A stretch of 47,461 bases of DNA, from IMG/VR virus record IMGVR_UViG_3300030098_004604, positions 11,114 to 58,574 of that record. One strand, written 5' to 3'. The position numbers were made by a program, and so were the translations under genes. Source of the DNA: a virus. The notes below the pieces were generated by a model. That model had not been told where the DNA came from, searched no databases, and saw only the letters and a program-made list of their open reading frames with translations. Below, in pieces: positions 1 to 47,461 of the stretch. Positions within the stretch are counted from its first letter, which is position 1. The number at the start of each line of letters is the position of its first letter.

Positions 1-2
1 CG

Positions 3-1112
3 TATGAGTTTGTTGCCTCTATTAATATCGATGAACTGAGAGAGAAGCAGGTTGTTGCAGAAAGTGTGCAGGCCAAGATTGACAAGCTGCAAAAAGAGAT
101 GGCCGAGATTGACAAGAAGCAGGAGCTTTTGAACAGCATTCCTTGTGGCGACTCGTTCCCCACCTGTCGCTTTATAAAAGACGCACACATTGCCGTAGCC
201 ACGCAAGAGGTCACAGAGCATGAATTGTCCTCTGCAGTCGCCGCGCTTTCGGAAATGGGTGCTGATGATGTCAAGAGAAAAATCTCCCAGTTCGAAACGA
301 TTGAGGCTTTAGCTGAGTCGTTAGAAAGGCAAATCTCTACTCTGCAACTTAAGCGAGAGAGAAACAAGAATGCCAAGACAAACATAGAGTTTCAGCTAAG
401 AGAAGTTGAATCAAAAATCGAAGAGTACAACGATAACAGGGATGTTATCGAGAACCTAGAAAAACTATTAAACGAAAAGGAAGAACATGAAAAGGAAATC
501 GAACTTTCGCAAGCTAAGATCAAACGCTGCGAGAAGAAGACGCTTGACTTATACAAACAAATTGGCTCTGAGGAGCAAAAACTACAATCCCTTCGGGATG
601 AGCGAGCCTCCCACCTTAGATTGCGACGAGAGTTTGCAGCCTACGATCTCTTCATGCGATGTATGCACGCAAACGGAATTGCCTACGACGTAATCAAAAA
701 GAAGATTCCAGTTATCAATCAGGAGATTGCAAAGATTCTTGCGAACATTGTTGACTTTGAGATCTTCTTTGAGAGCAATGGAAATAAGTTTGATATTTTT
801 ATCAAGCATCCGCTGCATGATGAAAGACCAATTGAAATGGCTTCTGGTGCGGAAAAGACAATGGCTGCGATGGCTATTCGATTGGCGCTTCTTAGCGTTT
901 CGTCGTTGCCAAAGGCAGACTTGTTTATTCTTGACGAACCCGGAACTGCATTAGACGAAGAAAATATGGAGGGGTTTATTAGGATATTGGAACTAATTAA
1001 AGTGTATTTTAAGAACGTTTTGCTGATCTCCCACCTTGACTCGCTCAAAGACTGTGTAGATATGCAGATTGTTATTGAGAAAAACAAAGGATTCGCAAGG
1101 GTAAACCAATGA
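3..1112 (+). CDS. 46: gp46-like recombination nuclease subunit (SbcC/Rad50 family), 5' truncated
   Basis: The reading frame is open to the left edge, so the N-terminus with Walker A lies outside the window. What remains is a long coiled coil broken by a zinc-hook-like apex (PCGDSFPTC near 139-165), then the ABC signature region (ASGAEKT near 841-858) and Walker B (LFILDEPG near 922-945). This order is the C-terminal half of the SbcC/Rad50/T4 gp46 family, the ATPase subunit that works with gp47 to resect DNA ends during recombination-dependent replication. The hook has six residues between its cysteines rather than the usual two. The gene overlaps the next one by four bases (ATGA), so the two are probably translationally coupled. 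Confidence 0.9.
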   Translation, partial: YEFVASINIDELREKQVVAESVQAKIDKLQKEMAEIDKKQELLNSIPCGDSFPTCRFIKDAHIAVATQEVTEHELSSAVAALSEMGADDVKRKISQFETIEALAESLERQISTLQLKRERNKNAKTNIEFQLREVESKIEEYNDNRDVIENLEKLLNEKEEHEKEIELSQAKIKRCEKKTLDLYKQIGSEEQKLQSLRDERASHLRLRREFAAYDLFMRCMHANGIAYDVIKKKIPVINQEIAKILANIVDFEIFFESNGNKFDIFIKHPLHDERPIEMASGAEKTMAAMAIRLALLSVSSLPKADLFILDEPGTALDEENMEGFIRILELIKVYFKNVLLISHLDSLKDCVDMQIVIEKNKGFARVNQ

Positions 1113-2263
1113 GTGACAACGATAACGAAAACAAAGATAACAAAAACGAATTTGACTTTCTGCCTCCCGCAGAGCCACCACCCTCCTTCAATCAGGAGAA
1201 AGACCACTATCACGAAGAAGTTGCAGCAGAGGATTTCGGTATGGTCGAGGATTTTGGGCTTCAAATGGAATATTCCGATGAAGACCTCCTCCCTGAAAAT
1301 ACCGCTCCATCTTCATTGAATGTGGGCTTTGTAGGCGTCGGCGGTGGAGGCAACAAAATGGCCAATGCTTTTATTGAGCTTGGTTTCAACAAGACCCTGT
1401 TGGTTAACACCACAGGCAAAGACATTCCAAAGAATGTCGAAGAGGAACACGTTGTCCTCATTCCCGATTCTGACGGAATCGGCAAAAACACAGAATATGG
1501 AAAAGAGGTATTAAGTCAAAATGGCGCAATTGTTGAAGATGCTCTCCGCATCAAACTCGGTAAAGTTGATTGGTTATTCGTCCTTGCTGGCGGTGGTGGT
1601 GGCACCGGTAGTTCTGTTACCGCTCTTCACCCTGTCTTTGAGCGTTACATGCGCTCTGTGCAGTCAAGTGGTAAGGTCGTTTATATAGTTTCATGGCCAA
1701 CGGCTCAAGAAAACCTTAACCCCACAATCGCTCGTAATGCGTTGACGCTGGCAAATGATGTTGCCAAGCACCCGCATATCATCTTAGATAATGAACGAGC
1801 CACACGTTTACTTCGTGGTAGAATCGGCATGCTTGGCATGTATCCGGTCGCCAACACACAATTTGCTAAGTCGTTAGCCCAAGTGCTTAAACTCTCCACA
1901 GAGGACTCACCGATTCAATCTTTTGATTCGAAGGATTTGGAAACATGCTTGGGTAATGACGGTCGCGCCTTTATGGGCTCAACCATGATAAAGGATCCAA
2001 ATACTGGAAAGCTTGGATCGGTGATTCTCCACAACTGCATGAATCGTTCTGCATGCCCGCCCCCCAAGGGCAAGGCCGCAGCCGGCTCTCTAATTTTGGT
2101 TGTCTCTGAGGAGATGGCTTCTGATCCAAAAGTCAGCAAGAACATTGAGTCGGCAATCGCTTATGTCGGCGGTCGATGCGAGACACTTTTCTCTGGCGTT
2201 TATGTCAGAAAGAATGTACCCGGTCTGATTGCGATACTAAGTATGAATGGATTAGCGACATAG
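1109..2263 (+). CDS. FtsZ/tubulin-superfamily GTPase
   Basis: 384 residues. After an acidic, proline-rich N-terminal extension of about 65 residues comes a tubulin-type nucleotide fold: a T1 loop GVGGGGNK (76-83), a glycine-rich loop near 123-131, and the tubulin signature AGGGGGTGSSV (160-170). SFDSKDLE (271-278) places D273 and D276 at the spacing of the catalytic T7-loop aspartates of FtsZ, followed by GRAFMGST, like the FtsZ segment after T7. All elements for polymer-dependent GTP hydrolysis therefore seem present. Phage relatives such as PhuZ and TubZ form filaments that position or segregate DNA; the role here is inferred. It sits directly behind the gp46-like gene. Its last codons are part of a 21-base direct repeat. 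Confidence 0.85.
   Translation: MSDNDNENKDNKNEFDFLPPAEPPPSFNQEKDHYHEEVAAEDFGMVEDFGLQMEYSDEDLLPENTAPSSLNVGFVGVGGGGNKMANAFIELGFNKTLLVNTTGKDIPKNVEEEHVVLIPDSDGIGKNTEYGKEVLSQNGAIVEDALRIKLGKVDWLFVLAGGGGGTGSSVTALHPVFERYMRSVQSSGKVVYIVSWPTAQENLNPTIARNALTLANDVAKHPHIILDNERATRLLRGRIGMLGMYPVANTQFAKSLAQVLKLSTEDSPIQSFDSKDLETCLGNDGRAFMGSTMIKDPNTGKLGSVILHNCMNRSACPPPKGKAAAGSLILVVSEEMASDPKVSKNIESAIAYVGGRCETLFSGVYVRKNVPGLIAILSMNGLAT
2236..2256 (+). repeat. 21-bp direct repeat, left copy
   Basis: ACTAAGTATGAATGGATTAG plus C occurs here, inside the last codons of the tubulin-like gene, and again at 2644-2664 in noncoding sequence. The copies are exact and bracket the small gene at 2273-2644. Confidence 0.9.
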
Positions 2264-2272
2264 GAGATTATA

Positions 2273-2644
2273 ATGGCTAGACGTAAAAACACAAGAAGAA
2301 TTGATCCTCGTTATTTTATTGACGAGAAAATGCAGATACCAACACCGGTAATTAAAAAATGTTTGGCACTAGCAGACAAACTGGAAAGAGGCCCAGATAC
2401 AACAGGTACACAAATATCTGGTGGTGGCGCAGGCGACTACCCAGAATTTCTGCCCCAAACTCCAGAACAGAAAAAACAAGCGCAAGCTGCATACGATGAA
2501 ATTCAAAAACAATTCGACGATGCCCGATGCATGGATACTTTAGAGCGCGCTGAAGCATATGGAGATATTAAACATAACCCACTCACGAATGACCCCTTCG
2601 GCCCGTCATCGGAATCCCCCGGTAGAATGAGACTGAAAAGATAA
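2273..2644 (+). CDS. Small unknown protein with RKNTRR-DPRYF leader
   Basis: 123 residues, started by ATG after TAGGAG. Function not recognised. The N-terminus (RKNTRRIDPRYFIDEK) is nearly the same as that of the 8167 gene (RKNTRRFDPRYFMDEK), also at DNA level, while the remainder differs, so this is a shared N-terminal module on unrelated bodies. The body is hydrophilic, rich in Gln, Pro and Gly, with no membrane segment. Flanking 21-bp direct repeats suggest it was inserted between the tubulin-like gene and the leader-protein cluster. Confidence 0.75.
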   Translation: MARRKNTRRIDPRYFIDEKMQIPTPVIKKCLALADKLERGPDTTGTQISGGGAGDYPEFLPQTPEQKKQAQAAYDEIQKQFDDARCMDTLERAEAYGDIKHNPLTNDPFGPSSESPGRMRLKR

Positions 2645-2664
2645 CTAAGTATGAATGGATTAGC
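2644..2664 (+). repeat. 21-bp direct repeat, right copy
   Basis: Exact noncoding copy of the end of the tubulin-like gene, 408 bp downstream of the original. It looks like the scar of an insertion or duplication that brought in the 2273-2644 gene. Confidence 0.9.
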
Positions 2665-2685
2665 AACTTAAAAGGAATCTAAGCA

Positions 2686-3051
2686 ATGAAAATCACAAAA
2701 TCACAACTTAAACAAATAATCAAGGAAGAACTTGAAGAAGGCTTTATGGATAAAGTAACTGGTATGCTAGGTTCCAAGAAAGAAGAACTTCCTATGAGCG
2801 ATAAGATTGCTGCTGTTCGTAGAATGTTTCTTGACGTTGGCGATGATCTCGACGAGAACGATAAACTCAATAATGCGATGGAAGCCTTGGACGCTCTCGA
2901 ACTCAAGGATGAAGTTGGCGAAGACGATTCTATTGGAAAGAAACTTTGGGACGCATCTTCTAATCTTTATCAAGCCTTCAATGATTTGAATGCACTTTTG
3001 AGGGAAGCCGAGATTATGGCCTTGCGTTCCGAGTACAAGGAAGAAACATAA
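2686..3051 (+). CDS. Leader-family small protein 1
   Basis: 121 residues. It begins with the shared amphipathic leader MKITKSQLKQIIKEE, then LEE-G, a possible (L/I)xE cleavage site for the phage prohead protease. The body is acidic and helical, without a recognised domain. The ribosome site AAAGGAA precedes the ATG. The stop overlaps the next start (TAATG), so the run of leader genes is probably translated from one mRNA. Packaging into the head is inferred from the leader only. Confidence 0.75.
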   Translation: MKITKSQLKQIIKEELEEGFMDKVTGMLGSKKEELPMSDKIAAVRRMFLDVGDDLDENDKLNNAMEALDALELKDEVGEDDSIGKKLWDASSNLYQAFNDLNALLREAEIMALRSEYKEET

Positions 3052-3410
3052 TGAAAATAACAAAATCACAACTTAAACAGATCATCAAGGAAGAGCTTGA
3101 AATTGTGTTAAGCGAGAATAGGCTAAACATGCAAGCGGTCGAAGATGCATTCACGATGGCGGTTGTTGAAAGACCTCCTAAACTGGGATTACCAGTTGCG
3201 GTCACAATCGAAGTGGTAAACAAAAAGCTGGCTGAAACACTTGGATGGGTTCCCGATGAAAATCAGGTATCAATATTCTTAAGACAAATATTGACGGATC
3301 AATCTGTACTAGAACGCCTTGGAATTGAAAAGGTGGATCTAGGATCAGAGATTACACAAACCACAGACGGCATGACTTATAGAAACAAAGAAGCCGCTGC
3401 GAGGGTATAA
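3051..3410 (+). CDS. Leader-family small protein 2
   Basis: 119 residues starting with the identical MKITKSQLKQIIKEE leader, followed by LSE-N at residues 20-23 as a possible protease site. The rest is a mixed alpha/beta sequence with no recognised family. It is nearly identical to its neighbours over the first 45 bases or so and unrelated after that, so the genes share a module and not a whole-protein ancestor. Confidence 0.75.
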   Translation: MKITKSQLKQIIKEELEIVLSENRLNMQAVEDAFTMAVVERPPKLGLPVAVTIEVVNKKLAETLGWVPDENQVSIFLRQILTDQSVLERLGIEKVDLGSEITQTTDGMTYRNKEAAARV

Positions 3411-3411
3411 A

Positions 3412-3789
3412 ATGAAAATCACAAAATCACAACTTAAACAGATTATTAAAGAAGAGCTATCAAACACTCTCAAGCTCAAAGAGAGCATTTCTGTGGAAGC
3501 GTGGGATAATCTTCGATCCGTGCTGGAAAGCAATCAGGAAATCTTTCGCTTGGCATATCAAGACTTAATCAATTCTCATCGTCCCGATCAAATCGACGCA
3601 GACACCGGAGAGCCTGTTGATTCCGACCCCCACACAGAAGCCATGAAACAGATTGTGAGCCTTATTGAACCTTATCTCACCGATGAAGAAGATCCTTGGG
3701 AGCGTGGAGCTTCTTGGGAAGATGACGAAAGCTGGCAAGAAGAAGAAAGAGACATTGAGGGCCGCTCCCCAAAAGGTACTGAACAATGA
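3412..3789 (+). CDS. Leader-family small protein 3
   Basis: 125 residues with the same leader (MKITKSQLKQIIKEE) followed by LKE-S near residue 24. The body is strongly acidic, with a Trp/Glu/Asp-rich C-terminal part (PWERGASWEDDESWQEEE). No known domain. The ATG overlaps the next gene's start region by four bases (3786-3789). Confidence 0.75.
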   Translation: MKITKSQLKQIIKEELSNTLKLKESISVEAWDNLRSVLESNQEIFRLAYQDLINSHRPDQIDADTGEPVDSDPHTEAMKQIVSLIEPYLTDEEDPWERGASWEDDESWQEEERDIEGRSPKGTEQ

Positions 3790-4106
3790 AAATTACAAAG
3801 AAACAGCTTAAACAGATCATTAAGGAAGAAATAGAGAGCACTTTAAAAGAGTACATCGGGCGACCTCTGCACAGGCCATACAGTGACGCGGAGCAAAAAG
3901 AGCGCGACAAACAGGGCGCGCTTCGTCAAGCCGCAGTGGAGGAGCTTAATAACAACGAAGAAGCCGGCGCGCTTTGGGATAAGCTTCGAGACCACACGTA
4001 TGGCTCCGAAGAAGAATACAACACGGATTTAAACGCATTTGCAGCGCTCTTCCCCAAGAACTTGCAAGCCATGGCGAAGAAACTTGTGGCCATGAACCAA
4101 CATTAA
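3786..4106 (+). CDS. Leader-family small protein 4
   Basis: 106 residues. Leader variant MKITKKQLKQIIKEE, then LKE-Y near residue 22 as a possible cleavage site. The remainder is charged and helical, with no recognised domain. Coupled by ATGA overlap to the gene before it. Confidence 0.75.
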   Translation: MKITKKQLKQIIKEEIESTLKEYIGRPLHRPYSDAEQKERDKQGALRQAAVEELNNNEEAGALWDKLRDHTYGSEEEYNTDLNAFAALFPKNLQAMAKKLVAMNQH

Positions 4107-4117
4107 GGAACAGCACA

Positions 4118-4645
4118 ATGAAGATCACCAGAACACAACTTAAAGCTTTAATTCGCGAACAGGTCGCAGCAGTCATTAACGAAACAGACTGGCGCGATGT
4201 TTCTGATCCGGACTATCACAAACCTCAAGGAGAAGCCGGCCCGTATGCTGACTTCAAGGAAGGTATGCCAGAAGTCGCCGGCCTCATGTCTCAGGCAGGA
4301 GCATACGCGATGCCCCCCGCCGCCATGCAGAGGTTAATGCGAGTCATTAAAGAATTTGCGCCGCACCTTCCCGACGAAGAGTTGCTGAATTTTGCTCAAC
4401 AGCTTATTGATGCTGGTGCCCTTGAAACTGCGCTATCGGCCCCCAAAGGCACATTGCAGGAGGACAAGGAGGGCAAAGGCAAGTGTCCTTCTGACGGCTG
4501 TGTTCAAGCTCGCGAAGGTCACTGGGTTGTAATCTCAAATAAGACTGGAGAGTGTTGGGGAAGAAGTAAGAAAGAAGGCGGCAAATGCACTCAGTATGAT
4601 TCTCGTAAGGATGCCGAGGCAGCCTTGGATGCATATCACGCATAA
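4118..4645 (+). CDS. Leader-family protein 5 with cysteine-containing C-terminal domain
   Basis: 175 residues. Diverged leader MKITRTQLKALIREQ, then INE-T near residue 22. The C-terminal 60 residues contain four cysteines (CPSDGC, ECW, KCT) around a short beta-type segment (GHWVVISNKTGECWG) and end in an SRKDAEAALDAYHA helix. This small fold recalls short domains at the ends of other phage proteins, but its function is unknown. The cysteines could bind zinc or form disulfides. Confidence 0.75.
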   Translation: MKITRTQLKALIREQVAAVINETDWRDVSDPDYHKPQGEAGPYADFKEGMPEVAGLMSQAGAYAMPPAAMQRLMRVIKEFAPHLPDEELLNFAQQLIDAGALETALSAPKGTLQEDKEGKGKCPSDGCVQAREGHWVVISNKTGECWGRSKKEGGKCTQYDSRKDAEAALDAYHA

Positions 4646-4656
4646 GGAACTAAACA

Positions 4657-5124
4657 ATGAACACAATATTTGAAAATTGGAGAATTGACCTTCTATATGA
4701 AGAGTGGCTAAAGAATAGGTCGCTCAATGAGGGGCAGTCTAGGTTTACATTGGCACAGGCGGCCACCATTCTTGGTCTCCACCCCAAACAAGCCAAAAAG
4801 AAGCCGCTCAATAAAGTCATGGCCATCAAAGCTAAAGAGAAATATCGGCAGTTGGCCTTGAAGTATCATCCGGATCGGAACCCGGACAATCCCGAAGCGG
4901 AAGCCAAGTTTAAAGAGGTGTCCGAAGCATACGCCGTTCTTACGGACGATGATATCACCCCGGCCCCCGCGAAGGCGTCCGACTCCAGCGGCCAAGCACA
5001 AGGCTCAACCACCCCTGAGCCAAACAACGACAAGAGTGAATTGTACAACACGATTATACAAGCGATGGGTAAGGCGTTTGCCCGACCACAAGCTGCGGTT
5101 GCAGAAGGAAAACAAAAGAAATGA
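4657..5124 (+). CDS. J-domain (DnaJ-like) protein
   Basis: 155 residues. Residues about 31-96 form a J domain: helix I ([11 protein letters not shown]), a lengthened basic loop, helix II ending [10 protein letters not shown] with the essential HPD (71-73), and helix III ([15 protein letters not shown]). J domains stimulate Hsp70 (DnaK) ATPase and recruit it to clients. No Gly/Phe or zinc region follows, only a low-complexity tail. The N-terminus differs from the MKITK leader but also ends in LNE-G (residues 23-26), resembling a prohead-protease site. It lies within the leader-gene cluster, so it could be a packaged or late assembly co-chaperone; this is inference. Confidence 0.85.
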
Positions 5125-5417
5125 ATTTATTGAGCAGAATTACAGGGTGGTTCTCTAAACCTACTCCCGTCACAGTTGTTGAAGAAGCGGAAGAGGTTGT
5201 TGTAGCTGATGAAGCTGGCGAGTCCGCTGGTGAAATCTTCACTAGACTTTGCCGCACCGCCGGCGTTAAGAACAGAGAGCTAATCAAGGTAAGCGCCGCC
5301 GAAGTTTTTGAGGCGTGGTATGTTGGACCGGTGTCGGATGCAGCTATCTTAGAGGCAATTTCGACATTCAAGAACGAACACCCCGGCATCAGCGCAAAAC
5401 TATCAGGGAAGATTTAA
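5121..5417 (+). CDS. Small unknown protein
   Basis: 98 residues, ATGA-coupled to the J-domain gene. The N-terminus ([12 protein letters not shown]) is amphipathic, followed by a Val/Glu/Ala-rich linker and a compact C-terminal helical part. No family recognised. Confidence 0.65.
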
Positions 5418-5418
5418 A

Positions 5419-6255
5419 ATGAATATTACTAAAGCTAGATTAATTGAAATCATCAAAGAAGAGGTGATTAAAGAGGCAGGCGGAGTCGCCGGCAACTTTG
5501 GCGGTGTTGCTACAGAGTTGGGCGCCCAGCGCGCCGACGGCAACGATTTGCCAGACCACGACCTCTACGGCCCACAGCAGACAGCCGAAGACAATTTTGT
5601 TGGCATCTTAAATGAAATTGGTCACATGCTCGATGCATGGGAGAAGAAGAAGTATCCCTCTGACGAGGCCCGATACATGAGCTATTTTGAAGATCTTCAA
5701 GGGCTGCTTGAGCAGTACGATCCTTGCGCCCATGTTGGGCAGAAGTGCGAGGACGTTCATCCAAACCAAAGCCACGAAGAGTGTGTGGAGGTTACGATTA
5801 ACAATGCGCTTTACGAGGCGGCTCAAAAAAGACTTAACGAAATGTACCCGCGCAGACGCGGACACTCAGCGCGATCTAATGTCGCGGGACCGGTCAACCC
5901 CAAGCGAAAATTAAAATACGGAGAGAAATGTCCGGCCGGCTACAAGTTAGGGCTTACGGATTATTGTGAGAAAATCGGCGCCCGCCCGAAGGACATCGAG
6001 AACGCAATTAACGACATTGAAAACCCTAACCGGTCCGGCGGCTATGGTGGACTTGAAGAGGAAAACAGCTGACCAGACAAAGAGGGCTCAGGTGAGCTTG
6101 GAGAAGTTTTAGGACCAGATGCGGAAGTTGGCGAATATATTGAAGATTTTCAAGATTCCGATGCTCCCCAGTTTAAGGGAAAGAGCAAGAAGAAAAAAGC
6201 CCAAATGGCCTACGCGGCCCACGCAGCAGCCAAAGAAAAAAGAGGTAAAAAATGA
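5419..6255 (+). CDS. Leader-family protein 6 interrupted by an in-frame UGA
   Basis: Codons 1-217 (5419-6069) encode a protein with leader variant MNITKARLIEIIKEE and IKE-A as possible cleavage site. A TGA follows at 6070-6072. The same frame stays open for 60 more codons to TGA at 6253-6255, with protein-like sequence ending in a basic tail (DAPQFKGKSKKKKAQMAY near 6157-6216). No start codon lies near the start of the extension, and its stop forms an ATGA overlap with the next gene. The extension is therefore probably part of this gene. Readthrough, a nonsense mutation or a base error are all possible. The protein would be 217 or 278 residues; function unknown. Confidence 0.7.
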
Positions 6256-6452
6256 TGGAAAAATCAAAAGCATTTGTTGATACATGGTTATCAAAACTGA
6301 CATCGCGCAAGCTATTAGTGTGGGGTACAGCAACCGCACTTACGTTTGCAGGACACGTTACCAGCGAAGATTGGGTAATCATTTCCGCAATCTATATCGG
6401 AGGTCAAACTGTGATCGATGGTATTGCAAGGCTGCGGGGGCATAATGACTAA
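6252..6452 (+). CDS. Small membrane protein, holin-like
   Basis: 66 residues with two probable membrane segments (KLLVWGTATALTFAGHV and WVIISAIYIGGQTVIDGI) separated by a short polar turn. Size and topology fit small phage holins, and it is followed by two spanin-like genes, which supports a lysis role. No endolysin is present in the window. The start overlaps the UGA-interrupted gene (ATGA), with AGAGG upstream. The assignment rests on topology and context. Confidence 0.6.
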   Translation: MMEKSKAFVDTWLSKLTSRKLLVWGTATALTFAGHVTSEDWVIISAIYIGGQTVIDGIARLRGHND

Positions 6453-6828
6453 TGAGGTCATTGTCAAGTTTGTTTTAAACAATTGGAAGCAGATTCTTTT
6501 CGGAGTACTTCTGCTGGCGCTGATGGCGAAGTTTCGCTACGATTACCACCAACTAGAGAAGGCATACGAAACAAGCCAGCAATCCTTAGAAGAGCAGATT
6601 GCAGGACTGAAGGATATTCATAAGCGCGAACTAGAGCGACGCGATGAGGCCATTGAGAAATATCGAGATGCCTTAGAACAACTGGAAGAGAGCTACTTAG
6701 ACTCCCAAGTGGAACTTGAGCGAGAGCGTAACAAGTACAAGAAAGATCGTGTCAAAGATTTCAAAACCGACCCAGACGCACTGAGTAAAGATATTGAGGA
6801 GGCATTCGGCTTTATAAATGCTCGCTAG
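6445..6828 (+). CDS. i-spanin-like inner-membrane coiled-coil protein
   Basis: 127 residues from the ATG at 6445, chosen because GCGGGGG lies just upstream; an earlier in-frame start at 6418 would be buried in the preceding gene. One N-terminal membrane segment (ILFGVLLLALMAKF) is followed by about 70 residues of highly charged coiled coil. This is the layout of Rz-type inner-membrane spanins, which fuse inner and outer membranes at lysis of Gram-negative hosts. It overlaps the genes on both sides. Confidence 0.6.
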   Translation: MTNEVIVKFVLNNWKQILFGVLLLALMAKFRYDYHQLEKAYETSQQSLEEQIAGLKDIHKRELERRDEAIEKYRDALEQLEESYLDSQVELERERNKYKKDRVKDFKTDPDALSKDIEEAFGFINAR

Positions 6829-7240
6829 TTTACTATTGCTGTTCACAATGACCGCGCATGCCGAGGAGCCGGGGAAGTTTGTAATACTTCGTCAGAATGA
6901 GTGCGCGCCTTTCGAAGGCGTATTGTTCGATCCCGTAGCCACAGCAGAGGTTCTCAATGTAAAAGTTTATGCTAAGCGCGAGTGTGAAATGACATTGGCG
7001 CATGAATTAGAAAAGAAAGAAATAGAATTCCAATTAGAAAGAGACAAATACAATATTCGATATGATGCACTTGTAGAAGAACACAAACTTCTGGTTGAAC
7101 AAAAAGATATAGAAATCACAAAACTTCGAGAATCGCTCTTGAAGCAGTCACCACGAAACAATTGGCTGTGGGCTGCCGGCGGAGTGGTTGTCGGCATGGC
7201 CGCCACATACGGCGCTTATAAGGTGTTTAATGACAACTAA
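6818..7240 (+). CDS. Periplasmic coiled-coil protein with signal peptide and C-terminal membrane anchor
   Basis: 140 residues. The N-terminus (LASLLLLFTMTAHA-E) is a typical signal peptide with an AHA cleavage site and no lipobox cysteine. The mature part has two cysteines, a coiled coil (residues about 60-110) and a C-terminal membrane segment (WLWAAGGVVVGMAATYGAY). It follows the i-spanin-like gene with a ten-base overlap, as Rz partners often do, but it is not a lipoprotein. It may be an unusual spanin component; the exact role is open. Confidence 0.6.
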   Translation: MLASLLLLFTMTAHAEEPGKFVILRQNECAPFEGVLFDPVATAEVLNVKVYAKRECEMTLAHELEKKEIEFQLERDKYNIRYDALVEEHKLLVEQKDIEITKLRESLLKQSPRNNWLWAAGGVVVGMAATYGAYKVFNDN

Positions 7241-7607
7241 AAATCCAGACCGCATCGCTGCAATAGAAAAAGCCATATCTAAGAAATATGGTGACGATGC
7301 AATTAAAAACCCTCGTGCTGAATGGGGGGAAGAAAAAGAAAAAGAGTACCTTGAGCAAATGAAAGAGTTCTACGCAAAGGTTAAACGCAATGAAGAGGCG
7401 CAGGAAAAAGTTGACATTAATGGTATAAAGGTTTCAAAAAAACTACTTAATAGAGAATCTTTAAAATGTTGTCCTGTCTGCGGATCTTTTCCAAGGAAAT
7501 CAATGGATGATGTATGTCTTGCCAAGTTTGATTGTTGCAATAAATGCTACATTCAATATGTGGAAGGCAGAGAAGAAAGATGGCTAAAAGGATGGAGACC
7601 TGAATAA
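7230..7607 (+). CDS. Zinc-ribbon-like small protein
   Basis: 125 residues from the ATG at 7230, preferred over 7188 because the extra residues overlap the previous gene and lack a ribosome site. The C-terminal part has CCPVCG, then CLAKFDCCNKCY and the motif VEGREERW. The paired cysteines form a probable zinc ribbon, a type I associate with small phage proteins of unknown function. The N-terminal half is charged and helical. Confidence 0.7.
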   Translation: MTTKNPDRIAAIEKAISKKYGDDAIKNPRAEWGEEKEKEYLEQMKEFYAKVKRNEEAQEKVDINGIKVSKKLLNRESLKCCPVCGSFPRKSMDDVCLAKFDCCNKCYIQYVEGREERWLKGWRPE

Positions 7608-8170
7608 TGGCAACAGTTTATGAAATAGTACAAGGTTTGGCGCAAGCAGCCGCTAACGCATATGATGGCGCGCTTGGCGAAGATTATGAGCCCGACAAGC
7701 CCGGCATTCTACGCAGAGAAGAGGGTAACGCCCTCATCGATCAGCGTGTGATGGACGGCTTTAACGTCCGGTTTTATGGCAACAAGATGTGCTTGTCCTA
7801 TCACTCGGAGATTAAGTTGAAGGAAGTTTATGCCTCCGGCTTTGAGACCGAGATGGAGCAGCGAATCGCTGACATCGCAGGCTGGCTCAAGAAAGAATAC
7901 AAAAAGATTACAGGCAACTCGGTTAGCCTTACGGAATTGGGCGAAATCGACGTTCGCGTTGAGAACTCTTCTCGCGTTAGAACTTGGGTCACAGCCAAGA
8001 TGAATTATACCGTTGGTGGGCTTGATGAGGATTTGGCAATTGAAAAGCCTTCGAAGGATCGCCTCGACAAGAATTGGAAAAGTTTCCTTGATCAGGGCGG
8101 CTGGAATGGTGAAGGTGGCAAGCGCCCCGACAACGATTCCCGCAAGAAAGACAAGGGACCACAATCATGA
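7607..8170 (+). CDS. Unknown conserved-looking phage protein
   Basis: 187 residues, ATG after GGAG. A soluble alpha/beta protein with no recognised catalytic motif. The tail (residues about 165-187) is rich in Gly, Lys and Asp. The end overlaps the next gene by four bases. It stands just ahead of the head-packaging genes, but nothing in the sequence ties it to them. Confidence 0.65.
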   Translation: MATVYEIVQGLAQAAANAYDGALGEDYEPDKPGILRREEGNALIDQRVMDGFNVRFYGNKMCLSYHSEIKLKEVYASGFETEMEQRIADIAGWLKKEYKKITGNSVSLTELGEIDVRVENSSRVRTWVTAKMNYTVGGLDEDLAIEKPSKDRLDKNWKSFLDQGGWNGEGGKRPDNDSRKKDKGPQS

Positions 8171-8625
8171 AACGCAAAAATACAAGACGCTTTGATCCTC
8201 GTTACTTTATGGACGAGAAGACCGAGAAGCCAAAAGTAATCAAAGAAGCAGCAGAAGAGACTGACTGGACTAGAGTGACAGGACTCGGCGACGACCCATC
8301 CTCCCACCCAGATAAACAAGAGATTGTGCAGAAATGCTGGCACAAAACTAAGCATCTGAAGAAGGGTGAGTTTGTTACAGCATTCAATGCGTGCATGGAA
8401 GAAGCCCTGCTATCCATGGCAGAGGGTCTTGGTGACGTCGGAATGTACGACTTCAGTAGCGGCAAAGCTAAGCGTGTTACACCCACGTATATAGCCCGAT
8501 CAACTGATAAACACGATTGGGTTCAAGAAGCAGCAAACGCATTATCAGAGGAACCGCCGAATGTCGAAGAGGCACTTGAAGCCCTCAACAACGAACTCGA
8601 ACTGCGCAGCCGCTCGCCCAAATAA
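8167..8625 (+). CDS. Small unknown protein with RKNTRR-DPRYF leader
   Basis: 152 residues. The first 20 (KRKNTRRFDPRYFMDEK) match the start of the 2273 gene, and IKE-A near residue 26 could be a prohead-protease site. The body has two helical stretches (HPDKQEIVQKCWHKTKHLKK and FVTAFNACMEEALLSM) and an acidic C-terminal part. It lies directly upstream of the large terminase, where a small terminase could be expected, but I see no DNA-binding motif that would support that. Confidence 0.65.
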   Translation: MKRKNTRRFDPRYFMDEKTEKPKVIKEAAEETDWTRVTGLGDDPSSHPDKQEIVQKCWHKTKHLKKGEFVTAFNACMEEALLSMAEGLGDVGMYDFSSGKAKRVTPTYIARSTDKHDWVQEAANALSEEPPNVEEALEALNNELELRSRSPK

Positions 8626-8638
8626 CTAACAAAAATGA

Positions 8639-10222
8639 ATGACTTTTCAATTAGACAAGAAACAAAGAGTAAAGGAAATATTAAAGTGCGGTAAGGATCC
8701 TGCTTACTTCTTGAAGACGTATGCCCGTATATCACACCCGATGCACGGGCTTATTCTTTTTAATACTTATGACTTTCAAGATGATCTCCTCACAGACTTT
8801 AATGACTATCGCTTTAATGTAATCCTCAAAGCGCGCCAGCTTGGTATCTCTACAATTACCGCTGGCTACATCGTATGGATGATGCTCTTCCATCGCGATA
8901 AAGCTGTACTTGTTATGGCCACCAAGTTTGCCACAGCAGGAAACTTAGTTAACAAGGTCAAGAAGATTATGAAGAATCTCCCTGATTGGATTCGTATTGC
9001 CGATATTGATATTGATAATAGAACGTCGTTTATCTTGTCTAATGGTTCTTCGATTAAGGCCGCCTCCACTTCTGGTGATGCCGGTCGTTCGGAAGCTTTG
9101 TCGCTTTTGGTTCTTGATGAGGCAGCCCACATTGAAGGTTTGGAAGAGTTGTGGACAGGTTTGTATCCAACACTTTCGACAGGTGGTCGCTGCATTGCGC
9201 TTTCGACCCCAAACGGCGTTGGTAACTGGTTCCACAAGACGTGCATGGATGCAGACGCAGGTGCCAACAATTTCAATTTGACAACATTGATGTGGGATGT
9301 ACACCCAGAACGGGATGAAGAGTGGTTTAAGAAAGAAACCAAGAACATGTCTAAGCGCCAGATTGCGCAGGAGCTAGAATGCAACTTCAACACATCCGGC
9401 GACACAGTTATAGATCCAGAAGATATGCAGTGGCTGCTAGCCAACGTAAAAGAGCCAAAGTACAGAACGGGGTTTGATAGAAACTTTTGGATTTGGGAGG
9501 AGTTCGATCCTTCATGCAATTATTTAATGGTTGCCGATGTCGCCCGGGGCGATGGTGAGGATTTTTCAACCTTCCATATTATCAAATTAGAGACCTTGGA
9601 GGTTGTCGGAGAATACCAAGGGAAGCTAACACCAGATATGTTTGCTGCTATGTTAAACCAAACAGCACGAGAGTTTGGCAACTGCATGCTGGTGGTAGAA
9701 AATAATAATATTGGCTACACAGTTTTGGATAAGCTGATAGAATATGAGTATCCCAACATATATTTTTCCATAAAGTCAACTCATGAATATATTGAACAAT
9801 ATCAAGCGGAGCATCGCACGTCGGCGGTGCCGGGGTTTTCGACAAGCGTGAAGACCCGTCCGCTCATCATTGCGAAATTAGAAGAGTTTATAAGAAACAA
9901 ACTAATTAAACTATATTCTGCTCGTACTATCAACGAAATGAAGACTTTTATATGGAGGAACGGCAAGCCTCAAGCTATGAAGGGGTATCACGACGATCTT
10001 ATTATGGCCTTGGCCATTGCGTGCTGGGTTAGAGACACGGCCCTGCAGGCAAATGCCCGAGACCTTAATTATCAAAAAGCATTTTCAGATGCCATCATAA
10101 CTTCTAGAACAAGCATGAACACACAAATTAAAGGACAACACGGCTACAAGAAAGATAACATCTTAGATCAGATAAACGAGGCTCGTCAAACATACGACGA
10201 ATTTAAATGGATTATAAAGTGA
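8639..10222 (+). CDS. 17: Large terminase subunit (T4 gp17-like)
   Basis: 527 residues, the DNA-packaging motor ATPase and headful nuclease. The N-terminal ATPase domain has the Walker A-type loop KARQLGIST (64-72) and Walker B LLVLDEAA (D160, E161). The C-terminal RNase H-like nuclease has acidic motifs VADVARGDGEDFS, VVENNNIG and YHDDLIMALA. The ATG at 8639 gives the natural N-terminus, although no good Shine-Dalgarno is seen. The portal gene follows after eight bases, as expected for the packaging machine. Confidence 0.96.
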   Translation: MTFQLDKKQRVKEILKCGKDPAYFLKTYARISHPMHGLILFNTYDFQDDLLTDFNDYRFNVILKARQLGISTITAGYIVWMMLFHRDKAVLVMATKFATAGNLVNKVKKIMKNLPDWIRIADIDIDNRTSFILSNGSSIKAASTSGDAGRSEALSLLVLDEAAHIEGLEELWTGLYPTLSTGGRCIALSTPNGVGNWFHKTCMDADAGANNFNLTTLMWDVHPERDEEWFKKETKNMSKRQIAQELECNFNTSGDTVIDPEDMQWLLANVKEPKYRTGFDRNFWIWEEFDPSCNYLMVADVARGDGEDFSTFHIIKLETLEVVGEYQGKLTPDMFAAMLNQTAREFGNCMLVVENNNIGYTVLDKLIEYEYPNIYFSIKSTHEYIEQYQAEHRTSAVPGFSTSVKTRPLIIAKLEEFIRNKLIKLYSARTINEMKTFIWRNGKPQAMKGYHDDLIMALAIACWVRDTALQANARDLNYQKAFSDAIITSRTSMNTQIKGQHGYKKDNILDQINEARQTYDEFKWIIK

Positions 10223-10230
10223 GGAAATAG

Positions 10231-12252
10231 ATGGCACCACCCAATAGAAATGGAAGAAACCCAGCGAACGCACAATCAGAGCTTTTTAAGGCTCTAACAA
10301 GGTTGTTCTCTGGTCCGATTATTAATTATCGTTCGCAGTCTGGACGCCGTATTAGGCGCCAGCACCTTGATAAGTTTGGCTCGCGGTTTAAGTCAGCTTC
10401 GGGACAACAGTTTAAGAAGTCCCTGTACAACCCTTTAGATGTTGTAGCTACAGATGCCATTGCCAACCAGCGTAGAACTGAGCGCTACGTGGATTTTGAT
10501 CAGATGGAGTACATGCCTGAGATTGCCTCGACATTGGATATCTATTCTGATGAGATGACAACGTACTCGCAGTTGCGCCCAATGCTTAATATTGACTGCA
10601 CAAACGAAGAGATTAAGGCCGTCCTCACAATCCTCTTTGACCAAGTTTTAAACCTTCAGTACAACTTATTCGGCTGGAGTCGAACCATGTGCAAGTATGG
10701 CGACTTCTTCTTGTATCTGGACATTGATGACAAGTACGGTGTGAAGTCTGTTATTGCCCTTCCTCCACAAGAGATTGAGAGAATGGAAGGTAAGGATGCA
10801 ACCAACCCCAATTACGTACAGTTCCAATGGAACTCAGCTGGCATGACCTTCGAGAACTGGCAGGTTTGCCACTTCCGTATTTTAGGAAACGACAAGTACC
10901 TTCCCTACGGCTCTTCTATTCTTGAGCCTGCACGACGCATTTGGCGCCAGCTTACACTGATGGAAGATGCCATGATGGCTTATCGTGTTGTTCGTTCGTC
11001 TGAACGCCGCGTCTTCAAGATTGATGTTGGTGCAATTCCACCGCAAGACGTCGAACAGTACATGCAAAAGATTGTGACACAACTTAAGCGACACTCTGTT
11101 GTTGATCCAACTACCGGCCGCATTGACCTTCGCTATAATCCAATGAGCATCGAAGAAGACTATTTCATCCCTGTCCGCGCCGGTTCTGCCACAGAGATTC
11201 AATCTCTCGCCGGCGCACAGAACATTACAGCGATTGACGACATTAAATATCTGCGCGATAAGCTGTTCTCTGCTCTTAAAATTCCTGCCGCATATCTTTC
11301 GATGGGTGAAGAAGCCGCAGAAGATAAGACAACCCTCGCACAGAAAGACATTCGTTTCGCGAGAACGGTACAAAGACTTCAGAGAGTTATCATCGCAGAA
11401 CTTACAAAGATTGGTATTATCCACCTTTATACGCTTGGATTCCGTGGTGATGACTTGTTAAGCTTTAACCTTTCCCTTAATAACCCTTCTAAGATTGCCG
11501 AGCTTCAAGAGCTTGAGCACTGGAAGCAGAAGTTTGACATTGCCGCTTCTGCTACCGAGGGCTACTTCTCTCGCCGCTGGGTTATGGAGCATGTATTCGG
11601 AATGTCGAACGAAGACTTCCAGCGCAACCAGCGTGAGATGTATTATGATCGCAAGCACGATGCAGCATTGCAGGCCGTTGCCGAAGCTGCAGCCGCAGCA
11701 GGCGCTGGCATGGCCGGCGGTGGCATGGGCGGAGACTTAGGAGGCGATCTTGGAGGCGGCATGGGCGGTGATCTTGGAGGTCCCGCAGAGATGCCCGCTG
11801 GAGACACTGGTCCTGAGCCCGTCGGTGATGCTGGAGCAGAACCCGCTGGTGACGCCGGTGGTGGTGATGACTCGGCCCTTCTGGCAGTTCCCCCCGGAAG
11901 TCGTGATGTACGCAAGTATGAGAAGTCACAATACAAGGCGAAGAACGGCACCAACGACTATCGTCAAGGCCGAGGTCCTCGCAAACGCTCAAACGATGCG
12001 TCCGCCGGGAACCAGAAAGCCAGTGGTGGTACTCGCAATGTATTTCCCGGCGCCCGTGACATAACCAACCTAGCAAAGCCAATTGGCGTCAATGTGGGTA
12101 TTTACGAACAGGAAGACCCTACTTATAAGTTGAGGGAAAGCTCAGAGGAAGATAAACTATTTGAAGTAAACGAATCAATCAGAACGTTACTTCAGGGCCT
12201 CGAAACCAAAGAAAGCATTTTAATGGAGCAAAAAGATGAAAACAAGGCATAA
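10231..12252 (+). CDS. 20: Portal vertex protein (T4 gp20-like)
   Basis: 673 residues. The sequence from about 30 to 480 has the character of T4-like portals (YVDFDQMEYMPEIASTLDIY, SRRWVMEHVFGMS). The portal dodecamer nucleates head assembly, is the channel for packaging and binds terminase and neck proteins. The C-terminal part carries a Gly-rich tandem segment (GGDLGG repeats near 11720-11785) and an acidic Pro/Ala/Gly region absent from T4 gp20. The start is preceded by GAGGAAA. Confidence 0.95.
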   Translation: MAPPNRNGRNPANAQSELFKALTRLFSGPIINYRSQSGRRIRRQHLDKFGSRFKSASGQQFKKSLYNPLDVVATDAIANQRRTERYVDFDQMEYMPEIASTLDIYSDEMTTYSQLRPMLNIDCTNEEIKAVLTILFDQVLNLQYNLFGWSRTMCKYGDFFLYLDIDDKYGVKSVIALPPQEIERMEGKDATNPNYVQFQWNSAGMTFENWQVCHFRILGNDKYLPYGSSILEPARRIWRQLTLMEDAMMAYRVVRSSERRVFKIDVGAIPPQDVEQYMQKIVTQLKRHSVVDPTTGRIDLRYNPMSIEEDYFIPVRAGSATEIQSLAGAQNITAIDDIKYLRDKLFSALKIPAAYLSMGEEAAEDKTTLAQKDIRFARTVQRLQRVIIAELTKIGIIHLYTLGFRGDDLLSFNLSLNNPSKIAELQELEHWKQKFDIAASATEGYFSRRWVMEHVFGMSNEDFQRNQREMYYDRKHDAALQAVAEAAAAAGAGMAGGGMGGDLGGDLGGGMGGDLGGPAEMPAGDTGPEPVGDAGAEPAGDAGGGDDSALLAVPPGSRDVRKYEKSQYKAKNGTNDYRQGRGPRKRSNDASAGNQKASGGTRNVFPGARDITNLAKPIGVNVGIYEQEDPTYKLRESSEEDKLFEVNESIRTLLQGLETKESILMEQKDENKA

Positions 12253-13066
12253 TAAAAAGAGAAACACCGCGTTTGTTTACGAGGCTCTTGTCAGAGAAGT
12301 TACGGTTGCCGTCTTAAAAGAGAACTCTGACCGTCGAGATAAGGTTGTTACGATTATCAAAAAGCATTTTGCAGATGGTTCGCCACTTAGACAGCAGTTG
12401 GAGTGCTATCGTTCTTTGTATGAAGTGCGCGGCGTTTCCGAGAATACTGCCAAAAGAATCCTCAACGAGGCTAAGATGGCCAGCCGGCTACTTGACGCAC
12501 ACGGCCTTTTTATCAGCCAAAGCGACCTGATAGATGACGTCAATAAGGAAGTGGACCCGCAAGTTTTCAACAACTTTGTCCCGAACTACAAGACACTGGC
12601 GACCATCTCTCAGATGTTTTCCCCTAAGACATCCCCAAGAGACAGGGTTATCTTGGAGAATCAGATTATCAAAGCTATGACATCTCCCCCTCCTCCGAAG
12701 GTTAATGTTGCGGGCATCGATAATGTCACATATAAGACATTTGTCGGCAAGTTTAACAACAAGTATGGCGACGAGTTATTGCAAGAGCAGAAAGAACTGC
12801 TGACTCGTTATATTTCGTCATTCAGCGATAACGCCTTGGAGCTTAAGATGTATCTTAACACTGAGATTGCACGCTTAAAAGAGAAGATGGTTGAAGCAAA
12901 AGCCATTGAAGATATTAAAAATGATGAAGATATGCTTAAGAAGGCTGAAGCTGTTGTTGAGCGCCTTGCGTCATATGCCAAGAGCGAGATTACAGAGGAG
13001 GTTCTTATGACCGTCCTTAAGACCCAATCATTAGTTGAGGAAATTTACAATGGCAATAACGATTAG
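12236..13066 (+). CDS. Head-cluster protein of unknown function
   Basis: 276 residues, mostly helical and charged, no known motif. It overlaps the end of the portal gene by 17 bases and lies before the protease, the position of T4 prohead core genes 67 and 68. Size and sequence do not identify it as either. It overlaps the following gene as well, so it is part of the head operon. Confidence 0.7.
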   Translation: MKTRHNKKRNTAFVYEALVREVTVAVLKENSDRRDKVVTIIKKHFADGSPLRQQLECYRSLYEVRGVSENTAKRILNEAKMASRLLDAHGLFISQSDLIDDVNKEVDPQVFNNFVPNYKTLATISQMFSPKTSPRDRVILENQIIKAMTSPPPPKVNVAGIDNVTYKTFVGKFNNKYGDELLQEQKELLTRYISSFSDNALELKMYLNTEIARLKEKMVEAKAIEDIKNDEDMLKKAEAVVERLASYAKSEITEEVLMTVLKTQSLVEEIYNGNND

Positions 13067-13592
13067 AGTTGGAGACAAGGCTAACAGAAAGTTAGTCACC
13101 CTTGAGATGGACATCCGCAAGAGCTTAAGCGGAGACTTGATGATTTTTGATCATGGTGATATTGACATTGTGCTTTCTGCTCAGCAGAACAAAGTTATTG
13201 CATTCCCCAAAGAGGTCATCTCAGATTATGTGTATGGAGCCCAGAACAGGCTCTTTACTTTTTTACGCAAGAGAGGGATCGTCGTGGCTGAATCTATTCA
13301 GGCAGGCGCCTTCTATGGTTCATTCGAAGCAACCATGCAACAGCCGAACATCGAAGGAATGAGTGCGGCCAAGATGGCACTTGTCAATATTTCGAACTTT
13401 ATTACAGAAGAGCGCCCCTACTTTGAGTCCACCGAGGCGATTGTGTCAATGGCTGATGATGAGTATATTGAGCCGGATAATGAGGACTCCACCGAGTTGG
13501 GTGAGGTGCCGCAGGCCGTGAAGCAGGGCTCCATCCGCAAGGGTTTCGTGAGAGATCCTTACGCTATGAATTACCTTTATACATTAGAATAG
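13050..13592 (+). CDS. Head-cluster protein of unknown function
   Basis: 180 residues from the ATG at 13050, chosen because TTGAGG lies nine bases upstream; the in-frame start at 13035 has no such site. An alpha/beta protein (MAITIRVGDKANRKLVTLEM) with an acidic C-terminal third. No domain recognised. Its place in the portal-to-protease interval suggests a head role. Confidence 0.7.
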   Translation: MAITIRVGDKANRKLVTLEMDIRKSLSGDLMIFDHGDIDIVLSAQQNKVIAFPKEVISDYVYGAQNRLFTFLRKRGIVVAESIQAGAFYGSFEATMQQPNIEGMSAAKMALVNISNFITEERPYFESTEAIVSMADDEYIEPDNEDSTELGEVPQAVKQGSIRKGFVRDPYAMNYLYTLE

Positions 13593-13599
13593 GAAGCAA

Positions 13600-13935
13600 A
13601 TGGAACTTATAACCTTTACGCTCATAGCGTACGGACTAACGCAAATTTTAGTCTATAGTGATATGCCGCTCATAAAACGCTTACGCCCATCCAAAGAGGC
13701 AGGTCGCGGCTATGGGAAGGTGTTCCACTGCCCAATGTGCATGGGTTTTCATGTTGGTTGGTTTTTAATGCTTCTTTCTCCGTTTACAGAACTATTTAAT
13801 TTTGACATTACTGTAACTAATTTCTTTCTTCTTGGGTGGCTCTCGTCTGGGACATCGTATGTTTTGAACATGGTCTTCGGAGATAAGGGAATACAGTATT
13901 CACAAACTATGGAGATGACCGGTCATGAAGATTGA
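13600..13935 (+). CDS. Small membrane protein, DUF1360-like
   Basis: 111 residues with about three hydrophobic segments and a central CPMCMGFHVGW motif, which resembles the CPxCxGFW core of DUF1360-type membrane proteins of unknown function. A ribosome site (TAGGAAG) precedes the ATG. It overlaps the next leader gene by 11 bases. A membrane protein inside the head cluster is unexplained; it might help membrane-associated prohead assembly, but that is a guess. Confidence 0.65.
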   Translation: MELITFTLIAYGLTQILVYSDMPLIKRLRPSKEAGRGYGKVFHCPMCMGFHVGWFLMLLSPFTELFNFDITVTNFFLLGWLSSGTSYVLNMVFGDKGIQYSQTMEMTGHED

Positions 13936-14245
13936 CAAAAAGAGACTTAGACAGATTATAAAAGAAGAAATTCAGAAGTTTGAAGAGCGCGTCGGTGGCG
14001 GTGACCGCTATTCCACCCAAGATGCCAATACTGCTCTGCAGCAACAGCGCGGCAGCCAAGGCGTTGGTGCCGCCGGCATTAATGATGCAGAGCGTGGAGT
14101 TATGATGGGACTTATGAATGCCCTTAAGGCCGCTGCCGCAAAAGGTAACATCACTAGTGGCGCCGCAGCGGCACAGATTGAAAGGCTAATGGGTATGCTA
14201 GAGAAAGTGGCGGGCGCCCCCGCAGAACAGGAGCAAGGACAATGA
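13925..14245 (+). CDS. Leader-family small head protein 7
   Basis: 106 residues with leader variant MKIDKKRLRQIIKEE. The body is Ala/Gly/Gln-rich and helical, like a small scaffold or prohead-core protein. It is located between portal and protease, as are T4 gp67/gp68, which makes a core role attractive. Of all leader proteins it has the least clear (L/I)xE site after the helix. Confidence 0.7.
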   Translation: MKIDKKRLRQIIKEEIQKFEERVGGGDRYSTQDANTALQQQRGSQGVGAAGINDAERGVMMGLMNALKAAAAKGNITSGAAAAQIERLMGMLEKVAGAPAEQEQGQ

Positions 14246-14331
14246 ACACCACATGGATTAAGAAGTGGATGCTTCAACCTGTCAGACTTTGTAAGTCTGG
14301 CTGTATAATCGCGCGGGTAACGCCCGCATAA
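14242..14331 (+). CDS. Possible 29-codon mini gene overlapping two hairpins
   Basis: ATG at 14242 overlaps the previous stop (ATGA), the arrangement used by real coupled genes here. It runs for 29 codons to TAA at 14329 and would give a basic peptide. The same DNA forms two hairpins, so the reading frame may be incidental. No homology recognised. Confidence 0.3.
   Translation: MNTTWIKKWMLQPVRLCKSGCIIARVTPA
14281..14327 (+). other. Two consecutive hairpins
   Basis: CAGACTT-TGT-AAGTCTG (14283-14299), extendable by two pairs, is followed by GCGGG-TAACG-CCCGC (14313-14327). No U-run follows, so they are not typical terminators. They lie between two leader genes in the head operon and might affect mRNA processing or translation of the next gene. 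Confidence 0.5.
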
Positions 14332-14349
14332 GAACAAGGAACAAAAGAG

Positions 14350-14676
14350 ATGAAGATTAACAAATCACTATTGCAAAAGATCATACAAGAAGAGCTTGAG
14401 GCAGTCCTTGATGAATTTCTGGGACTTCCCAAGTTGAAGGGTCTCACTAAGCGTGTGCAGGGCACCACCCTCGCAAACAAAACTGCAGAAGAAGAATGCG
14501 AAGCATCGCGTGATTTTGCCATGCGCAAAAAGAAAGTTACTTACCCCGAGACCGGCACTGTTGAAGAGTTTGCTAATCAGCGCGCCGCTAAGGAGTGGCT
14601 GAAAAAATGCAAACCAGACGCCCACCGAAAAATGACACGCTCTCGGACCCATGACCCCGCCGATACGGATGAATAA
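14350..14676 (+). CDS. Leader-family small head protein 8
   Basis: 108 residues. Leader variant MKINKSLLQKIIQEE, then LDE-F near residue 21 as a possible protease site. The remainder is basic (multiple Lys/Arg) with two cysteines and no recognised fold. A basic body would suit a DNA-contacting internal protein; this is inference. It directly precedes the protease gene. Confidence 0.7.
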   Translation: MKINKSLLQKIIQEELEAVLDEFLGLPKLKGLTKRVQGTTLANKTAEEECEASRDFAMRKKKVTYPETGTVEEFANQRAAKEWLKKCKPDAHRKMTRSRTHDPADTDE

Positions 14677-14692
14677 AACAGAGGATTAACAA

Positions 14693-15298
14693 ATGAGCAA
14701 GAAAGTACTAAGAGAATATTACGCACTGTGTGAGGGAGGAGTTTGCCAAGACCTTCTTACCGAACAAGAGAAGCAGTTCATCGCCGACGGAGGAATGATT
14801 CTGTCTGGTATTATGCAGAAGTCCGACACCGTTAACGGCAATGGCCGCGTGTATCCTCACAACGTTTTAATGAAAGAGATGAAGAACTACCAAAAGCTTG
14901 TCAAAGAATGCCGAGCACTTGGAGAACTAGACCATCCAGAAGATTCTGTCATTAATCTTAAGAACGCATCCCACATGATTACAGAAGTGTGGTGGGACGG
15001 CAATGCAGTGATGGGAAAAGCTAAAGTGCTTGATACCCCATCTGGTAAAATTCTACGCTCTCTGGTGGACTCTGGCGTTACGCTAGGTATATCTTCGAGA
15101 GGTATGGGGTCTGTTACTGAGTCTAATGGGCAGACAACCGTAGAAGATGACTTCCAACTGATTTGTTTTGACTTTGTTTCGGAGCCATCTACTCCGGGCG
15201 CCTTCATGATGAAAGAGGCCAAGGACCACACTAACCAAGTGTTCACCAAAGCTGATCGCATCAATCGCCTCTTAAACGAGGTGCTTGAGGATGAGTAA
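14693..15298 (+). CDS. 21: Prohead core protease (T4 gp21-like)
   Basis: 201 residues, a serine protease of the T4 gp21 prohead-protease family. Seen: ELDHP with the probable catalytic His81, GISSRG with the probable nucleophile Ser134/135, and CFDFVSEPSTPG, a conserved block around a possible third residue (Asp160). The enzyme works in the prohead and cleaves scaffold, core and capsid N-termini after (L/I)xE in T4. The DNA around it encodes many small proteins with such sites. The stop overlaps the next start. Confidence 0.93.
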   Translation: MSKKVLREYYALCEGGVCQDLLTEQEKQFIADGGMILSGIMQKSDTVNGNGRVYPHNVLMKEMKNYQKLVKECRALGELDHPEDSVINLKNASHMITEVWWDGNAVMGKAKVLDTPSGKILRSLVDSGVTLGISSRGMGSVTESNGQTTVEDDFQLICFDFVSEPSTPGAFMMKEAKDHTNQVFTKADRINRLLNEVLEDE

Positions 15299-17429
15299 CT
15301 GGTCGAGCTATAAAGGGCAAAAGCTTTTAACCGAAGGGTGGCGTTCCTACCTTAAGGGTGATTTGTATTCCGGCGAGAAAGTTGAAGAGCTTTTTGGCAT
15401 GGGCAAGAAGAAGCCTCAAGTTCGAGGCTCAGTTTCCTTAAACATGCTGTCAGAGGCAACTGGTTGGGCATCCGAAGTCATTCAAGATGTGAGGAAAGGG
15501 CCCGATCAGCAGCCCGAAGGAGGCAGAGACTGGCACGAAAGGAATGCACAACTAGCCCAGAATCCACAATTGATGGAATTGGCCCAAAATACCGATGAAG
15601 TGGCAATGATCACCGAGTTCGAAAATATGGTCACTGGCCAGCAATTTGAATTGATTAGTGAGCAATCTCCGTTCGAGCGCGACGATTATCGCGGCGGAAC
15701 AGCCCAAACAGGACATGTCCGCGATCCAGAAGCAGAAGAAGGCGAAGACCTTCCATTAACATTCGAGCCCGATGGTTACGAGAACATTACCAACTTTATC
15801 GAGATTATCAAAGATAGTCCCGAACACGTAGAGAAGTTTGTTACAGAACTTAAGCGCGCCGGCTTCTCCAATTGCGTAGACACGCTTGGTTGTAAGAAGC
15901 CTGCTGTTGAGCCCGGTGCCACGGGACTTGTTCGCAAATTCAGAGGCCCCGGCGGCGTCAATGTCTCTGGTGTCGGCGGCGAAGATGGAGGGTTAAAAGG
16001 TGGCGCTAAGATTGACAAGAAGAAAGAGCCTGAAAAAGTCAAAACTCAGCAAGGCCAAGCTGCTATCTTGGTACAACGCGACGGCGCCGTCGTTGCCACC
16101 GATACAGATGGTGATGGAAAGATTGATGACGTTATACCCATGGTTGAAAGGGTGCTGGAGCTTTTACGCCAACTTTGTGCATACGTGGTGTTTCCCGAAG
16201 AGCAACGCGGCGAGGCAATGGAACAGCTTGAACGTGCTATCCGTCCAGCACTCGAAGATGCCGGCACAGATGAGCTTGGACAACTGATTAAAGAACTGGA
16301 AGAAGAGATTGCACAACAGGGCGAGTGTGTGGTGCCGGCTCAAATTGGTGGCGACCCTTCCGCAGATCAGGTTGGCGGCCCCGGCGACGTGAAGCAGCTT
16401 CAGGGCCCTGATGAGATTCTCATTGACTATCAAGATTCGTTGAATCGTGCTATGGAAATGGCTCGCACTGGCGGCATAGAAGACTTTGAGAAAGATGACT
16501 TCGATCTGATTTATATGGCGATGGCCGACTGTAACGATGAAAGTTATGTTAAATTCGGAGAACCGTCAGAATCATCCCCAATGGCCCGTGGAAAGTGGGT
16601 TAACGAGGCAGTAGATTACGATGGCAAGAAATGCAAGGATTTAAGAGAACTCGGGGCATCCCCGCAGTTTATCCACCTTGTTGCAAAAGCAATATCGGAT
16701 GTTACTGATGGGATTGAGTATAAAGAGTTCTTCCTTAATCTTCCCGGCGCTGAGATCGATGATGACGGAGGAGGCAAAGGCGAAGACGATGATCAAGGAA
16801 AGAAGAAAGGCGAAGACGATGATCAAGGCGGTGGCGAAGACGATGGTCAAGGCGGTGGTGAGGACGAAACAAAGCAGTCGAAATGCTCGCTGCCACAAAA
16901 TTGGAAACCCGAAGGAGAGAAGGCCACCGACGCATGGGAGGAGCTTCAGGCGGCATACAAATTGGTGGGTGGTGAAAACTTTGAAGCTGATTGGCGAGAT
17001 TTTGCTGAACAGCTTTGCGATGTCAAGAAGAAACTTGGCTCAGCCCAAGCCGAGGTTCAAGAGAACAAGGTGGACGCCAGAACCATCGCCGCTATACTGG
17101 TCGGCACCAGCAAAAAGAAGGCTCCCAAGCGCAAGGAGATGGAGAAAGCCTTCAAAGCCATCTTTAACAACGAGGGGACTGGTGGCTCTACGATCATGAA
17201 GGCGCTGCGCAAGATGACAATCAATCGCACGGCGCCGAGCGGTACCGACATAGCAAAACTGATCCACCAGACATGGAGCGCCGTCCGCATGGGCACTCCC
17301 GCCAAAGAATCCCCCGATCAGGCTGAACAGCCGGAAGAACCCCCAGTTCAACAAGCCGCAGAAAGTTTACTTAGAGAATCAACCATCGATAGATGGCAGC
17401 AACTTGCTGGAATTAAAAAGAGAGTATAA
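15291..17429 (+). CDS. Large acidic head-associated protein with EF-hand-like loop
   Basis: 712 residues from ATG 15291 (ACGAGG nine bases upstream; start overlaps the protease stop). Very acidic. Seen: an early KLLTE-GW site, an EF-hand/dockerin-like loop DTDGDGKIDD (271-280), and an acidic GEDDDQG repeat block (about 497-526). The C-terminus STIDRWQQLAGIK shares the RxxxLAGIK ending of the scaffold protein at 23598. These features and the place behind the protease suggest a prohead core or internal protein. Family not recognised. The loop lacks the usual acidic residue at position 12, so calcium binding is uncertain. Confidence 0.7.
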   Translation: MSNWSSYKGQKLLTEGWRSYLKGDLYSGEKVEELFGMGKKKPQVRGSVSLNMLSEATGWASEVIQDVRKGPDQQPEGGRDWHERNAQLAQNPQLMELAQNTDEVAMITEFENMVTGQQFELISEQSPFERDDYRGGTAQTGHVRDPEAEEGEDLPLTFEPDGYENITNFIEIIKDSPEHVEKFVTELKRAGFSNCVDTLGCKKPAVEPGATGLVRKFRGPGGVNVSGVGGEDGGLKGGAKIDKKKEPEKVKTQQGQAAILVQRDGAVVATDTDGDGKIDDVIPMVERVLELLRQLCAYVVFPEEQRGEAMEQLERAIRPALEDAGTDELGQLIKELEEEIAQQGECVVPAQIGGDPSADQVGGPGDVKQLQGPDEILIDYQDSLNRAMEMARTGGIEDFEKDDFDLIYMAMADCNDESYVKFGEPSESSPMARGKWVNEAVDYDGKKCKDLRELGASPQFIHLVAKAISDVTDGIEYKEFFLNLPGAEIDDDGGGKGEDDDQGKKKGEDDDQGGGEDDGQGGGEDETKQSKCSLPQNWKPEGEKATDAWEELQAAYKLVGGENFEADWRDFAEQLCDVKKKLGSAQAEVQENKVDARTIAAILVGTSKKKAPKRKEMEKAFKAIFNNEGTGGSTIMKALRKMTINRTAPSGTDIAKLIHQTWSAVRMGTPAKESPDQAEQPEEPPVQQAAESLLRESTIDRWQQLAGIKKRV

Positions 17430-17863
17430 TGAAAAAATCAGATTTAAAAGAATTAATTAAACCCATAGTGAAAGAGTGTATCCACGAGACCCTGATTGAA
17501 GAGGGTCTTCTGTCTAATATCGTCGCAGAGGTTGCAAAGGGGATGCAAGGCAACTTAGTTGTCGAGACCACCCAGAGTACAAAAAACCCTGACGAAGCCC
17601 TATTTAATGAGCGCAAACAAATGAAGCGCAAGACTGAAGATACCCAAAAGAAACTTAAAGAGCATCGGAAGAAACTAATGGACTCTATAGGCTCTGACGC
17701 ATACGGCGGAGTAAACTTGTTCGAAGGCACTGAGCCTATGACAAACTATGACGTGGCCGATCAGAAGCCCGGTACCGTAGACTTGGGAGATCCGAGAGAC
17801 GCCGGCGTTGACATCAGCAGCTTGATGGGTGGCGCATCACAAATCTGGAAGGCAATGAAATGA
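17429..17863 (+). CDS. Leader-related head-cluster protein 9
   Basis: 144 residues. The N-terminus (KKSDLKELIKPIVKECIHE) is a diverged version of the amphipathic leader and is followed by LIEE-GLL, again an (L/I)xE type site. The middle is a Lys/Glu coiled coil, and the C-terminus (DAGVDISSLMGGASQIWKAM) is hydrophobic and compact. Function unknown. It ends in an ATGA overlap with the bS21 homologue. Confidence 0.7.
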   Translation: MKKSDLKELIKPIVKECIHETLIEEGLLSNIVAEVAKGMQGNLVVETTQSTKNPDEALFNERKQMKRKTEDTQKKLKEHRKKLMDSIGSDAYGGVNLFEGTEPMTNYDVADQKPGTVDLGDPRDAGVDISSLMGGASQIWKAMK

Positions 17864-18108
17864 AGAAAAAAGCATCGAACGTCTCGGTTAAACTTAGGCA
17901 CTGTGGGAACAACACAGAACGAATGATCCGTAGGTTTATTAAGAAGTGCAAGAAAGAAAAGATTATTGATCAAGTCAAGGACAGGCGCTATTATAAAAAG
18001 CCCTCTGAAGCTAAGCGAGAAAAGCAAAGAAGAGCCGAAAGACTCAGACTTCGCGAAGAAAGAAAAAGACAAAGAGCAATAGAAAGGCGTAATAGAAAAA
18101 ATAGATGA
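17860..18108 (+). CDS. rpsU: Ribosomal protein bS21 homologue
   Basis: 82 residues, strongly basic. MIRRFIKKCKKEKIIDQV followed by KDRRYYKKPSEAKR aligns by eye with the bS21 core ([20 protein letters not shown], then FYEKP and a basic helix). bS21 sits on the 30S platform near the anti-Shine-Dalgarno end of 16S rRNA and affects initiation. Phage copies of bS21 are known, especially from aquatic phages. It closes the head operon and directly precedes the promoter-like motif of the late structural region, so it may tune the ribosome toward phage mRNAs; this is inference. Confidence 0.85.
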   Translation: MKKKASNVSVKLRHCGNNTERMIRRFIKKCKKEKIIDQVKDRRYYKKPSEAKREKQRRAERLRLREERKRQRAIERRNRKNR

Positions 18109-18117
18109 CTATTTATA
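18108..18117 (+). promoter_or_regulatory. ACTATTTATA promoter-like motif
   Basis: First copy of an intergenic motif (ACTATTTA) that recurs at 22141, 23559, 27336, 27598 and 30782. It stands 28 bases before the 18146 gene, leaving room for a short leader with TTGGAGG. The reverse complement resembles the T4 late-promoter box TATAAATA. Confidence 0.5.
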
Positions 18118-18145
18118 TTTGTAAACAAATTTTGGAGGTTTTATA

Positions 18146-18562
18146 ATGGCAATGTCATGGAAAGCTGAGGTTGGCATCAACCACACCCCGGCATATCAAG
18201 TAAGCGGAAGACCATTCGCTAGCGCAAGTGTCAAATATGACGACGGTGCCACCCCGCAAGTGGTTGAATTCCCGGCTGTGACTCGTTGGTGGCAAATACA
18301 CAACAGAGGTGTTTCCGATTTAAGAGTTGGATTTTCGTCCCTCGGGGTGAAGGGTACCAATTATAATTATTACCTCACAGTACCGCCTAGTAGTTCTGCT
18401 GGTTTCGGTAAATCTGACATTTATGAAATGAAAGTTTCACAATTGTGGCTTTATGGTGCGACTGCCGGTACATGTGATGTAGTAGCTGGCCTGACCACAA
18501 TACCTAATCGTAGAACATCTGGCAGCTTGGGGCTCAACTTCTCTGGTTCTACGGGAGTTTAA
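18146..18562 (+). CDS. Small beta-rich virion protein (candidate)
   Basis: 138 residues, strong ribosome site (TTGGAGG). Rich in Ser, Gly, Thr, Tyr and Val, without charged helices, as in small decoration or fibre proteins. No family assigned. It heads the fibre-like gene run and shares its good leader and promoter-like motif, so abundant late expression is likely. Confidence 0.65.
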   Translation: MAMSWKAEVGINHTPAYQVSGRPFASASVKYDDGATPQVVEFPAVTRWWQIHNRGVSDLRVGFSSLGVKGTNYNYYLTVPPSSSAGFGKSDIYEMKVSQLWLYGATAGTCDVVAGLTTIPNRRTSGSLGLNFSGSTGV

Positions 18563-18566
18563 TTAG

Positions 18567-19253
18567 ATGGCTAGGTTTGCATGGGCATATGTAAACTGCT
18601 CCGGGTCTGGCACTGCAGATGGAGCATCGGCAGGTCCGACAGGATCTCTGCAGTTTATAAGTGGTTCTGGTGGTCACACTACCGGCTCAGCAAAACTTGT
18701 GTTCTACACAGGTTCGTCGGGTGGGTATACTGCCAATTCACTGGTTCTCTCTGGTAACTTCCATGTAAGTGGAACTATCAGTGCTAGTGTTTTCCATGTT
18801 AAAGATACGGCCATCATTGATGCCACTGGCTCAACTTACTTTGGCGACAGTAACGATGACGTTCACATGCGCACCGGTAGTTTGGTTGTCAGCACAGTTG
18901 CTGGAAACCTAATATTAAGCACTTCGTATGGACAACAGGCAACATACGTCAAGGGGTTTGGCGGTGGCTACACGCCGGTTGCAGCCGCCACATATACGAT
19001 AGCTAATGGTGACTATATCCTCGGCGTACAGCGTGGCAACTATGTAACAATGTCGCTCCCGAGGCCCACCGCTGGCAATGCAGGTCGCGTTTTCTTAATT
19101 AAAGACGAATACGAAAATAGAGGGACTGGTAGTATTTATATCACCGGCGCCGCTTCGGGATTCACCATCGATCATTCGGACTCATATGTGATGTCAGGTT
19201 CGAGCCCCGCAATAAGTTTGTACTCAAACGGTAGCAATTGGTTTGTCTTCTAA
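18567..19253 (+). CDS. Fibre-like paralogue A
   Basis: 228 residues, Gly/Ser/Thr-rich beta sequence (ASAGPTGSLQFISGSGGHTT, VLSGNFHVSGTISASVFHV). The C-terminal 85 residues share a pattern with the 19276, 20436 and 22388 proteins: LP-x6-GR-x4-IKDE, then TID, and a final SLYSNGSNWFVF. This is a recurring trimeric-fibre-like end domain. It probably builds a virion fibre; whether on head or tail is unknown, but the head location of the genes favours head fibres. Confidence 0.7.
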   Translation: MARFAWAYVNCSGSGTADGASAGPTGSLQFISGSGGHTTGSAKLVFYTGSSGGYTANSLVLSGNFHVSGTISASVFHVKDTAIIDATGSTYFGDSNDDVHMRTGSLVVSTVAGNLILSTSYGQQATYVKGFGGGYTPVAAATYTIANGDYILGVQRGNYVTMSLPRPTAGNAGRVFLIKDEYENRGTGSIYITGAASGFTIDHSDSYVMSGSSPAISLYSNGSNWFVF

Positions 19254-19275
19254 TTAACTCTAGGAGGCACATCAT

Positions 19276-20313
19276 ATGGCATATAATGTTTTATCCGGTA
19301 CCGTCATCGCGGCCGACAAATATCTTCCCGGCGATTTAGTAGTCAACATCGTATCGGGTAACCTTAGCACCTCTGATGCCTCTTCAGTACAAAACGTGCC
19401 GCGCGTTTCAAACGCTACTAACAATGCCGTCCTTACGAATGTGGGCGGAGATGCAAACACTCTTACGTGTGAAAGCAACTTAACTTTTGATGGTGACACC
19501 CTGAATGTTGTGGGGGAGATCACCGCTAGTACTGGTGTGTCCGCGTCCTTCTTTATGGGAGACGGCAGTCGACTAACCGGAATCACCGGTGGCGGCGGTG
19601 GAAATGCGAACGCTCAAGGCCCTACATATTCGTTACAGTTCACCACGGGTTCTGGAGGTTTAAGTGGATCCGCTGGCCTGCTTTACTCAGGAAGTGTTCT
19701 CACCCTCACAGGAACTTTTAATGTGAGCGGCACCCTCAATATGGATGGCGATATGATCCCAGCGGCAGCGAACTTGCATGACTTGGGAAGCTCCGCTAAA
19801 CCATGGCGAGACCTGTATATCTCAGGCAGTTCTATTCATTTTGGCTCAGACATTTTAAGTGTTGGGGCTGACAACAATCTTAAGTTTGGTTCTGGGAGTG
19901 CCACTAAGGGCTTTGATGTTGGGTTCATGAATTTCAAAAACAATGGCATTTTTATGGATCCGGGCCGCATTTTCCAGTTGCGCGCTTATCAAATGAGATT
20001 CTTCGGTGGCATCTCTTATATGCGAGTGGTAAAGGTCGCCAATTATAGCATTCAAACAATTGATTACCTAGTGGGCGCCCTGACCAACGCTGCTTCTGCT
20101 TCTATTGTCTTAACTCTCCCAGCAGCCAATACGTGCATTAACGGCCAAACTTTCGTCATAAAGGACGAGGGAGGCGCCGCAAACGACTCCCCAGTTAACA
20201 TTACTGTAACTGGAGACGATACAATCGATGGTCAAAATACGATAGTTTTAGAATCGCCCTATGCATCCATCCAGCTTTATTGCAACGGAGTCAATAAATA
20301 CTTTATTTGCTAA
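19276..20313 (+). CDS. Fibre-like paralogue B
   Basis: 345 residues, ATG after AGGAGG. The N-terminus (MAYNVLSGTV) matches paralogue D (MAYNVLKGVV). The centre has repeats typical of phage fibres (NLHDLGSSAKPWRDLYISGS, LTLTGTFNVSGTLNMDGD), and the C-terminal domain has LPAANTCINGQTFVIKDE, DDTIDGQ and a final IQLYCNGVNKYF. A structural virion fibre is the likely role. Confidence 0.75.
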   Translation: MAYNVLSGTVIAADKYLPGDLVVNIVSGNLSTSDASSVQNVPRVSNATNNAVLTNVGGDANTLTCESNLTFDGDTLNVVGEITASTGVSASFFMGDGSRLTGITGGGGGNANAQGPTYSLQFTTGSGGLSGSAGLLYSGSVLTLTGTFNVSGTLNMDGDMIPAAANLHDLGSSAKPWRDLYISGSSIHFGSDILSVGADNNLKFGSGSATKGFDVGFMNFKNNGIFMDPGRIFQLRAYQMRFFGGISYMRVVKVANYSIQTIDYLVGALTNAASASIVLTLPAANTCINGQTFVIKDEGGAANDSPVNITVTGDDTIDGQNTIVLESPYASIQLYCNGVNKYFIC

Positions 20314-20435
20314 TTTTAAAAGGCTTTTTTTTAACTATATATTAGCGTCGGGCGTGGTGTGTGTGCTTTCGGGTTTCATGCTTTGTGTTCGACTTTTAGC
20401 TTGTTTAAAAACAATTAATTTGGAGGGTTTTATAA

Positions 20436-22064
20436 ATGGCTTATAAATTTCAATTGGGAGATGCCGTAATCAGTGGTTCCTTGACTGCAAAGCAGGGTTC
20501 TGTTCAGGCTTCTGGTTCTCTCGTGGATATCGCACTTCGTGACAATGCTGGTGTTCGTCGCTTCGACGTCGATTATCAGGGTGCTAACGTTCGTCTGCGT
20601 CTCAAAAACGCTGGAGGTCTCGCAAAGACTATTCTTGGCGAGTCCCTTATCTCTGGTTCGGGTGATCTCAAAACCACAGGCGCTCTTATCGTCGGTGGAC
20701 AGCAGTATGGTATTAATGCCAATGGTGCAGTTACTGGTTCTAGCGCTGCTTTGACCAGCCTTAGCGTCGGTGATGGTAACATTACTAACGTTGGTGACAT
20801 TGCTCTTGATAGCATTTCTGCTGATGGCTCTAGCTTCTCGTTCGCTTCGGACTGGACAGCTGCTGGCCGCACATGTGCCAATCTCGGTACTGTGACAACT
20901 GCCGATATTAACGGTGGCTCTATCGATGGTGCTACCATCGGTGCTGCTTCTCAGTCTTCTGGTAAGTTCACAACCATGTCCGGTTCCAGCACTTTGGAAG
21001 TTGGTGGTAACATGACCACCGCCGGTACGGTTAAGCTTCTTGGTGTTGCTGATACAGCTATTGCTGTTGCTAGTGACTCGATGTACTTCTTGGATGGTGA
21101 TGGCCTCATGAAGTCTGAGCGTCTTACTGACTATGCTGCTGCATTGGTTGAGTCGGAGCCCGGCTTCGCGTCTACCGGTGGTAAGCTTCAGTACGATCCT
21201 AACAGTCTTACCGCTGCTGCAATCGCATCTGGTGACTCTATTTCGTTCGTTGATGCAAATGACAGCAACATTCCTAAGAAAGAGACTATCGATGATGTCG
21301 CTACTCTTTTCGCTGGTGCTGGTCTTGCCGCTGCCTCCGCAGTCCTTGCTGTGCAGGTTTCTGGTGCAGTCCACGTCTCTTCGGACAAGGTTTCGCTTTC
21401 GGGCTCCTTGGCTGGTGACGGTCTCGGCTATTCCGGTGGTGTTGATAGCATTATGGATCTCAAAGTCAACGTTGACAACTCGTCCATCGAGTTGAGCGGC
21501 GATGCACTTCGCGTGAAGGCTGCTGGTGTCACTGATGCTATGCTTAACGATGATGTTGCCACTGGTCTTGCTGGTGTCGGTCTGGGTGCTGCTTCTGGCG
21601 TCTTGGCTCTTGAGCTTAACGAGTTAGTCTCTGCTGCTGTTGACGTTTCCGCTGATAGCATTGCCATCATTGATGCTAACGACGGTAACGGTTCGAGGAA
21701 AGAAAGCATTGCTGACCTTGTGTCCGCCATGGCTGGTGCCGGTCTTACCGCCACCAACGGTGTTCTTTCGACAGATGCTGGCGCTACACCTGTTGGTGTT
21801 GGTGACGCTAACGCTACGTTGACCGAGGGTACTACCTATGGTACGACCACCCTTACAGCCGACCGTACTTGGTCGCTTCCGGCTGCTCCGGATGCTGGTG
21901 ATATGGTCCGCGTGAAAGCACCGCCTAGCTTGGGAGGCTTCAATCTTATCATTGCTAAGCAGGGTTCACACACTATTGACGGCTTGGGAACTATTTCTCT
22001 GCAGTCTGATAGTGCTTCTGTTACGCTCATCTACGTTGCTGCTAACTTGTGGAAGATTGTCTAA
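20436..22064 (+). CDS. Fibre-like paralogue C, long repeat protein
   Basis: 542 residues after a 122-base AT-rich leader with TTGGAGGG. Ala/Ser/Gly/Val-rich beta sequence. Three degenerate repeats are visible: DSMYFLDGDGLMKSERLTDY, DSISFVDANDSNIPKKETID and DSIAIIDANDGNGSRKESIA, the last two followed by AGAGL-type segments. The C-terminus (LPAAPDAGDMVRVKAP, HTIDGLG, LIYVAANLWKIV) is the shared end domain. Codons are strongly biased to GCT, GGT and CTT, as in the capsid gene, which suggests very high expression. Confidence 0.75.
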   Translation: MAYKFQLGDAVISGSLTAKQGSVQASGSLVDIALRDNAGVRRFDVDYQGANVRLRLKNAGGLAKTILGESLISGSGDLKTTGALIVGGQQYGINANGAVTGSSAALTSLSVGDGNITNVGDIALDSISADGSSFSFASDWTAAGRTCANLGTVTTADINGGSIDGATIGAASQSSGKFTTMSGSSTLEVGGNMTTAGTVKLLGVADTAIAVASDSMYFLDGDGLMKSERLTDYAAALVESEPGFASTGGKLQYDPNSLTAAAIASGDSISFVDANDSNIPKKETIDDVATLFAGAGLAAASAVLAVQVSGAVHVSSDKVSLSGSLAGDGLGYSGGVDSIMDLKVNVDNSSIELSGDALRVKAAGVTDAMLNDDVATGLAGVGLGAASGVLALELNELVSAAVDVSADSIAIIDANDGNGSRKESIADLVSAMAGAGLTATNGVLSTDAGATPVGVGDANATLTEGTTYGTTTLTADRTWSLPAAPDAGDMVRVKAPPSLGGFNLIIAKQGSHTIDGLGTISLQSDSASVTLIYVAANLWKIV

Positions 22065-22103
22065 TCTAAAGCATTTGCTTGGGATAAGATATTCTTAATC
22101 TCT

Positions 22104-22136
22104 GGATGCCCTCCTTGTGGGGGCATCCTTTTTTTT
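22104..22136 (+). terminator. Intrinsic terminator
   Basis: GGATGCCC (22104-22111) pairs with GGGCATCC (22121-22128) around a nine-base loop, followed by eight Ts. It ends the fibre-like run after paralogue C. Confidence 0.9.
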
Positions 22137-22140
22137 AGAG

Positions 22141-22148
22141 ACTATTTA
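22141..22148 (+). promoter_or_regulatory. ACTATTTA promoter-like motif, close to a start codon
   Basis: The motif lies right after a terminator and ends five bases before the ATG at 22154. If it acts like a -10 element, transcription would begin about at the start codon. Confidence 0.5.
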
Positions 22149-22153
22149 TTAGT

Positions 22154-22363
22154 ATGGAAACATTAGACTTACATGGCGTGCGCCATGAAGACGCAGAGTT
22201 CAAAGTGCATAGGTTTATTTATCGGGCGTCGCTCCCGTGTAAGATCATTACGGGGCATTCCGCTACTATGAAAGAGATAGTTAAAGATGTTCTGCGAGAA
22301 TATGATTTGAAATCCCACTACGAACACTATGTAAATAATGGATGTTTAGTCGTTACCGATTAG
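22154..22363 (+). CDS. Minimal Smr-domain protein
   Basis: 69 residues, almost entirely one small MutS-related (Smr) domain: LDLHGVRHEDAEFKVHRFIY at the start, IITGHS in place of the usual HGxG, and a final beta segment. Smr domains are nicking nucleases or RNA-cleaving and RNA-binding modules; the LDLH motif is present, the second motif is altered. There is no Shine-Dalgarno, and the promoter-like motif is just before the ATG. It sits alone between a terminator and a fibre gene. Target unknown. Confidence 0.8.
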   Translation: METLDLHGVRHEDAEFKVHRFIYRASLPCKIITGHSATMKEIVKDVLREYDLKSHYEHYVNNGCLVVTD

Positions 22364-22387
22364 CAAATATAAAGGAACAGATAAAGT

Positions 22388-23533
22388 ATGGCATATAATG
22401 TACTTAAGGGCGTTGTCGAAGGTTCTGTCGATCAATACGGAGATCAGGAGATTGACGGAATAAAGGTGTTTAAAAACACGATTAGTGCAAGTGTCTTTTA
22501 TGATACTGACGCGCAAAGCCCATGCGCCACAATGAAAGATGTGGCCATTAACGAAGTGGCAGGAGGTGTTAGCAACTCTGTCCTCACCTTTCAGGGGGAG
22601 GGTAAAGCAAAAGCAGAACACAACCTAAGTTTTGATGGTCGTCGCTTGACCACCAAAGAGGTGTGCGCGACTGCCTTCATAGGTGCCGGTGAAGGACTGT
22701 ACAATGTTCCCGCTGATAAACTAAGCGGAAAGGTGCCAGCCGACTCTATAAATATTGGGCCCGGCATTCGAAGTGTTCGAGGAAAGATTCAAGTTCGCCC
22801 GGGCAAAGGTCTCGAAGTTAACGCGAATGGTGCCACTGTCGCTCTTGGTCCCCAAGGCGGCCTCTCCTTCAAAGATAGCAACCTTGTCGCATCCCCCAAC
22901 GCATGCTTGGATGTCACACTTAAAGGCCAGAACCTTAGCGATGGCGACTTTTTGATGGTGCATGACACCTCGCGCAACGAAGTGCGCAAGACAACGTTGG
23001 CCAATCTCTACAACTCATATTTAAATGCAAAGCTCCCACATCCAGAGGGCCCCACCAACAGTGTCCAGCTTCGAGGCCGCAAGGGATTCGTAGCCAGTGC
23101 CAATTTTACTTATGATCCTCAAGCAAATGTTCTGGGGGTCTTGGGAGAAACCAAAACGAACCTTTTGACTGCAACAGGGCAAGTCACCTTTCAAGGGGCT
23201 GTAAACAATCGGTCGGCTGTCCATAATAATATAACGACTGTCACCAATGAAACATACGATGTCGCGGATTCTGACTATACGGTCTTGTGCGACACTACAA
23301 AAAATATAGTTCTTGTTACGTTGCCGCCGGCATGCAATCACGCTGGCCGAGTTATCGTCATAAAGAAAGTAAACAAAGATAAATATAAATTAAATTCTAA
23401 CGTGTTAACCGTCCAAGTTAAGGAAGGGATGATAGATTATACCGAGCATATCACAGTTAAATATAATAATTCTTCCAGAGTCGTCCAATCTGATGGTGAA
23501 AACTGGTGGATTATTGGGAAAGCCGGATCATAA
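22388..23533 (+). CDS. Fibre-like paralogue D
   Basis: 381 residues. Starts MAYNVLKGVV like paralogue B. The middle is beta-rich with fibre-type phrases (LSFDGRRLTTKEVCATAFIG, NSVQLRGRKGFVASANFTYD). The C-terminal domain follows the shared pattern (LPPACNHAGRVIVIKK ... QSDGENWWIIG). A ribosome site (AAAGGAAC) precedes it. Probably a virion fibre. Confidence 0.7.
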   Translation: MAYNVLKGVVEGSVDQYGDQEIDGIKVFKNTISASVFYDTDAQSPCATMKDVAINEVAGGVSNSVLTFQGEGKAKAEHNLSFDGRRLTTKEVCATAFIGAGEGLYNVPADKLSGKVPADSINIGPGIRSVRGKIQVRPGKGLEVNANGATVALGPQGGLSFKDSNLVASPNACLDVTLKGQNLSDGDFLMVHDTSRNEVRKTTLANLYNSYLNAKLPHPEGPTNSVQLRGRKGFVASANFTYDPQANVLGVLGETKTNLLTATGQVTFQGAVNNRSAVHNNITTVTNETYDVADSDYTVLCDTTKNIVLVTLPPACNHAGRVIVIKKVNKDKYKLNSNVLTVQVKEGMIDYTEHITVKYNNSSRVVQSDGENWWIIGKAGS

Positions 23534-23558
23534 AATGGTTCTTTTCGGGCTCTGATAC

Positions 23559-23566
23559 ACTATTTA
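23559..23566 (+). promoter_or_regulatory. ACTATTTA promoter-like motif
   Basis: Copy of the recurring motif, 31 bases before the scaffold ATG; the predicted leader would hold TTAGGAG. Confidence 0.5.
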
Positions 23567-23597
23567 ATTTTGCAAAACTAGTTTTTAGGAGAACTCC

Positions 23598-24845
23598 ATG
23601 TCAAATTTATTAAAAGAGGCAATTGTAGATGCGTCTGCATTGCGTGAAGCTGCGTTGAAAAACGCTGAAGCATCTGTGATCGATAAGTATTCGGATGAGG
23701 TTCGCGCCACTCTTAACCAACTGCTTGAGCAAGACGACCTTATGGGTATGGATCTTGATGCTGCAGTTGATGCCGACACACCAGACCCAATGGGCGCAGA
23801 TCTCGGCGCTGATCCGCTTGCTGGTGCAGAAGACCCGGCTATGGGCGCCGCACCTGCTGCAGCCGATCCTGCCGCTGCTGCTGGTGGTGCTGATGAGTCT
23901 TTGGAAGAGGACGTAGAGGATGTGCCTGTTGCTGCCACTGACGATGTGGCCAAGATGGATGGAGAGAACGTTAAGAACATTCCCGGCGAAGGCGAGCCAG
24001 TTGAGGTGACCTTGGACCTTGGAACTCTTAAGGAGTCTGTCGCCGCGCTGCAGGCTGAGATTGATGAGGAATTGACCTTTGACGAGTATACGCTTATCGA
24101 CATGCTCTCGGAAGAGGGCGCCGGCCAATCGAGTGGTGCTGCCCTTGCTGGTTCTGCCGCTGCGGCTACTGCTGATGAAGAGCAGGAAGAGAACTTGGAG
24201 GGCGACGACGAAAAGCCAGAAGATCCGGGCTCTTTTGCTGGTGAAGAGGTTGGCGAATTAGGCGAAGAAATTGAACTTTCCGATGACATGATTGATGAAA
24301 TCGTTGAGAGACTTACAGTAGATATGGGTGCTACCCTATCCGGTTGGGCAGGACGCTCATCCGAGAGCATCAAATACGAGCTTGCGCGAGCACTTGCTGC
24401 GCGCCGTAGCACCGATGTCCAAGATGAATTAGATATTATGAGAAAAGCCCAAGAGGAGCTAGTTTTCGAAAATAAACAGCTGAAGGGGCGACTTTCACAA
24501 TACGAGCAAGTAACAGGCGAACTTAAGGAGACACTGCAAACAGTTAACCTTTCGAACGCCCGCTTGCTTTATACGAATCGGGTATTAAGAAATACCTCCC
24601 TTAATGAGCGGCAAAAAACAAGAATTGCCGAAGCTATTTCAAAGGCCGATTCTGTCACAGAAGCAAAGACAATTTTTAATACGCTTCAAAGCACAATGGA
24701 GGCAGCGCCTAAGCGCGGCCCGCAATCGTTGAGCGAAGCCATTAGCCGTCCCACTTCTGTAATTCGTGCAACTCGTAAAGAGTCAGCACAACCCACTGAC
24801 GTATTCGCACAGCGGATGCGTCGACTAGCAGGTATCAAAAATTAG
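23598..24845 (+). CDS. 22: Prohead scaffold protein (T4 gp22-like)
   Basis: 415 residues directly upstream of the major capsid gene. Acidic, Ala/Pro/Gly/Asp-rich first half; helical second half with a coiled coil (about 275-330). Scaffold proteins form the prohead core and are degraded by the gp21-type protease; several (L/I)xE sites are present. The C-terminus (FAQRMRRLAGIKN) is shared in part with the 15291 protein and may be the capsid-binding end. The assignment rests on position, composition and helical architecture. Confidence 0.85.
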   Translation: MSNLLKEAIVDASALREAALKNAEASVIDKYSDEVRATLNQLLEQDDLMGMDLDAAVDADTPDPMGADLGADPLAGAEDPAMGAAPAAADPAAAAGGADESLEEDVEDVPVAATDDVAKMDGENVKNIPGEGEPVEVTLDLGTLKESVAALQAEIDEELTFDEYTLIDMLSEEGAGQSSGAALAGSAAAATADEEQEENLEGDDEKPEDPGSFAGEEVGELGEEIELSDDMIDEIVERLTVDMGATLSGWAGRSSESIKYELARALAARRSTDVQDELDIMRKAQEELVFENKQLKGRLSQYEQVTGELKETLQTVNLSNARLLYTNRVLRNTSLNERQKTRIAEAISKADSVTEAKTIFNTLQSTMEAAPKRGPQSLSEAISRPTSVIRATRKESAQPTDVFAQRMRRLAGIKN

Positions 24846-24858
24846 GAGGTATATCTAA

Positions 24859-26673
24859 ATGTCTAGTATTATCGAAAGGTTGACCGAAGGTGTTGTCAAC
24901 CGTGATATGCGCGCTGAAGGTAGTGCGCTTTTAAACAAGTGGGAGAAGACAGGTCTTTTAGAGGGTCTTGATAACGACCGTCATCGTTCCTCGATGGCAC
25001 GTTTGCTCGAAAATCAGGCCAAGGAGCTTCTCCGCGAGTCCAGCAGCATGGCTGGTGGTGATGTCGAAGGTTTTGCAGCCGTCGCTTTCCCCATCGTCCG
25101 TCGTGTGTTTGCTGGCCTGATCGCTAACGATCTCGTTAGTGTTCAGCCGATGAGTCTCCCTTCGGGTCTCATCTTCTTCCTTGACTTCGTGTTCTCGCCG
25201 AACCTCGGCGCGTCCAGCAGTCAGCGTGATCGCATGGGTAACATTACCGATAAGTCGATTTATGGTACAAACCAAGTTGGTAGCCAAATCACTGGTGGTG
25301 TGACTCTTGTGGGCGCGACCCTCAAAGAAGACCTTTCTGGTCCTCGCACTGTTGGTGCTCGCGGTTATGCTTACGCATCTCCGACTGGCTCTGGCGGTAT
25401 TGAGACTGCTCAGTGGAGTCTTGCAGACAACTTCTCGCTCTCTGGGTCCACCGAGGCTCAGCGCCGTAAGTGGTTGCAGTATGATCCTGACATTATGGCC
25501 CTTTCCTCATCGGGAGAGGCTATCAGTGTCGCGGTCTTTGAGTGTGCCGGTAGCGCAATTACCGGCTCAACAGGCGGCCAGCCGGCTGACTTTAAGAACC
25601 TCGGTGCTTTCTCGGCATCGTTCAACGGTTCCGATGGTGGTACCGCCGCTACTCGCGTTGGCGCCGGCTCTCGACTTATTCGTCGTTTGACCATGCAGAC
25701 TGGCTCTGGTGAGGAGTCAAATGTTCGCTTTGTCGTCCTTGGTGAAGACGGTACTGGTGGTGTTTGCGGCAATGGTGTTGCTGTGGGCTCGCTTGAGGCT
25801 GTTGTACAGTTCCCAATCCGTGATAACCTCACAACCAGCAATGCGCTTGGTTCTGTTGTTGGTACGGCTCTGTGGGGACTTGAGGGCAACGAAGAGATCC
25901 CCGAGATTGACATCAAGGTGGATAGCATCGCTGTTACCGCGCAGACCAAGAAGCTCAAGGCTAAGTGGACACCGGAGTTGGGGCAAGACCTTAACGCCTA
26001 CCACAACCTTGATGCCGAGGTTGAGCTTACCAGCATTCTCTCCGAGCAGATTGCTCTTGAGATTGACCGTGAGATCCTTGCGGACCTCGTTAACGGTGCA
26101 ACCGCTGGTACTTACTACTGGTCGCGTTCGCCGGGTCTGTTCTTGAACCGTGAGACGGGTGTCGAAATCGGCGCTAGCTCTGCGGCTCCGGACTTCACCG
26201 GTACTGTGTCGGAGTGGTACGAGACTCTTTGTGAGACCATCAATGATGTGTCCGCTCAGATTCACCGTAAGACTCTGCGTGGTGGTGCTAACTTCATCGT
26301 CTGCGGACCCGAGGTTGCAAACATCCTTGAGTTCACGGCTGGTTTCCGCGCAAGCGTTACCGCTGATGACGAGACCGGCTCCATCGGTGCTGTCAAGGTT
26401 GGCTCGCTGAGCAAGAAGTTCGACGTTATCGTTGATCCTTACTTCCTCCGCAACGTCGTCCTCGTCGGCCGTAGAGGTTCCAGCTTCCTTGAATCTGGAT
26501 ACGTTTACGCTCCGTACGTGCCGCTGCAGACCACACCCACAATCTTCGGACCGGAAGACTTCGTGCCCCGTAAGGGAGTCATGACTCGTTACGCGAAGAA
26601 GATGGTGCGCCCTGACCTTTATGGTCTGGTCATCGTGTCTGGTCTTCTCGGACAGGCTGGTGCCACTGCTTAA
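24859..26673 (+). CDS. 23: Major capsid protein precursor (T4 gp23-like)
   Basis: 604 residues; T4 gp23 has 521. The block SVQPMSLPSGLIFFLDFVFS and the C-terminal GVMTRYAKKMVRPDLYGLV are typical of the gp23 family, HK97-fold shell proteins. ELLRE-SSSMAGG puts a likely prohead-protease cut after Glu60, close to the known T4 cut after residue 65. Codons are strongly biased (GCT, GGT, CTC), as expected for the most abundant virion protein. AGGAGG precedes the ATG, and a strong terminator follows. Confidence 0.96.
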   Translation: MSSIIERLTEGVVNRDMRAEGSALLNKWEKTGLLEGLDNDRHRSSMARLLENQAKELLRESSSMAGGDVEGFAAVAFPIVRRVFAGLIANDLVSVQPMSLPSGLIFFLDFVFSPNLGASSSQRDRMGNITDKSIYGTNQVGSQITGGVTLVGATLKEDLSGPRTVGARGYAYASPTGSGGIETAQWSLADNFSLSGSTEAQRRKWLQYDPDIMALSSSGEAISVAVFECAGSAITGSTGGQPADFKNLGAFSASFNGSDGGTAATRVGAGSRLIRRLTMQTGSGEESNVRFVVLGEDGTGGVCGNGVAVGSLEAVVQFPIRDNLTTSNALGSVVGTALWGLEGNEEIPEIDIKVDSIAVTAQTKKLKAKWTPELGQDLNAYHNLDAEVELTSILSEQIALEIDREILADLVNGATAGTYYWSRSPGLFLNRETGVEIGASSAAPDFTGTVSEWYETLCETINDVSAQIHRKTLRGGANFIVCGPEVANILEFTAGFRASVTADDETGSIGAVKVGSLSKKFDVIVDPYFLRNVVLVGRRGSSFLESGYVYAPYVPLQTTPTIFGPEDFVPRKGVMTRYAKKMVRPDLYGLVIVSGLLGQAGATA

Positions 26674-26697
26674 TAGCTAAACACCGCAATAAAACGC

Positions 26698-26730
26698 AAA
26701 GCCTCCGTTTTTTGAACGGGGGCTTTCGTT
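26698..26730 (+). terminator. Intrinsic terminator after the capsid gene
   Basis: AAAGCCTCCGTT (26698-26709) pairs over 12 positions, one of them a G-U pair, with AACGGGGGCTTT (26715-26726), followed by a T-rich tail. Confidence 0.85.
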
Positions 26731-26812
26731 TGTTTGAAGCTACTTATAAGCGAAGGCTCAAAAGGGCTTTTTCCTATGTTTAATGACATGAATAAAAACG
26801 GAGGGTTATAAA

Positions 26813-27253
26813 ATGGGAACAAAAAGAGTAGGCTTGGCTAGAACCCAAGCACTAATTGAGGGACTAAAAAGAGAACTCACAATGGGAACCACTGTCTTCA
26901 GAGGTAGAGGATTCCAAGCTGTTTCGACAGAAGTTACCGCCGCTGCAGCAGGCACCGACATCCCAGATGGAGCTTCACACGTCACAGTGACGTCTGGCAA
27001 TTCCGATCACTGGGTAAACTTGCCGGCACCAGTTGTTGGTAACATTATTAATATTTTTGTTGGCGCTAATGGTTGCGAATTACGCACCAGTACACCAGCA
27101 TCGATTGCGATTAATGGTGGCACCGGTGCTGGCGCTGAATCGGCATTGCCGGCTAACTCATATTCAGTTATGATTTGTACTTCTGCTACAACTTGGATTG
27201 GTTTTGAAGTATCAAGCGTTGGCGCTGTTACAGCTGTTGAGGTTGCTTCTTAA
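26813..27253 (+). CDS. Small virion protein with helical start and beta domain
   Basis: 146 residues. The N-terminus (MGTKRVGLARTQALIEGLKR) is a basic amphipathic helix; the rest is Gly/Ala/Thr/Ser-rich beta sequence ending in a segment (SYSVMICTSATTWIGFEV) that loosely resembles the fibre end domain. Good ribosome site (GGAGGG). Between terminators and directly after the capsid gene, it is a candidate decoration or head-fibre attachment protein. Not assigned to a family. Confidence 0.65.
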   Translation: MGTKRVGLARTQALIEGLKRELTMGTTVFRGRGFQAVSTEVTAAAAGTDIPDGASHVTVTSGNSDHWVNLPAPVVGNIINIFVGANGCELRTSTPASIAINGGTGAGAESALPANSYSVMICTSATTWIGFEVSSVGAVTAVEVAS

Positions 27254-27281
27254 TCTGAAGATTAAATAGGGTTTTACCTTG

Positions 27282-27311
27282 CCCCCTTCCCTTTCGGGTT
27301 GGGGGTTTTTT
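27282..27311 (+). terminator. Intrinsic terminator
   Basis: CCCCC and CCC on the left arm (27282-27291) pair with GGG and GGGGG on the right (27296-27305), with a small T-T internal loop, followed by six Ts. Confidence 0.8.
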
Positions 27312-27335
27312 CTTGATTAAAAAGAAAAGCTACTT

Positions 27336-27345
27336 ACTATTTATA
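27336..27345 (+). promoter_or_regulatory. ACTATTTATA promoter-like motif, close to a start codon
   Basis: Copy of the recurring motif after a terminator; it ends two bases before the ATG at 27348, as at the Smr gene, again with no ribosome site. Confidence 0.5.
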
Positions 27346-27347
27346 GC

Positions 27348-27530
27348 ATGTCTTCTATAGAAAATATCGAACTCTTAAAGCGCATAGATTATAACGAAAA
27401 GAGAATGGATGAAATCGAAGATCTGGTGAGGGCCAATAGCGAACTCCTAGAAGAGATAACGAAGCAGGTTATTGAAATAAAGGAAGCCATGTCGCAACCC
27501 CAACTGCCAAATCTATTAGGAATGGTTTAA
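27348..27530 (+). CDS. Small coiled-coil protein
   Basis: 60 residues, a single charged helix with heptad spacing (IDYNEKRMDEIEDLVRANSE) and a short hydrophobic tail. No Shine-Dalgarno, and the promoter-like motif is immediately upstream. Function unknown; reality is supported by its own terminator-promoter setting. Confidence 0.6.
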   Translation: MSSIENIELLKRIDYNEKRMDEIEDLVRANSELLEEITKQVIEIKEAMSQPQLPNLLGMV

Positions 27531-27597
27531 ACAAAAACCTCGATTCTCCAAATTTTTCCCCGGCAAATTTTTGAGATTTTCGTTTTGTTGTTTTGGA

Positions 27598-27605
27598 ACT
27601 ATTTA
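27598..27605 (+). promoter_or_regulatory. ACTATTTA promoter-like motif
   Basis: Copy of the recurring motif, 24 bases before the ATG at 27630; the predicted leader would contain ATAGGAG. The 60 bases upstream are AT-rich, with CAAATTTTT occurring twice. Confidence 0.5.
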
Positions 27606-27629
27606 CTTACATACCTTATAGGAGTTAAC

Positions 27630-27989
27630 ATGGGTAAAAAACGAAGATTAAACAGTTCGCAGGCAAAGTTTGGTTCTAAGTACCGCGCACATCCACGGAT
27701 GGTGTTATTAAACAGTCAGGCAGAAACAGTCGCTGAGGTTACACCACCCGAGCCAGTTGTCGAGCTTGCCGCAAAAGTTGAGCCAGAGCCAGAAGTTGTA
27801 ATTGCGCCAGTGGAGCCCGTAGTGGCTGCAGTGGAAGAAGTTGCAGCGAAACCAGTCGCCACAAAGCCAAAGGCCAAGGCTGCTACAACGAAAAAGCGTA
27901 CCACAACGACAAAGAAGCGCACAACTACGACGCGAACATCTCGCAAGAGTAGAACAAAAAAGAAGACTTCTACGGAAGCATCGGCATAA
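27630..27989 (+). CDS. Protein with histone H1-like Lys/Thr-rich tail
   Basis: 119 residues from ATG 27630 (ATAGGAG upstream; the longer frame from 27585 has no ribosome site). Basic start (GKKRRLNSSQAKFGSKYRAH), acidic Pro/Val/Glu middle, and a C-terminal 45 residues made of Lys, Thr, Ala and Arg repeats (TTKKRTTTTKKRTTTTRT). Such tails bind nucleic acid non-specifically. It could be packaged with DNA or act on the nucleoid. No family assigned. Confidence 0.65.
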   Translation: MGKKRRLNSSQAKFGSKYRAHPRMVLLNSQAETVAEVTPPEPVVELAAKVEPEPEVVIAPVEPVVAAVEEVAAKPVATKPKAKAATTKKRTTTTKKRTTTTRTSRKSRTKKKTSTEASA

Positions 27990-28072
27990 AGGCTCCTGTT
28001 TATAACATAGCAGCCATTATAGGTGGGGTTTTGTCTCGCAGTTTACTAATTATTGCGAAGGAGACTATTTGA

Positions 28073-29353
28073 ATGCCCACTAATCTTAGTCCTAAGTCGC
28101 AAACTAGCGCAATTGTGCTCACATCAACCGGTTCGGCCGATCTCGTGTCAGCAGCGGTTCCTTATGGAATCTATACGGGGTCCACAGATTTCTTAAGTGG
28201 CGCCGCACTCCAAGTAAATTACGTATATAAGAAGCTTGGAGGCGATGTTGTAGATATCGAGTTGACGCCGGCCAACGTTTATGCGGCATATGAAGAGGCT
28301 GTGCTGGAATACTCGTATATTATCAACCTGCACCAAAGTGAGAACATCATGTCTGATGTCTTGGGCCAGCAGACGGGTACATTTGATCACAGGGGTGAGC
28401 GCTTGACGGGCCCCGAGAACGTCAACCTTAAGTATCCCCGCTTCCAGTTTGCACAAGCTCGCAAGATAGGCGATGCTGTCGCAACAGCGGGTGGCTATGG
28501 TGGCACCGTGCCTATCTATTCGGCCTCTTTTGCGACTAAGCAGAATCAGCAAGATTACGATCTACAAAATATTATCTCTGGAGCATCCTCGACGGGTACA
28601 GATGATGCCGACAGGGCTGTGCCTTATGCAGGAAAAGTTGGCAACAAGCGAGTTGTCATTACAAAGGTTTTTTATAAGTCACCAAGAGCCATGTGGCGCT
28701 TCTATGGGTATTATGGCGGAATTGGTGTCGTTGGGAACTACTCAACGTATGGTCAGTTCTCAGATGATTCGACATTCGAGATTATTCCAACTTGGCAAAA
28801 TAAGATGCAGGCGATTATGTATGAAGATTCCATTTATACACGCACATCCCACTATGCTTATGAAATAAAAGACAACAATTTGCGTCTTTTCCCCACTCCC
28901 GATCAGTATGGATTTGGAGATGGAGAAAATGATCGCATATGGGTGAACTTTTATATTGATAATGAGAATGCTTGGGAGAACAATAGTGATTATGATGACG
29001 GCCGAGACGGAATCAACAACCCGAACACGGTTCCGTTTGATAACTTGCCATATGCGAACATTAATGCCATCGGAAAGCAGTGGATTCGTAAATATGCCTT
29101 GGCGCTCTGTAAAGAAATGCTTGGGCAGATTCGAGGAAAGTTCACATCGGTGCCAATTCCGGGCGAAAGCGTGACTTTGAACCATTCCGAGCTTCTCTCT
29201 CAAGCAAAGGAAGAACAACAGCAGTTGAAAGACAAGTTGATGGAGATTCTTGACAGGGTTAACTACAACGAGTTGGCTAAGGCCGATGCTGAGATGACTG
29301 ATGCGGCCGTTCAGGCGCTCAAGAACTCCCCATTACCAATTTTTGTAGGATAA
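28073..29353 (+). CDS. Neck protein, probable gp13-like
   Basis: 426 residues, ribosome site AAGGAGA. Soluble alpha/beta virion-type sequence (VNYVYKKLGGDVVDIELTPA, TPANVYAAYEEAVLEYSYII). It starts a run whose third member resembles T4 gp15 and which leads into sheath and tube genes; by order it would match T4 gp13, which seals the portal after packaging. Direct similarity to gp13 is not obvious by eye. Confidence 0.6.
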   Translation: MPTNLSPKSQTSAIVLTSTGSADLVSAAVPYGIYTGSTDFLSGAALQVNYVYKKLGGDVVDIELTPANVYAAYEEAVLEYSYIINLHQSENIMSDVLGQQTGTFDHRGERLTGPENVNLKYPRFQFAQARKIGDAVATAGGYGGTVPIYSASFATKQNQQDYDLQNIISGASSTGTDDADRAVPYAGKVGNKRVVITKVFYKSPRAMWRFYGYYGGIGVVGNYSTYGQFSDDSTFEIIPTWQNKMQAIMYEDSIYTRTSHYAYEIKDNNLRLFPTPDQYGFGDGENDRIWVNFYIDNENAWENNSDYDDGRDGINNPNTVPFDNLPYANINAIGKQWIRKYALALCKEMLGQIRGKFTSVPIPGESVTLNHSELLSQAKEEQQQLKDKLMEILDRVNYNELAKADAEMTDAAVQALKNSPLPIFVG

Positions 29354-29361
29354 CATGAACA

Positions 29362-29856
29362 ATGTCAGAAGACAACAAATGGAGTAGACCAGCATCACCG
29401 CCCCCTCCTCTCTTTTTGGGGAAGAAGGAGCGTGATCTTGTTAAGCAAGTTAATGATGAGCTTATTGAGAAGGTCATTGGGCAACAGATTTTGTATTATC
29501 CCATCGACATGGAGCGTACGAACTTCAATGACCTTTATGGCGAGGCCATAGAGAAGACGTACCTACCGCCAGTTCGCGTGTATGCTCTCGTCGAGTTCAC
29601 AGATTTCTCCACAGATTACATGGAAGGCGCAGGCGTGGATAAAAGTTGGGAGATCAACGTCCATTTTCACAAGCGTAGACTTGAACAAGATCAGAACATG
29701 TATGTGCGTGAAGGTGACTTTGTGTTATATGGCGATAATTACTATGAGATAGTTAAGTTGGTAGAGCCGAAACTTTTGTTTGGCCAAGCCGAACACTCAT
29801 TTGAGATCGCTGCTAGATGCCGTAGGGCAAGAAAGGGTTTATTCGATGCTTCCTGA
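29362..29856 (+). CDS. Neck protein, probable gp14-like
   Basis: 164 residues. Pro-rich start, then an alpha/beta domain (YYPIDMERTNFNDLYGEAIE, YVREGDFVLYGDNYYEIVKL) that looks like a small head-tail connector fold. The position between gp13-like and gp15-like genes suggests the gp14 role, although T4 gp14 is larger. It overlaps the next gene by 11 bases. Confidence 0.55.
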   Translation: MSEDNKWSRPASPPPPLFLGKKERDLVKQVNDELIEKVIGQQILYYPIDMERTNFNDLYGEAIEKTYLPPVRVYALVEFTDFSTDYMEGAGVDKSWEINVHFHKRRLEQDQNMYVREGDFVLYGDNYYEIVKLVEPKLLFGQAEHSFEIAARCRRARKGLFDAS

Positions 29857-30730
29857 TGATTTTGATTTTGCGATGATTCCAGCCGGAGAGGAACTGTCTC
29901 TCCGCGAGATAGGGATGCTCTCTTCCACTATAGAGACCATAGATCGTGCGCTTGTCACATGGCTTAAGAGCGATCTTGAATTGGGTGCTTTTACCAATGA
30001 GGGGTGGAAACGTGTTCCGGTCCTGTGGCAGGCTCCCGAACGCGCATATCAAGTTAAGCATGATAAATCTTTGAGAGATGACAATGGCGCTCTTATTCTA
30101 CCCCTTATTAGTGTAGAGCGTACTCAAATTGTTAAAGACCCACAACGTAAGGGCTCCTTTCAAGCGCAGATATACTCTAAAAACAAGAATGGCCGCACTG
30201 GACGGTGGGTTATCGCTAAGCAGATCGTTCAAGACAAGACGCGCAACTTCGCTGTAGTGGGTAACGAGCGTCGAGGTAACTATACTGGTGGCTCCGAACA
30301 ACGTTACTACCCTCGCGAAAACAAAAAGATAGTGGTCAGGAGCTTGTCCATTCCGATCCCGATCTATGTGAACGTAGAGTATAAGATTCAAATCAAGACC
30401 GAATACCAGCAGCAAATGAATAGCCTGCTACAGCCCTTTATGACACGCACAGGGCAGATTAACTCGTTTATCCTTAAAGAGGCGGGCCATCGTTATGAGG
30501 TGTTCATTGATCAAACGTTTTCGAGTAATAACAATGTCAACAATCTGGGTGAGGAGATTCGCTTGTTCAGTTCCGATATATCCATTAGGGTTTTGGGCTA
30601 TTTGATCGGCGAGGGCGAAAACGATGATAGACCCTTGGTTAGGGTGGACGAAAACGTGGTAGAGATAACATGGCCACAAGAAGGAATTGTGCCAGAAGAC
30701 GAAGAAGGCTACTTCAACATCAGTTCCTGA
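29846..30730 (+). CDS. 15: Tail terminator, gp15-like
   Basis: 294 residues from the ATG at 29846, preferred because AGAAAGGG lies upstream and the longer frame overlaps the previous gene heavily. Blocks such as RVPVLWQAPERAY and IPIYVNVEYKIQIKTEYQQQ resemble T4 gp15 (IRVPITYASKEHF and the YELSIFTRYEDD region). gp15 caps the completed tail and joins it to the neck. The acidic C-terminus also fits. Located just before the sheath gene. Confidence 0.7.
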   Translation: MLPDDFDFAMIPAGEELSLREIGMLSSTIETIDRALVTWLKSDLELGAFTNEGWKRVPVLWQAPERAYQVKHDKSLRDDNGALILPLISVERTQIVKDPQRKGSFQAQIYSKNKNGRTGRWVIAKQIVQDKTRNFAVVGNERRGNYTGGSEQRYYPRENKKIVVRSLSIPIPIYVNVEYKIQIKTEYQQQMNSLLQPFMTRTGQINSFILKEAGHRYEVFIDQTFSSNNNVNNLGEEIRLFSSDISIRVLGYLIGEGENDDRPLVRVDENVVEITWPQEGIVPEDEEGYFNISS

Positions 30731-30781
30731 AGTCAAAGTTCGAATTTATTAGACTTCCTGAAGACTTTTGAATTCCAAAAT

Positions 30782-30789
30782 ACTATTTA
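30782..30789 (+). promoter_or_regulatory. ACTATTTA promoter-like motif
   Basis: Copy of the recurring motif in a 110-base gap before the sheath gene; the ATG is 52 bases further and has AGAGAGG. Confidence 0.5.
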
Positions 30790-30840
30790 AAGTATGATTG
30801 TGACACCAATTAATTCTATTTTTAAAGAGAGGAACCAATA

Positions 30841-33762
30841 ATGTCAGTAAAAAGTTTTAAATTTGTATCTCCCGGGGTGTTCATCCACGAGATTGATAAC
30901 TCGTTTATCCCGAAATCAGCAGATGCAATCGGACCGGTGGTCATCGGACGCGCACGTCGCGGTCTTGCTATGAAGCCGGTCACAGTAGAGTCTTATTCTC
31001 AATTTGTGGAGATGTTTGGCGATACAGTTCCCGGTAACGGCGGTGGTGACATTTACCGCGACGGCAACTACCAGTCCCCGATGTACGGCACCTATGCTGC
31101 CAAGGCATTCCTTCGCGCAAACGTAGCTCCTCTTACATATGTACGCCTTCTGGGCCAGCAGACCGCAACTAACGATGGCACTGCGGATGCACAGTCAGGC
31201 TGGCAAACTACAGGTGTCCCCACCACTGGTTCTGACGGTGGCGCCTACGGGTTCTTCGTGGCGGCGGAGTCCTCTAACGGCATTCTTACCGGAGACACAA
31301 ACGGCCTTCATCTCGGGGCTGTGATTTATGTGCAAAGTGGCTCCGTCATGCTTTCTGGGACTATTGCTGGAACTGGTTCGGCAGCGGCACGAAATGTGGT
31401 CTGTGCTTCTTCGACGCTGGTCGAGAGCGACTCTAATGGCAACTTTAAATTGTGCCTGCGCAACCTCGCCCACGGAGAAAAGGTCTTCTCGGTGAACTTC
31501 AACGACACTTCAGACTTGTTCATTCGTAAGCGTTTGAACACCAACCCGCAGCTTTCATCTGATCAGGGCGCATTCTATCCGTCTGCCTCTTACGATTACT
31601 ACTGGCTTGGTGAGTCTTTCGAGCAAGAGCTTCGTGAGCGCTCCCTTGTTGGCGGCGGAAGCTCCAAACTTGTTGGATTCATCGCTGGCTTGGCGAAGCA
31701 GTCAGATACGAGCATTGCCCCCTCTAAGATGAAGGGTGTTCCATCTCAGGAAGCTGTTGCTGGCTGGTTCATTGGTCAGGATCTTGGAAACTATGCATCC
31801 TACGATCCGGCTTCTGCAATTAAGTTGTTCCGCCTTATTGGCCGTGGCCATGGCGAATGGCTCAATAAGAACATTAAGGTCTCGATTGAGAAGATCCGCG
31901 CTTCTAACACAACCACCACCGATTACGGAACGTTCTCAGTTGTCCTTCGTCAGCTTTCTGACACTGACAGTAATGTGGTCGTTATGGAGCGCTTCGACAA
32001 CTTGACGCTTGACCCCTCTTCGCCGAACTACATCGGCCGCAAGATTGGTGATAAGTTTGAGCGTTGGGATGCAACCAACCGCACACTTAAAACTTATGGC
32101 GATTTCGATAATCAGTCTAAGTTTGTTCGAGTGGAGATGAATGCTGATGTTGAGGCAGGAGCTACCGACCCGGTTCTTCTCCCATTCGGCTATTACGGAC
32201 CTCCTAAGTTGCGAGATATTTCCGAAGCCATTCCCGGCCAAGGCACCAACCTTAGTCAGTTCGCTAATAGAATGTTTAAGATTGGAGCGGGTCTTCCCGG
32301 TTATAAGTCGGCCGGCCCCCGAATTTCCTCTTCGTTCCAGATGGGCTGCTGTACTGCTTCTTTCTACTTCCCCTCGGTGCGCTTGCGCGACAAGGCGACA
32401 GATGGAAGCCTCTCGGACCCCACTAAAGCTTATTTTGGTTTTGAGGTGACTCGAACAGCAACGTCCACGCGCCCCGACCGCAGTGTTGCGGATCCTCAAC
32501 GTCTGTGGTATGCAGATTTGGGTCAGACCTCCGGAGTTCCAGTCGACACTACGGAATCCACCTATAATCTATCGGCTTCTTCGCTTATCGAAGGCTACTC
32601 TTACATCTTTACGATGGACAACGTGAGTGCTTCCGCTGATAATGTATACACATACGCTTCCGGCTCCCGTAAAACGGGTAAGAGCAGCACCGCGCGCAGT
32701 ACCAACACCTACGCCACGTTGTTGGATGCAGGCTACAACCGCTTCACGGCTCCGTTCTGGGGTGGTTTCGACGGCTTCGACATTACGAAGCCTGACCCGA
32801 TGTACAACCGAGGTATCGCTGACGCAGCAACCGAGGATACATCGTACGCATTCCACACATATAAGCGTGCAATCGACACAATCGCCGATCCAGAGTACAT
32901 TAACATGAATCTTCTGGCAGTCCCGGGCCTCACACAGGACACTCTGACAACACACATGTTGAACGTGTGCTCCGAGCGCGCCGATGCAATGGCCATTATC
33001 GACTTGGCCAGCGTATACATTCCCTCTTCGGAGAGATATTACGCAGACAAGACAAGTCGTATTGGAACCACGCCGACAACGGCTGCCAGCGCCCTGAGAG
33101 ACAGAAGGTTGGATACCAGCTATGGCGCCACCTACTATCCTTGGGTCCAGACCCGCGACGAAGACACCGGACGACTGCTTTGGGTTCCACCCAGCGTTGT
33201 CATGATGGGCGTTCTCGCAAGCTCTGAGGCTAAGTCGGCAGCTTGGTTTGCCCCCGCAGGCTTTAACCGAGGCGGATTGTCCGACGGTGCTGCAGGCATC
33301 CCGGTTACAAATGTGACCGAGCGACTTTCCTCCAAGGACCGTGACACACTGTACGAGGCGCGAATCAACCCGATTGCTTCGTTCCCCTCTAGCGGAATCG
33401 TTGTCTTCGGACAGAAAACCCTTCAAGAGCGCCAGTCTGCACTGGACCGCATCAACGTGCGACGACTCGTCATCTACCTTAAGAAGCAGATTTCGATTCT
33501 CTCCACACAGGTGCTGTTTGAGCAGAACGTTCAAGCCACTTGGAGCAGATTCAAGGGCCTCATTGACCCGTTCCTTGCCAACGTGGTGGTTGATTTCGGT
33601 ATCACCGACTATCGTCTGATTCTGGACGAGAGCACAACCACTCCGGACTTGATTGATCAGAACATCTTGTATGCGAAGATCATGGTCAAGCCGGCTCGCG
33701 CCATCGAATATATCGCGATTGACTTCGTGATTATGTCCACCGGCGCATCCTTCGATGACTAA
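30841..33762 (+). CDS. 18: Tail sheath protein (T4 gp18-like)
   Basis: 973 residues, against 659 in T4, so it is much enlarged. The N-terminus (KFVSPGVFIHEIDNS, then VVIGRARRG) and the C-terminal domain (RRLVIYLKKQISILSTQVLF, KIMVKPARAIEYIAIDFVIM) are those of contractile sheath proteins; the C-terminal part makes the contacts that drive contraction. The extra length lies in the middle, probably surface-exposed insert domains. High expression is likely. Confidence 0.95.
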   Translation: MSVKSFKFVSPGVFIHEIDNSFIPKSADAIGPVVIGRARRGLAMKPVTVESYSQFVEMFGDTVPGNGGGDIYRDGNYQSPMYGTYAAKAFLRANVAPLTYVRLLGQQTATNDGTADAQSGWQTTGVPTTGSDGGAYGFFVAAESSNGILTGDTNGLHLGAVIYVQSGSVMLSGTIAGTGSAAARNVVCASSTLVESDSNGNFKLCLRNLAHGEKVFSVNFNDTSDLFIRKRLNTNPQLSSDQGAFYPSASYDYYWLGESFEQELRERSLVGGGSSKLVGFIAGLAKQSDTSIAPSKMKGVPSQEAVAGWFIGQDLGNYASYDPASAIKLFRLIGRGHGEWLNKNIKVSIEKIRASNTTTTDYGTFSVVLRQLSDTDSNVVVMERFDNLTLDPSSPNYIGRKIGDKFERWDATNRTLKTYGDFDNQSKFVRVEMNADVEAGATDPVLLPFGYYGPPKLRDISEAIPGQGTNLSQFANRMFKIGAGLPGYKSAGPRISSSFQMGCCTASFYFPSVRLRDKATDGSLSDPTKAYFGFEVTRTATSTRPDRSVADPQRLWYADLGQTSGVPVDTTESTYNLSASSLIEGYSYIFTMDNVSASADNVYTYASGSRKTGKSSTARSTNTYATLLDAGYNRFTAPFWGGFDGFDITKPDPMYNRGIADAATEDTSYAFHTYKRAIDTIADPEYINMNLLAVPGLTQDTLTTHMLNVCSERADAMAIIDLASVYIPSSERYYADKTSRIGTTPTTAASALRDRRLDTSYGATYYPWVQTRDEDTGRLLWVPPSVVMMGVLASSEAKSAAWFAPAGFNRGGLSDGAAGIPVTNVTERLSSKDRDTLYEARINPIASFPSSGIVVFGQKTLQERQSALDRINVRRLVIYLKKQISILSTQVLFEQNVQATWSRFKGLIDPFLANVVVDFGITDYRLILDESTTTPDLIDQNILYAKIMVKPARAIEYIAIDFVIMSTGASFDD

Positions 33763-33768
33763 AAGAAA

Positions 33769-33786
33769 GGGGGGTGATTTCCCCCC
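33769..33786 (+). other. GC hairpin between sheath and tube genes
   Basis: GGGGGG-TGATTT-CCCCCC, six G-C pairs. No U-run follows, so it is probably not a simple terminator. It may stabilise mRNA ends or mark a processing point. Confidence 0.6.
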
Positions 33787-33830
33787 GGCACACTAATTAA
33801 AGTTAGAAACACTATAGGAGTTCTCATACT

Positions 33831-34421
33831 ATGCCATTCTGGACAAAAAATCACAGCGAAGACGCTACCCTAAGAGATCCAAAAAGAAAGTTTAGATTTA
33901 TGGTTTCCTTTGGAAACATTGGTACTGACGGCGGCGTGCTTTGGTACGCTAAGACAGCCACTAAGCCCTCTTTTCAGATCGGTGCTGCAGAGCACAAATA
34001 TCTTAACCACACATTCTACTATCCGGGTTCTGTAACTTGGCAGGATGTGACAATTACTTTGGTGGATCCTGTGAGTCCCGATATGGCAGCGACTCTTTCG
34101 GACATCGTGGCAACTGGTGGCTACACAATTCCCGCCACATACACAGACATGCAGACGATTTCCAAAGCAAAGGCTTCTACGGCTCTTGGCTCCGTGACGG
34201 TCACGCAGCTGGATTCCGATGGCAACCCCTTGGAGACTTGGACGATGTACAACTCCTTCATTACCGAGGTTAAGTATGGTGACTTGGAGTATGGCGGTGA
34301 CGATCTGACTGAGGTCAGCCTTACCATGAAGTACGACTGGGCGATGCTTGAGTCGTCGGCCGAAGGCAGTGTCTTGACAAACGGTACAAGCACCAACAAG
34401 TACTTCAGCGTATCCAGCTAA
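33831..34421 (+). CDS. 19: Tail tube protein (T4 gp19-like)
   Basis: 196 residues (T4 gp19 has 163). Typical tube sequence: KFRFMVSFGN near the start, FYYPGSVTWQDVTITLVDPV in the centre, and YGDLEYGGDDLTEVSLTMKY at the end. The protein forms hexameric rings of the rigid inner tube through which DNA passes. ATAGGAG precedes the ATG. It follows the sheath gene as in T4. Confidence 0.93.
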   Translation: MPFWTKNHSEDATLRDPKRKFRFMVSFGNIGTDGGVLWYAKTATKPSFQIGAAEHKYLNHTFYYPGSVTWQDVTITLVDPVSPDMAATLSDIVATGGYTIPATYTDMQTISKAKASTALGSVTVTQLDSDGNPLETWTMYNSFITEVKYGDLEYGGDDLTEVSLTMKYDWAMLESSAEGSVLTNGTSTNKYFSVSS

Positions 34422-34441
34422 ATATAATTCAAAACAACGTA

Positions 34442-34470
34442 TTAACATTATAGCAGATTTATTGTATAAT
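34442..34470 (+). promoter_or_regulatory. Sigma70-type promoter
   Basis: TTAACA (34442-34447), a 17-base spacer and a perfect TATAAT (34465-34470), 29 bases before the TTG start at 34499. It would be read by host RNA polymerase without phage factors. No ACTATTTA motif in this gap. Confidence 0.75.
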
Positions 34471-34498
34471 ACTTACATAGCAAAAAACGAGGTGTACA

Positions 34499-35356
34499 TT
34501 GGCTAGAAACAAAGAGCGTCTGGGGACGCACAGCAAGACTGACAGCACTCCCCCTGCGCCACTTATGCAAGACAATGACTCTGGTGGGTTTTCGTTTGTT
34601 ATCCCCACAGAGTTCGTTGAATTACCATCTGGGGGTAACTTTTACCCAGAAGGACACCCTCTTCATGGGGAGTCCACAATTGAAATCAAACAAATGACCG
34701 CGAAAGAAGAGGATTTGCTCACATCGCGCTCGCTGCTAAAGAAGGGGATTGTCCTTGATAGGCTTTTACAGAGCGTTATTGTGAATAAGGCCATCAACCC
34801 TGCTCACTTGCTTGTTGGCGATAGAAACGCTGTGCTTGTGGCTACACGTATCTCTGGCTACGGCAACGATTATGTGACCAAAATCGGATGTCCTGCTTGT
34901 GGCGCGAATCAAGAGTATTCTTTTGATTTAAATCACATTGACGTGTATACAGGCTCTGGGTTATCCCCCGAAGATGCCACCAATAACGGAGATGGGACGT
35001 TTACAACGATCCTTCCTCAAACAAAAGTTGAGGTAGTTTTCCGACTTCTCACTGGCGCTGACGAAAAGGCCCTATTGAGCCAAATGGAGACTGCTCGTAA
35101 AAACCGCCGAGATGAGAATGCGGTAACACGCCAACTTAAGCTCATTATCAACTCAGTTAATGGCGATGAAACACAAAAATCGATCAATTATCTTGTAGAG
35201 AACATGCCGTCGCAGGATGCTCGTCACCTTCGGCTTGCCTTTAAACTGGCAGCGCCGAACTTGGACATGAACCAGCATTTTGAGTGCAACGAATGTGATT
35301 ATGAGCAGGAATTGGAGGTGCCGCTTACGGCGGACTTTTTTTGGCCTGACCGATGA
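34499..35356 (+). CDS. Tail assembly chaperone/baseplate assembly protein with zinc ribbon
   Basis: 285 residues from a TTG start (ACGAGGTG upstream). The block FVELPSGGNFYPEGHPLHGE with IEIKQMTAKEEDLLTSRS recalls the T4-like gp26-type baseplate assembly proteins. Two CxxC pairs (CPAC at about 134 and CNEC at about 264) suggest a zinc ribbon. It lies immediately upstream of a second overlapping frame and the tape measure gene, the classic place of tail assembly chaperones, which are often joined by a programmed frameshift. A seven-T run lies 18-24 bases before the stop. Confidence 0.7.
   Translation: MARNKERLGTHSKTDSTPPAPLMQDNDSGGFSFVIPTEFVELPSGGNFYPEGHPLHGESTIEIKQMTAKEEDLLTSRSLLKKGIVLDRLLQSVIVNKAINPAHLLVGDRNAVLVATRISGYGNDYVTKIGCPACGANQEYSFDLNHIDVYTGSGLSPEDATNNGDGTFTTILPQTKVEVVFRLLTGADEKALLSQMETARKNRRDENAVTRQLKLIINSVNGDETQKSINYLVENMPSQDARHLRLAFKLAAPNLDMNQHFECNECDYEQELEVPLTADFFWPDR
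35332..35338 (+). other. Seven-T slippery run, probable frameshift site
   Basis: The reading frame GAC TTT TTT TGG crosses a run of seven Ts just before the stop at 35354. A +1 (or -2) shift here continues into the frame that stops at 35603. The run position is read from the ACTTTTTTTGG string near 35330-35342 and may be off by a base or two. Confidence 0.5.
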
Positions 35357-35603
35357 GTACTCGGAGCACATATATGAGCAGTTCTTCTTTCTGAAATACT
35401 CAGGAGGCTGGTCATTCTACGAGGCTTACAATCTTCCGATTGCATTGCGTGAGTGGTTTGTTAAGCGGCTTATGAAACAATTGAAAGAAGAGGCTGAAGC
35501 AGTTGAAAAGGCGTCTAAGGGTCGCGGCGGTGCAAACACGCAGACTTTATCGGCGCATAATCAGCCGGGAGCCCCTCCGGGGTGGCCCGGCGCTAAAGGG
35601 TAA
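35339..35603 (+). CDS. Frameshift extension of the tail chaperone (second chaperone part)
   Basis: About 87 codons in the frame +1 relative to the preceding gene: GLTDEYSEHIYEQFFFLKYS, then GGWSFYEAYNLPIALREWFV and a Lys/Glu helix, ending in a Gly/Pro tail. The sequence is protein-like from the T-run onward, but upstream in this frame it looks like a shadow (Arg-rich, no ribosome site), so expression by frameshift from the first gene fits best. A separate start at ATG 35301 is possible but poor. A one-base error in the T-run would also fuse the two. Confidence 0.6.
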
Positions 35604-35626
35604 GGTTTAAAAGCCTTACCTTTTTT
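35599..35626 (+). terminator. Intrinsic terminator overlapping the chaperone stop
   Basis: GGTAAGG (35599-35605) pairs with CCTTACC (35614-35620), loop of eight, then six Ts. The TAA stop codon is inside the left arm. Confidence 0.85.
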
Positions 35627-35666
35627 GGTACATAACTAATTATTTTTAGGAAAAGAGGGCACCCCT

Positions 35667-38375
35667 GTGGCTGACGACAATAAATATTCGCCTGAAGAAA
35701 TAAGAGAGGCTCAAGAAGAATTAGACAAGCTTAAAGCTAAATCCGAAGAACTTACTGAAGAAGACAAGAAGCGACGGAAAGAGCTAGAACTAATTATCGG
35801 CTTGATGAAAGAGCAAGATAAGTACCAGTCCAAGAGGCTTGACGATCTTAAGGGCGAAATAGAAATATTAGAAAGAGCCCTTGCAACAGACAATGAAAGG
35901 TATGCATCGGCTGAACGCCATCGCGCCCTCCAACAAATTCGTCTAGAAAGAGATGAATTGATGTTGGAGAATATCCGACAAAAACTTATTTCTCAAAAAG
36001 AATTGACCGAGGAAGAGCAAGAGGCTTACAAGGCCGCTGGCGGCACTAAAGAAGAGCTTGACAAGACGCTAAGCATCACCTCGGATCTCCTCGCAGCAAA
36101 GAGGAAATTTAACAAAGAAATTATCCAAGGCTCGCCGCTTTTAGCCAAAAGTAAAAAGATTGCAGCTGATATGCTTGTTGTCCTAGATAGTCAGCATAAA
36201 ATGCAGTATGCTATAAATAAAGCCAGTGCTGCCGGCGATGCCATCTTGACAAAAACCTTTGGATTAATGGTAGAAACCATGAAAGAAGCCGAAGAGGTAT
36301 TCTCAGACTTCCGGCGCACTATGCAGCTGGGTGATGATTACGAGACACGAATCACACAAACAACACAAGCCCTGTCTGCATACGGAGTAACGGTCAAAGA
36401 CGCCGCCGAAGCGCAGAATGCTTTAATTAAGACCACTACCGATTTTACATTGATGACCAAAAACGAGCAAGATGCTTTAGTGCATTCTGCTGCTCTCGCC
36501 GGCGAGCTTGGCGTGGCATACGGTGACTTTGCGCAGGGCATTCAAAATAGTACCAAGTTTTTTAATCAAGGCGCCACTCAAGCCATTCAAACTCAAGGCG
36601 AGCTAGCGGCAACAGCCCGCATGTTGGGTCGTGATCAGACAGAGTTTGCCGCTCAATTTGCAAAATCCGGTCACCAGTTCGCCAAGTTTGGTGCGCAGGG
36701 CGTGAAAGCTTTCAAAGATCTGGCTCACATTCAAAAGATTACAGGAATGGAAATGGAGAAAGTATTGGCGATTACAAATAAGTTTGATACATTCGAAGGC
36801 GCCGCTGAGCAGGCCGGAAAACTTAATGCTGCGCTAGGTGGCAACATGGTCAACGCTATGGATTTGATGATGGCAACCGATCCCGCAGAGCGCTTTGGTA
36901 TGATTCGCGACTCTATTCTTGACGCAGGATTAACCTTTGATGACATGTCATATTACCAAAAGCAGTTTTATGCAGAGTCATTAGGGCTGAGTGATGTGAG
37001 TGATTTAGCTCTCGTTCTTGCCGGCGACATGGACAACCTTGCCGGCGCCGCCAATCAAAGTTCGGAAGAAATTAGAGAACAAAAAAGACGAGCAGCAGAA
37101 GCACAAAGTGTGATGGACTCATTTAAGAACATTTTAGTTGAGATGGGTACTGCCGCTCTTGGACTGTATCAGGGCTTAAGCACGTTGACAGGAGGGCTGA
37201 TCGAGAATAGAAGAGTTATACAAGTCTTGATTGGTGTATATGGTATTTACAAAACTATTTCTATCGCCTTGACTCTTGTTGAGATGGCTTCGAAAGCTGG
37301 AAAGATCCTTAGCACAGCCGCCACAGTTACGGACAGTCAACAGACCGCGTTAAATTCCGCAGCCAAAACTAAGCATACGGCTGCGTTAGCCGCCGATACA
37401 ACCGCTCTCGGTGCAAACTCAACTGCTTTGGGTGTTAATTCTACCGCTCTAGGCACTAATTCGGGTGCCATGAAGAAGGCAGGAAAAGCCAAAGCCGGCA
37501 TGGGACCCGCTCTTATAGCATTCGGCGCTGCGATATTGATGATCGGCGCCGGCGTCTACTTCGCCGCCACAGGAATGGCGAATTTGGCAGAATCAGTTAG
37601 CAATCTGGATTCAAACGAACTAGATGCTTTTAGCAATTCCCTTATTTTTCTAGGGGTTGCTTTGGGTACTGTTATGGCAATCATTGTTCTAATTGGCGTA
37701 TTGGCAAGCGGACCACAAATATTAGGGATCATGGGTGTCGCTGCGGCGTTTATGATGATGGGCGTAGGCGTGGCTCTCGCAGCCGCCGGTATTGGATATA
37801 TGGCAGAGGGATTTGCAAAGATGTTCCAGCACATCGATCTTGAGAAGGTTGCAGCAACGGCGGTTCTTTTTGGAGTTCTGTATCTGGGCGCTGGGCTGGG
37901 ATACGCCGCTGCCCTCGGCATTGCTGCCATCGGGCTAGCACTCGGCGGTCTGACCATAGCCTTGAAATTCATGAATTTTAAAAAGCTTGAGCAAGTCACC
38001 GGATTTATGACCGCATTTACAGACTTTGAAGTAGCCTCCATCTATGCGGTAACAGAGGCGCTGTCTGATATGGCTAAAACCATCGATGAGATGGACATGA
38101 AGAAAACGATAGCACTGGAAACTGTTCTGGCCACAACGGCCGTTGTCGGGGCTACTATGGGCCCAGCTTTGATGTTGCCCATGATGGTAGCCGGTGCAGT
38201 AGGGGGTGGCGTAACAGCGGCGATGCAGGCCACTGCTGCTCAGCCGGCTGCAGGTGGTGGGGGAACCACCACAACGCGGACACCGCTAATCATTAAACTG
38301 GGTGACACAGGCGATACGCTACAGAAGTTTATCATTGAAACCGTCGGCAACGAAGTAAAAGTGGTTAACAGCTAA
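35667..38375 (+). CDS. Tail tape measure protein
   Basis: 902 residues, GTG start with AGGAAAAGAGG upstream. Long charged coiled coil at the N-terminus (1-150), Ala/Gln-rich helical middle, three or more hydrophobic segments at about 610-760 and a Gly/Thr-rich tail. This is the layout of tape measure proteins, which set tail length and act during DNA injection. A TALGxNS triplet repeat is seen near 37405-37465. It follows the chaperone pair as usual. By role it corresponds to T4 gp29. Confidence 0.85.
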   Translation: MADDNKYSPEEIREAQEELDKLKAKSEELTEEDKKRRKELELIIGLMKEQDKYQSKRLDDLKGEIEILERALATDNERYASAERHRALQQIRLERDELMLENIRQKLISQKELTEEEQEAYKAAGGTKEELDKTLSITSDLLAAKRKFNKEIIQGSPLLAKSKKIAADMLVVLDSQHKMQYAINKASAAGDAILTKTFGLMVETMKEAEEVFSDFRRTMQLGDDYETRITQTTQALSAYGVTVKDAAEAQNALIKTTTDFTLMTKNEQDALVHSAALAGELGVAYGDFAQGIQNSTKFFNQGATQAIQTQGELAATARMLGRDQTEFAAQFAKSGHQFAKFGAQGVKAFKDLAHIQKITGMEMEKVLAITNKFDTFEGAAEQAGKLNAALGGNMVNAMDLMMATDPAERFGMIRDSILDAGLTFDDMSYYQKQFYAESLGLSDVSDLALVLAGDMDNLAGAANQSSEEIREQKRRAAEAQSVMDSFKNILVEMGTAALGLYQGLSTLTGGLIENRRVIQVLIGVYGIYKTISIALTLVEMASKAGKILSTAATVTDSQQTALNSAAKTKHTAALAADTTALGANSTALGVNSTALGTNSGAMKKAGKAKAGMGPALIAFGAAILMIGAGVYFAATGMANLAESVSNLDSNELDAFSNSLIFLGVALGTVMAIIVLIGVLASGPQILGIMGVAAAFMMMGVGVALAAAGIGYMAEGFAKMFQHIDLEKVAATAVLFGVLYLGAGLGYAAALGIAAIGLALGGLTIALKFMNFKKLEQVTGFMTAFTDFEVASIYAVTEALSDMAKTIDEMDMKKTIALETVLATTAVVGATMGPALMLPMMVAGAVGGGVTAAMQATAAQPAAGGGGTTTTRTPLIIKLGDTGDTLQKFIIETVGNEVKVVNS

Positions 38376-38396
38376 TTATCAACAGGGAGATAAAAA

Positions 38397-39437
38397 ATGG
38401 GCACAGATCCAAAAAGCTTTAATTACAAAGAGTATAGTGCTCCATCCAATAGCAACGTTGTTGATGGCTCAGATGCTCTTGCAAACCGGGGGATGGTTAT
38501 CTCCTTTATGCACATGCCATCTGGCAAGGAATTGTTCTTTAAAGCCTTCATTAACACGTTTAACGAGACCTACTCATCTGATTGGGCAGGCGAAACCGTT
38601 TACGGCCGCGCAGATCCCATCTACATGTTCAAGAACACCCAGCGCAAGATTGCTTTGGGGTTTATGGTGCCTGCTGCATCGGCCGGAGAGGCTTACCAAA
38701 ACTTAGCCAAGGCCCAACAGCTTGTACAATTTTTATATCCAATGTATACGGAAGTACAGAGCGCTACGACCATCGCACAATCGCCATTAGTACGCTTAAA
38801 GTTCGCCAACCTTCTTCAGAAAGTGGACAGCGCCGCCGGCACCAACACAAAAACACCGAGTAGCACGTATGCTGACTATAAGTCTTCTAACGATGCGTCC
38901 CAAGGTTTGTTAGGGGTCATTACAAATTGCACGATCAACCACAATTTAGACAATTTAGACATCGGCTCCATTCAGAAAGGGAGCGGGGAGGCTTTGGAAG
39001 CTTTGATGTCGAAGGGTATTGAAATTATCATTGACTTTTCCCCGATTCATGAGCACACAGTAGGGTGGATTGGCAAAGACGGAAGTGCCACCCCAGAGTT
39101 CGCTGCACCAAACTTTCCGTATGGGGCACAGCTTTCTAGCACCGCAAATGCACCAGCAACCGCAACTTCTGGCTCAGCAAATGCCACCGGCGGCGATGCC
39201 GATGCACCACTCCCAACAGGCGATGGAGGAACAACGACCGCAGCAGAAGCAGCAGCCGCAGCAGAGCCTGAGCCCGCAGCAACGCAGGCTGCTCAAGATT
39301 CAGCAGTTGCTGCTGTTGATGGGCTTGAGACTGCAGGGGATGGTCTGACCGATAACTGGAAAGGCGGCCGGAAACCTTCGATTGGTCACCACGCCGGCAG
39401 CCGTCGGCGACATGTCGTTTGGGATCCCCAGACCTAA
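38397..39437 (+). CDS. Baseplate/tube-initiation-type structural protein
   Basis: 346 residues. The N-terminal part (ISFMHMPSGKELFFKAFINT, YGRADPIYMFKNTQRKIALG) is a tube-like beta domain of the sort found in baseplate tube-initiator proteins (T4 gp48/gp54 position). The C-terminal 100 residues are Ala/Thr/Glu/Gln-rich low complexity, ending in a basic tail. Located between tape measure and LysM baseplate genes. Exact T4 counterpart not certain. Confidence 0.6.
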   Translation: MGTDPKSFNYKEYSAPSNSNVVDGSDALANRGMVISFMHMPSGKELFFKAFINTFNETYSSDWAGETVYGRADPIYMFKNTQRKIALGFMVPAASAGEAYQNLAKAQQLVQFLYPMYTEVQSATTIAQSPLVRLKFANLLQKVDSAAGTNTKTPSSTYADYKSSNDASQGLLGVITNCTINHNLDNLDIGSIQKGSGEALEALMSKGIEIIIDFSPIHEHTVGWIGKDGSATPEFAAPNFPYGAQLSSTANAPATATSGSANATGGDADAPLPTGDGGTTTAAEAAAAAEPEPAATQAAQDSAVAAVDGLETAGDGLTDNWKGGRKPSIGHHAGSRRRHVVWDPQT

Positions 39438-39455
39438 AAACAAGAGAAAACATTT

Positions 39456-39794
39456 ATGCCTTCAAGATACAACAAATCACGAAAAATATTCAACAATACC
39501 GAATACTATGAGCCATTGCGCAAGTCGCGTGATTTAAAAGAAGTTGAGCAGTACGCGACATTTCCTTTGGCCAACCCTACAGTTAGCCAACGCGCCAGCA
39601 CAGTGACAAATACTCACATCTGGAAGTATGGTGATCGGTTGTATAATCTTGCTCACCAATACTATGGAGATACACGATATTGGTGGGTTATTGCGTGGTG
39701 GAATGGCTACTGTATGGAATCTCAAATAAAAACAGGAGCCGTCATTTATATTCCCCTTAACTTAGAAGAGGCGCTACCGGCGTTGGGGGTGTAG
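39456..39794 (+). CDS. 53: LysM-type baseplate wedge protein (gp53-like)
   Basis: 112 residues. The C-terminal half is a LysM-like domain: WKYGDRLYNLAHQYYGDTRY, then WWVIAWWNG and a final IPLNLEEAL. T4 gp53 carries such a domain and joins baseplate wedges. The N-terminal half is basic and short. One base separates it from the next gene, fitting a baseplate operon. Confidence 0.75.
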   Translation: MPSRYNKSRKIFNNTEYYEPLRKSRDLKEVEQYATFPLANPTVSQRASTVTNTHIWKYGDRLYNLAHQYYGDTRYWWVIAWWNGYCMESQIKTGAVIYIPLNLEEALPALGV

Positions 39795-39795
39795 A

Positions 39796-42700
39796 ATGAG
39801 CAAGGATTCGCATGCGTTTTTGCTTAGTTTGCAAGAGTACGCGCTGACTGATCGCGACCTCGCGGTCACCGCCACAACCACCATCGAGCAGGAAATAAGC
39901 ACCGCTGCAGCAGCGGTCTTCGACGCAAATACCAGAGAAGGTGGGGCCATTGACGAGGAATCAGATCCACAGTATGACCCTGAAACACATACGAGCTTTG
40001 AATTATGGACGGGCGATAAACACGGAACAGACGTTGCAAAAGAGGCATGGAAAACCACAAATACGGAATTAAGCAAATATCTTACTCCGGAGATAGTGTA
40101 TGGGGGATGCAGTTCAAAGGCAATGATTGAAATTCTTGGCCCGCACACGCCTGAGATAGCAGACGATGAATATGCATGGCAGAATCTTCAAAGTAAATAC
40201 GACGAAGAGGGTAGTATGTATGCCCTGATAGACACGTTATCTCAGAAAGACAGTAGCGACGCCGGTGAGGACACATACGGAAAGTCATCGGTAGCGACCT
40301 TCGAAGAATATGGATTTGATCCCTGCGATCCTTCTAAATATGATTATGCTTCCTTCCAAAATTGGCTAGCTGACGTCACAGGAAAGGTTTATGGGTCTTC
40401 TTTAGGGAGATCTATAAATAAGAGCATACGAGATAAACAGTCTAAGTGGTACAATAATACTTTGCTGGCTAAGGCTACATATGCGAAAGATATTGTTGCC
40501 GAGACTGAAGCTGCCGCAGCACAGACGGGCAAGAAAATCGCAGCCTATTCCCGAGTAGATAACATCAAATTTAAAGAGCAGTGCTTTTTGTTATCAAATG
40601 TGCAGGCGCTCTCCATGATTAAGAAGAATCTTGAGGCTCAAGTTCCGAAAGCCAAGCCGAATAACACACCCGAAGGTAATGCTTGTGTCCTCCTGCAGGG
40701 AGATCCATTTGGGCTCATCAACAAGCTAACACAGAATGCCCACAAGGAAGAATTTTTTGAAATGCCATCGGCGGCACTTAGTTCCCTGCAGCCGATGATT
40801 AGATTGTATAAGGTGGTGGCTGATGAGACCGGCAAAAATGAGAGACAGGTGGAGATCAAATTTGACTCTCACTATAGTGTTGAGGATGCCAAGGATCTTT
40901 TGACCAATAAAGCTAATCGTGGCCATGGAGTTGGTATATCAAGCTTCAATTTCTCATATGAAGCAAACAACCCTTACGCGATCAAAAAGAGTATTAAAGC
41001 TAAGCTTGTGATTCACGCGAACAACTTCTCAGAGTTGCTGCGGGATCGAAATGGCACCGTTGATCCATCTAAGAATGCTCCTTATGCACCACCGGGTAAG
41101 CCAGTCCCTTATCGCTACATTGACTTGGCCATGAAAACATGGGATCCAGATGGCGCCACACGTGACATGAACAAGATCAACCCGCAACAAAGAGAAGTGG
41201 TTCAGAAGAATATGGACAAGCTCACTTTTCGCCTTAAGGCGGTTATTGGCTGGGCGAACCCGTCAGCCAAGTCAACGAAGACCGCGAGAAACACTTGGGC
41301 CACAGCTACGGATGGCCGCATTACGCCCAATATTCTTGACGCGATATATGATTCGTGCATTACTTTGAATTTAACCCCAACAGTTCATACGTTTGACATT
41401 GATGAGATGGGTCGCGTTAAGTTTACCTTAAACTACTTGGCATATGTGGAAGATTTTTTCGATGCCCCGAGCTTTAATATATTCACAGATCCAGTAATCG
41501 CCGTTAAGCAGGTGATTCGTAAATCTAGATACAAACAACTAAGTGAAGATTGCAATAGTAAAGAGGTTAATGAGATTAAAAACTCTGAAAGTGAAACAAA
41601 ACAGATTGAACGAGAAAAAGTTCGCAACTTTAGATATCTTATGAATAGCATGCTCAAGAAAAAGAAGATGAGATTTATGGAAGTGCCATTGGAGGAGTTG
41701 ACCAAATATAGACAAGGGGGGCCTTTAAAGCAATTAGATGGCAAGCTTTTACAAAAGTTTGCTGAGGATATGCGCAAGGCAGACGCAAGTCAGATTGTCG
41801 GCACTGCTAGTAAAACAGACGCCGTGGGCAACAGTATCAATGCGGCCGTCGATGCAGCGGCCAAAGAGGCGACGCAGAATAAAAAGACTACCGATCCGGC
41901 CGATCCCGGCGATGACTCCAAAGCAAAGTCTGGCTCAACAGGTAAAACGCCGACTGCCACCGAAGTAGAGAATGCCTTAAACCCCCTACAGACAGTAGCG
42001 TTTTTCTATGTGTCCGATTTGATGGATGTGATGCTAGAAAACATAGGGACCACGCTCAAAGGGCTTCCGGATGGCATTAGGAATCACAAAAAATATAAAC
42101 TATACACTGAGCTAATGGAGCAGGAGGCCGTAGACTATACACGCTATGCTGAAAATTTTGCGAGATTTCGATTAGCGTTGGGTCCTGTAGAGCTTATTAA
42201 TTCCAACAAGGAAGGCAAAGTGATGGAATCCTTTTTTGTAAACTTTGGCGATATTCCTATCTCGGCTAAGTACTTTATGGAATTTTTGACAACCAAAGTT
42301 TTGAAGACTGATCGACAAGCATACCCTCTCCCTAAATTTTTAAATGACTTTTTTAATGAACTTATTCGCGACTTTCTTAACAATGACACTTGCTATGGCA
42401 ACAGGGCTAAACAAAAGACAAGAGTATCACAATCTTCAATTACTTCATATAAGAAAAAGGCCCCCTTGGACAATATTACGGCTGCGATGGGCAACGCCTC
42501 CCGCTTGGACATCACAAACTACAGCGGTGAACAGCTGCCTATTCTCGACGTATATGGCGAGCGAGGAAGCCCGGTTTCCAGCAAGGACATTAAAGATGAA
42601 ACTAACTTTTTGATTTTCTTTGCGGCTCGTACACAGCCAACAGACATTATGCGCGGCTGCAAAGGCGGCATGAAGCACAAATGTTATGATGACAATGGGG

Positions 42701-43248
42701 TAGAGATTTTGGGCGATCACGACCGAGGGCTTTGGCACTATCAAATCGGAAAGGACCGAGGAATTGTAAAAACTATTCAATTGGAGAAGACTGATTCCCC
42801 GGGTCTTGCCGAGGTGCGGTTTGAGCAAGAGGGGTATGATGGCCTTGCCCAGTTGCGCGTGCTATATGACGCAAAGATTAAAACTTATTTGGATGTTAAC
42901 GCCTTCCCCGGAAGTTATATTTATATAGAACCACGCGGCTTTGATCCCGGCGCTGTCTCAACAGACTTGACAAGGATGGGCGTCGGTGGTTATTATATGA
43001 TCATACGCTCCTCACACACTCTCGGTGCAGGAATGGCTGAGACTGAGATAACGGCGAAATGGGTAGCTGAAGTGGACAAACACATTGAAGAGAAGGGCAA
43101 AGCAGACGAGAAGCCAACCAAAAAGAAAAGTAAGTGCTATAGCGATGGTGATCGAAAGAGCAAGTCGCAAGAGCAACCATTCAGTGACTGGTTTGGATCG
43201 TTTTTTAGTGATTCAAAGGGCAAAGATGATGGCACAACAAAGAAATAG
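39796..43248 (+). CDS. Large baseplate protein, possibly hub-related
   Basis: 1150 residues. No clear family by eye. The C-terminal region (about residues 1035-1100: AFPGSYIYIEPRGFDPGA, MGVGGYYMIIRSSHTLGAGM) resembles the beta-domain ends of phage hub or tail-spike-base proteins; the middle has several alpha/beta stretches and a Lys-rich linker near 690-720. Position after the gp53-like gene supports a baseplate role. The tail is Lys/Ser-rich and probably disordered. Confidence 0.55.
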   Translation: MSKDSHAFLLSLQEYALTDRDLAVTATTTIEQEISTAAAAVFDANTREGGAIDEESDPQYDPETHTSFELWTGDKHGTDVAKEAWKTTNTELSKYLTPEIVYGGCSSKAMIEILGPHTPEIADDEYAWQNLQSKYDEEGSMYALIDTLSQKDSSDAGEDTYGKSSVATFEEYGFDPCDPSKYDYASFQNWLADVTGKVYGSSLGRSINKSIRDKQSKWYNNTLLAKATYAKDIVAETEAAAAQTGKKIAAYSRVDNIKFKEQCFLLSNVQALSMIKKNLEAQVPKAKPNNTPEGNACVLLQGDPFGLINKLTQNAHKEEFFEMPSAALSSLQPMIRLYKVVADETGKNERQVEIKFDSHYSVEDAKDLLTNKANRGHGVGISSFNFSYEANNPYAIKKSIKAKLVIHANNFSELLRDRNGTVDPSKNAPYAPPGKPVPYRYIDLAMKTWDPDGATRDMNKINPQQREVVQKNMDKLTFRLKAVIGWANPSAKSTKTARNTWATATDGRITPNILDAIYDSCITLNLTPTVHTFDIDEMGRVKFTLNYLAYVEDFFDAPSFNIFTDPVIAVKQVIRKSRYKQLSEDCNSKEVNEIKNSESETKQIEREKVRNFRYLMNSMLKKKKMRFMEVPLEELTKYRQGGPLKQLDGKLLQKFAEDMRKADASQIVGTASKTDAVGNSINAAVDAAAKEATQNKKTTDPADPGDDSKAKSGSTGKTPTATEVENALNPLQTVAFFYVSDLMDVMLENIGTTLKGLPDGIRNHKKYKLYTELMEQEAVDYTRYAENFARFRLALGPVELINSNKEGKVMESFFVNFGDIPISAKYFMEFLTTKVLKTDRQAYPLPKFLNDFFNELIRDFLNNDTCYGNRAKQKTRVSQSSITSYKKKAPLDNITAAMGNASRLDITNYSGEQLPILDVYGERGSPVSSKDIKDETNFLIFFAARTQPTDIMRGCKGGMKHKCYDDNGVEILGDHDRGLWHYQIGKDRGIVKTIQLEKTDSPGLAEVRFEQEGYDGLAQLRVLYDAKIKTYLDVNAFPGSYIYIEPRGFDPGAVSTDLTRMGVGGYYMIIRSSHTLGAGMAETEITAKWVAEVDKHIEEKGKADEKPTKKKSKCYSDGDRKSKSQEQPFSDWFGSFFSDSKGKDDGTTKK

Positions 43249-43286
43249 AAAGAAAGCTAATTAGAAGAGAGAGGGCAAAAAAAGAT

Positions 43287-44579
43287 ATGTCAGCAGAACA
43301 CGCCAAAGGGAACACAGAGGGCGCCCGCGCACTTTTTAACAAGAGAATAAAGTATAGAGATGAAGCTCTATTGCCACAGGCATCCGGATATCCGGATGGT
43401 TCAACATCCGCAGTGACTGCTTTTATGGCCGAAAAGTTTCTTTATGGGCGCGTAGACCGCGATTTCGTGCCGATGGCCATGAAACAGACGCACCAAAAAC
43501 GCCACCTTAAGGCGATCTCTAGCGCACAATCTCAAGAACAGAACATGCGCGCAATGCATTTTGTAGTGGATGCCTTTAATGCCATGGCACAACAGTTTGC
43601 CAAGTGCGCCATGATGGGAAAGATAGACAATACGGATCCATTTCTTTCTCAACTTAAGGTATATCGAGCTTTTGAAGATCCTAAATTGGCATACCAACAA
43701 TATATGAGTCGATACATAGCCCTTCTCAAGGTTAATGCCAATTCCGACCCCTTAAATCAGATAGAAAACTTTGAACAATTTGAAAAGGTAATTGTTGAGT
43801 CGGTAACATTAACGGGCATTTCATCGCCCGTGACTTACCCCGGGTTTGTTAAGAGTCGTCGTTGCCCAATTACAGTTTCTGGACTTGTCATTGAAGTGGC
43901 CAATTCAGACGCTTCAGACGACGAGGCTAAAGTAGCTCAGTTTTTAAAAAGCAGGAACTGGGATTTTTTCGCCAATGCCGCAGCCACATATGGATTTATG
44001 ATTGACATGAATGTCCCTTGGCGTCTAGTTGCGGACATCGGCTCATCGGCAATGCTCCAGTATGCTGCCAAGTACGGCATGGACACCACAGATAAGGTGT
44101 TATCCATGTGCTATGCTCCTGTTGCCCCTGTTGCTGCTTCTACGCTGGACAAGCAATTGCTCAACATGTACAACAAGGTGAAGCCCGAAGTCATTCTTCA
44201 TAGTGAAGAGTGTGGGGGCAATGCAGTAATGCGACAACGAACTCCGGCTCAATATAACTCTCGCAAGCGACTCAAGGAAGAGTTGGGGTTCGAACGATTT
44301 CTATCACTTTACTGCAATATGCGATTTTTAGAGGAAGAAAGCATGTATACAGAAAACGAGAAACACCTTCTTATTGACGACACCGTAGAGATGGCTAGGT
44401 TACGCGGTCTTAGCATTGCCATTGGCAAGTTCGAAAGAATTTTAAATAAACCATTTGACTATTCTGGCTCTTTGAGTTATTATGTTAACTATGCCAAGTT
44501 AGCTGACGAGCAGAAGGAGGCTGACGCCTCCGAACGCGATGCATACGAGGCTTATGGCAGTATCCCGCAGGAGAGGTAA
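43287..44579 (+). CDS. Large protein of unknown function
   Basis: 430 residues. Helical, soluble, with segments such as AEKFLYGRVDRDFVPMAMKQ and YGFMIDMNVPWRLVADIGSS. No motif recognised. It lies between baseplate and polymerase genes and could be structural or replication-linked. It ends right at the GTG start of the polymerase gene, so the two are probably co-translated. Confidence 0.65.
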   Translation: MSAEHAKGNTEGARALFNKRIKYRDEALLPQASGYPDGSTSAVTAFMAEKFLYGRVDRDFVPMAMKQTHQKRHLKAISSAQSQEQNMRAMHFVVDAFNAMAQQFAKCAMMGKIDNTDPFLSQLKVYRAFEDPKLAYQQYMSRYIALLKVNANSDPLNQIENFEQFEKVIVESVTLTGISSPVTYPGFVKSRRCPITVSGLVIEVANSDASDDEAKVAQFLKSRNWDFFANAAATYGFMIDMNVPWRLVADIGSSAMLQYAAKYGMDTTDKVLSMCYAPVAPVAASTLDKQLLNMYNKVKPEVILHSEECGGNAVMRQRTPAQYNSRKRLKEELGFERFLSLYCNMRFLEEESMYTENEKHLLIDDTVEMARLRGLSIAIGKFERILNKPFDYSGSLSYYVNYAKLADEQKEADASERDAYEAYGSIPQER

Positions 44580-45755
44580 GTGCTTTTTCAAACTCTGGAT
44601 GACAAGAGCGAATGTGTGGGAGTCTACGCTGACGGTAGCTTGCACTTCGACACCATCCCCACAGGTCTGACTAAAACATGGAAATACACAGGATCGATTA
44701 AAGATCCGGCCGTGGAGTACGCTTGGATTTATGCCGGCGGTGGCACACTGGAGCAAAGCTGCCCGGATGAACTGAAGGAAGATTGGCAACGATGCCAGAA
44801 GCGCTTCGCGGCATACCGTCGGGCATTTGAGATTGGTAAGATTGATCTTCGGGAACACTGCTTTTTTGATCTTGTGCCCTCAACCTTTTTGGAAGACTTC
44901 TGCGACGTTAAGAATAAGATCACCGAGCACGTGTTCGCCAACACAGAGCGCCCGGAAAACTATGACATGCTCGATGGCTTTCAGAAGCTGATCCACAAGA
45001 TTAAATACCAGAACCTGAACCTGAATAAGGAAGGTTGTCGACAGCTGTATCATAGCACCGTTGGCAGGCGCAAGGCCAATGAGCTTATGAAGAGTCATTA
45101 TTATATCGACTACAACCTCTTCGGGACCGTCACAGGGCGCCTTACTACACGTCGAAATTCGTTTCCTATACTGACACTCAAGAAAGAATTTCGGAAGCTT
45201 GTGAAGCCGCATAACGACTGGTTCGTGTCATTGGATTACAACGGGGCGGAGGTCAGAACGCTGCTCCATCTCTCTGGATATGATCAGCCCAAGACCGACA
45301 TCCACAGCTGGAATGTTAAGCACTTATTTAATCAAGACGTCGACCGAGATACCGCCAAGACGCTCTTCTTTGCATGGCTTTATAACCCTGATTCGGACGC
45401 TATCGAAACAAAGTATTATGATCGTAAAAAAGTGCTTGACAAATGGTACGATGGGGATTATATTAGTACACCATACAAGAGAAAGATCAAAGTTGATGAG
45501 CGTCGCGCACTCAATTACCTCATTCAGAGTTCAACCTCTGATCGAGTGATGAGTCGAGCGGTCGAGATTGATAGATTTCTTGAGGGCAAGAAGTCTTTTG
45601 TGTCTCACATAGTCCATGATGAGATTGTGATTGACTTTTGTGATGAGGACCGGGAGCACTTAAAAGAAATGAAACAGATTTTTGAAGTTGATGATTTCTC
45701 TGCTAATCTCCGCGCTGGCAAGAATTACCTAGAGTTGGAGGAGTTGAAAGTATGA
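44580..45755 (+). CDS. Family A DNA polymerase, polymerase domain only
   Basis: 391 residues, GTG start with GGAGAGG upstream. Motifs of Pol I: TVTGRL (183-188); motif A DYNGAE with Asp219 and Glu224; O-helix R256-K260-F264-Y268; motif C HDE (346-348). Phe264 corresponds to position 762 of E. coli Pol I. No 3'-5' exonuclease domain precedes it: the N-terminal 180 residues show no exonuclease motifs. The protein is small for the family, and T4 itself uses a family B enzyme. A separate exonuclease gene may exist outside the window, as reported for Rhodothermus phage RM378. Confidence 0.93.
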   Translation: MLFQTLDDKSECVGVYADGSLHFDTIPTGLTKTWKYTGSIKDPAVEYAWIYAGGGTLEQSCPDELKEDWQRCQKRFAAYRRAFEIGKIDLREHCFFDLVPSTFLEDFCDVKNKITEHVFANTERPENYDMLDGFQKLIHKIKYQNLNLNKEGCRQLYHSTVGRRKANELMKSHYYIDYNLFGTVTGRLTTRRNSFPILTLKKEFRKLVKPHNDWFVSLDYNGAEVRTLLHLSGYDQPKTDIHSWNVKHLFNQDVDRDTAKTLFFAWLYNPDSDAIETKYYDRKKVLDKWYDGDYISTPYKRKIKVDERRALNYLIQSSTSDRVMSRAVEIDRFLEGKKSFVSHIVHDEIVIDFCDEDREHLKEMKQIFEVDDFSANLRAGKNYLELEELKV

Positions 45756-46594
45756 TCTCCATCATTGGTTTGGGCACCGGAGGCTCCAACATAGCGACCA
45801 TGTTCAAGGAACTGCCACAGTATAATGTATATTGCATTAACGACAAGGTAAAGCGTACGTCGAAGTATAACTTCAAACTTAAGACTCAAGCAACCCCCGA
45901 AGAGTGCGAGAGGGATATCCCAGACATGTCCAAGTTCTTTAGTGCTGTCGATGACCATGTTCAGTTTTTTGTCATTGGCTCAACAATGAGCAGCAACTAT
46001 TCTCTCGGTATTCTGGAACAGATCAAGGACAAAAAGATAGACTTGTTCTATGTGAAGCCAGATACAGAGTTGCTTTCGGGTGTGCCTCGCTTGATGGAGA
46101 ACGCAGCCTTTGGAATACTTCAAGAGTATGCACGCTCTGGCCTTCTGAATAGCATCACTTTGATTTCCAATTTGAAGATGGAAGAGACGCTAGCATCAGT
46201 ACCAGTTAAGCAATACTATCAGTCGTTGAATAGCTTGATTAAGTCGAGCGTACATTATATTAATTACTTCAATCACAACGAGCCAGAAATCGGAATCACC
46301 ACGACTCCCTCTGAGGTTTGTCGAATTAGAACCTTGGGTATGGTTGATATGCAGAAACTTCAAGAAAAGTGGTTTTTTGAGCTTGACATCCCCCGTGAGG
46401 TGTGCTATTATTTATGTATAAATGAGGAAAAACTTGCAAATGATGGCTCTCTTCACAAACGCTATGTGGACATTCTTAAAGAAAAGCCGAGGAACGCTTT
46501 CAGAAATGTGTCATATGCTATTTACGAGACCCCATCGGGTAGAGACTTTGGCTTTTGCGTGGCCAGAACGAACGCAATACAAGAAAACTCTTGA
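45752..46594 (+). CDS. Degenerate tubulin/FtsZ-like protein
   Basis: 280 residues, ATGA-coupled to the polymerase gene. The start ISIIGLGTGGSNIATMFKEL is a tubulin/FtsZ T1-type glycine loop (6-13), and VQFFVIGSTMSSNYSLGILE (about 70-89) is at the place of the tubulin signature, but GGGTGSG is lost. No T7 aspartate pair is seen. It might bind nucleotide weakly, or serve as a cap or partner of the intact tubulin-like protein at 1109. Classification by fold is inferred; a Rossmann-type enzyme is the alternative. Confidence 0.6.
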   Translation: MISIIGLGTGGSNIATMFKELPQYNVYCINDKVKRTSKYNFKLKTQATPEECERDIPDMSKFFSAVDDHVQFFVIGSTMSSNYSLGILEQIKDKKIDLFYVKPDTELLSGVPRLMENAAFGILQEYARSGLLNSITLISNLKMEETLASVPVKQYYQSLNSLIKSSVHYINYFNHNEPEIGITTTPSEVCRIRTLGMVDMQKLQEKWFFELDIPREVCYYLCINEEKLANDGSLHKRYVDILKEKPRNAFRNVSYAIYETPSGRDFGFCVARTNAIQENS

Positions 46595-46619
46595 CAGGCT
46601 AAGTCAAGTGTGTTACATT
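46591..46619 (+). promoter_or_regulatory. Sigma70-type promoter before the ssDNA-binding gene
   Basis: Perfect TTGACA (46591-46596) overlapping the previous stop codon, 17-base spacer, then TACATT (4 of 6 matches to TATAAT). Confidence 0.65.
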
Positions 46620-46621
46620 AG

Positions 46622-46642
46622 ATACTAAGGAACGCTTAGTAT
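46622..46642 (+). other. Perfect 8-bp inverted repeat upstream of the gp32-like gene
   Basis: ATACTAAG-GAACG-CTTAGTAT. It overlaps the predicted transcription start, so it could be an operator; as RNA it could be a leader hairpin. Confidence 0.7.
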
Positions 46643-46676
46643 ACTTTATCTAAACAGAAAAAGGAGAAAATAGATA

Positions 46677-47450
46677 ATGCCAATTGATATGGAACTTATG
46701 CGACGTAAGCTCGCAACCCTTCGCGGAGAAGGAAACAAGGACAACGGAAACTCTCCGTGGTTCAAGCCCGATGAGGGCGATACTGATATTCGGATCGTGC
46801 CAAGTAACGACGGCGATCCGCTCAAGGAAATGTTTTTCCACTACAATGTAGGAAATCACAAGGGTGGCGTGCTTTGCCCCAAGCGTAACTTTGGAGAGCA
46901 CTGCCCAATTTGTGAATTTGCTTCCTCACTTTGGCGAGAGGGAGTTGACAACAACGACGAGGAGAGCAAGAAGCTCGCCAAGTCCCTTTTCGTTCGCACC
47001 CGCTACTTCTCACCAGTTGTAGTTCGTGGTCGCGAGGACGAGGGAATCAAGGTATACGGCTACGGTAAGACCGCATACGAATTGCTTCTCGGCTACATCC
47101 TCGATCCGGAGTATGGCGACATCACAGACGCTGATGAAGGCACCGACATTACTCTGACATACACCAAGCCCACTAAACCGGGTGCCTACCCCCAGACGAG
47201 TCTCAAGATGCGTCGTAACACGTCCACCCTTCTGGACGACCCTGAAGCGATCCCTGCCCTTCTTGATCGCATGCCAGACTTTGACTCTCTTTTTGAGCGT
47301 TTGTCGTCTGCTCAGGTCGATGCCATCCTCGATGAACAACTTTCAAACGATGGTTCCGCAGAAAGTCGTTCGTCTGAGACAGCCAAATATGGTCCCGCCA
47401 ACGGTAAGAGCGATGTTGACCGTGCATTTGATGAGCTAATGAGCGGCTAG
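46677..47450 (+). CDS. 32: Single-stranded DNA-binding protein (T4 gp32-like)
   Basis: 257 residues, strong ribosome site (AAAGGAG). Basic N-terminus (ELMRRKLATLRGEG) like the gp32 cooperativity region, an OB-fold core with a zinc site (CPKRNFGEHCPICEF preceded by HYNVGNHKGG), and a disordered acidic tail (SDVDRAFDELMSG) that in T4 recruits replication proteins. It coats ssDNA in replication and recombination. T4 gp32 has 301 residues. The stop lies 11 bases from the window end. Confidence 0.92.
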   Translation: MPIDMELMRRKLATLRGEGNKDNGNSPWFKPDEGDTDIRIVPSNDGDPLKEMFFHYNVGNHKGGVLCPKRNFGEHCPICEFASSLWREGVDNNDEESKKLAKSLFVRTRYFSPVVVRGREDEGIKVYGYGKTAYELLLGYILDPEYGDITDADEGTDITLTYTKPTKPGAYPQTSLKMRRNTSTLLDDPEAIPALLDRMPDFDSLFERLSSAQVDAILDEQLSNDGSAESRSSETAKYGPANGKSDVDRAFDELMSG

Positions 47451-47461
47451 TATAAGTAGGC

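Follow-up and report, generated by a model that had tools for sequence, protein, structure and literature searches.

Two kinds of phage are known to encode tubulins, the nucleus-forming phages with PhuZ and the plasmid-like phages with TubZ. The gene described here belongs to neither setting, as an initial sequence-only reading of the DNA had proposed. It was found in the window, the 47,461-nucleotide stretch of DNA analyzed here, which lies within a 73-kb viral record, and members of its tubulin family occur on about 180 marine viral contigs, among which are closed genomes 195 and 203 kb in length. The carriers form a widespread group of large marine phages that has never been isolated, and searches of the open-access literature found no description of it. 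BFVD contains phage proteins that were named FtsZ or tubulin automatically, and so annotations of this kind already exist for phages.

The gene occupies positions 1109 to 2263 of the window on the plus strand and encodes a protein of 384 residues. Its assignment to the tubulin/FtsZ family of GTPases was borne out by Pfam (PF00091 Tubulin, E = 8.3e-9, with a score of 36.4 bits where the cut-off is 33), by a phmmer match of residues 59-293 to the FtsZ structure 7ohh (E = 4.8e-12), by Foldseek and by the relatives. The T1 loop GVGGGGN (residues 76-82, positions 1334-1354), the T4 signature GGGTGS (residues 163-168, positions 1595-1612) and the T7-loop aspartates D273 and D276 (positions 1925-1936) are all where the sequence-only reading had located them and line up with E. 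coli FtsZ, in which the T7 counterpart is NVDFAD (NxDxxD in FtsZ generally). In an alignment of 32 family members that are 50-89% identical to the tubulin of the window, the invariant residues include G76 and G78-81 in T1, N100-T102 in T2, D122, G123 and K126 in T3, G163-S168 in T4, N228 and E229 in T6, N249 in H7, and D273 and D276 in T7. The T1, T3, T4, T6, H7-Asn and T7 residues are likewise invariant in 55 close relatives, and invariance over both sets goes beyond chance.

The predicted structure agrees with this assignment. All of the top 50 Foldseek matches to an AlphaFold model of the protein belong to the tubulin superfamily, the best in PDB being CetZ, TubZ and FtsZ (E = 1e-13 to 1e-12), and the alignments span about 330-380 columns, as is expected of the two-domain tubulin fold. 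The GTPase domain is well modeled and contains the tubulin core; the earlier reading had said that a structure lacking this core would count against it. The C-terminal domain was predicted with low confidence (mean pLDDT of 59.8), yet it aligns over its full length, and the protein stops at the final core strand with no C-terminal tail. Since the nucleotide-binding and T7 motifs are intact, GTP-dependent polymerization of this superfamily member is likely.

Scans of IMG/VR recovered about 120 close relatives (82-97% identity), further members at 78-82% and, through a terminase large subunit (TerL) neighbor, a second clade of 65 loci that are 56-84% identical to their own query; because the scans used exact peptide patterns, these counts are lower bounds. 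A search for intermediate tubulins with DNA patterns from the T1 loop returned only members of the same family or chance matches. The tubulin gene is present in single copy in all 12 large contigs and lies upstream of TerL (8639-10222 in the window, plus strand) in 13/13 loci that have at least 7.2 kb before TerL. The window genome and the distantly related closed genome of 195 kb have 52 proteins in common, and among these the tubulin ranks first in conservation at 93%, ahead of ribonucleotide reductase (85%), TerL (84%), RecA (83%) and the major capsid protein (69%). The pN/pS ratio for the whole gene is 0.094. Synonymous divergence is also low (pS of 0.47, versus 0.66-0.88 for other genes), and in one locus (L366, tubulin at 3913-5043) TerL is 87% identical and the tubulin 62% identical, so that tubulin alleles are exchanged between lineages and recent exchange adds to constraint in producing the high conservation. 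Judged from the genomes sampled, the tubulin is a core and highly conserved gene throughout the phage group.

At the N-terminus of the protein, the sequence-only reading had pointed to an unusual acidic extension of 65 residues. Residues 1-69 (positions 1109-1315) contain 20 acidic and 3 basic residues, and their codons have a pN/pS of 0.041 compared with 0.095 for the core, indicating that purifying selection is stronger on the extension. The acidity thus stands, but the length is not a constant feature and ranges in the family from about 27 residues to far more than 100. What is kept is a short (D)DFDF(V/I)(D/E)xY...LPEN segment directly ahead of the tubulin core, which in the window protein is EDFGMVEDFGLQMEYSDEDLLPEN and aligns with DDFDFVEHYG..LPEN of other members.

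What might such a protein do for the phage? On balance, we lean toward a distinct-lineage phage tubulin that binds GTP and polymerizes head to tail, with D273 and D276 of each subunit completing the GTPase site of its neighbor, and whose dynamic filaments would arrange, within the infected cell, the replication of phage DNA or the assembly of particles. Polymerization, dynamics and the positioning role are what we infer from the family membership, the nucleotide-site and T7 residues, the strong conservation and the group-wide presence that sequence comparison and modeling show. The phage encodes its own replisome, which we counted in favor of this reading. In FtsZ and TubZ, the C-terminal tail tethers a partner. 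Since the marine tubulin has no such tail, the conserved acidic DFDF...Y segment may instead serve as the tether.

The gene upstream of the tubulin says little about this function. The sequence-only reading had noted a gp46-like gene there and had taken its adjacency as a hint of a link to replicating DNA. The homology is real (phrog_77, 3.3e-28), but rather than a separate gene, the open reading frame at 66-1112 (plus strand) is the C-terminal part of an SbcD-SbcC (gp47-gp46-like) fusion, which in a closed relative is a single protein of 1038 residues (L146, 11291-14407, minus strand). In the window genome, the fusion gene is broken by a short run of N at the window start (approximately C1:11103-11116 of G000), and the GTG start of the first open reading frame is an artifact of this gap and the window edge. 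The order SbcDC, cassettes, tubulin, cassettes, spanin-like gene and TerL is fixed across loci. SbcDC is directly beside the tubulin in about a quarter of them, and in the others one to three unrelated, variable cassette genes intervene, so that adjacency tells little of function and the link of the tubulin to recombination through SbcD-SbcC is a weak one.

Four alternative explanations are less favored because each is missing a feature for which the data were searched. The best of them, although we consider it unlikely, is that the tubulin targets the host division ring, co-assembling with or poisoning FtsZ so that division is blocked and the cell enlarges. Bacterial FtsZs are the nearest solved structures by sequence, the T1, T4 and T7 motifs are alike in the two proteins, the T7 region at the longitudinal interface is FtsZ-like, and a profile alignment with E. 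coli FtsZ (hhalign, E = 1.4e-9) extends through the T7 loop. An inhibitor, however, would not need the catalytic residues, and the marine tubulin has retained all of them. Moreover, the unusual N-terminal segment is conserved, and it stands in place of the C-terminal linker and tail peptide of FtsZ. In a maximum-likelihood tree, which was built without CetZ, archaeal or eukaryotic rows and in which the TubZ reference was checked against PDB 4ei7, the marine-phage tubulins form their own clade (94/93) outside FtsZ (100/100) and PhuZ (100/100). The FtsZ matches in the phage collection, some of which are host sequence within viral assemblies, served as FtsZ references only. The marine-phage tubulin is best read from these comparisons as a new type, separate in lineage from both FtsZ and PhuZ.

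Slightly less probable than interference with host FtsZ is a TubZ-type partition system, in which filaments would pull on phage genomes by way of a TubR-like adaptor at a centromere and so segregate them in a plasmid-like state. This idea draws on the nearest phage relative. A search of INPHARED with the tubulin reached gp138 of Bacillus phage G alone (24%, E = 3e-3), and profile alignments made the relation firm (hhalign, E = 1.7e-11 and 3.3e-11). The protein gp138, a putative FtsZ-like protein, also comes from a large phage and has matching T6 (DNE) and T7 (NFDxxDL) motifs; it differs in having a C-terminal extension and no N-terminal one, the reverse of the marine tubulin. In a smaller tree gp138 groups with TubZ, and a joint clade of the marine tubulins with gp138 was neither demonstrated nor rejected (AU p = 0.245), the branches to TubZ and gp138 being long. 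TubZ itself resembles the marine tubulin in fold (Foldseek 2xka, E = 9.8e-13) and in its IDN-type T6 loop. The remaining hallmarks of partition did not appear. No iterons were found beside the tubulin gene at the three loci searched, and no small DNA-binding (TubR-like) neighbor is conserved across about 90 tubulin loci, the neighbors being hypervariable; a distant partner is possible. A search of 72,556 plasmids with the tubulin returned zero matches. The marine tubulin is also without the long H11 helix and C-terminal tail of TubZ, and in Bacillus and Clostridium TubZ this tail recruits the cofactor (PMC3678025).

The variable neighbors of the tubulin constitute a cassette island with features of its own. 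Its repeat came to light in the search for TubZ-type iterons: the final 27 nucleotides of the tubulin gene (positions 2236-2262, plus strand) recur in the window, with 93% identity, at the junction behind the first cassette gene (positions 2644-2670, plus strand). Downstream recurrence at gene junctions, one to four times, was seen in 35/81 loci, including L002, L046, L048, L052, L056 and L068, and never in shuffled sequences, a pattern that would fit the insertion of cassettes at the 3' end of the tubulin gene or their exchange through it. The cassette genes share N-terminal tags. In the window, all on the plus strand, these are a gene with a type 3 tag (MARRKNTRRIDPRYFIDEK; 2273-2644), five consecutive and otherwise unrelated genes with a type 1 tag (MKITKSQLKQIIKEE; 2686-4645), a gene whose product combines an ENWR-type N-terminus with a DnaJ domain (4657-5124; Pfam DnaJ, 6.7e-16) and another gene with a type 1 tag (MNITKARLIEIIKEE; 5419-6072). 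Tagged genes thus cover 2273-6072, with more at 8167-8625 and in the flanks of about 90 related loci.

Altogether, the three tags were found on 252 distinct proteins, 171 of them MKITKSQLKQIIKEE-type, 50 MKKLFENWRKHLNE-type and 31 MARRKNTKRIDPRYFMDEK-type. Outside the tags, these proteins are mostly unrelated and sort into 122 clusters; 91 clusters are singletons, and 7 were seen with more than one tag. An (L/I/M)xE motif is located at residue 12 in types 1 and 2 and at residue 16 in type 3; within residues 10-20 it was seen in 72% of the type 2 proteins and in 100% of those of type 3, against a background of 17%, and the corresponding figure for type 1 is circular because the search pattern required the motif. 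The internal proteins of T-even phages have been described as a diverse set whose common feature is a capsid targeting sequence alone (PMC3012670), and the island resembles them in its diverse proteins with a shared N-terminal tag and (L/I)xE site and in the gp21-type protease that the phage encodes. It differs from them in having three tags, far more cassettes and the tubulin 3'-end repeat at its junctions. By this analogy, the tags are candidate capsid-targeting sequences and the island a candidate set of exchangeable proteins packaged in the virion.

Given where the gene lies, the tubulin could itself be a virion or head-assembly protein, with the prohead protease cutting it at LPE63|N64 during maturation, but this explanation is improbable. 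It sits inside an island of tagged proteins and its LPE fits the (L/I)xE form, and yet the protein carries no tag of the three types. The glutamate of the putative site is not conserved (relatives have LPQ, LPD, LTE, LDE or LAD), for which reason it was rejected as a prohead-protease site.

The genomes that carry the tubulin are of mixed character. The sequence-only reading had called the phage T4-type, and the virion genes agree with this description, as they include homologs of gp17, gp20, gp21, gp23 and gp18. The replication genes do not: they encode a bacterial-type replisome, with a DnaE-type Pol III alpha subunit, DnaB, DnaG, a PolA-like protein and a gp32-like single-strand DNA-binding protein, and none of the T4 replisome proteins gp43, gp44/62 and gp45, which mark Straboviridae, was detected by phmmer. 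The related closed genomes are 195.3 kb and 203.1 kb in length, with end repeats of 127 bp and 119 bp, respectively. The 195-kb relative encodes, besides Pol III alpha (L153, 5801-9232), an IMP dehydrogenase for GTP supply (L153, 2179-3201), a B12-dependent ribonucleotide reductase (L153, 12292-14259) and GroEL (G002, 136381-137961).

The signals that bear on the host disagree with the kinship of TerL. The head and tail genes are nearest to those of Flavobacterium phage immuto (48.5% for TerL), and the sole match among genome contigs (L144, PAAD01000063.1) was binned in a Flavobacteriaceae metagenome-assembled genome. Shine-Dalgarno-like motifs, however, precede 60-63% of starts in two genomes of the group (G000 and G002; background of 8-9%), compared with 1% in immuto, the nearest isolate. 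A Bacteroidota host is unlikely on the basis of this usage, and the contig was probably assigned to the wrong bin.

Genomes of 195-203 kb that encode a protein of the PhuZ superfamily bring to mind the spindle of the phage nucleus in Chimalliviridae. PhuZ and the marine tubulin share the T4 signature and the T7 aspartate. No detectable pairwise or profile relation connects them (hhalign, E = 0.32): searches with PhuZ recovered 179 PhuZ-bearing records, the marine family was never among them, and the reverse searches did not reach PhuZ. The marine protein also does not have the acidic C-terminal knuckle of PhuZ. A spindle of this kind is very improbable, since chimallin was detected in 0/4 near-complete genomes by searches that were positive for 4/5 control phages.

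Returning to the reading that we favor, dynamic filaments of a distinct-lineage phage tubulin, a second gene in the window raises the possibility of a partner. A gene at 45752-46594 (plus strand; counterpart in G002 at 162051-162893) encodes a 280-residue protein that we refer to as the pseudo-tubulin. It sits in the replication cluster, between a PolA-like gene that overlaps its start (44580-45755, plus strand; DNA_pol_A, 6.2e-15) and the gene for the gp32-like single-strand DNA-binding protein (46677-47450, plus strand; gp32, 4.5e-15; phrog_1192, 2.2e-25). Its sequence has no credible match in Pfam, PHROG or PDB and none in INPHARED; a second match in phage G, to a putative kinase, was judged to be chance. 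The best of five AlphaFold2 models has a pLDDT of 86 and a pTM of 0.86, with pLDDT of 62-68 for the other four, and it matches FtsZ and TubZ in PDB over its own length (Foldseek, E = 1.9e-12, TM up to 0.72) and phage FtsZ/tubulins as the top matches in BFVD (E = 8e-12). The pseudo-tubulin is thus predicted to have the tubulin fold, a claim that leans on the model because the profile match to the tubulin is weak (hhalign, E = 0.0031, T1 region only). It is degenerate, having GSxxSSNY where GGGTGS is expected and HxEPEIG, which is not fully conserved, where NxDxxD is expected.

The tubulin and the pseudo-tubulin occur together in 12/12 contigs of at least 115 kb, and this co-occurrence suggests that they may act jointly. 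It is possible, although we hold the idea only tentatively, that they form a previously undescribed two-component system in which the catalytic tubulin is paired with a degenerate partner from the replication cluster, which would act as a filament cap or nucleator or as a link between the filaments and the phage replisome. Any tie of the tubulin to DNA, capsids or the pseudo-tubulin would likewise be drawn from co-occurrence. If the two-component proposal is true, these proteins would represent, in marine phages with no detectable phage nucleus, the phage equivalent of hetero-tubulin systems. More broadly, a separate tubulin lineage is a core gene in widespread marine phages that have T4-like virions and in which chimallin was not detected, which would mean that phages can organize infection with active filaments independently of a phage nucleus.

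Follow-up and report, generated by a model that had tools for sequence, protein, structure and literature searches.

The in-frame UGA at 6070-6072 of the window (the whole stretch of 47,461 nt analysed here, from the IMG/VR virus record IMGVR_UViG_3300030098_004604) very probably undergoes programmed recoding, a reading drawn from sequence comparison, because the UGA and the hairpin that follows it are conserved together, the stem covaries, coding modules continue in frame and the sequence after the UGA is under purifying selection. In the proposed mechanism a mobile cassette, consisting of the UGA, a spacer of about 11 nt and a short hairpin with a G-rich loop, and encoding -U/X-P-D-K-E-x-S-G-, would have entered a leader-bearing phage protein between its exchangeable coding modules. 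Termination at the UGA would give a short form of 217 aa, and decoding of the UGA would add the C-terminal module, up to a stop that overlaps the start of a holin-like gene, to give a long form of 278 aa. Ribosomes that read through would also be delivered to the holin start. The cassette turned up nowhere but directly in front of the holin-like gene, and such ribosomes possibly affect holin translation too. In bacteria, where it makes selenoproteins, and in RNA viruses, UGA recoding that involves a conserved hairpin is a familiar phenomenon. A search of open-licence papers returned no report of such a cassette in tailed DNA phages, nor of selenocysteine in a phage; recoding itself is known, and the mobile SECIS-like cassette in tailed phages is new. 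The features are as follows (window coordinates, strand).

5419..6069, plus strand: leader-bearing modular protein, short form of 217 aa with the MNITKARLIEIIKEEV leader (ORF; six IMG/VR homologues)
6070..6072, plus strand: UGA codon, very probably recoded (TGA in 24/24 cassette-bearing holin loci)
6070..6097, plus strand: 28-nt cassette (identical in the window, L099, L103, L106 and L109)
6073..6252, plus strand: C-terminal extension, proposed to be translated after recoding (linker, module and basic end)
6084..6099, plus strand: SECIS-like hairpin (folding, compensatory changes and positions matching fdhF)
6253..6255, plus strand: stop of the predicted long form, overlapping the holin-like start codon
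6252..6452, plus strand: holin-like gene, the survey anchor (weak PHROG holin match; 467 IMG/VR relatives)

The gene runs for 217 codons on the plus strand at 5419-6072 and closes with the TGA at 6070-6072, the next codon being CCA. The original prediction had described an interrupted gene with a 60-codon continuation that lacks an early start, and an ATGA-type overlap with the next gene. When the ORF was re-read all of the coordinates were confirmed: 60 codons stay open in frame (6073-6252), the first ATG, GTG or TTG among them is Met45 of the extension, and the TGA at 6253-6255 overlaps the ATG at 6252 of the holin-like gene. A separate start for the extension was considered and none was found. 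The chance of 60 open codons is about 3%, and openness alone is weak evidence. The coding score of the extension (0.33) is the best among post-stop regions of more than 15 codons in the record (gene mean 0.13), and the remaining two forward frames give -0.11 and -0.41. It is made up of a PDKEGSGELGE linker, the DAPQFKGKS module and a KEKRGKK end. The full module, DxxxSDAPQFKGKSKKKxxxMAxAA (DAPQFKGKSKKK..MA.AA), has 183 occurrences in IMG/VR and is also part of cyanophage proteins; of the 81 copies found by motif, 80 belong to ORFs that have a start codon upstream in the same frame, the sole exception being that in the window. The 217-aa part had no match in Pfam or PHROGs. A genome-wide code in which UGA is read as Trp was rejected, as many other genes end in TGA and no other gene is interrupted by UGA; no suppressor tRNA was found in the phage.

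The DAPQFKGKS module seen at 6073-6252 is widespread in marine phages (L094, L095), and in Synechococcus phage Sf-CH8 it is carried by a protein encoded between the genes for the small and large terminase subunits.

The holin-like gene was used as the anchor of a survey in which 80 loci were sampled from its 467 IMG/VR relatives. The cassette, carried by many related uncultured marine phages and defined as UGA, P-D/E-K and, at a constant distance, a hairpin of 4-6 bp with G-G/U in its loop, was located directly before the holin in 24 of the 80, and its stop codon was TGA in every one of these, although TAA and TAG were also allowed in the search. With a pattern scan of IMG/VR added, there are 25 distinct elements overall, the window counted. 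Two pattern matches that do not adjoin a holin (L191 and L199) and the TGB match L205 look like chance matches in other sequence. The loci that share the 28 nt of the window differ from one another in upstream sequence or in downstream module; L109, for instance, reads ...NEEET-UGA-PDKEGSGELEEKENNPWAICTASVG... and has the 28 nt from the UGA on, yet other upstream sequence and another tail. Seven module types are found in the UGA frame (APQFKGKS, NPWAIC, KIKKVKGGYK, RRFRAKGQ, RPVGNPEF, QAVAAAIN and TTFKGKSKC), and at least five of them have uninterrupted copies elsewhere in ORFs with a start. Of the 24 loci, 17 have the end of the frame at a TGA that overlaps the holin ATG, and four more have it 2-13 nt before the ATG. 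Pfam and PHROGs were mostly silent on the modules, with one post-UGA module matching phrog_3684, of unknown function. In L112 the UGA has been lost and the hairpin sequence retained, and in L157 sense codons replace the UGA and the tail peptide is retained.

The locus upstream of the holin in L096-L175 is a hot spot of C-terminal module shuffling, in which NPWAIC, SEKQRRWACAQKDK, KIKKVKGGYK, RRFRAKGQ, RPVGNPEF and GWPSxPPxHP recur.

Nearly every element has a hairpin of 4-6 bp beginning 11-13 nt after the UGA with a G-containing loop, that of L151 being weaker and bulged. In the window the spacer is 11 nt, the 5' arm lies at 6084-6089, the AGGU loop at 6090-6093 and the 3' arm at 6094-6099. 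The loop G at column 22 is invariant in the 21 aligned elements. Pairing is 100% in classes A and A', with three pairs per class showing two-sided changes, and this stem covariation is supportive, not overwhelming, given the small alignments; the class B hairpins (CCGGUCGG) had no compensatory changes. Folded by itself, a 66-nt sequence of the window is not unusual (z +0.9), and a search of Rfam gave no match. The SECIS of E. coli fdhF, used as a control, has C20-A21-G22-G23-U24 at the same columns as the element in the window, and the two are alike in having AGGU at loop columns 21-24 and the first pair at column 15 after the UGA; fdnG and fdoG have CAAGU at those columns. The 11-nt distance and a stem-loop at 15-31 have been described (PMC8659212). 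The fixed hairpin geometry occurs at 0.5-2% of window TGAs. The cassette also fits a looser SECIS rule (PMC13188914; hairpin 16-37 nt after the UGA, loop of 3-9 nt, stem of 4-16 bp and a G in the first two loop positions), but so do 54% of all window TGAs, and such loose published rules therefore carry little weight. About half of the elements lie at or below an energy cut-off of -7.5 kcal/mol, and the fold of the element in the window ranges from -6.8 (36 nt) to -8.7 kcal/mol (45 nt), so that its side of the cut-off depends on the length folded. Like the fdhF SECIS, the cassette lies inside a coding region, and its UGA is separated by 11 nt from a short hairpin that has AGGU in the same positions. 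Unlike it, the cassette has no bulged U, no redox active-site context and no Cys homologues that could be found, and it moves between unrelated proteins, in a phage.

Comparison of phages that retain the UGA indicates that the frame after it is under purifying selection. L185 and L195 have in common the UGA and a 53-codon tail, the sequences before the UGA being unrelated, and across these 53 codons there are 22 synonymous and four non-synonymous differences, an excess that is reversed in the other two frames, so the tail would be translated and selected. The short tails that reach the holin are 45, 48 or 51 nt long, and their length changes are therefore multiples of three. Within one clade of short tails pS is 0.30 and pN 0.07 in frame, with a ratio of about 1 or less in the other frames.

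A private nonsense mutation was at first favoured from homologue searches and was dropped once the holin-anchored survey showed the same UGA elsewhere. Six homologues of the 217-aa part in IMG/VR (L001, L002, L003, L088, L091 and L092) are uninterrupted and have no UGA; their C-terminal modules are other ones, and each of them stops immediately ahead of the same holin-like gene. L005 and L018 have a different protein there, which ends before the holin with the window's own module, again uninterrupted. Both observations would suit a mutation private to this phage or a base error in the contig. However, the same UGA, with the 28 nt that begin with it, is seen again in independent contigs whose upstream sequence and modules differ, and the chance that the UGA is such a mutation or error is negligible; for the cassette as a whole this explanation is already refuted. 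The recent nonsense mutation and the base error offered in the original prediction are incompatible with the recurrence of UGA and hairpin and with the selection after the UGA, while its preferred option, programmed UGA readthrough, is supported by the same UGA and hairpin in 24 of 80 loci and by that selection. It had also proposed aligning homologues to see whether the UGA is conserved or replaced by a sense codon, and both situations occur, with TGA in all 24 cassette loci, no UGA in the first-part homologues and sense codons in L157. The hairpin, the cassette and the possibility of selenocysteine were missed by it. Because the six first-part homologues have no UGA, the cassette is optional.

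When the junction in the window is aligned with L001, the TGA falls opposite a TGG (10/15 nt). A TGG-to-TGA change was considered here and is weak, being made unlikely by the cassette; the alignment is probably coincidental, as L001 has a different module at that place and no cassette after its TGG. The DNA of the segment at 5917-6060 (YGEKCPAGYKLGLTDYCEKIG...GGLEE) matches that of L001 almost completely (135/144 nt), unlike the core of the gene, where silent sites are saturated, and it reads as a recent module exchange.

The UGA might instead simply terminate translation while the hairpin, as a non-coding element, controls the holin gene, which is improbable. The cassette does stand only before the holin-like gene, with the UGA merely 46-53 nt from the holin ATG in most cassette loci, and in L128, L154 and L155 the extension closes at another stop soon after the UGA, after 7-10 codons. 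A control element would, however, leave unexplained why coding modules of 38-60 codons continue in the UGA frame, why synonymous differences are in excess by 22:4 and why the distances from UGA to holin ATG extend over 46-187 nt.

Programmed recoding itself contains two sub-readings, selenocysteine insertion and reading by a near-cognate tRNA, and the two candidate residues are almost equally likely, selenocysteine having a small edge over tryptophan. True selenocysteine insertion, in which the hairpin would be a bacterial SECIS bound by the SelB of the host and the long form a phage selenoprotein, has nearly an even chance. It would account for a stop that is only ever UGA (24/24), for the invariant G at column 22 in 21 aligned elements, for CAGGU at columns 20-24 as in fdhF, for a loop that fits the N(0-1)G[G/U] rule (PMC13188914) and for a fixed geometry seen at so few of the window TGAs; the lone sense variant, L157 (EEDCDDTDKEESG), has a Cys beside the site, in an alignment made ambiguous by indels. 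Cys homologues exist for almost all selenoproteins (PMC12013277), but no Cys homologue with the cassette was found, and scanning by pattern for versions that have Cys or Trp turned up a chance match only. The context of the cassette also has no redox motif, the hairpin has no U17-type bulge and about half of the elements have a predicted energy higher than -7.5 kcal/mol. No Sec machinery was seen in the phage records (neither SelB nor tRNA-Sec over the cut-off in 20 records, many of them fragments). A search for the host through a similar MAG yielded a single distant relative of the holin, and the Acidiferrobacteraceae MAG that carries it has neither SelB nor the cassette.

Ordinary readthrough by a near-cognate tRNA, mostly that for Trp, aided by the UGA context and the hairpin as in Q-beta, is a serious candidate whose chance is put somewhat below even. 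Of the stop codons of E. coli, UGA leaks the most, with Trp as the usual residue (PMC11126739), and phage Q-beta produces A1 by UGA readthrough (PMC8067240). The missing Cys homologues speak for this reading, the identity of the inserted residue need not matter, and the window TGA stands opposite the TGG of L001, a match that, as noted, is probably coincidental. Near-cognate reading leaves unexplained the exact fdhF-like spacing and loop and the invariant loop G. As with the coat and A1 proteins of Q-beta, a phage UGA would yield a short and a C-terminally extended protein, here by prediction; unlike Q-beta, this is a dsDNA T4-like phage, with a conserved hairpin, exchangeable C-terminal modules and a stop that overlaps a lysis gene.

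Recoding in the cell, its efficiency, the inserted residue, packaging and any effect on holin synthesis are matters that we infer. Tentatively, and with somewhat less than an even chance, a family of uncultured T4-like phages has a mobile SECIS cassette by which leader proteins that are unrelated become selenoproteins, and the long form, possibly along with translation of the holin, depends on the selenocysteine supply of the host. Recoding would be put to a new use by a cassette that moves between genes and allows one protein to receive different tails. Should selenocysteine be the inserted residue, the long forms would count as phage selenoproteins, and how well the host is supplied with selenium could influence the expression of phage genes near lysis. 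On the recoding reading, gene callers truncate the cassette-bearing proteins.

A leader of one kind, the MKITKSQLKQIIKEEL type, opens nine window genes, which may form a family of capsid-targeted proteins by analogy with T4, whose internal proteins have N-terminal capsid-targeting sequences that are removed by gp21 (PMC5694885). The phage encodes a gp21-like head maturation protease (phrog_207, E=4e-56) as well as T4-like portal and terminase genes. The leader proteins resemble the T4 internal proteins in their short shared N-terminal leader, an I-x-E-type site and the gp21-like protease; packaging and cleavage are predicted from that analogy, and any relation between the leader sequences is putative. 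They may be packaged or ejected, with exchangeable modules. The label 'head protein' for the gene at 5419-6255 is likewise an inference, from the leader in nine genes and the gp21-like protease. The leader genes start at 2686, 3051, 3412, 3786, 4118, 5419, 13925, 14350 and 17429, and leader-gene stretches lie at 2686-5417 and 13925-17863. At 4657-5124 a small protein with a J-domain-like stretch is encoded, which is possibly a DnaJ-type co-chaperone.
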